Virus record (IMG/VR): IMGVR_UViG_3300017728_000037
Location: 1-37,438 of that record
Reading direction: 5' to 3' (one strand)
DNA: 37,438 nucleotides
From: a virus
In this document: positions 1-37,438 of the stretch, in pieces
Numbering within the stretch: position 1 is the first letter of the stretch
Layout of the letters: each line of letters opens with the position of its first letter
Notes under the pieces: model-generated
Databases searched by the model: none
Told to the model about the DNA's origin: nothing
What the model saw: only the letters and a program-made list of their open reading frames with translations
Translations under genes and position numbers: made by a program

Positions 1-123
1 AGGTCGTGGTTCCGACGGTATGCGCTCGTATAATGTTCGTGAGCAAAATACATTCGATCCTAGAGACGTTCGCTCCCTGTTCGCCGCATTCGACCCTGAG
101 TACACAGGCTCTAATATACTTGG
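1..123. repeat. Terminal direct repeat, left copy
   Basis: All 123 bases are identical to 37316-37438. The repeat lies inside one gene whose ART domain is completed only by joining the two ends. This is the signature of a circular assembly, as expected for a circularly permuted headful-packaged genome, rather than a functional repeat. Confidence 0.97.
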
Positions 124-1459
124 GTTTCAAGGCGGGTCACAATCACCATCACTTCTAAATGCTGCAACTCAATCCGCGGTAGGCGCGGCATCAATGGCAG
201 CCCCTGAGACGCCAGAGAGCGCGCTGTACGAAGGCTTAACAGACAAAATGGTCGATTACCTTACTGAGCAAATGGGTGGCTCAGAAGAGGATAGAGAGCG
301 CGCTGAGTATATATCGATGGGGATGGACTTCTTGCCATTTATCGGTGCTGCGAAAGGCGTATCTGAAACCTTTGATGCGTATAAGAACGACGATACGCTC
401 GGCATGGCTCTTGGTGCCGGAGGTATACTTGCCGGGATGATTCCGTTTGGTCGAGGTGCATACAAAAGTGCAGTAGGCATTGCCGAAGAAGCGCCATTAA
501 GAGACATAGACAAGCGCTTCAGCTATCAGCCAATGGATGGTGGTAATCAGCGAAAATTTGATATGGCGCGCGGTCAGTCGCTGGATTTCAATGTAGAAAA
601 TAGACCCCTAAATATACAGTCAGACAATCTTTCGTTAGCTGATTTTGAAGGTCGACCATACATATTCACGCAGTCAGACAGGTCGAGAGCGGGCGGCATT
701 CTCACAAGAGTAGGCGGTCAAGATATAGAGCCAATCGATCTTCGTGGTGGCCGGGACTTTATGTTTGACGCGCCTAGCGAGGGCATGGTCTGGGCGTCAG
801 CTCCAGATGTTGTTGGGAAGCTGGACTCAACGGCGCAAAAGCTTGCAAAAGAGTACGGCCAAGACCCATTGTTGCTTCCATATTCAATGCAACCTACGGG
901 AATAGATTTCAGTACGTTTCCTGTGGATGCCATGATTAACACGGCACGCAGTGGCATGTCCAAAACGAACATTAAAAAACTTGATAGTAAAATTAAAAAA
1001 ATCTTGCCGGATTGGCAGGGAGTGGCTAGTCCCGACTCTAATTATGCGTTTAGAACCGCTACAGGAGATCAGCGTAAAGCCATCATGCGATTAATCGATT
1101 CGGATTTTAAAGACGTGCCCGGAGGCATGTCGGCGGCTGAAGCTCGTGTGGTTACCTCTGATCCCGCTCAATACACGACATCAGGCGGCATGGTTACAAA
1201 TGTTGGTTTGCTAGATACATCTAAACCTATTTATGCCGATAGCGGGCATCCTACTTATATTGCCGGGCTTGCTGGCGAGGGTTTAGGCAGGCTTGAGAAT
1301 CCAGTCACAATCATGCCTCAATCTCGATTGCGCGGTAGAAATATTAGTGACACTCCAACTGACGCTGAGCTAGGTGCGGCAATGAGGTCTATGTCTATGA
1401 ACCCTGCGGCGCAGATTGGGTTGATCGATGAAGAATTCTTGCGCGCATACTACAAGTAA
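1..1459 (+). CDS. Putative ADP-ribosyltransferase, C-terminal part (5' end lies at the other contig end)
   Basis: The open frame enters from base 1 (codons in phase from base 2) and is the continuation of the frame starting at 36798. Joined across the duplicated 123 bases the protein has 658 residues. This part begins with the last strand of the ART domain: REQNTFDPRDVRS (about residues 186-198) aligns column by column with the usual EYVVFDPxQIRS ending of phage ART-PolyVal-like domains. E187 (bases 41-43) is the candidate catalytic glutamate, followed by AAFDPEYTG. After that come a Gly/Ala-rich hydrophobic stretch near bases 380-450 and a long C-terminal region without a motif I can name. 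The ATG at base 20 is internal and should not be used as the start. A virion-carried effector is possible by analogy with T4 Alt but not shown. Confidence 0.75.
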   Translation, partial: GRGSDGMRSYNVREQNTFDPRDVRSLFAAFDPEYTGSNILGFQGGSQSPSLLNAATQSAVGAASMAAPETPESALYEGLTDKMVDYLTEQMGGSEEDRERAEYISMGMDFLPFIGAAKGVSETFDAYKNDDTLGMALGAGGILAGMIPFGRGAYKSAVGIAEEAPLRDIDKRFSYQPMDGGNQRKFDMARGQSLDFNVENRPLNIQSDNLSLADFEGRPYIFTQSDRSRAGGILTRVGGQDIEPIDLRGGRDFMFDAPSEGMVWASAPDVVGKLDSTAQKLAKEYGQDPLLLPYSMQPTGIDFSTFPVDAMINTARSGMSKTNIKKLDSKIKKILPDWQGVASPDSNYAFRTATGDQRKAIMRLIDSDFKDVPGGMSAAEARVVTSDPAQYTTSGGMVTNVGLLDTSKPIYADSGHPTYIAGLAGEGLGRLENPVTIMPQSRLRGRNISDTPTDAELGAAMRSMSMNPAAQIGLIDEEFLRAYYK

Positions 1460-1464
1460 AGCGG

Positions 1465-1473
1465 TGATATAAT
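1465..1473 (+). promoter_or_regulatory. TGATATAAT extended -10-like motif, copy 1
   Basis: This is an exact match to the extended -10 consensus TGnTATAAT, directly abutting the ATG at 1474. No -35 hexamer is visible at 16-18 bp upstream. A transcript from here would start inside the gene at 1474, so it would serve the genes further downstream. The overlapping GGTGA can also act as the ribosome binding site of the 1474 gene, which is the competing explanation. Confidence 0.4.
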
Positions 1474-1713
1474 ATGGCGACACCGAGAAAAGGTAAGGCA
1501 CGAGTAAAAACCACGGCGTCTGGCAGAAAGGTTTCATATGGGCAGAAGGGCGCTAAGGTAAAGCCGGGGACAAGCAAGGGCGATTCATATTGCGCGCGCT
1601 CATTAGGTATAAAGAAGCGGCTGCCTAAGAGCAAGCAGAGCGACCCTAACACCCCTAACAACCTATCGAGAAAACGCTGGAAATGCTCCGGCGCAAAATC
1701 AAGGAGGAAGTGA
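1474..1713 (+). CDS. Small Lys/Arg-rich protein of unknown function (79 aa)
   Basis: This is the first of three consecutive, very basic miniproteins between the ADP-ribosyltransferase and the head-tail adaptor. It contains ASGRKVSYGQ followed by KPGTSKGDSYCARSLGIKK, a pattern I have seen in small proteins of marine phages, but I know no function. The high charge and location among late genes suggest nucleic-acid binding or a minor virion component, which is inference. GGTGA at 1464-1468 is a suitable ribosome binding site for the ATG. The stop overlaps the next start (TGATG). Confidence 0.75.
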   Translation: MATPRKGKARVKTTASGRKVSYGQKGAKVKPGTSKGDSYCARSLGIKKRLPKSKQSDPNTPNNLSRKRWKCSGAKSRRK

Positions 1714-1832
1714 TGCCGACAGTAGGGAAGAAAAAATTTGCTTACACAGCAAAGGGCATGAAGAAAGCCAAAGCCGAAGCTAAGAAATCAGGTAAGGCCG
1801 TAAAAAAACGAGGCAAAAGTTATGCCAAGTAA
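1713..1832 (+). CDS. Lys-rich miniprotein (39 aa)
   Basis: This short frame runs ATG (1713) to TAA (1830-1832) and gives a protein that is over one third Lys, starting MPTVGKKKFAYTAKGMKKAK. AGGAGG at 1702-1707 precedes the start by a good spacing, and the ATG overlaps the upstream stop, so translational coupling is likely. Its stop region overlaps the start of the next miniprotein by 11 bases. The function is unknown. The strong ribosome binding site and conserved spacing support it as a real gene despite its size. Confidence 0.7.
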   Translation: MPTVGKKKFAYTAKGMKKAKAEAKKSGKAVKKRGKSYAK

Positions 1833-1980
1833 GAAGAAGGGCCTGTACGACAACATCCACGCTAAGCGTAAGCGCATTAAGGCCGGCAGTGGTGAGAAGA
1901 TGCGGAAGGCCGGCGAGAAGGGCGCACCTACAGCTAAGCAGTTTAAAAAAGCAGCCAAGACGGCTAAGAAGCGTAAGTAA
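1822..1980 (+). CDS. Lys-rich miniprotein (52 aa)
   Basis: The frame starts MPSKKKGLYDNIHAKRKRI and continues with GSGEKMRKAGEKGAPTAKQF, ending in a Lys/Ala tail. The KKGLYxNIHAKRKRI and GSGEKMRK elements recur in small proteins of other marine phages as far as I recall. Function is unknown. The start overlaps the upstream gene by 11 bases, and the stop TAA shares its last base with the ATG of the adaptor gene at 1980. It therefore looks like a translationally coupled member of the connector operon. Confidence 0.75.
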   Translation: MPSKKKGLYDNIHAKRKRIKAGSGEKMRKAGEKGAPTAKQFKKAAKTAKKRK

Positions 1981-2627
1981 TGGCACTGACTAATCACACA
2001 GAGCTGAAAAGCTCTATTGCTGACTTCCTTAACCGTGATGATTTAACTTCGGTAATACCGACGTTTATTGCGCTAGCAGAGGCGCAAATCAATCGAGACG
2101 TACGGCATTGGAAGATGGAGAAGCGGGTCACAGGCGCCCTAGACAGCGAATACTCGCAGTTGCCCACTGACTGGCTTGAGACGATTCAAGTACACGTCGT
2201 TGGAGGTGGCACGTACCCTTTGCAGTTAGCGTCACGTGATGCGATTGCTGATAAGAGATCTGCACGTAACGATACAAGTGGGCGTCCTAAGTTTTACACG
2301 CACGCAGACTCCTCTCTTGAGCTATACCCGACCCCCGACGAGGCTTACTCCATAGAGCTTCTTTATTACGGCAAGGTCGATGCGTTGAGCGAACTCGTTC
2401 CTGTTAACTGGTTATTGCAAGATGCGGCCGATGTCTACTTGTACGGGTCGTTGATACATTCAGCGCCTTACTTGCAAGAAGATGGTAGGGCTGGCGTTTG
2501 GGCGCAAATGTACAGCGCAGCAGTGCAAAAGCTTAATCAAGCGTCAGAGAGAGGCCGTATGAGTGGTTCAGGCTTAACAATGAAGGTCCGCGGTTTAGGC
2601 GGCCCAAGAAGATTGTCTGTTAAATGA
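1980..2627 (+). CDS. Head-to-tail adaptor protein (SU10/P22 gp4-like)
   Basis: The 215-residue protein has the typical adaptor N-terminus: ELKSSIADFLNRDDL, then IPTFIALAEAQINRDVRHWKME, then LPTDWLE and later KFYTHADSSLELYPTP. This matches the podoviral adaptor family that forms the ring beneath the portal, where it closes the head and accepts the tail nozzle. Length is normal for the family. It begins on the stop codon of the preceding miniprotein and ends in an ATGA overlap with the next gene. Confidence 0.85.
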   Translation: MALTNHTELKSSIADFLNRDDLTSVIPTFIALAEAQINRDVRHWKMEKRVTGALDSEYSQLPTDWLETIQVHVVGGGTYPLQLASRDAIADKRSARNDTSGRPKFYTHADSSLELYPTPDEAYSIELLYYGKVDALSELVPVNWLLQDAADVYLYGSLIHSAPYLQEDGRAGVWAQMYSAAVQKLNQASERGRMSGSGLTMKVRGLGGPRRLSVK

Positions 2628-3034
2628 GCTTTACCAATTACTTAGAAGACAAGGTATTGAATCACGTCTTTTCAGGCATCGAATATGAAATGCCCACCCT
2701 TTATGTGGGTCTTTTTACAAAAGGGCCATCTGATACAGGCGGCGGCACTGAGGTTGGTGGATTTGGGTATGCGCGCCAATCAATCACTATGAGTGTTTCT
2801 GGTAGTGCGCCCACGGAAGCTACAAACACAAACGACGCAGAGTTCCCGGCAGCGACCGGGTCGCAAGGTAGAATTACGCACGCAGGGGTCTTTGATGCAG
2901 CAACCGGCGGTAACTTATTAGCGTGGGCTACCCTGACAGACCCATCTGATTCCGCAGTAGAGTTGCCGCAAACAATCGAGACGGGCGATATTTTCAAGAT
3001 TGAAGCGTCAAACTTAAAGATACGGATCGATTAG
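2624..3034 (+). CDS. Virion structural protein, tail-fibre-associated type (136 aa)
   Basis: The protein starts MSFTNYLEDKVLNHVFSG and has LYVGLFTKGPSDTGGGTEV, GYARQSI, HAGVFDAATGGNLLAWATL and a C-terminal GDIFKIEASNLKIRID. This all-beta pattern is common in phages next to adaptors and fibres, where it is usually annotated as a tail fibre or hypothetical structural protein. Its exact place in the virion is not known to me. The ATG overlaps the adaptor stop (ATGA), and the tailspike gene follows 11 bases downstream. Confidence 0.7.
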   Translation: MSFTNYLEDKVLNHVFSGIEYEMPTLYVGLFTKGPSDTGGGTEVGGFGYARQSITMSVSGSAPTEATNTNDAEFPAATGSQGRITHAGVFDAATGGNLLAWATLTDPSDSAVELPQTIETGDIFKIEASNLKIRID

Positions 3035-3045
3035 GGTTTAGTCTT

Positions 3046-5730
3046 ATGTCTACGATTACAACACGCACAGGCAAAGGAAAGGCCCTCACACACGCCGAGT
3101 TAGACGACAACTTTATTAATTTGAACGCCGATAAGGCTGAGACGCTTGCCGATGTGGGTGTTACTGCGACTATTGACGAGGTAAACCTACTCGACGGCGC
3201 AACTCTATCGACCGCTGAACTGAATCTTCTCGACGGCGTAACGTCTACTACGGCCGAACTCAATATTTTGGATGGCGTGACATCCACTGCCGCTGAACTA
3301 AACATTCTTGACGGAGTAACGTCTACCACCGCTGAATTGAACATTCTCGATGGGGTCACTGCGACTACCGCAGAGTTGAACATCATGGATGGTGTTACAG
3401 CGACGACTGAAGAGCTTAACTACGTCGACGGCGTTACGTCTGCCATACAGACACAAATCGACACCAAGGCTCCGAGTGCTGGCGCCTCACTAACTGGCAC
3501 GACATCGTTTGAGTCGCTATCCGACGGGACCATCACTGTCACTGCGTTCGTTGATGAGGACGATATGTCGTCCAACAGCGCAGGCTTAGTGCCGACTCAG
3601 CAGTCAGTAAAAGCATATGTTGACAGCCAAGTAACAGCGCAGGATCTAGATGTCACGAGCGATAGCGGAACTATAGCTATCGATTTAGATTCTGAAACCA
3701 TGACAATCGCTGGTGGCGAGGGAATTGATACCTCTGCTACCGGGAACACGGTAACGATTGCCGGCGAAGACGCCTCGACGTCGAATAAGGGCGTTGCGAA
3801 GTTTGACTCAGCGGATTTTGCCGTTAGCTCTGGCGAAGTAAATCTGGTGACCTCTGCTGCTGCATTTGGGGCAGTGGGCGACGGCACCACTGATGACACG
3901 ACTGCGCTGCAATCGGCAATGGATTCTGTTGCTGTATCTGGCGCATGGTTAGATGGCGCCAACAAGACGTATTTAATCACAACGACCATCGATGTCGACC
4001 AAGGTGCGTTCTGCCGTATGCGTAACTTTAAGTTTAAGTTAGGTACGTCATACACCGACCAAGGTAGATTTAACTGCGACGCTGGGTCAGGCACTACGGC
4101 TATGACTGTCGCACTAGATAACATCGTTTTAGACGGCGGTCGTGGTGATTACAAATCAGGCAATGAGCCTTGGACTGATACAACAACGGACTTCGGTGGC
4201 TATGACACAATTGAGCCATCTCTAAGCGCGTTTTTTAAGGTAAACGCCAAAAATGAAGAGACAACGACGCACATTACTAATTGCCGGTTTGAGAACCATC
4301 ACGGAATAGCCGCGGTGCGAGTAGACTCTTACGGCACCACAATCATTCAAGGCTGCGTTTTTAAGAACTTGTCTTTCCAAAGCTTCGCAGTTTATCAGGC
4401 TGTATTCGACAGCAATGACAATATTACGGCCCATAAAGGCCGCACTATCGTTTCTGACGTTTATGCAGAAAATGTTGGGCTGCTACCGGACACATTTGCA
4501 GTCGGCGGAACGGCTATGACGTTTGCGTCTACTACAGCGGCACCGCAAGGCTCTTTTAACTTTCTTGCCATAGGCGGCGAGTACAGTCTGTCAAACGCTA
4601 CTTGCAAAAACTACGCCTCATGCGGCGTTACTGCGGATCGCAACGAAAAGTTTAATGCCACCAACATCACGATCACTAACGACTCAGATCGATCGTTCTC
4701 TAGCAACCCATCGGGTGCGTTCTGGATAGAGGGCTGTGAGGAGTCAAATGTCACAAACCTCACGGTAGAGATTACGGCGCGAGCGACCATCGACACGACA
4801 GGCTTAGATAATTGTCTGCTGCAAATTTATCTGAAAGACGGGAATAAAGTCTTTTTTAACAACGTTTTTCTAAAGACAGACGAGTCTACGGCTTACGTTA
4901 ACAAGCTCATACGAAGCTCGGGGAAGGGCGCAGCGCATTGCCACATAGAAAATTTCTACGTCTCAGGAATCTGCCGCAACCTTGATGACGCCGTCAGCTT
5001 CTTGCTGTTGCCAAACTCTACTATCGAGCACGACGTTCGGCTCCTTCACGGCTATATCAAGCACGGCGACATTAAGATTGAAGTGCCTTACAACGCCACT
5101 GTGCAGGATGTTTACCTTGAGGGTGCATCAGGTAATGGTGACGTTTTATTTATCCCTGCGGGCAATGCAGGCGTCACAGGGAGCGTTGGCGATGCCACTG
5201 TCACTGGATGCTATATCGACGGCACTGTTAGCAACACCACAGCGTTTACAGGCAGTCTCAATATTATCGGCAACAAGTACATCGGCTCAGTTACATCGAC
5301 AGGATCGGGCAACACAGGCAAGTTTGTCGTTAGTGACAATGCTCGCATCGCTGGCGGCCTTGCGGTGACATGTTCGGGGCCGACAGGTAACTCAGCGGTC
5401 GAGATACGCGGCAACGCTTTGATTGAGGGCGTTACCCGGGTAGACGGTGCAAACAACGCCATAATTAGCGACAACAACACAGAGCGGCGGATTACGATAG
5501 AGGACGTGCAGCACTTCCAAGTTGTCGGCAACACAGCAAAGACCGACACCGCAGAGTCGTGCATTTTTGTTTACCCAACAACCGCAAGCAACATTTTGGC
5601 GGGTATCATTAGCGGCAATAACTGCCTGATAAAAACAGGCACAAGTGGCGCGGGTTACATCACTCTTGCTAGTAGCGTCACGAACGTAATGGAAGGCTTG
5701 AACAACAAGCTGATAGTCAACTGGTCATAA
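3046..5730 (+). CDS. Tailspike: LDGVT-repeat stalk plus pectate-lyase-like beta-helix
   Basis: This is an 894-residue tail protein. Residues about 42-138 consist of seven 14-residue repeats of the form [14 protein letters not shown]. Around residue 272 the sequence FGAVGDGTTDDTTALQSAM is the classical opening of the pectate-lyase-3 superfamily right-handed beta-helix. The rest is rich in short N/T/G-containing rungs such as NCRFENHHGIAAVRV and GCVFKNLSF. Such trimeric beta-helices bind and often degrade surface polysaccharide, so this is the best candidate for a capsule or LPS depolymerase. The N-terminal repeats resemble those of the fibre gene at 11955. SD AGGG lies at 3033-3036. Confidence 0.85.
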   Translation: MSTITTRTGKGKALTHAELDDNFINLNADKAETLADVGVTATIDEVNLLDGATLSTAELNLLDGVTSTTAELNILDGVTSTAAELNILDGVTSTTAELNILDGVTATTAELNIMDGVTATTEELNYVDGVTSAIQTQIDTKAPSAGASLTGTTSFESLSDGTITVTAFVDEDDMSSNSAGLVPTQQSVKAYVDSQVTAQDLDVTSDSGTIAIDLDSETMTIAGGEGIDTSATGNTVTIAGEDASTSNKGVAKFDSADFAVSSGEVNLVTSAAAFGAVGDGTTDDTTALQSAMDSVAVSGAWLDGANKTYLITTTIDVDQGAFCRMRNFKFKLGTSYTDQGRFNCDAGSGTTAMTVALDNIVLDGGRGDYKSGNEPWTDTTTDFGGYDTIEPSLSAFFKVNAKNEETTTHITNCRFENHHGIAAVRVDSYGTTIIQGCVFKNLSFQSFAVYQAVFDSNDNITAHKGRTIVSDVYAENVGLLPDTFAVGGTAMTFASTTAAPQGSFNFLAIGGEYSLSNATCKNYASCGVTADRNEKFNATNITITNDSDRSFSSNPSGAFWIEGCEESNVTNLTVEITARATIDTTGLDNCLLQIYLKDGNKVFFNNVFLKTDESTAYVNKLIRSSGKGAAHCHIENFYVSGICRNLDDAVSFLLLPNSTIEHDVRLLHGYIKHGDIKIEVPYNATVQDVYLEGASGNGDVLFIPAGNAGVTGSVGDATVTGCYIDGTVSNTTAFTGSLNIIGNKYIGSVTSTGSGNTGKFVVSDNARIAGGLAVTCSGPTGNSAVEIRGNALIEGVTRVDGANNAIISDNNTERRITIEDVQHFQVVGNTAKTDTAESCIFVYPTTASNILAGIISGNNCLIKTGTSGAGYITLASSVTNVMEGLNNKLIVNWS
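3169..3459 (+). repeat. Tandem 42-bp coding repeats (LDGVT type) in the tailspike
   Basis: About seven 42-nt units encode (T/A)AELNxLDGVTxT. The amino-acid sequence is far better conserved than the codons (for example LDGV is spelled with several codon sets), so selection acts on the protein. The repeats probably form the stalk linking the virion-binding end to the beta-helix. Confidence 0.9.
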
Positions 5731-5739
5731 GGTAACGAC

Positions 5740-8700
5740 ATGGATTTCATCGACCACAGAAGCACGGCAAAGTTCATATTCAAGACTTCAGCGACCGATG
5801 AGAAGGCTCGCATTGATGAATCTGGCAACATCCTCACGGGCAAGACCTCCAGTAACTTTAGTACGGCAGGCGCAGAAGTTCGCAATCTAGGAAATATATG
5901 GGCGACACGAGACGGCGGCACACCCTTAGCGTTGAACCGCCTTTCTAGTGAAGGGACGATCGCACAGTTTTATAAGGATGGCAGTTCGTTAGGCGTCATT
6001 GCGTCGGTTAGCAGTGACTTTGTTATTTACTCAACAATATCAGGCCACACTGGCTTGCGTTTTGGTGACGGCTGGATTGGTTCGACTAACAACGCAGGCA
6101 CCCTACAAAACGGCACTGTCAGCCTTGGAACAACAGCGTATAAATTTGCTGACTTGCATTTATCGGGCAATGCCAACATCGGCGGCAATGCCACAATTAC
6201 TGGCGACCTAACCGTTAACGGCACTACGACCACAATCAACACTGCCACGCTGGACGTTGAAGACAAGAACATCACGCTGAACTACGGCGCGGGCGACACG
6301 TCATCGACAGCCGATGGCGCGGGTATCACCATCCAAGACGCGGTGGATGCAAGCAACAACGCCACTATCTTGTGGGATGCAACTAACGACGAGTTTGATT
6401 TCAGCCACAACATTACAGCGCCTAACCTAAGTATCAGCAATTGGAACACAGCGTACGGTTGGGGTGATCACTCAACTCAGGGATATTTGACTAGCTACAC
6501 AGAAGCAGACACGCTTGATTCTGTTACTGGTCGTGGCGCTACGACGACTAATGCTATTAGCACGGGCGCTATTACGAGTAGCGGTGCTATATCAGCTCAA
6601 AATACTTTGACCATACAAAACTCTAGCGCATACGGAGCTATCGAGGTTGGCGGTGTATCTGGCGGCTTCATCGACATCAAGAGTCCATTCTCTGACGACT
6701 ACGATCTACGTCTGATATCAACGGGTGACGGCGGTGTATTAAACGTCGCTAGTGGCGAGCTAACGATACAGCGAGCAGGGTCGGCCAAGCTTGCGACTAC
6801 AAGCACAGGCATAGCGGTCACAGGTGATGCGACGTTTGCTGACAACGGCAAGGCTATTTTCGGCGGGGGTAGCGACCTACAGATCTACCATGATGGGGCT
6901 AATAGCTACATATCAGATGCAGGAACAGGATTGTTTCAGCTTCGCACCAACGGCACTCGAATTGAAATGGTTGGTCAAAGTGGGTCTGAATACATGGCAC
7001 GTTTTGAACAAGATGGTGCTGTAAAACTTTACTACGACAACAGCCTAAAACTAGCCACAACCTCCACAGGCATTAACGTTACAGGTAACGCTACGTTTGG
7101 CGATAACGGTAAAGCCATTTTTGGTGCCAGCTCTGACCTACAGATTTACCATACGCCAACAGGCAACCATTCAATTATTACTGAATCAGGTTCTGGCAAC
7201 CTTATTCTTGCCGCAGATAACCTTGAAATAAATAATGCCGCAAACAATGCAAACAAAATAGTAGCTACGACTGGCGGTGCGGTAACCCTTTTCCATAACA
7301 ACTCAGCCAAACTAGCCACCACCTCTACAGGCATTGACGTAACTGGAAGTGTCGTCAGCGACGGTTTGACTGTTGATGGTGCTTCGCAGACTACATCACT
7401 GAAGATAAACACAAGTTCTTCTGCGTGGGCTGATGCTAATGCTGATGACTTGATTATTAGAGGCGCTGATGTTGGTTTAACAGTTAGCTCGTCAACAACA
7501 GGTAATATTTATTTTGGTGATGCTACAACAGCACAGAAGCAAGGTCAGATTACTTACACACATTCGTCTGATTCTTTGTCTTTTGCAACTGCTGGCACAG
7601 AACGCCTCCGCATTAATTCGTCAGGGTTTGCGGGTCTGGGTACTGGCTCGCCAGCGGCCAAGTTAGATATCGTCGACACAGCCTCTGACGTACAGATGCG
7701 CGTCTACAAGAACGACGGCACTAAGAACACACGGGTTACGGTAACGGCTGACGACAGCGGCGCTAAGATCCACTACCGAGATGCAGACAACGCAGGCGCA
7801 CTAAGGTTTAACAACAACCTTGGCGAGGTCATGCGGATTCCTGCTGATACCACGCGGGTAGGTATTGGCACTAGCAGTCCGTCAGCTAGGTTAGATGTAC
7901 AACAGGCAACGGCTGGAAACATAGTTTCAGCAGAGTTTGATAACACTGACTACACGGCAAACAATCGTAATGCTATAAAAATTAGACAGCAGGTTAGTTC
8001 AAGCGGTAGCTACTCAGCATATTTAGGTTCTGATAAAAACACAGGTAACCTTTTCTTAGCTAATGACTCTATTACCGCAAACCATTTAGTTATTAACCCC
8101 TCTGGCAACGTAGGTATCGGTAGAGTTTCAAATTCAGTTGTTAGATTGTCTGTTGCAGGAACGGACGCAGGTGCCAGCAATTACGCATTTGAAGCTACGA
8201 ACAGTTCGGCCGCCACTAGATTTATCGTACGTAACGACGGACAAAGCCAGTTTTTCAAAAGCGATAACTCCGCATCGATGACGGTGACCAGCGGCGGGAA
8301 TGTTGGTATTGGCACTAGCAGTCCGTCAGGATTGCTTAATGTCCACAGTGCTTCTGGTGATGCTAATGTATTTATTACTACAGGCACTACAAATGCGTCG
8401 ACTACGTTGCTTTTTGGTGATAGCGGCAGTAGTACGATAGGTCGAGTACAATACGACCACAGCGATAACTCCATGCGTTTTCAAACCAACGCATCTGAAG
8501 CCATGCGTATCGACTCTAGCGGTAATGTTGGAATTGGCACTAGTTCGCCTAGTGGTAAGTTACATGTAAAAGCCTCAAGTGGTTTTGCTACAGGGTATGT
8601 GCAGGGTTCAAATAGCTCTTCTGGAATGTATTTATTTGACCAAGGTGTTGAAGCTGGGCTTTGGAAAGTTGATTTAGGCTATTTAGCTTTTGGCACAAAC

Positions 8701-11043
8701 AACACAGAACGCATGCGCATAGATGCTAGCGGTCAAGTTGGTATCGGATGTACTCCCGCCTCGACTGTCTCACTAGACGTTCAAAATTTGTCTGCAAGTT
8801 CTAACAATGTTTTCTTGCGTATAAAAAACGCAACAAATTTAGAAGATTCAGGTCTTATTATTGAAGGTCAAAACGGAGGCGCAAGGGAATACAAGATTGG
8901 TGTAAATTCCATTGCTAATAGTCCCGACCTTACATTTAGCGGCCCTACAGGTTACAGGTATTATATCGGCGCTACAGAAGCCATGCGCATCGACTCAAGC
9001 GGCAACTTGCAAATGCAAGCAGGAGACATAACTACAGTTACAGGTGGAAGTTATAAACTCCAAAACGGCGTAGAAAGCGCCTCAAATCCTACTTTCACAT
9101 TTAGTGGCGACGACGACACGGGTATGTATCGTGCTTCAGCGGATACAATCGCCTTTTCTACAGCGGCCGCAGAACGTATGCGTATCGACTCTAGCGGCAA
9201 TGTTGGTATTGGGGCTTCACCGTCATCCCATAGCTTAGAGGTGTGGCGTTCAGGTGGAGACCATTTACTTTTAGGGCGTAGCGGCGTAGGCACATATGAG
9301 CTTGGCATTTCTTCTGACAATGCTTTGACTTTTGAGGATGACGGCTCAGAAGCCATGCGTATCGACTCTAGCGGTCGTGTTGGTATCGGCACTAGCAGTC
9401 CAGAAACGAATCTACACATAGAAGACTCTTCTTCATTTTCTATTATTCGATTGGTTTCAAGCACTACTGAAAACGCTGGTATAGACTTTGGCGACCCTGA
9501 TGACAGAGATATTGGTCGTGTTCGTTATAACAACAGCGATAACTCTATGGTGTTTCATACAAACGCCGCAGAACGCATGCGTATCGACTCTAGCGGGAAT
9601 GTTGGTATCGGCACAAGCAGTCCAAACACTGTAACTAACTATACAGGCTTGACGCTTAACAACGCTACCTATGGAGGGTTCATTGATATTGAAAACAATG
9701 GGACTCACACCTTTAGATTGCTATCAAACACTACTGCAAGTTACATTGGAACTATAGAGTCTGACCCTCTAGTATTTAATACAGTTGACACAGAACGCAT
9801 GCGTATCGACTCGACGGGTCGTGTAGGTCTGGGTACAAATTCACCGGACGTTAAGCTCGATATAGTTGACACTGCCGCAGACGTTCAATTACGTGTCTAT
9901 AAGTTTGACGGTACTAACAACACACGTCTTACTCTGACTGCCGATGACAGTGGTGCCAAGATCCACTACAGAGACGCTACAAACGGCGGTGCCTTGCGCT
10001 TCAATAACAACGCAGGGGAGATGGCTAGGTTTGATTCGAGCGGCAATCTTCTTGTGGGGACTACTACGTACAATTCAGCAAACCAAGGCATTTTACTTGG
10101 CGCAACGGGGGCGATTTACTCAACTAACACAAGTGGAATTTCTGGTAGTTTTGGCCGCAACACAACGGACGGGTCAATCTTAAACTTCCGCAAAGACAAC
10201 GTTAACGTGGGAAGCGTTGGCACCAAGCTGTCTGATGGCGGCACAAGTGATGGTGAGCTGTTTATAACTAGCGGAAACACTGGATTATTTTTCGATGACA
10301 TTGGAAGTTATATCCGACCCTGTAATGGCTCTGCCGCTTTGCGTGACAACACCGTTGACTTAGGCAAGTCAGATTCGCGCTTCAAAAACCTTTACCTGTC
10401 AGGCAATGTAACTTCAAGCGGAACTTTTAGAGGCGGCGCTGGTAGTGCATCAACCCCAACATTCCTTACTGACGGCTCTACAGGAATGTTTAGAGCGTCA
10501 TCCAATGACATTGGCTTTAGTTGTGCTGGAAGTGAGGTTGCTAGGTTTGATAGCTCTGGCAACTTGCTGGTTGGTACTACTTCTACTACAGCAGACGAAG
10601 GTGGACTTGTTTTAATCCCGCAAACATCAAATGTTTCGCACATGTATATCGGTCATGCCACAGGAACCGCTGGTGGCAATCCCTATATGTATTTCCGGTA
10701 TGGCTCAGGAAACATTGGAAGCATTACGCAATCAGGGACTACAGCTGTTCAGTACAACACCTCATCAGACCAACGCCTCAAAGAAAACATTGCAGACGCA
10801 CCTTCTGCTTCTGACGACATAGACGCTATCCAAGTACGTTCGTTCGACTGGAAGGCTGACGGTTCACACCAGAAGTACGGCATGGTTGCTCAGGAACTAC
10901 AGAACGTTGCACCAGAGGCAGTCAGTGGAGACGCAGACTCAGACGACATGATGGGCGTAGACTACTCAAAGCTAGTACCTATGATGTTAAAAGAAATTCA
11001 ATCACTACGTGCCAGAGTGGCACAACTCGAAGGAGAAAACTAA
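5740..11043 (+). CDS. Giant tail fibre with C-terminal S74 intramolecular chaperone (1767 aa)
   Basis: The C-terminus carries SSDQRLKENI (residues about 1675-1684), the Ser-Asp autocleavage site of peptidase S74 chaperone domains. It is followed by FDWKADGSHQKYGMVAQEL and a terminal coiled coil ending LRARVAQLEGEN. The roughly 91-residue domain should drive trimer folding and then cut itself off. Upstream are about thirteen copies of a RMRIDSSGNVGIGTSSP-type motif and two LQIYH modules, giving a long beta-rich shaft. A 56-residue segment occurs twice (bases 7660-7827 and 9853-10020). The N-terminus lacks an obvious virion-anchor domain, so it may attach through the preceding tailspike, whose stop is 9 bases upstream (SD AAGGT). 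Confidence 0.88.
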   Translation: MDFIDHRSTAKFIFKTSATDEKARIDESGNILTGKTSSNFSTAGAEVRNLGNIWATRDGGTPLALNRLSSEGTIAQFYKDGSSLGVIASVSSDFVIYSTISGHTGLRFGDGWIGSTNNAGTLQNGTVSLGTTAYKFADLHLSGNANIGGNATITGDLTVNGTTTTINTATLDVEDKNITLNYGAGDTSSTADGAGITIQDAVDASNNATILWDATNDEFDFSHNITAPNLSISNWNTAYGWGDHSTQGYLTSYTEADTLDSVTGRGATTTNAISTGAITSSGAISAQNTLTIQNSSAYGAIEVGGVSGGFIDIKSPFSDDYDLRLISTGDGGVLNVASGELTIQRAGSAKLATTSTGIAVTGDATFADNGKAIFGGGSDLQIYHDGANSYISDAGTGLFQLRTNGTRIEMVGQSGSEYMARFEQDGAVKLYYDNSLKLATTSTGINVTGNATFGDNGKAIFGASSDLQIYHTPTGNHSIITESGSGNLILAADNLEINNAANNANKIVATTGGAVTLFHNNSAKLATTSTGIDVTGSVVSDGLTVDGASQTTSLKINTSSSAWADANADDLIIRGADVGLTVSSSTTGNIYFGDATTAQKQGQITYTHSSDSLSFATAGTERLRINSSGFAGLGTGSPAAKLDIVDTASDVQMRVYKNDGTKNTRVTVTADDSGAKIHYRDADNAGALRFNNNLGEVMRIPADTTRVGIGTSSPSARLDVQQATAGNIVSAEFDNTDYTANNRNAIKIRQQVSSSGSYSAYLGSDKNTGNLFLANDSITANHLVINPSGNVGIGRVSNSVVRLSVAGTDAGASNYAFEATNSSAATRFIVRNDGQSQFFKSDNSASMTVTSGGNVGIGTSSPSGLLNVHSASGDANVFITTGTTNASTTLLFGDSGSSTIGRVQYDHSDNSMRFQTNASEAMRIDSSGNVGIGTSSPSGKLHVKASSGFATGYVQGSNSSSGMYLFDQGVEAGLWKVDLGYLAFGTNNTERMRIDASGQVGIGCTPASTVSLDVQNLSASSNNVFLRIKNATNLEDSGLIIEGQNGGAREYKIGVNSIANSPDLTFSGPTGYRYYIGATEAMRIDSSGNLQMQAGDITTVTGGSYKLQNGVESASNPTFTFSGDDDTGMYRASADTIAFSTAAAERMRIDSSGNVGIGASPSSHSLEVWRSGGDHLLLGRSGVGTYELGISSDNALTFEDDGSEAMRIDSSGRVGIGTSSPETNLHIEDSSSFSIIRLVSSTTENAGIDFGDPDDRDIGRVRYNNSDNSMVFHTNAAERMRIDSSGNVGIGTSSPNTVTNYTGLTLNNATYGGFIDIENNGTHTFRLLSNTTASYIGTIESDPLVFNTVDTERMRIDSTGRVGLGTNSPDVKLDIVDTAADVQLRVYKFDGTNNTRLTLTADDSGAKIHYRDATNGGALRFNNNAGEMARFDSSGNLLVGTTTYNSANQGILLGATGAIYSTNTSGISGSFGRNTTDGSILNFRKDNVNVGSVGTKLSDGGTSDGELFITSGNTGLFFDDIGSYIRPCNGSAALRDNTVDLGKSDSRFKNLYLSGNVTSSGTFRGGAGSASTPTFLTDGSTGMFRASSNDIGFSCAGSEVARFDSSGNLLVGTTSTTADEGGLVLIPQTSNVSHMYIGHATGTAGGNPYMYFRYGSGNIGSITQSGTTAVQYNTSSDQRLKENIADAPSASDDIDAIQVRSFDWKADGSHQKYGMVAQELQNVAPEAVSGDADSDDMMGVDYSKLVPMMLKEIQSLRARVAQLEGEN
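7660..7827 (+). repeat. Internal duplicated segment of the giant fibre, copy A
   Basis: This encodes 56 residues beginning KLDIVDTASDVQMRVYK. By eye 47 of the 56 residues match copy B at 9853-10020 with no gaps. The nucleotide sequences have diverged at many third positions, so the duplication is old or recombined with relatives. Confidence 0.9.
9853..10020 (+). repeat. Internal duplicated segment of the giant fibre, copy B
   Basis: This encodes 56 residues beginning KLDIVDTAADVQLRVYK, the same length as copy A at 7660-7827 and in the same frame. Each copy is followed by a different version of the SSGNxxxGT motif, consistent with modular exchange of fibre segments. Confidence 0.9.
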
Positions 11044-11363
11044 TGGCTACATGGACTATTGCAAACTTAGAGCGTCAGGCCGACGGCGGGGTCATTGTGG
11101 CTCACTGGCGTTGTGACGATTCCGAAACAGTGGGAAGCGGCGACGATGCTGTGACTTACACAGCGTCATCTTACGGGACTTGTTCATTCACACCCGACGC
11201 TGACGCAGATGATTTCGTTGCCTATAACGATCTTACTGAGGCAACGGTTATTGAGTGGGTAAAAGCAGAAGTTGATGGTGATGTGGTTGAAACTGCGCTA
11301 ACTGACAATATATCTAGTCAGAAGACACCAACAACCTTTGACGGAGTACCGTGGAATGACTGA
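11043..11363 (+). CDS. Unknown small protein in fibre operon (106 aa)
   Basis: The protein starts MATWTIANLERQADGGVIVAHWRCDD, a pattern found in small proteins next to fibre genes in other aquatic phages. It is acidic with an alternating beta-like pattern and a C-terminal ATVIEWVKAEVDGDVVE stretch. I cannot assign a function; a fibre chaperone or minor tail component is possible from location only. The ATG overlaps the stop of the giant fibre by one base (TAATG), indicating translational coupling. Confidence 0.75.
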   Translation: MATWTIANLERQADGGVIVAHWRCDDSETVGSGDDAVTYTASSYGTCSFTPDADADDFVAYNDLTEATVIEWVKAEVDGDVVETALTDNISSQKTPTTFDGVPWND

Positions 11364-11595
11364 AGAAAGCCCAAAAATCGTATTGAATGATGTAGAGCAT
11401 GACGTTGCTGATCTAAGTGATGAACAGCGCGTGATGGTCGCACATATTTCAAATTTAGACGCAAAGCTGGCCGACGCACGTTTTAGCGTAGACCAGTTAA
11501 ACGTAGCGCGGCAGGCGTTTGTCGACATGCTAAGTAAGTCTGTGGATCAAGTAACCGATGCGGATTACGCTGACGTGCCTGATTCTGCCGATTAA
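11356..11595 (+). CDS. Small acidic protein, DUF6447-like (79 aa)
   Basis: The pattern KIVLNDVEHDVADLSDEQRVMVAHI, then LDAKLADARFSVDQLNVARQAF, resembles the DUF6447 family of phage proteins. That family has a short beta hairpin followed by a helical pair, and its function is unknown. I prefer the ATG at 11356 over the in-frame ATG at 11338, because GGAG at 11343-11346 is correctly spaced for it and the overlap with the upstream gene is then only 8 bases. It lies between fibre-associated genes, and a role in fibre assembly is only inferred. Confidence 0.7.
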   Translation: MTEESPKIVLNDVEHDVADLSDEQRVMVAHISNLDAKLADARFSVDQLNVARQAFVDMLSKSVDQVTDADYADVPDSAD

Positions 11596-11612
11596 GGAAG
11601 GGTAACAAAGGC

Positions 11613-11948
11613 ATGGCAATCATCCGCGCAGCAGCCACAACAAAAAAAGCCGTTTATTGGAACAGCGGCTATGTCGAAGATGACGGGGATGATTACTCTG
11701 AGCAGGGCTATGTTCAGGACTTAAGGCAGGTTACCTCAGTAGTTTTTATTGGCTCTACATTTATTTCAGGCTCGCCTTGGGATGATATTATTGGGCCAAT
11801 AGACCAGTGGTCGGATGTGTCAGTTGGTCCGCCTGCGGGAGGCTGGGGCGTTGTAACGACGCCTTCTGGCCAATGGGCAGCAAAATCAAGCTCGCCGCCA
11901 TCAGGGGGATGGAGCATTGTTACTACAACGGAGAATCCATTTGGATAA
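11613..11948 (+). CDS. Unknown Trp/Gly-rich protein (111 aa)
   Basis: I do not recognise this protein. It begins MAIIRAAATTKKAVYWNSGYV and ends with an imperfect internal repeat: SVGPPAGGWGVVTTPSGQW followed by SSSPPSGGWSIVTTTENP. This suggests two small beta units. It has a usable ribosome binding site (GGAAGGG at 11596-11602). The setting between tail genes suggests a virion or tail-assembly protein. Confidence 0.6.
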   Translation: MAIIRAAATTKKAVYWNSGYVEDDGDDYSEQGYVQDLRQVTSVVFIGSTFISGSPWDDIIGPIDQWSDVSVGPPAGGWGVVTTPSGQWAAKSSSPPSGGWSIVTTTENPFG

Positions 11949-11954
11949 CTAGCT

Positions 11955-12809
11955 ATGGCAGATACAACGACGACAACTTATTCTTTGACTAAACCCGAAG
12001 TCGGCGCCTCAGAAGACACGTGGGGCACAAAGTTAAACTCTAATTTTGATTCTCTTGATGATCTTTTAGATGGAACGACGGCAATCCAGCCAAATCTAAC
12101 CGAAGGCTCGTGGAAGGTTGGCGGTGCTGCGGTAACCTCTACGGCCGCAGAGTTAAATATTTTAGACGGAGCAACAGTAACCACTGATGAGCTAAATAAG
12201 CTAGATGGGGTAACCGCTACAGCAACAGAAATTAACTTGCTGGATGGCGTCACATCAAGCACTGCGGAATTAAATATCTTAGACGGCGTGACTGCTACGA
12301 CGGCAGAATTAAATTACGTTTCCGGGGTTACCTCTGCGATACAAGCGCAAATTGACGCTAAAACAACACTAGCGGCAGCGCGGCAAGCGGCCTACCCAGT
12401 CGGATCTATCTACATGAACGCAAGCGATGCAACAGACCCTGCAACGCTTCTAGGTTTCGGTACGTGGGCAGCCTTCGGCGCTGGTCGTGTTCTCGTAGGC
12501 ATCGACAGTGGCGACACAGACTTTGATGTTGCAGAAGAAACCGGCGGTTCTAAAACGCACACATTAACGGAAGCGGAGCTGCCAGCTCACCACCACTCAC
12601 TGATTGCTGACGCAGATAGCAACTCAGCTCTCTCAGCGTCAAATCAAGTAGCCAAAAGAGATTTGACTGGCTCGCAAGATCAAGAATATGAGTTACACGG
12701 CACTGCGACAGCGGCAACGCTTGGCAAGTCGTCTGAAGTGGGCAGTGGGAATGCGCACAATAATGTGCAGCCTTACATAGTTGTACATATGTGGAAGCGC
12801 ACAGCGTAG
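11955..12809 (+). CDS. Tail fibre with LDGVT repeats and baseplate/collar-type C-terminus (284 aa)
   Basis: The N-terminus [19 protein letters not shown] is a frequent start of phage fibres. Residues about 63-134 hold five (T/S)AELNxLDGVT-type repeats like those of the tailspike at 3046. The C-terminal part has [28 protein letters not shown], then [11 protein letters not shown] and [14 protein letters not shown]. This is the collar / gp10-C-type domain, whose His cluster can bind metal in short tail fibres. It probably acts in receptor binding alongside the tailspike and giant fibre. Confidence 0.85.
12141..12360 (+). repeat. Tandem coding repeats (LDGVT type) in the collar-type fibre
   Basis: Five units of about 42 nt encode xTxELNxLDGVT. 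They match the protein repeats at 3169-3459 but use different codons, so any shared ancestry is old or the protein pattern is under strong selection. Confidence 0.85.
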
Positions 12810-12817
12810 GGGGTTTT

Positions 12818-14296
12818 ATGCCGTACCAAGCAATCGACATTCCGGCCGGTGTTTATCGGCACGGCACAGACCTCGAAGGATCTGGCCGCTGGAGGGATGT
12901 AAATCTCGTGCGCTGGCGGAACGGCTCTCTAAGCCCGGTCGGCGGTTGGCAAGAGCGTGTTAAAACTGGCGTTACGCTTGATAAATCGGTCCGCGGTGCA
13001 ATTGCGTGGGTAGATAACTCTTTTAACACTAACATGGCGGCTGGAACCTACAACAAGCTGTTCTACATTAGTGCTAATAACGCAATCAGTGATATTACGC
13101 CGGCCTCTTTATCGACAGGAAGCGAAAGCGCTGCACTGAGGTCTGGTTTTGGCGCAGGTAACTACAACACTGGTTACTACGGCACAGAAAGGGTTTCTAC
13201 GGGTGAGTTCCAAGAAGCAACAACGTGGTCTCTCGATACATGGGGAGAGTACCTAGTCGCTTGCTCTGTTGACGACGGGAAGCTCTATGAGTGGCAACTC
13301 AATGCTGGCACCCCGGCGGCTGTCATTGCTAACGCACCGACATCTAATTTGAGCCTTGTCGTAACCGGCGAAAGATTTTTGTTTGCTTTAGGCGCCGGCG
13401 GCAATCCGAGAAAGGTTCAGTGGTGTGATAAAGAAGACAACACGGCATGGACTCCAGCCGCTACGAATGAGGCGGGCGATTTTGAGCTTGCTAGTAACGG
13501 CGAAATATTAAGCGGCCATAAGATGCGGGGCAGGACGTTGATACTGACGACTACCGACGCGCACGTAGCTACTTACATCGGGCCACAGCTTGTATTCCAA
13601 TTCCAGCGTGTAGGCACCGACTGTGGTGCGATATCCCGTCACGCTTGCGTCTCGCACATGGAAGGGGCTTATTGGATGGGATCTAAAAGCTTCTTTTTCT
13701 TTAATGGCAGTGCGGTGCAAGAGATGCCCTGCGAGGTGCTGGATTATGTGTTTACAGACTTAAACACGGATCAGCGCTCTAAAGTCACAGCGATGAATAA
13801 CGCTCAATACGGTGAGGTTTGGTGGTTTTATCCTTCAGGTGGCTCAGTAGAGAACGACCGGTATGTAATTTACAACTATCAAGAAAACTATTGGAATATC
13901 GGCACGCTTTCACGCACTTCAGGCTTTGACGCTGGAGTTATGAAGCATCCGGTTATGTTCGATTCTACTGGCAAACTGTATGACCACGAGACTGGATTCG
14001 ATCACGAGGGCACGGCACCGCACGCAGAATCTGGTCCAATATTATTCGGCTCAAGCATCGTAAAGGTTAACGAAATCATTCCTGACGAAAAGACGCAGGG
14101 CGAGGCGACGATTACGTTCAAGTCGCGCTTTTATCCAAATGGCGACGAGTCCACGCACGGGCCATTCACAATGGGTAACCCGGTTAATGCTAGATTTTCG
14201 GGTCGGCAGTTACGATTGCGTGTTAACGGCACAGAGCTGAGTAACTGGCGCTTTGGCATCCCACGATTAAACGTGATCCCGGGCGGTAACCGGTGA
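12818..14296 (+). CDS. Tail hub/nozzle, DNA-stabilisation protein-like (492 aa)
   Basis: The N-terminus YQAIDIPAGVYRHGTDLEGS, then GRWRDVNLVRWRNGSLSPVGGW, is a signature I associate with a podoviral tail protein placed like P22 gp10 (packaged DNA stabilisation). The remainder reads like a beta-propeller: repeated Trp/Gly segments such as TWSLDTWGEYLVACS and GEVWWFYPSGG. The start at 12818 is chosen over the in-frame ATG at 12791 because the AGGGGG at 12808-12813 serves it and it follows the upstream stop without overlap. It likely plugs the tail channel below the adaptor ring. Confidence 0.75.
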   Translation: MPYQAIDIPAGVYRHGTDLEGSGRWRDVNLVRWRNGSLSPVGGWQERVKTGVTLDKSVRGAIAWVDNSFNTNMAAGTYNKLFYISANNAISDITPASLSTGSESAALRSGFGAGNYNTGYYGTERVSTGEFQEATTWSLDTWGEYLVACSVDDGKLYEWQLNAGTPAAVIANAPTSNLSLVVTGERFLFALGAGGNPRKVQWCDKEDNTAWTPAATNEAGDFELASNGEILSGHKMRGRTLILTTTDAHVATYIGPQLVFQFQRVGTDCGAISRHACVSHMEGAYWMGSKSFFFFNGSAVQEMPCEVLDYVFTDLNTDQRSKVTAMNNAQYGEVWWFYPSGGSVENDRYVIYNYQENYWNIGTLSRTSGFDAGVMKHPVMFDSTGKLYDHETGFDHEGTAPHAESGPILFGSSIVKVNEIIPDEKTQGEATITFKSRFYPNGDESTHGPFTMGNPVNARFSGRQLRLRVNGTELSNWRFGIPRLNVIPGGNR

Positions 14297-14946
14297 GCCT
14301 TGCCCCTCCTCCATTTGGGCCCGAGTGGAAGGGCTGGGGCGAGCGACTTGTTGATCATCTCAACAGGATACGGTCAAAACTTGTATTTAAGCAGGCCGGG
14401 GACAGTGCAAATGAAGACGGCATTATTCTGTATGACAACACAAACAAGTACCCGGTGGTATCTATCGATGGTGTGTATAAGCAGATAGTTTTAGCGGACG
14501 GTCACGGGGACTTCGTTATTTCTTCTGATTATGCTTACGCAGCAGCAGATACGACGTATGAATTAAGTTACACCGCAGACAGTAACAATGAAGGATTACC
14601 GATCAACGGTTCTCGTATTACCTTTAGCGAGACTGGCTATTACCTTGTAAGTTTTTCTGCTCAGATATTCAGCTCGTCAGCAAGTACAGTTGAGTTTGTG
14701 TTTTGGCCGAAGAAAAACGGCACAAACATGACAGGTAGCACCATAAGAGCGGCATTACACGGCAACGCAGAAACCACTGTAGTCAGCCGCGCAGTCATTA
14801 TTCACGCCATCGCAAACGATTATTTAGAGGTAGCTACGGCCTGTAACAGTACCAACGGATCTCTCAAAGCGTTCGCTGCAAACGGTATTTCTAATGAGCC
14901 TGCATGCCCAGCAACTACATTAACGATCATACGAGTCCATAGGTGA
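14293..14946 (+). CDS. Putative beta-jelly-roll virion protein (217 aa, GTG start)
   Basis: After an N-terminal amphipathic part (GPEWKGWGERLVDHLNRI), the second half reads GSRITFSETGYYLVSFSAQ, then VEFVFWPKKNG and SRAVIIHAIANDYLEV. This strand order resembles C1q/TNF-like jelly rolls found at the tips of fibres or on capsids. The start is GTG in a GTGA overlap with the preceding stop, so translation is coupled. A receptor-contacting or decoration role is inferred from fold and context only. Confidence 0.6.
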   Translation: MSLAPPPFGPEWKGWGERLVDHLNRIRSKLVFKQAGDSANEDGIILYDNTNKYPVVSIDGVYKQIVLADGHGDFVISSDYAYAAADTTYELSYTADSNNEGLPINGSRITFSETGYYLVSFSAQIFSSSASTVEFVFWPKKNGTNMTGSTIRAALHGNAETTVVSRAVIIHAIANDYLEVATACNSTNGSLKAFAANGISNEPACPATTLTIIRVHR

Positions 14947-14952
14947 TATAAT
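14944..14952 (+). promoter_or_regulatory. TGATATAAT extended -10-like motif, copy 2
   Basis: This is an exact TGATATAAT whose last T is the first base of the TTG start at 14952. No -35 match is visible 16-18 bp upstream. As at 1465, an AGGTGA sequence overlaps it and serves as the ribosome binding site, so the motif could be translational rather than transcriptional. Confidence 0.4.
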
Positions 14953-15320
14953 TGGCGGGTGTTATTGATGAATTGATACGTTGCAAGCCTTGGTTAGAGG
15001 CTGCATTAGAGAGATCAGGCGGTACGCACACGTTAGAAGACGTTGTGGAATCGATACAGACAGGGGCTATGCAATTCTGGCCGGCACCGAGAGGTTGCGC
15101 AGTGACAGAGATAGTTAGTTACCCGCAGAAGAAGGTTTTACATATCTTTTTAGCGGGCGGAGAGATGGATCAAATTGTTGATATGGACAGCTCCGCAGTT
15201 GAGTTTGCCAAGATGAACGGTTGTACAGGAATGAGCATTGCCGGTCGCAAGGGATGGGCAAGAGTTTTAAAGGAAAGAGGTTATCAAGAAACCTATACGG
15301 TTCTAGGAAAGGATATCTAA
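14952..15320 (+). CDS. GNAT-fold-like protein before the ejection proteins (122 aa, TTG start)
   Basis: The sequence VIDELIRCKPWLEAALERSG, then THTLEDVVESIQTGAMQFW, then CAVTEIVSYPQKKVLHIFLA and ending GCTGMSIAGRKGWARVLKERGY, resembles small acetyltransferase-fold proteins found beside internal virion genes in many podoviruses, in the T7 gp13 position. In T7 gp13 is needed for assembly of the internal core. An enzymatic role here is uncertain because I cannot identify a clear acetyl-CoA loop. TTG is the only start preceded by a good ribosome binding site (AGGTGA 14941-14946). Confidence 0.65.
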   Translation: MAGVIDELIRCKPWLEAALERSGGTHTLEDVVESIQTGAMQFWPAPRGCAVTEIVSYPQKKVLHIFLAGGEMDQIVDMDSSAVEFAKMNGCTGMSIAGRKGWARVLKERGYQETYTVLGKDI

Positions 15321-15321
15321 T

Positions 15322-15795
15322 ATGTCAGGCGGAAAAGGCGGTAGTCAAACTTCGAAGGTAGAGATACCAGAGTACATTGAGGGGCCATCGCGTAGAAACC
15401 TACAGCGCGCTGAACAGCTTGCTCAAGTCGGGTACATGCCTTATTACGGGCCCTCTGTCGCGGCGTTTACGCCGATGCAAACCCAAGCGATGCAGTCTAC
15501 AGCAGACGCAGCCGCGGCATTCGGTTTGGCTCCACAAATGGACGTCATGGCTGGCATGCCACAAGCCCAAGACTTTGGCGGCGTTCAAGGTTACGGCACC
15601 GGGCAAATGTTTGAGCAAGCGCTCGCTGATTTAGCGGCCAATCAACCCGGTCAGGCTGCGGCGTTCAACCAGCTCTTTACTGGACCGCAGGCAGGCGGCT
15701 CGGGCCTTTTAGGGCAAGTTGGTCCAATGGGCGGCTATTCACCGATGGGTATGGGTGGCGCGTTGCCACCACAGTTTGGCGGGGGGTCAATATAA
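15322..15795 (+). CDS. Putative internal virion protein, N-terminal-type half (157 aa)
   Basis: The start MSGGKGGSQTSKVEIPEY, then LAQVGYMPYYGPSVAAFTPMQTQAM, matches the N-terminus of large Gln/Ala/Gly-rich phage internal proteins. The end is Gly/Met-rich. In relatives that I recall, this N-terminus and the NPFEQTVVQQSL segment encoded by the next gene sit in one protein. Here they are separated by a TAATG stop-start. It could be a genuine split or two subunits. Ejection with the genome is an inference from family and position between tail and portal genes. Confidence 0.65.
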   Translation: MSGGKGGSQTSKVEIPEYIEGPSRRNLQRAEQLAQVGYMPYYGPSVAAFTPMQTQAMQSTADAAAAFGLAPQMDVMAGMPQAQDFGGVQGYGTGQMFEQALADLAANQPGQAAAFNQLFTGPQAGGSGLLGQVGPMGGYSPMGMGGALPPQFGGGSI

Positions 15796-16550
15796 TGGCA
15801 GCAGCAGCGCCCGGCGGAGCGGCAGGACAGCCCGCACAAGGTCAAAACATATTTCAGCAGGCGCAGCAGGGTCAAACCGGCGCAATGATGGGCACGGCAG
15901 CAGGCATGGGTTACCAGCCCGCGCAAGTGCAGGCCGGCCAAGTTGCAGGTACTGACCTTACGCCTTACTTCAACCCCTTTGAGCAGACCGTTGTTCAACA
16001 GTCACTAGGAGACATTGAGCAAGCACGGCAGATGCAGGCTAATCAGCTCGCATCTCAAGCGCAACGTGCAGGGGCATTCGGTGGTTCGCGATCAGCGATC
16101 CTAGAGTCACAGGCTAACGAAGCGGCCATGCAGCAAGCAGCACGCACCGCGGCCAACCTTCGATTAGGCGGATTTCAGCAAGCACAGCAAATGGCTGGCC
16201 AAGACATCGGGCGTCAAATGCAGGCAGACCTTGCCAATCAACAAGCGGGGCTTGCAGGGGCCGGACAAAGACTAGGTGCGGCGGCACAGATGGGTGGCTT
16301 GGCTCAGCAGGCATTTGGAATGGGACGCGGCCTTCAGCAAGACATGGCTCAGCAGGGCGCACTTCAGCAGATGATGAACCAACAAATATTCGACCGCGCG
16401 CGTGAGCAGTTCCAAGGCTACACAGCGTTCCCTGAGCGATCTCTTGGTTATCTAGCTAGCGCATTAGGCGCGTCGCCTGTTCCACAAACACAGACAACTA
16501 GCCGACAACCCGGTCTATTTGATTACTTGTCTTTGTTTGCAAGCATGTAA
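15795..16550 (+). CDS. Internal virion / ejection protein (251 aa, Gln/Ala-rich)
   Basis: This carries TPYFNPFEQTVVQQSLGDIE, then ANQLASQAQRAGAFGGSRSA and ESQANEAAMQQAARTAAN. The conserved core FNPFEQxVVxxSLxDIE and AxxAGAFGGSR is typical of phage internal proteins that are ejected into the cell. It is very rich in Gln and Ala and predicted helical through the middle. The start shares one base with the preceding stop, consistent with coupled synthesis of the two halves. Confidence 0.7.
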   Translation: MAAAAPGGAAGQPAQGQNIFQQAQQGQTGAMMGTAAGMGYQPAQVQAGQVAGTDLTPYFNPFEQTVVQQSLGDIEQARQMQANQLASQAQRAGAFGGSRSAILESQANEAAMQQAARTAANLRLGGFQQAQQMAGQDIGRQMQADLANQQAGLAGAGQRLGAAAQMGGLAQQAFGMGRGLQQDMAQQGALQQMMNQQIFDRAREQFQGYTAFPERSLGYLASALGASPVPQTQTTSRQPGLFDYLSLFASM

Positions 16551-16561
16551 GGAAATCGTAA

Positions 16562-16867
16562 ATGGTAGCCACCGATCAAGAAAACGAACAACTAGGCCTT
16601 ATGCAAGCCATCTTTTCTAAGATGAGCGATAAAGATAAGGCCAAGCTGCAAGGCATGGGTCAGGCGGCGGCAGGGTACAACGCAAACGCAATGAGTAACC
16701 AAATGGCGCCTGTTCAGTTTGGTGGCGGGCTGTTGCAAATGCTGCCAGCTCCTCAGATGCAGTACGGGCAGGGCATGATGGGTAACGTAAGGCCTCAACA
16801 GGGTCCAGTTGAGCGAGACGCTGAATTTGTGCAGGCAATGAAAGCATTACTGGGGTTTAATCAATGA
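16562..16867 (+). CDS. Unknown Met/Gln-rich protein in internal-protein operon (101 aa)
   Basis: I do not recognise it. The N-terminal half is charged and helical (LMQAIFSKMSDKDKAKLQGM). The rest is Met/Gln/Gly-rich and ends with ERDAEFVQAMKALLGF. AAGGA at 16550-16554 is the ribosome binding site, and the end overlaps the next gene by four bases (ATGA). Composition and position match the neighbouring internal virion proteins. Confidence 0.65.
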   Translation: MVATDQENEQLGLMQAIFSKMSDKDKAKLQGMGQAAAGYNANAMSNQMAPVQFGGGLLQMLPAPQMQYGQGMMGNVRPQQGPVERDAEFVQAMKALLGFNQ

Positions 16868-17982
16868 CACCTGAAGAACGCAGAATGATGATGGAGCTGG
16901 AGCGCATCCAGCAAGCTCGCGCGGCAGCTAATACTCCGCAAGCAGTTGCGGCACAAGATCAATTCATGGCCGCACGACAGCAAGCTATGCAGCCACTTCC
17001 GGCTGTAGGCCCGGCGCCCGGTAGCAGGCCACCTAACCCATTTGTAAGCGGCTTGTCGCAACTTAGTCGTAAAGCTATGGATTACTTGGGAGACCCCGCG
17101 TCCCGAGCAAGATTGGCGGCCGGCTTACAGTCTATGACATTACGCCCTAACCAGCAGCTTATCCAAAGCCAGCTAAAGCGCGCCGGCAACATACAAGCTT
17201 CACGCCAACAAGCACAGCAAGCGAACATGACTGCCGAGTATTTGCGTAGCCAAGGCCGCAATGATCTGGCGACCATTATTGAAGCCAACCCGAGCATGGC
17301 TAACGATATTCTTGCGCAACTATTTACCACGCGAGATACGTTTGCCACTAAGGGCTTTGCACCACAAGTCGACCCACAAACTGGTCAGCTCTACGGCGTA
17401 CAGTACGATCCTAACACTGGTGAATATACCCGTGTCGATGTGGAAGGGGCTGTCGGTGAGACGCCTTCTCAGGTTTTGTCGAGAGAAAAAGAAACAGATC
17501 TTGAGATTATGGACCGCGAGCGTGCGATGAAAGCGGGCCAAGAAGCATTTGTTGCGGCTGAAAGATCAACTGGGACAATTGACACCCTCAACCGCGCACT
17601 CGACTCATTAGCGGCAGGCGGTGAGTCAGGATTTATACAGTCTTATTTGCCGTCATTTAATGCAGCAACGACGACACTGCGGCAGGCTGCCACTGAGATG
17701 GGTATCGATCTAATTCAAAGCGCGACCTTTGGTGCATTGAGTGAGTCAGAGTTAAAACTCGCTTTGTCTAGCACTATTGACTTAAACCTGCCACCGGCAG
17801 AGTTGCGTCAGTTACTGCGAGATAAGATACGCGTCCAAAAGATATTGCGGGACGAGTTGATGAAGAAGGCGCGAGAGCTTAGCGGCGGAAGGGTGAAGTA
17901 CAGCGATCACATTCAGCGATATCAAATGGAGGGCGGTGCTGAGCCCACTGGCGTAATACAAGTCAGACCAGAGGATTTGTAA
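16864..17982 (+). CDS. Putative internal virion protein (372 aa)
   Basis: A largely alpha-helical protein begins MTPEERRMMMELERIQQARA. It has Ala/Gln-rich helices through residue 150 and a more structured second half (LSREKETDLEIMDRERAMKA, SATFGALSESELKLALSSTI, LPPAELRQLLRDKIRVQKIL). The latter resembles the C-terminal region of phage internal or DNA-transfer proteins. No enzymatic motif is seen. ATGA coupling to the upstream gene and TAATG coupling to the next place it in the ejection-protein set. Confidence 0.6.
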   Translation: MTPEERRMMMELERIQQARAAANTPQAVAAQDQFMAARQQAMQPLPAVGPAPGSRPPNPFVSGLSQLSRKAMDYLGDPASRARLAAGLQSMTLRPNQQLIQSQLKRAGNIQASRQQAQQANMTAEYLRSQGRNDLATIIEANPSMANDILAQLFTTRDTFATKGFAPQVDPQTGQLYGVQYDPNTGEYTRVDVEGAVGETPSQVLSREKETDLEIMDRERAMKAGQEAFVAAERSTGTIDTLNRALDSLAAGGESGFIQSYLPSFNAATTTLRQAATEMGIDLIQSATFGALSESELKLALSSTIDLNLPPAELRQLLRDKIRVQKILRDELMKKARELSGGRVKYSDHIQRYQMEGGAEPTGVIQVRPEDL

Positions 17983-19934
17983 TGATCAGAATGGGACCAG
18001 ACGGAAAGCAGTATAATTTTCCTGAAGACACTACCGAGCAACAAATACAAAGCTACTTTGCTCGGATGTCACCAGCGCAGGCTGTAACGCCTGTTGAGAT
18101 GCAAAAAACGCGATCTTTTATGCAGGGGCTGACTTTTGGTTTCGGTGAAGAGATTGAGGCTGCGGCCAGATCAGCTCTTGGTGCCGTGGGCTTGAGCGAG
18201 GACGACCGTAACTACGAGCAAATACGTGATGAGTTACGTCAAAAGCTGGCCGATTATCAGGCAAAGTATCCTGCGGCGGCTATTACAGCAGAATTAGCTG
18301 GTGCAATTATTCCCGGGCTATTAACGATGGGCACGGGAATGGTGGCTAGTGCAGGGCTTACAGGCGCTCGTGTAGCACCAACTGCCGGTAGGGTTGCACT
18401 GATTGGCGCAGGAGAGGGTGGTCTTGCGGCCGCGGGTTATAGCGAAAGAGAGGGCGTGCGCAGATTGCAAGACGTGCCCGGCGGCGCTACTGCTGGTGCG
18501 GTTTTTAGCGGTACATTAGCTAAGCTCGGCGAAGGGTTCAAAATGTTTGCCTCGCGCGCTCTTGGTGAGCGACCTGCCACGCGGGTTCAGGCTGAGTTGC
18601 AACGATTACAAGAAGGCACTGGCAAGACAACGGACGAAATTGTTGCTGACTTGCTTGAGGGGCGTTTGATGTCAGAGAACAGGGAGCTTATGGCTACCCT
18701 GAGAGCCTACAAGTCTCAGCTTGGAGAGGCGGGTGCTGAGATTACCCAGAGATTGCCACAGCGTGCCGCAGAGACGCGAGAGACAGCTGTTGCTGGCTTG
18801 CAAGCTGGATTAACTCCAAGAATGGGCGATCGTAATGTTATGCGCGCAATGCAGGCCACCGATGACGAGCTGCTTGATTTAGAGCGCGAAGGATATCGAG
18901 CTGCGTTCGATACCGTGCCAGAAGTAACTCCAGAAATCGCAGAAAACCTGCAAGGTATATTGCAACGGTTTGGGCCGGCTAGAGCCGAGGTTCAACAAAT
19001 TTACTCAGAAAGCGATAAGCTTGTACCTCTTTTCCGAACAGACGAGGCAGGAGCGATTGCTTTAACTCGCATGCCAACCTTAGAGGACGCTGAAATTATC
19101 CGTAGGGCATTACGCGACGAGGCCAGCGGATTGTATCAGGCCGGTAAAGGCACTCGCGCAGAAGGCTTTGCATCAGCAGAGAGCGCGTTAAAGTCTCAGT
19201 TAGATCAAAGTTACACTGGGCTGGAGCAGGTTCGTAACTTAGCGCGAACGCGTCGCTTAGTTAGAGATCAGTTTGAAGAAGGCAGGAAGTCTTTAAGTAA
19301 GGACGCTGACGAGGTAGAGATTGTGTTCGGTCGGCTGCAAGAGTCTTCGCCAGAGGCGGCAGATGCTTACCGAGCTGGAGTAATGGCGGCAATCAACAAT
19401 AGGCTTCGCAGGTCTCCACAACTTATGGGCAGGCTTGCAGACCCTGACAGGCAAGAAGGCTCAATCCTACGAGCTGTTTTCCCAGAAGACCAGATAGAAG
19501 ATGTGGCTCGGCGGTTAGATATTGCTGGCCGAGCTAAAGAAACAGAGCAGCAGGTATTGTTTGGCAGCCAAACTGCGCCGCAACAAGCCGCGGCCGCACA
19601 AATTGGCACAAGAACATCAGCAGAGGATATTTTGCGGATGAGCCAAGGTGATATTTTTGCTATGACACAGCAGGCAGGAAGGCTGATTGCACAGGCGGCT
19701 CCTAATTTAAATGACAAAGAGCGCATGCAAGTGGTTGAGGCTTTAATGTCACAAGACCCTGATCTTGTGCGTCGTGCGCTTACGGACCGGGACGCGCTAG
19801 GCAAGTTATACGATAGGACCGCGCAGGTTATGAATACATTGGGCTTCGCAGGTCGCGGCGCGGCAGTGCAGCAAATAGCGCCAGAATTTGGTCGCCCAAC
19901 AGGTGGCTTGCTTAACTTCGGAGAACAGCGATGA
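17982..19934 (+). CDS. Large internal virion / DNA-ejection protein (650 aa)
   Basis: The N-terminal GPDGKQYNFPEDTTEQQIQS is a short module common on phage internal proteins. A hydrophobic, Gly/Ala-rich block follows (residues about 95-150: AAITAELAGAIIPGLLTMGTG and neighbours), and then long charged helices to the end. A hydrophobic segment within a mainly helical protein suits a component of a trans-envelope ejection channel, like T7 gp15/gp16 or P22 gp16/gp20. No transglycosylase motif could be identified. The end overlaps the portal start by four bases. Confidence 0.65.
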   Translation: MIRMGPDGKQYNFPEDTTEQQIQSYFARMSPAQAVTPVEMQKTRSFMQGLTFGFGEEIEAAARSALGAVGLSEDDRNYEQIRDELRQKLADYQAKYPAAAITAELAGAIIPGLLTMGTGMVASAGLTGARVAPTAGRVALIGAGEGGLAAAGYSEREGVRRLQDVPGGATAGAVFSGTLAKLGEGFKMFASRALGERPATRVQAELQRLQEGTGKTTDEIVADLLEGRLMSENRELMATLRAYKSQLGEAGAEITQRLPQRAAETRETAVAGLQAGLTPRMGDRNVMRAMQATDDELLDLEREGYRAAFDTVPEVTPEIAENLQGILQRFGPARAEVQQIYSESDKLVPLFRTDEAGAIALTRMPTLEDAEIIRRALRDEASGLYQAGKGTRAEGFASAESALKSQLDQSYTGLEQVRNLARTRRLVRDQFEEGRKSLSKDADEVEIVFGRLQESSPEAADAYRAGVMAAINNRLRRSPQLMGRLADPDRQEGSILRAVFPEDQIEDVARRLDIAGRAKETEQQVLFGSQTAPQQAAAAQIGTRTSAEDILRMSQGDIFAMTQQAGRLIAQAAPNLNDKERMQVVEALMSQDPDLVRRALTDRDALGKLYDRTAQVMNTLGFAGRGAAVQQIAPEFGRPTGGLLNFGEQR

Positions 19935-22027
19935 GCCTAAAACCAATGACAGACTTAGAAATTGAAGGCATCGCACGTGACGCTGTGAAAGACGCTGTAG
20001 ATTTCTGTGAATCTGAGATAGCCGAAGATCGTATTAAAGCCCAGCGCTACTTTGATGGAGAGGTCGATATCGGTGAGGAAGACGGCCGGTCTAGAGTTGT
20101 TGCCACAAAGGTCCGGGATACCATCCGCGCTATTAAGCCTTCTTTGATGCGTGTATTTCTAAATACTGATAAGCCTGTTGAGTATGTTCCACGTGGAACA
20201 GAAGACGTTGTCATGGCAGAGCAGGCTACCAAATACATGCACTACCAATTCAATGAGTCAAACGGTTATCGAGTGCTAAATGATGCAATACACGATGCGC
20301 TGGTTAAAAAGGTTGGGGTCGTCAAAGTTTATTACGACACTTACCAAGAGCAGGAAATATTTGACTTCCAAGACCTCAATGACATGGAGTTCACTCTTCT
20401 TGTTAATGAAGAAGATGTGGAGGTTATCAAGCATACGACTAAGATGGTCATGGAGGTTGATCAAACGGGCATGGAGGTCGAAGCTCCACGCCATGACCTT
20501 AAGCTTGCGCGCACGGTCGATCGCGGCAAGATGTGCATTGAAAGCGTACCTCCAGAAGAGTTTTTTATCGATCGCAACTCTCGCTCAATCGATGACTATT
20601 ACTGCGTGGCACATCGCACGGAAATGCGTGTTGGTGACTTGGTCGCTATGGGTTACGACTTTGAGCAAGTTAAAGATTTAGGTGGGCTAGAGCACTCTGA
20701 TACCTTTTCTGAGGTAGAAGAGTTTGAGCGACGAGGTTATGAGTCGGATTACGCAGAAGATGATGTGCAAGATCCTTCCATGCGCTTAGTGGCGGTAACT
20801 GAGGCGTATATGAAGATCGACGTCGATGGCACTGGCGTGGCACAGATGTACAAAATGTTCTTAGGCGGCAACCGATACAAGCTTTTAGACTACGAGCCCT
20901 GCTCTTATCTGCCGTTTGCTGTGTTTGAGGTTGATCCAGAGCCACACACGTTTTACGGCCGCTCTGTGGCGGACCTTATACTCAATGATCAAGACGCAGC
21001 GACGGCCATGCTACGCGGCGTGCTAGATAACGTAGCGCTTACAAACAACCCAAGAATTGAAATAGTAGATGGCGCAGTTAATGTTGACGATATCTTAAAC
21101 AACGAGATCGGCGGGATTATTCGCGTAAAGCAAGCCGGGGCGGTAAACGCTCAAGCTATTCCGTTTGTAGCCGGTCAAACTCTTTCTGCACTGCAATACT
21201 TTGATCAGCAGGTAGAGGACAAGACAGGCGTCACAAAGGCGTCTACGGGCTTATCCCCTGATAGCCTACAGGCTACGACTGCAACGGCCGTACAGGCGAC
21301 TGTACAAGCTCAGGCGGCACAAATTGAGGTTATGGCACGTAACCTTGCAGAGGGTGGTATGCGTCAAATGTTTAAGTTGATGCTTAAGTGCATGGTTGAG
21401 AACGTCGACGAAGAGCAAATGATGCGACTGCAAGGTGAGAGCTACACCCCGGTAGACCCTCGATCGTGGAATGCCAGCATGGACGTCTCTATCAACGTTG
21501 GGCTTGGCACTGGGCGTGAAGACCAAAAGATCGCGGTGTTGAATCAAGCGCTGCAAACCCAAATCCAAATTTTCCAAACCTATGGCCCGGGCAACGGCAT
21601 GGTGTCGTTAACAAACATCCGCAACACCCTATCTGACATTTTAGCAATCAACGGCGTACGTAATTCCGACCGTTATTTTGCGCCGATGGACCCGATGATA
21701 GAGCAGCAAATGATGATGCAGCAACAGCAAGCGCAACAAGGTCAGCAGCAACAAGACCCGAACGCGGCCTACTTGCAGGCGGAACAAATCAAAGCGCAAG
21801 CTAAGATGCAAACTGACCAATTAAAGCTACAGCTTGAAGCACAAAAAGCTATCGCCGAAGACGACCGTAAGCGCGACGAGATGGACCAAGACCTCTTGTT
21901 ATCTGCGGCAGAGATCATAGGTAAGTATGGTACAGCGGTAGACGTGGAAAGAATCAAGCAACTGCAGAATGAGCCAAGATATCCGCAAGCACAGCCAACA
22001 CAAGCTGCGGTGGGTAGCACATTTTGA
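19931..22027 (+). CDS. Portal protein, P22-like (698 aa)
   Basis: Key family features are DGEVDIGEEDGRSRVVATKV, then RDTIRAIKPSLMRVF, VPRGTEDV followed by QATKYMHYQFNESNGYR, PPEEFFIDRNSRSIDD, and later DNVALTNNPRIEIVDG and TGLSPDSLQATTATAV. These match the P22/SU10 type of portal, which forms the dodecameric DNA gate. Length is close to P22 gp1. Residues about 595-665 form a Gln-rich coiled coil matching the C-terminal barrel. The gene starts in an ATGA overlap and carries an exact parS-like palindrome at 20185-20200. Confidence 0.92.
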   Translation: MSLKPMTDLEIEGIARDAVKDAVDFCESEIAEDRIKAQRYFDGEVDIGEEDGRSRVVATKVRDTIRAIKPSLMRVFLNTDKPVEYVPRGTEDVVMAEQATKYMHYQFNESNGYRVLNDAIHDALVKKVGVVKVYYDTYQEQEIFDFQDLNDMEFTLLVNEEDVEVIKHTTKMVMEVDQTGMEVEAPRHDLKLARTVDRGKMCIESVPPEEFFIDRNSRSIDDYYCVAHRTEMRVGDLVAMGYDFEQVKDLGGLEHSDTFSEVEEFERRGYESDYAEDDVQDPSMRLVAVTEAYMKIDVDGTGVAQMYKMFLGGNRYKLLDYEPCSYLPFAVFEVDPEPHTFYGRSVADLILNDQDAATAMLRGVLDNVALTNNPRIEIVDGAVNVDDILNNEIGGIIRVKQAGAVNAQAIPFVAGQTLSALQYFDQQVEDKTGVTKASTGLSPDSLQATTATAVQATVQAQAAQIEVMARNLAEGGMRQMFKLMLKCMVENVDEEQMMRLQGESYTPVDPRSWNASMDVSINVGLGTGREDQKIAVLNQALQTQIQIFQTYGPGNGMVSLTNIRNTLSDILAINGVRNSDRYFAPMDPMIEQQMMMQQQQAQQGQQQQDPNAAYLQAEQIKAQAKMQTDQLKLQLEAQKAIAEDDRKRDEMDQDLLLSAAEIIGKYGTAVDVERIKQLQNEPRYPQAQPTQAAVGSTF
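20185..20200. promoter_or_regulatory. Perfect 16-bp parS-type palindrome TGTTCCACGTGGAACA
   Basis: The site is a perfect inverted repeat and equals the chromosomal parS sequence recognised by host ParB in many Gram-negative bacteria. It lies inside the portal coding sequence over codons for V-P-R-G-T. The PRG residues are conserved in portals, so coincidence is possible. I see no ParB gene in the phage. A second, imperfect copy is at 29059-29074. Confidence 0.55.
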
Positions 22028-22287
22028 ACATTAAAGACCGTGCATCGCACGTCAAAAGACTAAAGCAAGACGAGTCTTTTAACGCGTTGGTCACAGAAAT
22101 TAGAGAAGACGCAGCCAACGTCTTCTTAAACCCGCACTCTTCATACGAAGACCGGGAGGAGGCCCATCACATAGTGAGGGCGTTAGCGAAGATCGAAGAT
22201 CGCATGGCAGTCATCTTGACGGATGAGGCGATGTTCGACAAACAGCAGCAGCGAGGATCAGCACCGTGGAAACGACTGACGAAGTAA
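22024..22287 (+). CDS. Unknown protein between portal and scaffold (87 aa, TTG start)
   Basis: A charged, helical protein runs from MNIKDRASHVKRLKQDESFN through EIREDAANVFLNPHSSYEDR to HHIVRALAKIEDRMAVIL. I cannot name a family with certainty. Small helical proteins in this location are frequent in podoviruses. The start is TTG in a TTGA overlap with the portal stop, and its end overlaps the scaffold start by 22 bases, so it is surely co-translated with head genes. Confidence 0.65.
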   Translation: MNIKDRASHVKRLKQDESFNALVTEIREDAANVFLNPHSSYEDREEAHHIVRALAKIEDRMAVILTDEAMFDKQQQRGSAPWKRLTK

Positions 22288-23228
22288 AGTTCGATGGAAG
22301 CATCGAGTCGGCAATAAGCCAACTGATAAAACCCGAAACTGAAGAGCAACCCGAAGAGGCCGTTGAGGTCGAAGAGGACTTAGAAGAAGAGGGGCAGGAG
22401 GAGTATGAGCCAGAGCAGGATGACGAGGTAGAAGAGGACTACGAAGAGGACGCTGAGGAAGAAGCCGATTCTGAGGAACCCGAAACATTTACTGTCAAGG
22501 TAGACGGTATAGAGCAACGGGTCACCCTAGAGGATCTCAAGCAAGGATACAGCGGTCAGCAATATGTCCAGCAGGGAATGCAGCAGGTTGCCGAAATGCG
22601 TAAGCAATTCGAGCAGATTGCCGGTGATTTCCTGAATGAGCGCGAGCAAGCGAAAGCTATTTTTGCCCAAGTGCAAAACATGCAAATACCGTCAGCCCCT
22701 GTGCCACCCAACGTAGAACTAGCCGAGACTGACCCATTCCGGTACTCAGCAGAAAAGGCAAAGTACGATGTGGCGGCTAATGAATATCAGCAGAAAATCG
22801 CTGAAGTTCAACAGGCGCTAGCAGGCAACTCTGAAGCAGAGCAGCAGGCTAGGAACGCTTATTTACAAAGAGAGATGGATACGCTGAGACAGGTAATTCC
22901 TGACTTTGCGGACCCCGAGAAGGCGCAAACCCTTCGTAACAATATGCTATCGGTTAGCCAAGAGACTTACGGGTTCGACCCGCAGGAAATCGCAGCAATT
23001 ACTGATCACCGTGTACTCCGGGTACTGCACGATGCCATCCAGTTTAGGGCGGCAAAAGGCGGCAAGGAACAGGCGATTAAGAAAGCTAAGGCCAAACCTA
23101 AGCGTACTGTTAAGCCGGGAGCAAAGAAGACAGCGTCAAATCAAAACTCTGAAAGACAAGCTAGATCGAAACTAAAACGCTCAGGCAGCATCCAAGATGC
23201 GATGAGCTTAATCCTTAATGAGAGGTAA
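22266..23228 (+). CDS. Capsid scaffolding protein (320 aa, GTG start)
   Basis: Residues about 24-77 are an extreme Glu/Asp run. They are followed by a conserved segment TFTVKVDGIEQRVTLEDLKQ, then GYSGQQYVQQGMQQVAEMRK, typical of phage scaffolding proteins just upstream of the major capsid gene. A basic, Lys-rich C-terminal stretch (KKAKAKPKRTVKPGAKK) is expected to contact the capsid protein during procapsid assembly. GTG is used as start, overlapping the previous gene by 22 bases. Confidence 0.85.
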   Translation: METTDEVKFDGSIESAISQLIKPETEEQPEEAVEVEEDLEEEGQEEYEPEQDDEVEEDYEEDAEEEADSEEPETFTVKVDGIEQRVTLEDLKQGYSGQQYVQQGMQQVAEMRKQFEQIAGDFLNEREQAKAIFAQVQNMQIPSAPVPPNVELAETDPFRYSAEKAKYDVAANEYQQKIAEVQQALAGNSEAEQQARNAYLQREMDTLRQVIPDFADPEKAQTLRNNMLSVSQETYGFDPQEIAAITDHRVLRVLHDAIQFRAAKGGKEQAIKKAKAKPKRTVKPGAKKTASNQNSERQARSKLKRSGSIQDAMSLILNER

Positions 23229-23233
23229 TTATC

Positions 23234-24181
23234 ATGGCACAGCCAACCAACACCTTTGACAGCTATGATGCTGTCGGCATCCGGGAAGACTTAGAGGATG
23301 TCATCTATGACATTTCTCCTGAGGAGACTCCCTTTTACACTTCATGTGCAAAGCTGAAAGCAGCTAACACCTTCCACGAATGGCAGACAGATGCACTTCG
23401 CTCTTCAGCAGCTAACGCTCACATTGAAGGCGATGCAACCGTTGCTAATGCTCGCACGGCGACGACTCGTCATGGCAACTACACACAAATCTTCAAGAAC
23501 GCTACTGTCGTTCCAGATACTGATGAAGGTTTGAACAAGGCAGGTCGAGCAGCGGAAATTTCGTACCAAATGCTCAAGACAGCCAAAGAGCAAAAGCTCG
23601 ATATCGAGAAGGCGCTTTTTGACAACAATGCACGCGTAGCTGGCAGTTCAACTGCGGCTCGTGAGCTTGCTGGAGCACCTGCATGGCTTATTACCAACAC
23701 TTCGTTTGGTAGTGGCGGCGCAGATGCCAATGGCACTGGATCGAATGCCCGTACAGACGGCACTCAGGCTGCTTTCTCTCAAGCTCGTTTTGACAGCGTA
23801 ATGCAGTCAATTTGGGAGCAAGGTGGTAACCCTGACTCTGTCTATCTGTCAGCTTTCCAGATGAACGTAGCTCTTGGCTTTGCTGGTAACAACAACCAGC
23901 GTTCAACTGTTAAGGCAGAAGACGAGCGTGTAATCAAGCACATGGATGTCTACGTTACTCCTTGGGGTACAGTAGAGTTCATTCCTTCTCGTGAGAACCG
24001 TTCGCGTGACGTCTTCATTATGCAAGACGATATGTGGGCTGTTGGTGTTCTTCGTCCAACTAAGAACATCGCACTTGCGAAGACTGGTGATGCGACTACA
24101 CGTCAGGTGACTACTGAGCTAACCCTCATTTGTAAGAATGAGAAGGCTTCAGGCATGATCGCTGACTGCACAACTTCTTAA
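23234..24181 (+). CDS. Major capsid protein, SU10 type (315 aa)
   Basis: The sequence NTFDSYDAVGIREDLEDVIY, then DISPEETPFYTSCAKLKA, and further on EISYQMLKTAKEQKLDIEKA, then APAWLITNTSFGSGG and DVYVTPWGTVEFIPSRENR, matches the HK97-fold major head protein of SU10-like phages. It lies directly after the scaffold gene with a good ribosome binding site (GAGAGG at 23220-23225). It is followed at once by a strong terminator, as expected for the most abundant late product. Confidence 0.93.
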   Translation: MAQPTNTFDSYDAVGIREDLEDVIYDISPEETPFYTSCAKLKAANTFHEWQTDALRSSAANAHIEGDATVANARTATTRHGNYTQIFKNATVVPDTDEGLNKAGRAAEISYQMLKTAKEQKLDIEKALFDNNARVAGSSTAARELAGAPAWLITNTSFGSGGADANGTGSNARTDGTQAAFSQARFDSVMQSIWEQGGNPDSVYLSAFQMNVALGFAGNNNQRSTVKAEDERVIKHMDVYVTPWGTVEFIPSRENRSRDVFIMQDDMWAVGVLRPTKNIALAKTGDATTRQVTTELTLICKNEKASGMIADCTTS

Positions 24182-24195
24182 TCGAAGTGACATAT

Positions 24196-24219
24196 AGGGG
24201 GCTTCGGCCCCCTCTTTTT
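24196..24219 (+). terminator. Intrinsic terminator after the major capsid gene
   Basis: AGGGGGC (24196-24202), loop TTCG, GCCCCCT (24207-24213), then CTTTTT. This is a 7-bp GC-rich stem with the stable TTCG tetraloop and a U-tract. It should reduce read-through from head genes into the downstream exported-protein and lysis genes. Confidence 0.92.
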
Positions 24220-24230
24220 GGAGATTGAGT

Positions 24231-24431
24231 ATGTATAAGGTAACTATCGGTGCGCTGTTCATTGACGGCAAGAAGCATGTCCGAGGCGACATGGTAGATT
24301 TATCAGCAGAAAAAGCGGCAGCTTATAGCAATAACTTAGAGCCATGCGAAGCGCCTAAAGCAAAAGCAAAGCCTAGGGCAAAAGCTAAAGCAACTCCGCG
24401 AAAGAAGAAGGCATCTACAAGTGAAGGTTAA
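24231..24431 (+). CDS. Small protein with histone-like Lys/Ala tail (66 aa)
   Basis: The N-terminal half, YKVTIGALFIDGKKHVRGDM then VDLSAEKAAAY, resembles small beta-domain head-proximal proteins of phages. The C-terminal third is a Lys/Ala/Pro-rich tail (PKAKAKPRAKAKATPRKKKA) like histone H1. DNA contact or virion decoration is plausible but inferred. The ATG at 24231 is preferred over an upstream in-frame TTG because GGAGA at 24220-24224 is correctly spaced for it. Confidence 0.7.
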   Translation: MYKVTIGALFIDGKKHVRGDMVDLSAEKAAAYSNNLEPCEAPKAKAKPRAKAKATPRKKKASTSEG

Positions 24432-24708
24432 AGAGAATTTCCGCAACAATCACGACGGCACTTTTACCGTTGAGAAGCAGTTCGATAACACGCCGTATTT
24501 AGAGCGCACTCAAATGTTGCGATCTATGGGCGCAGGTAAGCTCCCAGAGTCATGGTGTGTCGGCTCTATTCCTATGCACTTGTTAGCGCAGTGGATGAAG
24601 GAAGAGAATGTGGCTTGGGATGATCGTGACGGTCGAAGTAAGCTCATTATGCGCAAGCTAAACGATCCTGACTTTAAGAAGCTACGCATTGTCGAAGGCA
24701 AAGTCTAA
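24421..24708 (+). CDS. Unknown conserved-type protein after capsid gene (95 aa, GTG start)
   Basis: The pattern HDGTFTVEKQFDNTPYLERT, then MLRSMGAGKLPESWCVGSIP, MHLLAQWMKEENVAWDDRDG and MRKLNDPDFKKLRI, is one I know from small proteins next to capsid genes of aquatic podoviruses. No function has been assigned to my knowledge. It has a GTG start overlapping the previous gene by 11 bases. A minor head or assembly role is inferred from location. Confidence 0.7.
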   Translation: MKVKENFRNNHDGTFTVEKQFDNTPYLERTQMLRSMGAGKLPESWCVGSIPMHLLAQWMKEENVAWDDRDGRSKLIMRKLNDPDFKKLRIVEGKV

Positions 24709-24904
24709 AAAGGCTCTCAAGGCAAAAATAAATGCTCTTAATCAACAGATCGAGGTGTTAATTAAGGATAGGGACGCGTTACTGCGGCTGTACATAGGAG
24801 ATGTTAATGAAATCATTATTGATGCTGAGTACACCGTTGTTGATGTTGATGGCCCTCAGCCTAAACGCACAAGAACCAATCGTAACCGAATCGACCACAA
24901 ATAG
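24689..24904 (+). CDS. Unknown small charged protein (71 aa, TTG start)
   Basis: It has an N-terminal Lys-rich coiled coil (ALKAKINALNQQIEVLIKDR), then EIIIDAEYTVVDVDGPQPKR and a basic end. It overlaps the preceding gene by 20 bases and the following exported-protein gene by 98 bases. The start is TTG. I do not recognise a family. Moderate confidence comes from the coiled-coil character and lack of a better frame in this stretch. Confidence 0.5.
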   Translation: MSKAKSKKALKAKINALNQQIEVLIKDRDALLRLYIGDVNEIIIDAEYTVVDVDGPQPKRTRTNRNRIDHK

Positions 24905-25364
24905 TACGGTTACAACAAATGGCAAGATGGAGACTGTGGTAAAGACGCCACCTCCATCTGCTATTTCTCCTCAGATAATTTCCGGCGGTAATTCAGACCT
25001 ATGCACGGTCGGTGTGGCCGGGGCCGTTCAGACACAGATCCTTGGTATATCAATGGGCACGACCCTAACTGAGGAAAACTGTGTCACCTTGAAGCGGGCT
25101 AAAACCTTATATGATATGGGAATGAAGGTGGCTGCCGTCAGCACCATGTGCTCTGGGTCAGAGCAGGTCTTCAACGCCATGATGAACGCAGGTACTCCGT
25201 GCCCTTACAAGGGACTAATCGGTGACGAGGCAAAGGCTGCGTGGGAGGCGGATACATTAGTTGCTGCTGTAACTGTGAGCGAGGAAACAGGTGAATCGAA
25301 TGACGATACTACCAAGGGCGCTAGCGCTGTTGCTGGCGTTCTGGGCCTCTTACTCTTGCTCTGA
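24807..25364 (+). CDS. Exported protein 1: signal peptide plus hydrophobic C-terminal tail (185 aa)
   Basis: The start MKSLLMLSTPLLMLMALSLN followed by AQEPIV is a clear Sec signal peptide with probable cleavage after LNA. The mature part has a pair of spaced Cys (SDLCTVG, EENCVTL, STMCSGS, TPCPYKG; four in total, possibly two disulphides) and AVQTQILGISMGTTL. It ends in a Leu-rich hydrophobic tail (AVAGVLGLLLLL) with no basic residues after it. ATG 24807 is chosen because AGGAG at 24796-24800 is 6 bases away, while the ATG at 24801 abuts it. First of five consecutive exported proteins; function unknown. Confidence 0.75.
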   Translation: MKSLLMLSTPLLMLMALSLNAQEPIVTESTTNSTVTTNGKMETVVKTPPPSAISPQIISGGNSDLCTVGVAGAVQTQILGISMGTTLTEENCVTLKRAKTLYDMGMKVAAVSTMCSGSEQVFNAMMNAGTPCPYKGLIGDEAKAAWEADTLVAAVTVSEETGESNDDTTKGASAVAGVLGLLLLL

Positions 25365-26157
25365 GACGATCTATGGGGCAACGCCTAATGCGGCCTCTGC
25401 GGGCCTCAATTGGGTTATGAGCAACGTTTTGCCTCAACAGGCGGGATTGCAAGTGACCGGCGTCGTTTACCAGTACACGGCAGTTAAAGACCCAGAAGAC
25501 GATATGGTCGTGCATGTGCAAAACCAGAATGCGCAAGACAGCGGTTATATCTTCCGTGAGACGGATGATTGGTCTGGCCTGCCCGGTAATACGATCAACA
25601 AGCTAATACCTGTCGGTGACGTCCCTATACAGCTATGGGGCGATGGATCGATTGATGTGGAGGGCCAAGGTCAGGTGACTGAGCCTAACGTGGTTTACAC
25701 GTATAGGTACGACCCTTGTTATGACCCACAAAGCGACCCTTCATGTCCCGGCTATTTACCTCCCATTCCTGAGCCTGAGCTAGTAGATGTATACGACGCG
25801 CTAAATGATCAGGCGGTGCTAGAGGCAACACAAGAGACAGATCCTGAGCTGTTTGACCGCGACGGCAAGAACAGGCGTGAGGTAGAGCGTGAGGCTGATG
25901 ACCGACTAGAGCAGGGGCTTGCGGCATCGGAGAACGCATTAAATATAGCTAGTGGTTCAGCACAAGACTTTATGGTTGCAGCGATGGCTAACGAGATGCG
26001 ATTTGACCCTTATTATGCGGCAAAGCTAGAGGGTGGCGTTTACCGGGACGTTGTAGCGTTACCAAGCAAAGATATACCCGATAACCCGCGGGCCTTGCGT
26101 AACGGCCTCGCACAGCAGCTTTTACACCAGAAAATGATCGATTCACAATACAAGTGA
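25300..26157 (+). CDS. Exported protein 2 (285 aa)
   Basis: The signal peptide MTILPRALALLLAFWASYSC is followed by a mature protein with TYRYDPCYDPQSDPSCPGYL, a Cys/Pro-rich loop, then an acidic linker and a helical C-terminal half (EREADDRLEQGLAASENALN). No lipobox is seen around the Cys. The start could also be GTG at 25291, since both have an acceptable ribosome binding site. The gene overlaps the hydrophobic tail of exported protein 1 by 65 bases. I cannot assign a function. Confidence 0.7.
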   Translation: MTILPRALALLLAFWASYSCSETIYGATPNAASAGLNWVMSNVLPQQAGLQVTGVVYQYTAVKDPEDDMVVHVQNQNAQDSGYIFRETDDWSGLPGNTINKLIPVGDVPIQLWGDGSIDVEGQGQVTEPNVVYTYRYDPCYDPQSDPSCPGYLPPIPEPELVDVYDALNDQAVLEATQETDPELFDRDGKNRREVEREADDRLEQGLAASENALNIASGSAQDFMVAAMANEMRFDPYYAAKLEGGVYRDVVALPSKDIPDNPRALRNGLAQQLLHQKMIDSQYK

Positions 26158-26167
26158 GGTATGTACG

Positions 26168-26662
26168 ATGTACAAAATAGTAGTTAGTGCGCTTGCACTG
26201 TTAGCACTTCCGGCGATTGCAGAAGAGGCAATCATCACTGGAAACGTAGAGTCTAAGTGCCAAATCAATACTGATATCAACGGTGTCTTCGGTAACCCGA
26301 CTGCCGGCACATTGAGCACATTGCCAGCAGATGGCGGCGTTATGCCCATCATTCGATACGACGTTGCGCTGGGGGAAGCGTACACGGCCCGTGTCATAGC
26401 ACCTAGCAGCTTTAGCACGTCGCCCGCATTAGACGATATTGTTGTGTGGACTGCCGACGTTGAAGTCAACGAGGTCTCAGATACAGCAATGGCTGACTAT
26501 GAAACTGACAAGATTCAGTACGAGTACACGACTGAGTTTGACTTACACACCGCGGGATCTACGTGGTTTAAGGTCACAAGCAAGGCCGAGTACGGGTATG
26601 GTCGATCACTCCCCGGCGGTCAGTATCGAGCTATTGTGATGGCAGAATGTATCGCCAATTGA
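26168..26662 (+). CDS. Exported protein 3 (164 aa)
   Basis: MYKIVVSALALLALPAIAEE is a textbook signal peptide (cleavage after AIA). The mature part is beta-rich: AIITGNVESKCQINTDINGV, later MPIIRYDVALGEAYTARV, STWFKVTSKAEYGYGRSLPG and a C-terminal GQYRAIVMAECIAN. Two Cys, one near each end of the mature domain, could form a disulphide. The layout, with TGxVxxxC near the start and a final strand, recalls secreted pilin or spore-coat-U-like domains, but this is a fold guess only. Confidence 0.7.
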   Translation: MYKIVVSALALLALPAIAEEAIITGNVESKCQINTDINGVFGNPTAGTLSTLPADGGVMPIIRYDVALGEAYTARVIAPSSFSTSPALDDIVVWTADVEVNEVSDTAMADYETDKIQYEYTTEFDLHTAGSTWFKVTSKAEYGYGRSLPGGQYRAIVMAECIAN

Positions 26663-27048
26663 TGAAAACGGTATATGCAACACTTGCTTTTGCAGTGGCC
26701 TCTCTGGCTCAAGCGCATGAGATGTTGCCAACATATCCTCGCCTCAAGCCGTCATACGTTGACGACGTCATGCAGACTAAAATGCGGATGTTTAACAAGC
26801 GTCAGGATGTGGAGTGGTATGAGATAGGCGTCTTTGATGCTGAGTGGAATCCAGTGCCATTCGTTACTGGTTATCGCATATTGAAGCTAGAGTACCTGTC
26901 GCACGTTACTTTCGACGTGTATATCAGGGAGTCTGACGCAAGGCGCGCGCACTACATTTGCTCGCAGTCGAAGTTAAAGCGCGATGACTCAGAAGGTACG
27001 GTGATTGCCTCGCGGATATGCTCTAAATTTAAGCCACCGTTACTATGA
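26662..27048 (+). CDS. Exported protein 4 (128 aa)
   Basis: MKTVYATLAFAVASLAQAHE is a signal peptide with cleavage after AQA. The mature part has HEMLPTYPRLKPSYVDDVMQ, then MFNKRQDVEWYEIGVFDAEW and two C-terminal Cys (AHYICSQSKL, SRICSKF). A short strand pattern is reminiscent of the N-terminal Ig-like domain of periplasmic pilus chaperones, which would pair with the pilin-like exported protein 3. That pairing is speculative. The start at 26662 (TGATG overlap) is preferred over an in-frame ATG at 26647. Confidence 0.72.
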   Translation: MKTVYATLAFAVASLAQAHEMLPTYPRLKPSYVDDVMQTKMRMFNKRQDVEWYEIGVFDAEWNPVPFVTGYRILKLEYLSHVTFDVYIRESDARRAHYICSQSKLKRDDSEGTVIASRICSKFKPPLL

Positions 27049-27464
27049 AGAGGATCGCATTATTACTGCCGTTTCTGTGCGTAAATGCGTACGGGCAGAA
27101 CAACTCACTTAATTTACAGCTCCCTAGTGGGCCGACCAGCTACCAGTCAGATAAGTTCCGGGCCGGCGATTTAGATTGCTCTAACGCAATAGGCGGCGGT
27201 ACGAACTTAGAATTCGGCGTTACCGGTATTATTAACAATGCTGAAGACCCCTTTTCTGGCCGTGACCCTATTAATCCACAGCGGAAAGATATCGGCGTCT
27301 ATGCGCGCATTGTTATACCACTCGATGGCCCGGAGGAGCGAATTAACTGCAACACCCTGTACAAGCTAGAGCTGGAGAAGAAGCAGCTAGAGGTGCTTAA
27401 GTTGCGCCGCGAAGTAGAGAACCTTCGTAGGATGGCGTCTAGCGATGAGGAGTTCGAGAATTGA
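27045..27464 (+). CDS. Exported protein 5 with C-terminal coiled coil (139 aa)
   Basis: The signal peptide MKRIALLLPFLCVNAYGQNN is followed by SLNLQLPSGPTSYQSDKFRA, then LDCSNAIGGGTNLEFGVTG and GVYARIVIPLDGPEERINC. The protein ends in a charged heptad-rich coiled coil (LYKLELEKKQLEVLKLRREV). The mature beta segment resembles an outer-membrane or periplasmic barrel-like strand pattern. The coiled coil could pair with the membrane-anchored coiled coil of the next gene, spanin-like. No lipobox is present, so it is not a classical o-spanin. Confidence 0.7.
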   Translation: MKRIALLLPFLCVNAYGQNNSLNLQLPSGPTSYQSDKFRAGDLDCSNAIGGGTNLEFGVTGIINNAEDPFSGRDPINPQRKDIGVYARIVIPLDGPEERINCNTLYKLELEKKQLEVLKLRREVENLRRMASSDEEFEN

Positions 27465-27967
27465 GCGAAGACATCGAAGATCAGGTCAAGATGGTAACCG
27501 GGCATGTGTCCAAGATGTCATGGGGTGCGCGTATTGCGGCCTTTAGTGTGGTTAGTAGCTTGTGTGGAACGCTATATGGCGGGTTCTTGATGTATCAGAA
27601 GGTCGAAGAGATCGCTACGCTCGATCTTGGTGCATACCAGCAGCAGATGGAAGTCATGGACACCAAGGTGACTGAGGCCGTGGAGTATAGCCGGGACATT
27701 AAAAATGGTCTGCGCGATGATATAATCAGGATCGAACAGCAGGCAGATCGCACTGAGGATTTAGTACGAAGTAGCACTCGTGAGCTACGTGACGCTATGG
27801 ATACTGTGCAGAAAGATGCGCGTGAGATGATAGACGCGGCAGATGATCGATTCGAGACGCGACGTGAGCAGTTGCGGGCCTCTCAAGATCAAGACATGAA
27901 GGAGCTGGAAGAGCGGTTAGAGGCGCTAGTCCAGAAGGCATTAGACAACCCACTGGCGGACAAGTAA
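27461..27967 (+). CDS. Membrane-anchored coiled-coil protein, possible inner-membrane spanin (168 aa)
   Basis: One transmembrane segment (residues about 22-46, IAAFSVVSSLCGTLYGGFLM) follows a short cytoplasmic N-terminus. The rest is a long charged coiled coil to residue 165. This topology fits an i-spanin or a lysis-cassette accessory protein, and it is the first gene of the lysis group. TTG is the start, in a TTGA overlap with exported protein 5. No classical Rz motif is recognised, so the function remains a guess. Confidence 0.6.
   Translation: MSEDIEDQVKMVTGHVSKMSWGARIAAFSVVSSLCGTLYGGFLMYQKVEEIATLDLGAYQQQMEVMDTKVTEAVEYSRDIKNGLRDDIIRIEQQADRTEDLVRSSTRELRDAMDTVQKDAREMIDAADDRFETRREQLRASQDQDMKELEERLEALVQKALDNPLADK
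27718..27726 (+). promoter_or_regulatory. TGATATAAT extended -10-like motif, copy 3 (intragenic)
   Basis: An exact TGATATAAT lies within the coiled-coil gene, about 240 bases before the XhlA-like gene. No ribosome binding site overlap explains it here. It could provide a promoter for the holin and endolysin. The -35 region (ATTAAA at 27698-27703) is poor, as allowed for extended -10 promoters. Confidence 0.4.
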
Positions 27968-28173
27968 TGGATACAGCAGGAGAGGCATTAAAGCGCATAG
28001 AGATACACCAAGCAGAATGTGAGGTGCTGCGTAAGTCTATAGACGACAGGCTCGACAGAATAGAAAAGCGACTTGATGACGGTGGGAATCAGTTTAAACG
28101 ACTCGAACGAATGATCTGGGGCAACACGGTTCTCGTGGTTAGCTTACTAAAAGGCTTGGAGTATTTAGGATGA
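27967..28173 (+). CDS. XhlA-like small lysis-associated protein (68 aa)
   Basis: It has an amphipathic coiled coil with SIDDRLDRIEKRLDDGGNQF, followed by a short hydrophobic C-terminal segment (MIWGNTVLVVSLLKGLEYLG). This is the layout of hemolysin XhlA-type proteins that accompany holins. It lies directly before the holin gene and overlaps it by four bases (ATGA-type junction). Its start shares one base with the preceding stop. Confidence 0.65.
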   Translation: MDTAGEALKRIEIHQAECEVLRKSIDDRLDRIEKRLDDGGNQFKRLERMIWGNTVLVVSLLKGLEYLG

Positions 28174-28646
28174 AATTTGATGCAATCAAAGGTTTGGTTG
28201 GTGAGTTAGCTCCTACTATTGGCGCGGCTCTTGGTGGCCCTGTAGGGGGCGCGGCGGCAGGCATGCTGGCACAGGTGCTAGGTTGTGAGCCTACGCCACA
28301 GAAGATTGAGAAGGCGCTACAGACGGCTACACCAGAGCAACTGGCTGAGATCAAGAAGGCTGAACTTGACTTTGAAGTCAGGATGAAAGAGCTTGAAGTT
28401 GATGTATTTTCCTTAGAAACAAAGGATACACAACATGCTAGAGAATCATTCTCAGAGGATTGGACGGCAAGATCTATCGCTATTCTGTCCATACTGCTGT
28501 TTGGTGGGTATGTGTTTCTCGTTACTCTCCAACCTGCTGATGACAACGACCTCAATGTCGTTAACCTCGTGCTGGGTTATCTCGGGGGCATCGTGTCTTC
28601 TGTGGTGAGCTTTTACTTCGGCGCTAGCAAGTCGGGTGGAAAATGA
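28170..28646 (+). CDS. Holin, GTA-type 3TM family (158 aa)
   Basis: An N-terminal Gly/Ala-rich hydrophobic helix (LAPTIGAALGGPVGGAAAGM) is followed by a charged helical linker (QIEKALQTATPEQL-like region, residues 45-95). Two further transmembrane helices lie at about 100-122 and 130-152, ending YFGASKSGGK. This order and the FYFGASKS ending are characteristic of the holin-of-3TMs family (gene-transfer-agent release holins). It should permeabilise the inner membrane to release the endolysin encoded four bases into its 3' end. Confidence 0.85.
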   Translation: MKFDAIKGLVGELAPTIGAALGGPVGGAAAGMLAQVLGCEPTPQKIEKALQTATPEQLAEIKKAELDFEVRMKELEVDVFSLETKDTQHARESFSEDWTARSIAILSILLFGGYVFLVTLQPADDNDLNVVNLVLGYLGGIVSSVVSFYFGASKSGGK

Positions 28647-29059
28647 GCAAGCTATCTGATCAACTAAGAGTCCACGAAGGCGTACGCAAGCACGTATACC
28701 TTTGCTCTGCGGGATACGAGACCATTGGTGTAGGTCGTAACATTGCCGACTCTGGCCTTGGCTTGTCTGACGACGAGATCGACTACCTGCTGGAGAATGA
28801 CATCACGCGATGCCGTAAAGAGCTAGAGACGTACTCGTGGTTCTCTGATCTCGATGAGGTACGCCAAGACGCGCTTATCAATATGTGCTTTAACTTGGGT
28901 CTAAGTCGATTGGCTAACTTTAAGAACGCCCTCGCCTCTATGGAAATTGGTGCATACGCAGATGCTGCTGAGCATTTTTTGGACTCACGCTGGGCCAGTC
29001 AGGTAGGTAACCGGGCGCAAGAAGTGGCCTACATGATCCGCACTGGAGAGTACCCCTAA
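28643..29059 (+). CDS. Endolysin, T4-type lysozyme (GH24) with Cys in the catalytic triad (138 aa)
   Basis: VHEGVRKHVYLCSAGYETIG aligns with the T4 lysozyme active site. E12 corresponds to T4 E11, C21 to D20 and T27 to T26, giving the E-8-(D/C)-5-T pattern known from phage lysozymes. Further family elements are DALINMCFNLGLSRLANFKN and WASQVGNRAQEVAYMIRTGEYP. The enzyme cleaves the MurNAc-GlcNAc bond in peptidoglycan. There is no signal peptide, so export depends on the adjacent holin. The gene start overlaps the holin stop (ATGA). Confidence 0.92.
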   Translation: MSKLSDQLRVHEGVRKHVYLCSAGYETIGVGRNIADSGLGLSDDEIDYLLENDITRCRKELETYSWFSDLDEVRQDALINMCFNLGLSRLANFKNALASMEIGAYADAAEHFLDSRWASQVGNRAQEVAYMIRTGEYP

Positions 29060-29074
29060 GTTCCACGTAGAACA
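29059..29074. promoter_or_regulatory. Degenerate parS-like palindrome after the endolysin
   Basis: AGTTCCACGTAGAACA matches the perfect parS-like site at 20185-20200 at 14 of 16 positions and keeps the GTTC/GAAC arms. It starts at the last base of the endolysin stop codon and lies in the 142-bp intergenic region before the early genes, where no coding constraint explains it. Confidence 0.45.
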
Positions 29075-29080
29075 CTCCAC

Positions 29081-29097
29081 TGTCGCTTGAGGCGACA
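29081..29097 (+). other. Hairpin TGTCGC-TTGAG-GCGACA
   Basis: A perfect 6-bp stem with a 5-nt loop lies between lysis and early genes. No U-tract follows, so it is not an ordinary intrinsic terminator. It could protect the 3' end of lysis mRNA or pause polymerase. Confidence 0.5.
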
Positions 29098-29134
29098 CAC
29101 CTAGCAAGGTAGCTATAACGCTATCTGTGTCAGA

Positions 29135-29165
29135 TGTTGCAACACACGCTATATGTATGTAGTAT
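29135..29165 (+). promoter_or_regulatory. Candidate sigma70 early promoter with overlapping operator palindrome
   Basis: TTGCAA (29137-29142) and TAGTAT (29160-29165) are separated by exactly 17 bp, each matching the sigma70 hexamers at 4 of 6 positions. A perfect 10-bp palindrome TGTTGCAACA (29135-29144) covers the -35 element and could be a repressor site. It precedes the run of early genes starting at 29202. Confidence 0.45.
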
Positions 29166-29170
29166 CTCTA

Positions 29171-29188
29171 ATGTGCAATTAAGCACAT
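29171..29188 (+). promoter_or_regulatory. Inverted repeat ATGTGC-AATTAA-GCACAT in the early leader
   Basis: Perfect 6-bp arms with a 6-nt A/T spacer lie just downstream of the candidate promoter and 3 bases before the ribosome binding site GGGAGAAGG (29191-29199). It is either an operator or an mRNA hairpin that modulates translation of the first early gene. Confidence 0.5.
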
Positions 29189-29201
29189 ACGGGAGAAGGC
29201 T

Positions 29202-29588
29202 ATGTACGTTGATATCTATGACCTCAATCAGAGGTTTCCGGGTTGGCAATCAGACATCGATCTAATCGTTGGCGAGACACGTGGCGAGCTAGTCGCGTGG
29301 GCGTTTCTTAATGACTACGACGAGTTGATGTCTACTGCCATTTTTGAGGTTTTCTACAAGGCCGCTGAGCAGTCGTGTCGTAAGGACATGGCTGAGTGGC
29401 TTATGAATCTATTCGTTGATAGTCAGGCATCAGGGCCGTGGGTCAATACTACGCGCGACTTGTACTGGGATGGCTGCCGCTGGTTCCTTGAGAAGTATCT
29501 GGTTGAGGAATCACATAACCACAATGCTCAGATGGGCGAGCCTGACGATCTGTCTGCTTATAAGTATGAGAGGGGGATGTCGCTATGA
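29202..29588 (+). CDS. Unknown early protein (128 aa)
   Basis: This is the first gene of the early block, with the strongest ribosome binding site in the window (GGGAGAAGG). It is an acidic, Trp-rich protein from MYVDIYDLNQRFPGWQSDID through EAFYKAAEQ-like helices to GCRWFLEKYLVEESHNHNAQ. I do not recognise the family. An acidic small protein expressed first is typical of host-takeover factors, but this is inference from position only. It overlaps the next gene by four bases. Confidence 0.7.
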   Translation: MYVDIYDLNQRFPGWQSDIDLIVGETRGELVAWAFLNDYDELMSTAIFEVFYKAAEQSCRKDMAEWLMNLFVDSQASGPWVNTTRDLYWDGCRWFLEKYLVEESHNHNAQMGEPDDLSAYKYERGMSL

Positions 29589-29830
29589 GCGATAAGTTAC
29601 TGAGTCAGGAAGAGCTGGATGCGCTGTTCTGGATTACTGACCGGCCTAAGACTGTCGGTGAGGCTGAGATGGATGCACGGCTACAAGATTACCTAGAGCT
29701 GTGTGAGCAAGCGTTTATTGCCGGCTGGACTGACTGCGAGGAAAACATCCTTGCGGGAGAGTACAAAACAGATGCCTATTACAACGGGTATCACCAATCG
29801 ATGAAGCTCAAGGGGGAGCGTAATGATTGA
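29585..29830 (+). CDS. Unknown early acidic protein (81 aa)
   Basis: The N-terminus MSDKLLSQEELDALFWITDR is followed by helical segments EMDARLQDYLELCEQAFIAG and a Tyr-rich end (YKTDAYYNGYHQ). I do not recognise it. ATGA overlap upstream and an 8-base overlap downstream show it is part of the early operon. The AFIAGWTDCEENILAGEYKT region resembles the AFSQGYAAGEEL stretch in the next protein, so the two may be distant paralogues. Confidence 0.65.
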   Translation: MSDKLLSQEELDALFWITDRPKTVGEAEMDARLQDYLELCEQAFIAGWTDCEENILAGEYKTDAYYNGYHQSMKLKGERND

Positions 29831-30074
29831 TTACGAAGAAGTGTTAACGAAGAGCTGGGAGCATGCCATGCGGTTACTGGCTAGGGAGTTTCGGCAAGGC
29901 TTTGAGACTGGATATTACGGTCGCTACATGGAGCTGAAGCCGCGCATGTCTGATGCGTTCTCACAAGGGTATGCGGCAGGTGAAGAGCTTGCACGCGTGG
30001 AGTATGCGCAGAGTGTAGCTCCACAACAGGGTTACGAAGATGTGACCTATGAAGAAATGGCAAAGGGAGCTTAG
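29823..30074 (+). CDS. Unknown early protein (83 aa)
   Basis: An acidic helical protein contains SWEHAMRLLAREFRQGFETG, then MSDAFSQGYAAGEELARVEY and a Tyr/Glu-rich end. Similar F-x-x-G-Y/W-x-x-G spacing to the preceding protein suggests relatedness. Function is unknown. GGGGGAG just upstream (29811-29818 region) gives a good ribosome binding site, and the stop lies two bases before the next ATG. Confidence 0.65.
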   Translation: MIDYEEVLTKSWEHAMRLLAREFRQGFETGYYGRYMELKPRMSDAFSQGYAAGEELARVEYAQSVAPQQGYEDVTYEEMAKGA

Positions 30075-30076
30075 TT

Positions 30077-30310
30077 ATGAAAATTGATAAGAACATTCCG
30101 TTTTATGGTGTTAATACATGCTGGGCATGGCTGAGCGAAATGGAAGTCGGGGATAGTGTTTTAATTACCGACGCAGATGCAGACTCAATGCACTTTAAAA
30201 GTAAAGACGTCATGCGGAACAACATAATGAGGCAATTGCAGATGCGGGAAATGAAAGGCAAGTCTCGCAGATTGTCATGCGGGGATATTCGCTTATGGAG
30301 GATTAAGTAA
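30077..30310 (+). CDS. Unknown early protein (77 aa)
   Basis: It begins MKIDKNIPFYGVNTCWAWLS and continues EMEVGDSVLITDADADSMHF. It ends with a basic helix-like region (NNIMRQLQMREMKGKSRRL) and GDIRLWRIK. The small N-terminal beta unit and basic C-terminus would suit a nucleic-acid-associated protein. No family is recognised. The stop shares one base with the start of the putative annealing protein. Confidence 0.65.
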   Translation: MKIDKNIPFYGVNTCWAWLSEMEVGDSVLITDADADSMHFKSKDVMRNNIMRQLQMREMKGKSRRLSCGDIRLWRIK

Positions 30311-30918
30311 TGAGTGATATTCCACAGCCTGTTATTGATGCTTTAAAAGAGATCGACGAGACAGCCAAGACCTCTACTTGGGACTGTCATGGCACGCGTG
30401 TAATCCTGCACAAGGCGCTTGAGAAGATTGCTGCAAAGAAAGGCATTGCCTTTGATGCGCCCGTCCACTTAGTCACTGACCCAGTCAACAAGCAGGTAGC
30501 GATCCAAGTTACCGGGAGGCTGGGTGATATGGAGGCTTGGTCAATTGGTGAGGTTGCGCCAAACAACTGCAAGAACGTTTACCCGTTCGCTATGGCAGAG
30601 AAGCGCGCCAAAGACCGGGTGATCCTAAAGCTGGCTGGTCTACACGGTTACGTGTACTCAGAGGATGAGGCTGAAGACTTCAAAGAATCACCTCACGCCG
30701 CACTGCTGGCTTACAACGAGGCAGTGCGCGAGAACATCGACTTTGTGCTTGATGTCAAGACAGCGATAGCCAATGAGGAATGGGATCAGTTGCGAGCGAT
30801 CATCGAAGAAACGCCAAACGATGTGAAGCTTGCTTTAAACCTTGCCCCCAGTAAGGGCGGCATTTTTACAACGCACGAAGTTAAGTGCATGAAGCAAAAC
30901 CCAAAGGGAGATAAGTAA
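30310..30918 (+). CDS. Putative single-strand-annealing/recombination-associated protein (202 aa)
   Basis: The diagnostic stretch is YPFAMAEKRAKDRVILKLAG followed by LHGYVYSEDEAEDF, a motif shared by phage proteins next to SSB-like genes, often with a role in homologous recombination. The N-terminus has TSTWDCHGTRVILHKALEKI and a predicted beta sheet with KQVAIQVTGRLGDMEAWSIG, as in Rad52-fold annealases. The tight TAATG link to the SSB-like gene downstream supports a role in annealing. Assignment to a particular annealase family is not certain. Confidence 0.55.
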   Translation: MSDIPQPVIDALKEIDETAKTSTWDCHGTRVILHKALEKIAAKKGIAFDAPVHLVTDPVNKQVAIQVTGRLGDMEAWSIGEVAPNNCKNVYPFAMAEKRAKDRVILKLAGLHGYVYSEDEAEDFKESPHAALLAYNEAVRENIDFVLDVKTAIANEEWDQLRAIIEETPNDVKLALNLAPSKGGIFTTHEVKCMKQNPKGDK

Positions 30919-31175
30919 TGGAGTATGACAACACTAACCGGGGCGTTCTGTTCAAGAACGATAAGAAGGCCGATGAGAAGCATCCTGATTACAAGGGAAG
31001 CTACACGGACGTCAATGGCAATGACCACTGGCTCAATGCGTGGCTGGCTAAAGATAAGAACGGAAACACCTACATGCGTCTGACTACCAAGCTTAAGGAT
31101 GATGTCCACAAGCAAGGTATGCAGCAGGCGCGTCAGGTGATAGATCAGGGAGATGATAGTGACATCCCATTCTAA
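30918..31175 (+). CDS. SSB-like protein with acidic DIPF tail (85 aa)
   Basis: The protein begins MEYDNTNRGVLFKNDKKADE and has a short beta-rich core (YKGSYTDVNGNDHWLNAWLA, YMRLTTKLKD). It ends with QGDDSDIPF, the acidic tip with terminal Phe that single-stranded DNA-binding proteins use to recruit partners. At 85 residues it is shorter than a classical SSB, but small OB-fold proteins of this type are frequent in phages. Start and stop overlaps with both neighbours put it in the recombination block. Confidence 0.7.
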   Translation: MEYDNTNRGVLFKNDKKADEKHPDYKGSYTDVNGNDHWLNAWLAKDKNGNTYMRLTTKLKDDVHKQGMQQARQVIDQGDDSDIPF

Positions 31176-31374
31176 ACGCGCCGCAGAGCGATTTTGCGAG
31201 CTTCTAACGGACGTTGATGATCAGGCAGGTTCACACCTCGGATTAGGGTTAAACGTCTCTAGGGCCACTGTATATCGCTGGAGACAGCAGATTGATTCAG
31301 TGGACACACTTGGCATGCTGGCTGATTACTTCGGCGTGCCAATTACTGAGTTCTTACGGGAGAAAGAGCAATGA
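31159..31374 (+). CDS. HTH transcriptional regulator, Cro/CI-like (71 aa, GTG start)
   Basis: A helix-turn-helix is visible at VSRATVYRWRQQIDSVDTLG (residues about 31-50), followed by MLADYFGVPITEFLREKE, a usual third-helix and tail arrangement in Cro/CI-type regulators. GTG 31159 is preferred over ATG 31153 because AGGGAG (31147-31152) is spaced 6 bases from it and abuts the ATG. It lies 340 bases before the phased repeats at 31712-31761 and is a natural candidate for the protein that binds them. Confidence 0.7.
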   Translation: MTSHSKRAAERFCELLTDVDDQAGSHLGLGLNVSRATVYRWRQQIDSVDTLGMLADYFGVPITEFLREKEQ

Positions 31375-31595
31375 GTCAGAAGAAAAGGATCTTATCGCAC
31401 CTAAACAGCGGTAAGCGGTTAACTAGGCTGAGTGCATGGCATGAGCTAGGGGTTATTGAGTGCCCGGCACGTATCTCTGAGTTAAGGGCAGAGGGTCACA
31501 CAATCTTTTCAGAGCGAAAGACGGTGTTGAATCGATACGGTGAGTCAGTGCGGATTGCCGAATGGTTTATGCCGTTGCAATGTAAACGTCCCTGA
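31371..31595 (+). CDS. HTH_39-like DNA-binding protein (74 aa)
   Basis: The sequence KKRILSHLNSGKRLTRLSAWHELGV and CPARISELRAEGHTIFSER is the winged-helix HTH_39 arrangement seen in many small phage proteins, continuing to NRYGESVRIAEWFMP. It likely regulates phage transcription or replication. It overlaps the previous regulator by four bases. Its last codons overlap the U-tract of a leftward terminator, so a convergent minus-strand RNA ends right at its stop. Confidence 0.8.
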   Translation: MSQKKRILSHLNSGKRLTRLSAWHELGVIECPARISELRAEGHTIFSERKTVLNRYGESVRIAEWFMPLQCKRP

Positions 31596-31622
31596 AAAAA
31601 GAAACCCCCTCGAGAGAGGGGG
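31595..31622 (-). terminator. Leftward intrinsic terminator
   Basis: Read on the minus strand: CCCCCTC, loop TCTC, GAGGGGG, then TTTCTTTTTT. The 7-bp stem occupies 31605-31611 and 31616-31622. On the plus strand the T-tract is absent (AGTCAC follows), so the polarity is leftward, against the direction of all genes. Confidence 0.75.
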
Positions 31623-31698
31623 AGTCACGGGAGTTCCACTATGTTGACTAAGGGGGTCAAACTTGTGGTATCTTCAACCTCGGCTAGAAGTAAAAGAT
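31595..31698 (-). ncRNA. Predicted leftward small RNA of about 100 nt
   Basis: A minus-strand transcription unit is defined by a near-consensus promoter (31705-31733) and an intrinsic terminator (31595-31622). The predicted start is near 31698. The RNA would contain an internal hairpin (TTGAC/GTCAA arms at 31644-31648 and 31656-31660) and the terminator stem, with no open frame longer than a few codons. It resembles in layout the short leftward RNAs of lambda (OOP) or plasmid copy-control RNAs; its target is unknown. Confidence 0.5.
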
Positions 31699-31704
31699 GT
31701 GTGT

Positions 31705-31733
31705 ATTGTACGTTACGTTACAACTTGTGACAA
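31705..31733 (-). promoter_or_regulatory. Near-consensus sigma70 promoter on the minus strand
   Basis: Read on the minus strand: TTGTCA (complement of 31728-31733), exactly 17 bp, then TACAAT (complement of 31705-31710). Each hexamer matches consensus at 5 of 6 positions. It is the best promoter I see in the window and points away from all genes. It lies inside the phased repeat array, so a protein binding the repeats would control it. Confidence 0.65.
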
Positions 31734-31761
31734 CTCGTTACGATGTGTAATAACTTGTTAC
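31712..31761. repeat. Phased 10-bp repeat array (GTTACAACTT type)
   Basis: GTTAC-like half-sites start at 31717, 31727, 31737, 31747 and 31757 (GTTAC, GTGAC, GTTAC, GTAAT, GTTAC), precisely 10 bp apart. An extra GTTAC lies at 31712. Spacers are AACTT, AACTC, GATGT, AACTT. Adjacent half-sites form imperfect 15-bp palindromes such as 31747-31761. One-helical-turn phasing is typical of cooperative repressor operators or replication iterons. Confidence 0.7.
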
Positions 31762-31976
31762 CTTTCTACACACTTCTTTCCTTCAAGTCAGAGATTACTG
31801 GGCGTTAGGCCGGGGAACCGAAGAACCCCGGAGCGGAGTTGACCCTCTTCATGATGCGCCCCGCTGGCTGAGAGCAGGTCAAGCGGATAGATGACAAGAT
31901 TCGATACAGTAATTAACGCTCGTCATTATTAACTAACTTCATGTCAGAGCTTGCTCTGGCATTAAAAGGGGTGTGA
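31762..31976 (+). other. Hairpin-rich untranslated region before the replication-associated gene
   Basis: No gene is found here. Visible structures are: CCGGGG/CCCCGG (31810-31815, 31826-31831); TTGACC-CTCT with AGAG-CA-GGTCAA (31839-31848, 31871-31882); and a 9-bp stem ATGTCAGAG/CTCTGGCAT with loop CTTG (31941-31962, one G-U pair) immediately upstream of the ribosome binding site at 31966-31971. It may be a structured leader, an origin or a packaging-related element. It does not match a tRNA. Confidence 0.5.
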
Positions 31977-32342
31977 ATGATTGTTTTAAAGGATGGTACT
32001 TATTACGAGCCAAGCGATGAGGAAATCATTAACTGGCAGAGAGCCTACGACAAGATCGACGTGCATAAGGAGCTGGCAGCCATTGGCAACTGGGCTGACG
32101 CTAATCCGAGCAAGCGAAAGGTCAACGGCCCAAGGTTTGTAGTCAATTGGTTAAAGCGTGCTAATGATAGTGGCGGCTCACCTTTTACGCAGAAAAAAAA
32201 GGCTGAGGGTGGTAAAATTAGCAGTCGAGATATGGAGCTGGAAGACGAGCTGTATCACGATTTCATGGGTACGCATCAGGAGTATTTCCTCAACAAGTAC
32301 GGTCGGTGTTACACGAAGACCGGGGAGAGGCTAACTCGATGA
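31977..32342 (+). CDS. Putative replication-associated protein (121 aa)
   Basis: The core WQRAYDKIDVHKELAAIGNW, then ADANPSKRKVNGPRFVVNWL, follows the pattern W-x2-x-Y-x-x-(V/I)DV-x2-EL-x3-W-x3-NP-x-(K/R)RK-x-RF-x2-WL. I associate this with the C-terminal part of phage replication or DnaT-like proteins. Here it is nearly the whole protein and lacks an N-terminal DNA-binding domain. It follows the structured region and candidate origin, which fits a replication role. The C-terminus is charged and unknown. Confidence 0.5.
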   Translation: MIVLKDGTYYEPSDEEIINWQRAYDKIDVHKELAAIGNWADANPSKRKVNGPRFVVNWLKRANDSGGSPFTQKKKAEGGKISSRDMELEDELYHDFMGTHQEYFLNKYGRCYTKTGERLTR

Positions 32343-32815
32343 TTTACACTGGCAAGCCATACAACGCCATGACTATTCTGCCTGATGGCTCGGGTCAGAT
32401 TGTTGGGTGGCAGGCTGAATCGGTGTTTGCTCAAGAATTAATGGCCCGTAAGATCAGTTTTACGTACACCGGGTGTAAGCCGCTACCGTATGACTTCGTA
32501 ATTCATGGAAGTAAGGACGTTACATTAGACATCAAAGCTAAAAAACGTAATGTAAAACCGTCAATGCACCAAGAGGGCCATGTCTGCTTAGATCAAAAAA
32601 AATATCCAGTACAAGGGTACGTTTTTGCGTCGGTAACTACTAACGATGTGTCGCTCATGGGCTGGATGTGGAAAAGCCATTTTTGGGACAAGGCAAGGAT
32701 TGTAAAAAAGGGCGAAGACACTGGGTTGTTTATAGAGAGAGCAGATGCCGGCAAGATTGTATATGCAAGCATGGCGCCGATGGATGCGTTATGGGAGGGG
32801 TTACAAAGTGTCTAG
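32339..32815 (+). CDS. Putative PD-(D/E)XK-fold nuclease (158 aa)
   Basis: PYDFVIHGSKDVTLDIKAKK has the D-x(n)-(D/E)-x-K spacing of the PD-(D/E)XK nuclease core (D in PYD, then DIK). A conserved-type Gln region (CLDQKKYPVQGYVFA) follows, and a C-terminal strand with GLFIERADAGKIVYAS. In the recombination block it could be a resolvase or end-processing nuclease. The start ATG 32339 overlaps the previous stop and has GGGGAGAGG 8 bases upstream. An in-frame ATG at 32306 is not supported. Confidence 0.6.
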   Translation: MIYTGKPYNAMTILPDGSGQIVGWQAESVFAQELMARKISFTYTGCKPLPYDFVIHGSKDVTLDIKAKKRNVKPSMHQEGHVCLDQKKYPVQGYVFASVTTNDVSLMGWMWKSHFWDKARIVKKGEDTGLFIERADAGKIVYASMAPMDALWEGLQSV

Positions 32816-33194
32816 CCATAACTGGGTAGTAAACAACGAATATCAGGCGCGTGAGCTATGTAACTACATCATGGCGAATGTGGATCAAAAGCTGACCTAT
32901 CAGATAAAGCCACAAACACGCACTAGTCAACAGAACAAAGCCATCTATGCATACTGCGCACATGTCGCAAGGGAGCTGGATGCTCGGGGGAAGGATATGC
33001 AACAGGTCGTAACAATGTCGATCTCACCAACCAAAGAGCTAGTGAAGCTCATTATGTGGGACAAGGTGCAAGAGGCACTATTCGGTAGGAAGTCATCGGC
33101 TGACCTACTAACTAACGAGGTCGACGACGTGCAACGTGTTATTGGAAGACATCTTGCTGAGACCCACGACATTGATGTGCCATTCGGGCGATGA
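32808..33194 (+). CDS. NinB/Orf-like recombination protein (128 aa, GTG start)
   Basis: YQIKPQTRTSQQNKAIYAYC, then HVARELDARGKDMQQVV, LVKLIMWDKVQEALFGRKSS and VIGRHLAETHDIDVPFG, matches a widespread phage family related to lambda NinB (Orf), which loads recombinase on ssDNA. The RTxxQNxAI and final VPFxR elements are typical. GTG 32808 is the preferred start because GGGAGGGG (32793-32800) precedes it by 7 bases. It lies two genes before ninG, the lambda ninR-like order. Confidence 0.7.
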   Translation: MSSHNWVVNNEYQARELCNYIMANVDQKLTYQIKPQTRTSQQNKAIYAYCAHVARELDARGKDMQQVVTMSISPTKELVKLIMWDKVQEALFGRKSSADLLTNEVDDVQRVIGRHLAETHDIDVPFGR

Positions 33195-33436
33195 GTCACA
33201 TGCGCCGATGCATCGTCTGCAATGCAGTCATGATGCCATTTTTCTACAACGAGAAACCTCACCGCCTGCAAGGCTTCCGCTGTACCTGTGGTGTATGGGA
33301 GCGTGCGGTAGCTGATGAAAGGAATTTAACTTATGCCGACTTCAACAAAGCCGAAAAAGCAAAAGACCGTAGCCAAGCTAAGGGAAGAGGCCGCGGTATT
33401 ACTCCAGAAGCTCGTCAGAATGAAGGCTGCGGATGA
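33191..33436 (+). CDS. Small zinc-ribbon-like protein (81 aa)
   Basis: The N-terminal half has C7-x2-C10 (CIVC) and C31-x-C33 (CTC), a plausible four-Cys zinc site around a beta hairpin (HRLQGFRCTCGVWERAV). The C-terminus is Lys/Arg/Gly-rich. It overlaps NinB upstream by four bases and NinG downstream by 104 bases in another frame. The C-terminal half may be read mainly as a by-product of the overlap. Function is unknown, likely nucleic-acid binding. Confidence 0.6.
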   Translation: MSHMRRCIVCNAVMMPFFYNEKPHRLQGFRCTCGVWERAVADERNLTYADFNKAEKAKDRSQAKGRGRGITPEARQNEGCG

Positions 33437-33764
33437 GAACGGGCTTGCCTCTTGTGTGACCTGCGGGAAGCGCCAGCACTACAAGGAAATGGATGGTGGG
33501 CACTTTATTAGTCGTAAGTGGACAGCCACCAAGCTAGTCGAAGAGAACATACACCCTCAGTGTAAAGGCTGTAACCAATACGCCAGTGGCCGGCATGATG
33601 ACTACTCACTGTACATGGTAGACACCTACGGTATCGAGATGGTCAGAGAGCTGAACGATAAGAAGCGTGAGCTATGTAAGCAGAACCGCATCGAGCTGGA
33701 AGATATTAAGGTGGAGCTGAAATTAAGGATCGCAGAGCAAGCTGTACGTCTCGGAGAAAAATAA
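33333..33764 (+). CDS. ninG: NinG/Rap-like recombination endonuclease (143 aa)
   Basis: SCVTCGKRQHYKEMDGGHFI, then NIHPQCKGCNQYASGRHDDY, gives the two CxxC pairs and the GGHFxSR / NIHPQCxxCNxxxSG signature of the lambda NinG (Rap) family. This is a Zn-binding, HNH-like endonuclease acting on branched recombination intermediates. Length is shorter than lambda NinG, with a compact N-terminus. Together with the NinB-like and annealing proteins it completes a recombination module. Confidence 0.88.
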   Translation: MPTSTKPKKQKTVAKLREEAAVLLQKLVRMKAADENGLASCVTCGKRQHYKEMDGGHFISRKWTATKLVEENIHPQCKGCNQYASGRHDDYSLYMVDTYGIEMVRELNDKKRELCKQNRIELEDIKVELKLRIAEQAVRLGEK

Positions 33765-33857
33765 TAAAAAAATGGCTTAACCACCTTGCGCACCGTGTCA
33801 GTATATGAGACATTAGGGGTGTCGGGGATGTCCCGGCTAGTCTACGGGAGAGACACA

Positions 33858-34268
33858 ATGGCTAATATCTACAAATCTGTAATCGAAAAAATTGAAGCTG
33901 CGAAAGCGAGGCTTGCTGAGCTTAACATTGATCGTGAGACTGCGGATCGCGCTTGGGATGCTTGCCCTGATATCGACAGCGGCGTAGAGGTATGGCTGCA
34001 ATATCACAACGACAACCGTGACGCATTGGATGCCCATACTGCATACGGTGAAATCGATCGCTGTTCTGAGACGCTGTCGTTGCCACTGGCTAAGCCAGAG
34101 ACGCGCTACGTTATCACTGACGGCGACCTGATCTCACCCGCTGGCTTTGGTTGTGACTCTGGCGTCTATGTCCGCAATGACTACTGGGTCGAGACCGATC
34201 GCCTGCCGCGCCATTGGGATGGCAAGGCATACGATATGAAGAAAGTTGCAGAAAGAATGGCCGCATAA
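33858..34268 (+). CDS. Unknown protein (136 aa)
   Basis: The N-terminal helical hairpin ANIYKSVIEKIEAAKARLAE is followed by acidic and aromatic segments (DIDSGVEVWLQYHNDNRDAL) and a beta part with RYVITDGDLISPAGFGCDSG. I do not recognise the family. The ATG at 33858 is chosen over the longer in-frame ATG at 33786 because GGGAGAG (33846-33852) is correctly placed. Unlike its neighbours it has a 93-bp leader and its own terminator-like hairpin, so it may be an independent transcription unit. Confidence 0.65.
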   Translation: MANIYKSVIEKIEAAKARLAELNIDRETADRAWDACPDIDSGVEVWLQYHNDNRDALDAHTAYGEIDRCSETLSLPLAKPETRYVITDGDLISPAGFGCDSGVYVRNDYWVETDRLPRHWDGKAYDMKKVAERMAA

Positions 34269-34280
34269 GCGGCCTTTGTT
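34259..34280 (+). terminator. Short terminator-like hairpin at the end of the 136-aa gene
   Basis: GGCCGC, loop ATAA, GCGGCC, then TTTGTT. The stop codon TAA sits in the loop (34266-34268). The 6-bp GC stem and T-rich run suggest a modest terminator or attenuator. The next ATG follows at once. Confidence 0.55.
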
Positions 34281-34469
34281 ATGAACGCTGATATCGAGAT
34301 ACGCATTCTAAGCTTGCTCCGGGCGCAGTACCTCCAACACGAGGTAGCGTCCATCATAGAGCTGGAGTTCCCGCGCCTTAATGAGTTTGACGTTGAAGAC
34401 TTGCCCGTGCGGATCAAAAAAATAAAACAGGTAACACAAGGACGTCATGACTGCGCCAATCAACCCTAA
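34281..34469 (+). CDS. Unknown small protein (62 aa)
   Basis: It has an N-terminal helix DIEIRILSLLRAQYLQHEVA, then LEFPRLNEFDVEDLPVRIKK. There is no good ribosome binding site; the preceding bases are the U-tract of the hairpin at 34259-34280. Translation may depend on re-initiation or be weak. It overlaps the next gene by 23 bases. It could be a winged-helix-like regulator from its helix pattern, but I do not assign it. Confidence 0.45.
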   Translation: MNADIEIRILSLLRAQYLQHEVASIIELEFPRLNEFDVEDLPVRIKKIKQVTQGRHDCANQP

Positions 34470-34671
34470 TAACTATATGACGCTTACCGAAGTTGCCTAT
34501 GAGCTAGGTATATCTAGACAGCGTGTCAAACAAATTGAGACCGCGGCACTGAAGAAGCTGCGCAACAACAAAAAAATGAGGGCTTACTATGAAGGAATTA
34601 TCGACGGACGCATGGTCAACAATAGTAATCGTGTTCTTGATATTAATAGTGGCTATGGGAGTCGTTGGTAA
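34447..34671 (+). CDS. Sigma-70 region-4-like miniprotein (74 aa)
   Basis: YMTLTEVAYELGISRQRVKQ, then IETAALKKLRN (residues about 10-40), reproduces the helix-turn-helix of sigma-70 region 4.2, including RxRVxQIExxALxKLR, which contacts the -35 element. No region 2 or other sigma part is present. A free region 4 could compete for core polymerase or act at phage promoters; this is inference. The C-terminal 30 residues overlap the next gene and show no motif. CAAGGACGTC before the ATG provides a moderate ribosome binding site. Confidence 0.75.
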   Translation: MTAPINPNNYMTLTEVAYELGISRQRVKQIETAALKKLRNNKKMRAYYEGIIDGRMVNNSNRVLDINSGYGSRW

Positions 34672-34813
34672 CGGCGACTACGAAGACGCGCTTGCAGAAG
34701 AGGCGCACTACACTAATATGGTTTGTGCTGGGCACTGGCCTGATTACAAGAATCTGGGGATCAGTTGTGAAACTCAACAACGAGCAAATGCAGGAGGCAA
34801 TGTCTCTTTCTAG
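34589..34813 (+). CDS. Small single-pass membrane protein (74 aa)
   Basis: A hydrophobic helix (WSTIVIVFLILIVAMGVVGN, residues 9-28) is followed by an acidic, polar periplasmic-type tail with two Cys (NMVCAGHWPD, GISCETQQ). It could be a superinfection-exclusion or envelope-modifying protein from its topology, but nothing identifies it. GAGGG at 34578-34582 is the ribosome binding site. It overlaps the sigma-4-like gene by 83 bases and the next gene by 47 bases. Confidence 0.55.
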   Translation: MKELSTDAWSTIVIVFLILIVAMGVVGNGDYEDALAEEAHYTNMVCAGHWPDYKNLGISCETQQRANAGGNVSF

Positions 34814-34961
34814 CCGAGGCGTAGACACTTGGTCTATCTCTCAACTTATGGGCGTACACTACGAAACCATGAGGAAGTATCTAAGGCAGTACGAGCGGTA
34901 CGGGGAGTCGATATTTACTAAAGATCCCGTGCCAGTTGATGACGCTGTGGATAAGTCTTAG
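34767..34961 (+). CDS. Small HTH protein (64 aa, GTG start)
   Basis: The core SSRGVDTWSISQLMGVHYET and MRKYLRQYERYG is a homeodomain-like helix-turn-helix similar to those of transposases, resolvases and small terminase subunits. The start GTG 34767 is preferred to the far upstream ATG because GGGGA at 34756-34760 precedes it at a good distance and the overlap with the membrane protein gene is short. Located before the terminase genes, it may regulate late transcription. Confidence 0.6.
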   Translation: MKLNNEQMQEAMSLSSRGVDTWSISQLMGVHYETMRKYLRQYERYGESIFTKDPVPVDDAVDKS

Positions 34962-34993
34962 AATTGGGGCGTCATTAGCAGTGAGGCAATAGT

Positions 34994-35200
34994 ATGCTGC
35001 AAGTGGTTGGTATCCAGTGGTATCCGGTACGACCGGGCAACATGCCTAAGAACGAGAGAACAGTGCTTGTCGCATTCGACGACATGACTGTGGAATCTTG
35101 GCCTCTTACTTTTAGTGACATTATGGACGGTGAGATACGGGCAGGACACAGCATGGGGCTGTACTGGGCCGACTCAATACCGCACCCAGAAGAGGATTAG
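34994..35200 (+). CDS. DUF551-like small protein (68 aa)
   Basis: IQWYPVRPGNMPKNERTVLV, then DDMTVESWPL and GLYWADSIPHPEED, follows the W-x-P-x(n)-P-x-x-x-x-VLV-x(n)-W-x-x-x-(I/L)P-x-P layout of DUF551 phage proteins. The function of that family is unknown. It is a stand-alone reading frame with a weak ribosome binding site (GAGGCAATAGT before ATG). It ends four bases before the terminase small subunit start. Confidence 0.65.
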   Translation: MLQVVGIQWYPVRPGNMPKNERTVLVAFDDMTVESWPLTFSDIMDGEIRAGHSMGLYWADSIPHPEED

Positions 35201-35204
35201 TACG

Positions 35205-35510
35205 GTGGCAACGACTAGACGGCAGAAAGTTCGCGCTGTGAAAGATGAAGAGAACAGACGCGCATTAAGCATTAGGGGTAAGGCCGAATACATCTTTGAT
35301 TTAATTGATCAAATCGGCGAACTTAACCCATCAGAAGACGAGCACTTCGCAGCTAAGGTACAGCAGAAGAAGACACAGGCTGAACTACGGCTCAAGATGC
35401 TCGCTAAGACGCTACCTGACCTCAAGCAAGTCGATGCTGACTTAACAAGTAGCGATGGTTCCATGACTCCACCAATGGTGATTGAACTTGTCGCAAAAGG
35501 TCTCGATTGA
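35205..35510 (+). CDS. terS: Terminase small subunit (101 aa, GTG start)
   Basis: It is assigned mainly from its place directly upstream of and overlapping the large terminase subunit. The protein is helical, with KAEYIFDLIDQIGELNPSED, then KKTQAELRLKMLAKTLPDLK and a C-terminal PPMVIELVAKGLD, the sort of acidic beta end seen in small terminases. GTG 35205 is chosen because GAGGA at 35192-35196 precedes it and it does not intrude on the upstream gene. It should recognise the pac site for headful packaging. Confidence 0.7.
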   Translation: MATTRRQKVRAVKDEENRRALSIRGKAEYIFDLIDQIGELNPSEDEHFAAKVQQKKTQAELRLKMLAKTLPDLKQVDADLTSSDGSMTPPMVIELVAKGLD

Positions 35511-36768
35511 ACTACCGCCTAAACTAGCCAGCCTTTTTACAGGCGAGGCTAGATACCGTTGCTCATACGGTGGCCGAGGGAGCGCTAAGACTCGCTCATT
35601 CGCTCTAATGACTGCCGTATGGGGTATGCGTTGGGGCGTAGCTGGTAAGCAAGGGCAGATCCTGTGCGCTCGTGAACACCTCAACTCACTCGATGAATCC
35701 TCTATGGAAGAGGTGAAGTCAGCTATCCGCTCAGTTCCTTGCCTCATGGATTACTACGAGATAGGCGAGCGATACATTCGTAGCCGAGACGGTAGAATCA
35801 CATACGTCTTTGCCGGCCTACGCAGGAACCTCGATAGCATTAAGTCCAAGGCCCGTATTCTACTGTGCTGGGTCGATGAGGCTGAGACTGTTACTGAGAC
35901 GGCTTGGCAGAAGCTTATCCCTACAGTGCGAGAGGACGACTCTGAGATATGGGTAACGTGGAACCCTGAGAACAAGCACTCTGCTACGCACCATCGATTC
36001 CGGGTAGCAGAGCCTGAGCAGTGCAAGATCATAGAAATGAACTGGCGGGATAATCCGTGGTTCCCCCATGTGCTAGAACAAGAGCGTCAGGAAGACCTCA
36101 AGAAGCGGCCGGATGTCTACGATCATATCTGGGAGGGTGACTTTAGGATCTTCTCAGAGGGCGCGTACTACACGCAGGAGATGGCTAACGCCTTACACGA
36201 GAACCGTATCGATCGTGTGCCATACGAGCGGTCAGTAGGTGTAGTGACGGCATGGGACTTAGGTGTAGGTGATTCTACCTCTATTTGGTTTGCTCAGTTT
36301 GTCGGTCCAGAAGTGAGACTGATCGATTACTACGAGAATGCGGGAGTCGGGTTAGATCACTACGCACGGATACTGCAAGAGAAGGGTTACATTTACGAGC
36401 AGCACATCCTTCCACATGATGTCCGTGTCAGGGAGCTAGGTAGTGGCCGGTCGAGACTAGAGGTTTTGGATAACTTAGGCGTACGCCCGGTACAAATTGC
36501 ACCACAGCTTAATGTAGACGATGGCATACAAGCGGTCAGGTCTATGCTTGATCTATGCTACTTCGATAAGGACAAATGCGAGAAGGGCATCGATTGCCTC
36601 AGGCAGTATAGGCGTCAGTACAACGAGACGATGATGGTTTGGAATGAGCGGCCGTTACACGACTGGACATCACACTGCGCGGATGCCTTCCGCTACCTCG
36701 CAATTGGCTACAGAAAGACCTCGAATTGGGGTGAGCCGTTGCGGCGGAATTTACAGGGCATTGTCTGA
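35482..36768 (+). CDS. terL: Terminase large subunit (428 aa)
   Basis: Walker A is GGRGSAKT (residues 30-37) and Walker B with the catalytic Glu is VDEAE (132-136). The RNase-H-like nuclease has TAWDLGVGDS (D260), HDVRVRE (D314) and CADAFRYLA (D401). This is the Terminase_3/6-type packaging motor with ATPase and headful nuclease. The start is uncertain: TTG 35482 gives a 29-base overlap, and TTG 35488 or a rare ATT at 35506 (AAAGGT upstream) are alternatives. The length is normal for the family. Confidence 0.93.
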   Translation: MNLSQKVSIELPPKLASLFTGEARYRCSYGGRGSAKTRSFALMTAVWGMRWGVAGKQGQILCAREHLNSLDESSMEEVKSAIRSVPCLMDYYEIGERYIRSRDGRITYVFAGLRRNLDSIKSKARILLCWVDEAETVTETAWQKLIPTVREDDSEIWVTWNPENKHSATHHRFRVAEPEQCKIIEMNWRDNPWFPHVLEQERQEDLKKRPDVYDHIWEGDFRIFSEGAYYTQEMANALHENRIDRVPYERSVGVVTAWDLGVGDSTSIWFAQFVGPEVRLIDYYENAGVGLDHYARILQEKGYIYEQHILPHDVRVRELGSGRSRLEVLDNLGVRPVQIAPQLNVDDGIQAVRSMLDLCYFDKDKCEKGIDCLRQYRRQYNETMMVWNERPLHDWTSHCADAFRYLAIGYRKTSNWGEPLRRNLQGIV

Positions 36769-36774
36769 TATAAT
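36766..36774 (+). promoter_or_regulatory. TGATATAAT extended -10 promoter candidate before the ADP-ribosyltransferase
   Basis: An exact TGATATAAT begins in the terminase stop codon. The predicted start near 36781 would give a leader of about 17 nt carrying the ribosome binding site GGAGG (36789-36793), a sensible layout for the gene at 36798. No -35 hexamer is seen at 16-18 bp. This is the best placed of the four copies in the genome. Confidence 0.5.
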
Positions 36775-36797
36775 CGGGCTTCCATACTGGAGGCTCT

Positions 36798-37438
36798 ATG
36801 GCAATTGGCACACGCTTACGCGGCATTCTTGATGAACTCATAGCTACTGGTTACCCTGATCAGGTGGCTGAGCGTATTGCTTCTGGCGACCTTCCGATGG
36901 ATACGGCCTCTCGTATGCAGCGTGCTGAGGCTATGGGCTTCGATCCTTTAAATGTTGCTTATCACGGTACGAGAGCTGACGTTGCAGAGTTTGAGCCTAG
37001 CGTGCGCGGCAAAATGGGGCCGGGGATTTACACGTCACCATCCCCTGTTGTTGCAGGCAGTTACTCTACGCCCGGACATCGCATACCACGTAGTGGCGTT
37101 TATGAAGATCGCGGACTTCTTGATGAAGAGCTGTTGGTAAGCGAAGGCGCAAATGTGATGCCCTTGTTGTTGCGTGGCGATAGGATGGAGCGGTTTGAAG
37201 CACTAAAGCAGAACCCTGACATACCAATTGCCATGCTATCTGAGCCCACAACAGAGGGCGCTAGTGAGCTTGCTACAAGATTACAACGAGAGGGCATTAC
37301 CGGCCTTGAGATACAAGGTCGTGGTTCCGACGGTATGCGCTCGTATAATGTTCGTGAGCAAAATACATTCGATCCTAGAGACGTTCGCTCCCTGTTCGCC
37401 GCATTCGACCCTGAGTACACAGGCTCTAATATACTTGG
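36798..37438 (+). CDS. Putative ADP-ribosyltransferase, N-terminal part (continues at base 1)
   Basis: After GDLPMDTASRMQRAEAMGFD, a linker usual in phage polyvalent-type proteins, comes the ART core: AYHGTRADVAEFEPS (H56), then GPGIYTSPSPVVAGSY (Y78 and Y89), with E187 beyond the cut. The spacing fits the PARP-like H-Y-E group. The frame is open to base 37438 and continues in phase at base 2. GGAGG at 36789-36793 precedes the ATG. Phage ARTs (T4 Alt, ModA, ModB) modify host proteins, and similar roles in virion or cell are inferred here. Target unknown. Confidence 0.75.
   Translation, partial: MAIGTRLRGILDELIATGYPDQVAERIASGDLPMDTASRMQRAEAMGFDPLNVAYHGTRADVAEFEPSVRGKMGPGIYTSPSPVVAGSYSTPGHRIPRSGVYEDRGLLDEELLVSEGANVMPLLLRGDRMERFEALKQNPDIPIAMLSEPTTEGASELATRLQREGITGLEIQGRGSDGMRSYNVREQNTFDPRDVRSLFAAFDPEYTGSNIL
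37316..37438. repeat. Terminal direct repeat, right copy
   Basis: Identical to bases 1-123. It can be removed when closing the genome, leaving a unit of about 37,315 bp. Confidence 0.97.

What the first reader, a model, noticed from the sequence alone, without database searches (positions are those of the whole stretch)
36798..37438. ADP-ribosyltransferase with intact H-Y-E residues split by the contig cut
AYHGT, GIYTS and REQNTFDPRDVRS line up with the H, Y and E motifs of PARP-like phage ARTs, but the Glu is encoded only after base 1. Annotated as a linear contig, the enzyme would be missed and the 479-aa remainder would look like an orphan. The 658-aa protein lies between terminase and connector genes with its own candidate promoter, so it may be a virion-delivered effector.
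Basis: partly seen in the sequence, partly recalled or inferred. Interest (0 to 1): 0.7.

Follow-up and report, generated by a model that had tools for sequence, protein, structure and literature searches.

The report
Phage ADP-ribosyltransferase in swappable effector cassette
A marine phage gene split only by the ends of its circular contig encodes a PARP-like ADP-ribosyltransferase domain, and related phages carry the same slot between the same neighbouring genes but swap the enzyme core and tail modules, as expected of an effector injected into bacteria under an arms race.

Summary
The contig is circular: bases 1-123 repeat 37316-37438 exactly. The 658-aa gene is 36798-37438 continued at 124-1459, and an independent 99.96%-identical contig (L001) carries it unbroken. 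Because of the repeat, motif 3 lies inside the 3' piece as well, so the ART domain is complete at the contig's right end and is not lost.

The ART fold is supported: PARP/tankyrase and diphtheria-type neighbours for residues ~45-200, and a cryo-EM domain of the cyanophage A4 pre-ejectosome as best match. H56, Y78 and D192 are invariant; E187 is not (E/D/I/M/Q, N in canonical polyvalent ARTs). The published triad for polyvalent ARTs is H-Y-D, so "H-Y-E" is doubtful.

The larger result is around it. Among 36 relatives with TerL at least 90% identical, this slot holds 9 ART-core types, 4 linkers and 6 C-terminal types in 19 combinations, exchanged between constant leader and hinge sequences behind a conserved extended -10 motif. 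Other cargo includes PBECR5 nuclease, LPD23/metallopeptidase and ART duplicates. The C-terminal domain is widespread in uncultivated phages, absent from Pfam/PHROGs, and confidently modelled.

Virion delivery is likely but unproven.

The parts
36766..36774 (+). TGATATAAT, extended -10 promoter-like motif overlapping the TerL stop codon
   Evidence: 26 of 29 distinct upstream sequences of relatives carry it; ATTGTCTGATATAAT 96-100% conserved while flanks drift; 4 copies in window vs 0.23 expected
36789..36793 (+). GGAGG ribosome-binding site of the ART gene
   Evidence: sequence; conserved in relatives
36798..37438 (+). 5' part of the ART-fusion gene (residues 1-213); contains the complete ART domain
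   Evidence: PF18760 E=2.6e-5, 25.5 bits; fold match residues 45-200
36798..36953 (+). constant leader module, residues 1-52
   Evidence: mostly 80-98% nucleotide identity to relatives with different ART cores, apart from a few divergent starts
36954..37373 (+). exchangeable ART core, residues 53-192 (H56 at 36963-36965, Y78 at 37029-37031, E187 at 37356-37358, D192 at 37371-37373)
   Evidence: 9 sequence types among TerL-similar relatives; H56, Y78, D192 invariant
37374..37436 (+). constant hinge, residues 193-213 (PRDVRSLFAAFDPEYTGSNIL), directly after motif 3
   Evidence: 78-88% nucleotide identity where both flanks are unrelated; motif found in most members
37316..37438 (+). right copy of the 123-bp exact terminal repeat (assembly overlap of a circular genome)
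1..123 (+). left copy of the 123-bp terminal repeat (also encodes E187 and D192)
2..1459 (+). 3' part of the ART-fusion gene (residues 174-658 and stop)
   Evidence: whole gene uninterrupted in L001 1608-3584
122..499 (+). exchangeable linker module, residues 214-339, low-confidence in the model, with a Gly/Ala-rich hydrophobic stretch at about residues 304-323
   Evidence: 4 linker types in relatives; long stretches with pLDDT under 50; hydropathy
500..1456 (+). C-terminal domain, residues 340-658; widespread phage domain without Pfam or PHROGs family; PUA/YTH/EVE/ASCH-like core by structure only
   Evidence: AF2 pLDDT 91.3, pTM 0.88; 415 relatives in IMG/VR; VIA matches; no Pfam/PHROGs hit
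1465..1473 (+). second TGATATAAT, directly before the downstream 79-aa gene
1474..1713 (+). small basic 79-aa protein, conserved right border of the cassette
   Evidence: present 8-27 bp (or about 171 bp) downstream of the ART gene in most relatives
1980..2627 (+). SU10-type head-tail adaptor, conserved right neighbour
   Evidence: PF24175 E=1.6e-34
35482..36768 (+). terminase large subunit, conserved left neighbour
   Evidence: PF04466 E=5.2e-23; phrog_3717 E=1.4e-62

Best explanation
The gene encodes a phage effector of the polyvalent type. An N-terminal leader and a PARP-like mono-ADP-ribosyltransferase domain are joined by a short constant hinge and a variable linker to a C-terminal domain. 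It is expressed from its own extended -10 promoter with the head-assembly genes, most likely packaged in the virion and ejected with the DNA, and then uses NAD+ to ADP-ribosylate a host macromolecule early in infection. Shown here: gene structure and circular junction, ART fold (predicted) and conserved H/Y/D residues, the fixed late-gene slot, the conserved promoter-like motif, and exchange of ART core, linker and C-terminal module between close relatives. Inferred: promoter activity, catalytic activity, packaging and ejection, target, and that the exchange is driven by recombination at the constant leader and hinge under selection from host defences.
For: ART fold: Foldseek PDB hits for the model are dominated by PARP and tankyrase domains; VIA puts residues 45-200 on 9k3a_B (cyanophage A4 pre-ejectosome) Z 8.0, SAIP catalytic domain 7.1, tankyrase/PARP 6.1-6.6, diphtheria toxin 6.3; BFVD neighbours include ART-PolyVal proteins. 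Sequence: PF18760 hit in 42 of 54 relatives; H56, Y78, D192 invariant. Slot: TerL upstream and the 79-aa gene/adaptor/Gp80 downstream in nearly all relatives. Virion precedent: 9k3a_B is the 1717-aa A4L_27 protein of Anabaena phage A-4L. Exchange: nucleotide identity falls from 75-95% to 22-60% inside modules and returns at the hinges; 19 combinations in 31 complete proteins. Cargo typical of polyvalent proteins: PBECR5, LPD23, Zeta toxin. Literature: phage ARTs beside terminase and portal genes are predicted to be packaged (PMC9503650; PMC5512222).
Against: No virion proteomics or activity data. The window protein itself is below the PF18760 cut-off (25.5 vs 31.2 bits). ART-part model confidence is uneven (block means 38-90), VIA Z values of 6-8 are modest, and the A4 match rests on fold plus the first two motifs; Pfam finds no ART in the A4 protein. 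The third catalytic residue is unresolved; some relatives lack an acidic residue at the E187 position.
Confidence: 0.57

Rival explanations
1. The protein is made late in infection and acts inside the cell without being packaged, for example modifying host or superinfecting-phage targets, as T4 ModA/ModB act after synthesis in the host.
For: It has its own conserved promoter-like motif separate from TerL, and no packaging signal was found. Other non-virion genes (a PAPS-reductase-like gene, a methyltransferase-like gene) sit in the same slot in relatives.
Against: Fixed place among head and packaging genes in nearly all relatives; polyvalent-type cargo; ART-like fold in a solved pre-ejectosome.
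Confidence: 0.23
2. A virion ejection or structural protein whose ART-fold domain is no longer an enzyme and is kept as a scaffold or channel part.
For: The best structural match is a domain of the A4 pre-ejectosome, not an enzyme with known activity. The E187 position is I, M or Q in some relatives.
Against: In this protein and most relatives H, Y, an acidic residue at 187 and D192 are all kept, and ART cores diversify strongly while TerL stays 92-98% identical, which fits an effector better than a scaffold.
Confidence: 0.12
3. A competition toxin of polymorphic-toxin type (superinfection exclusion or bacteriocin-like), not an early takeover effector.
For: Constant leader with exchangeable toxin-like modules, including nuclease and Zeta toxin, resembles polymorphic toxins; HYD2 ARTs are shared with toxin systems (PMC9503650).
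Against: No immunity gene is recognised beside it; the downstream 79-aa gene is constant while the modules change, unlike a matched immunity gene.
Confidence: 0.06
4. Artefact: the gene or the mosaic pattern is produced by misassembly.
For: Nearly all relatives are metagenomic contigs; the gene spans the contig ends.
Against: L001 carries the gene unbroken at 99.96% identity; 19 combinations occur across many samples with divergent, not identical, joints.
Confidence: 0.02

Closest known systems
Phage polyvalent proteins with ART-PolyVal domain (Tox-ART-HYD2 clade; Iyer et al. 2017, PMC5512222)
   Same: ART domain with H and Y motifs and invariant D, fused to other modules, encoded next to virion genes; relatives carry LPD23, PBECR5 and tandem ARTs.
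   Different: Compact 658-aa protein; scores below the PF18760 cut-off; C-terminal domain not in Pfam or PHROGs; ART core, linker and C-terminal module exchanged between constant leader and hinge in one phage group.
Phage T4 Alt
   Same: Predicted to work alike: ART packaged in the head and injected with DNA (PMC5512222).
   Different: Alt is an R-S-E-type ART (PMC5512222); this one is H-Y type and no test here linked the two by sequence.
Cyanophage A4 (Anabaena phage A-4L) pre-ejectosome protein A4L_27, PDB 9k3a chain B
   Same: Residues 1418-1600 match the ART domain by fold (Z 8.0, 117 aligned) and carry YHGT and GxGxYF motifs; it is part of the virion.
   Different: 1717-aa protein of a different phage family; similarity confined to this domain; whether its domain is an active enzyme could not be checked.
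PARP/tankyrase catalytic domains
   Same: Fold and the HG / GxGxY motifs.
   Different: About 10-18% identity; third motif differs (E187 variable, D192 invariant).
YTH/EVE/ASCH (PUA-like) domains, for the C-terminal domain
   Same: All VIA matches with Z of 4 or more are of this superfamily (YTH 7.6, PH1033 6.5, ASCH 5.0).
   Different: Z under 8, about 132 of 319 residues, long helical insertion, no profile similarity to EVE and no Pfam hit.

Membership tests
ADP-ribosyltransferase superfamily, H-Y clade | ART fold | tested here: met
   Residues 45-200 match PARP, tankyrase, diphtheria-type ARTs and the A4 domain; Z 6-8, uneven pLDDT
ADP-ribosyltransferase superfamily, H-Y clade | catalytic H in strand 1 and Y in strand 2 | tested here: met
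   H56 in strand 48-58 and Y78 in strand 76-80, invariant in 27 relatives
ADP-ribosyltransferase superfamily, H-Y clade | NAD+-dependent transferase activity | not testable with these tools
   needs biochemistry
ART-PolyVal (PF18760) | score over the curated cut-off (31.2 bits) | tested here: not met
   25.5 bits, E 2.6e-5; relatives do pass (L030 31.7, L037 50.9 bits), so it is called ART-PolyVal-related, not a PF18760 member
ART-PolyVal / Tox-ART-HYD2 | H-Y-D active site with D in strand 5 | tested here: inconclusive
   D192 invariant and aligned with the D of NYVxFDD in canonical members, but E187 is also present and the strand ends at residue 190 in the model
   E in 33 of 42 modules, otherwise D, I, M, Q; N in canonical polyvalent ARTs
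Phage polyvalent protein | two or more functional domains in one polypeptide | tested here: met
   ART plus separate C-terminal domain; relatives with PBECR5, LPD23/metallopeptidase, tandem ART
Phage polyvalent protein | encoded beside virion/packaging genes | tested here: met
   TerL upstream, adaptor and Gp80 downstream in window and relatives
Phage polyvalent protein | delivered with the DNA | not testable with these tools
   no virion proteomics available
YTH/EVE/ASCH (PUA-like), for the C-terminal domain | PUA-like fold | tested here: inconclusive
   coherent list of PUA-like matches but Z at most 7.6
EVE (PF01878), for the C-terminal domain | profile similarity | tested here: not met
   hhalign probability 0.2% against 9 EVE domains; no hit in Pfam scan

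The most novel reading that the evidence does not exclude
The slot between terL and the adaptor is a combinatorial effector cassette: phages of one group keep promoter, leader and hinge constant and exchange ART core, linker and C-terminal effector by recombination at these short joints, one hinge lying directly behind ART motif 3, so that new injected effectors are assembled without disturbing the packaging genes around them.
Probability: 0.5. Interest if true: 0.68.

Novelty: new variant of a known kind. Interest (0 to 1): 0.52.

Why it matters
Polyvalent ARTs are predicted to be injected, but direct evidence is scarce beyond T4 Alt. This group offers a natural experiment: nearly identical packaging genes with different effectors in the same slot, so host range or defence sensitivity could be tied to single modules. 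It also exposes a widespread, confidently folded C-terminal phage domain that Pfam and PHROGs lack, and an unannotated ART-like domain in a solved phage pre-ejectosome.

Tried and rejected
(1) 'Enzyme lost by the contig cut': rejected, the repeat keeps the whole ART domain in the right-hand piece. (2) Physical terminal repeat: not favoured, because L001 runs through the junction; the 123 bp look like an assembly overlap. (3) PHROGs and NCBIfam for the ART protein: nothing useful. (4) PDB sequence search with the single protein: only a chance hit, 2pyq; with the profile, 9k3a_B at E 9.5. (5) The C-terminal Pfam hits CBM_11 and MAP are weak and taken as chance. (6) EVE membership of the C-terminal domain by profile: not supported. 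Of the PUA-like hits no member family can be named. (7) Whole-model Foldseek against PDB has no hit under E 0.001; the fold call rests on the consistency of the hits. (8) Plasmids: no relative; genome contigs: two distant loci in MAGs of Rhodobacterales and Azospirillum. (9) The A4 paper (Hou et al., PNAS 2025, known from the reference list of PMC12810830) is not held, so copy number and the authors' view of the domain could not be checked. (11) The two contig ends were not joined in silico; the natural intact gene in L001 was used. (12) A consensus promoter scan does not report the motif because no -35 is present. (13) hhalign of the ART profile against canonical ART-PolyVal modules and against the A4 domain aligns only the H and Y motifs, with low probability (38% and 28%).

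Full report
Observation. The window is a circular phage contig: its first and last 123 bases are identical. An ORF starts at 36798 and runs off the right end (213 aa); the same frame enters at base 2 and ends at 1459. The statement that the glutamate is encoded only after base 1 is wrong: REQN begins at 37353 and, through the repeat, again at 38. The right-hand piece alone holds the entire ART domain.

What the N-terminal part is. Pfam ART-PolyVal matches residues 53-91 with E 2.6e-5, under its curated cut-off. Of 54 relatives 42 match it, best E 3.7e-13. In 27 aligned relatives H56, Y78, F191, D192 and P193 are invariant. The AF2 model of the intact L001 protein (44 sequences, mean pLDDT 71.9) has H56 in strand 48-58, Y78 in strand 76-80, and E187 in strand 184-190. 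Foldseek lists mainly tankyrase and PARP domains (best E 0.048). VIA gives, for residues 45-200, the cyanophage A4 pre-ejectosome chain (Z 8.0, 117 residues, 4.0 A), then SAIP 7.1, tankyrase 6.6, PARP13 6.6 and diphtheria toxin 6.3. Each score is modest, but all matches to this part are ARTs or the A4 domain.

Which residue is third. Over 42 modules with a recognisable hinge that position is E in 33, D in 5, I in 2, M in 1, Q in 1; in canonical ART-PolyVal modules (L069, L073, L086) it is N, in N-Y-V-x-[FY]-D-D. D192 is invariant in the close family. Iyer et al. (PMC5512222) describe polyvalent ARTs as H-Y-D with the D in strand 5. From my own knowledge E187 has the place of PARP1 Glu988, so E187 may still work here; the two cannot be separated by these data.

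The cassette. The gene lies 33 bp after TerL and before a 79-aa basic gene, the SU10-type adaptor and Gp80 in nearly all relatives. Nucleotide identity along the gene falls and rises in blocks. Against L002 and L003 it is about 75-92% through residue 213 and about 30-53% after it; against L032 it is about 37-58% in residues 53-192 and 87-100% after. Leader (1-52) and hinge (193-213) stay similar whichever block changes. In 36 loci whose TerL is at least 90% identical to the window's, there are 9 ART-core types, 4 linker types and 6 C-terminal types, and 31 complete single-ART proteins show 19 combinations. Close relatives end in a PBECR5 nuclease (L019), LPD23 with a metallopeptidase-like domain (L009), DUF7178 (L013) or carry a second ART module (L030 and L037 by sequence); a more distant one (L053) ends in Zeta toxin. 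Upstream, ATTGTCTGATATAAT is 96-100% conserved per base in 26 of 29 distinct sequences; the window holds TGATATAAT four times against 0.23 expected. In some relatives another gene is inserted between TerL and the cassette and the motif is kept.

The C-terminal domain. Residues 340-658 were modelled alone with 47 relatives: pLDDT 91.3, pTM 0.88. A viral scan found 415 stretches encoding relatives; of the best 80, many are stand-alone 400-480-aa proteins near a terminase gene, without ART. Pfam and PHROGs have no such family and only one isolate phage record matches. VIA matches with Z of 4 or more are all YTH, EVE or ASCH domains, best 7.6 over 132 residues, but a profile comparison with EVE fails. 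A PUA-like core with a long helical insertion is a reasonable reading, not a result.

Function. Virion delivery is inferred from the slot, from polyvalent-type cargo, from the published rule that ARTs next to terminase and portal genes are probably packaged (PMC9503650), and from the A4 precedent: 9k3a_B is the 1717-aa A4L_27 protein, whose residues 1418-1600 match this ART domain in fold and carry YHGT and GSGTYF. Pfam does not see that domain. The A4 paper was not available.

Verdict. The ART protein is a new relative of phage polyvalent ARTs. What lifts it is the modular exchange in a constant frame, which I did not find described for this group in the passages read here, and the unnamed C-terminal domain. 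Packaging, activity and target remain to be shown.

Noticed in passing
L017:5220-5960, L025:449-1189, L048:1109-1849: A 246-aa gene that looks like a PAPS-reductase/DndC-type protein (SFSGGRSSAMM) is inserted between TerL and the ART cassette in some relatives, with the ATTGTCTGATATAAT motif (or a near copy) kept behind it.
   Followed up: partly
L032:719-1210: A 163-aa methyltransferase-like ORF (DPPH motif) occupies the same insertion point between TerL and the cassette.
   Followed up: no
window 14944-14952 and 27718-27726: Two further exact TGATATAAT sites on the + strand; the first lies directly at the start of the ORF at 14952. They may be further phage promoters.
   Followed up: no
L183:20410-21102 (minus strand): Anabaena phage A-4L protein A4L_27, annotated 'tail protein' and solved in the pre-ejectosome (9k3a_B), has an ART-like domain near residues 1418-1600 that Pfam does not recognise.
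   Followed up: partly
L113-L182 (e.g. L142:3557-4894): The C-terminal domain occurs as a stand-alone 400-480-aa gene near terL in many uncultivated phages; no Pfam or PHROGs family covers it.
   Followed up: partly
L037, L048, L030, L084: Tandem ART modules in one polypeptide, each followed by its own hydrophobic linker ending in an APEEAEA-like sequence.
   Followed up: partly
window 3046-5730 and 5740-11043: Large repetitive tail proteins ([13 protein letters not shown] repeats; RIDSSGNVGIGTSSP repeats with a C-terminal S74 chaperone, E 3.1e-12).
   Followed up: no
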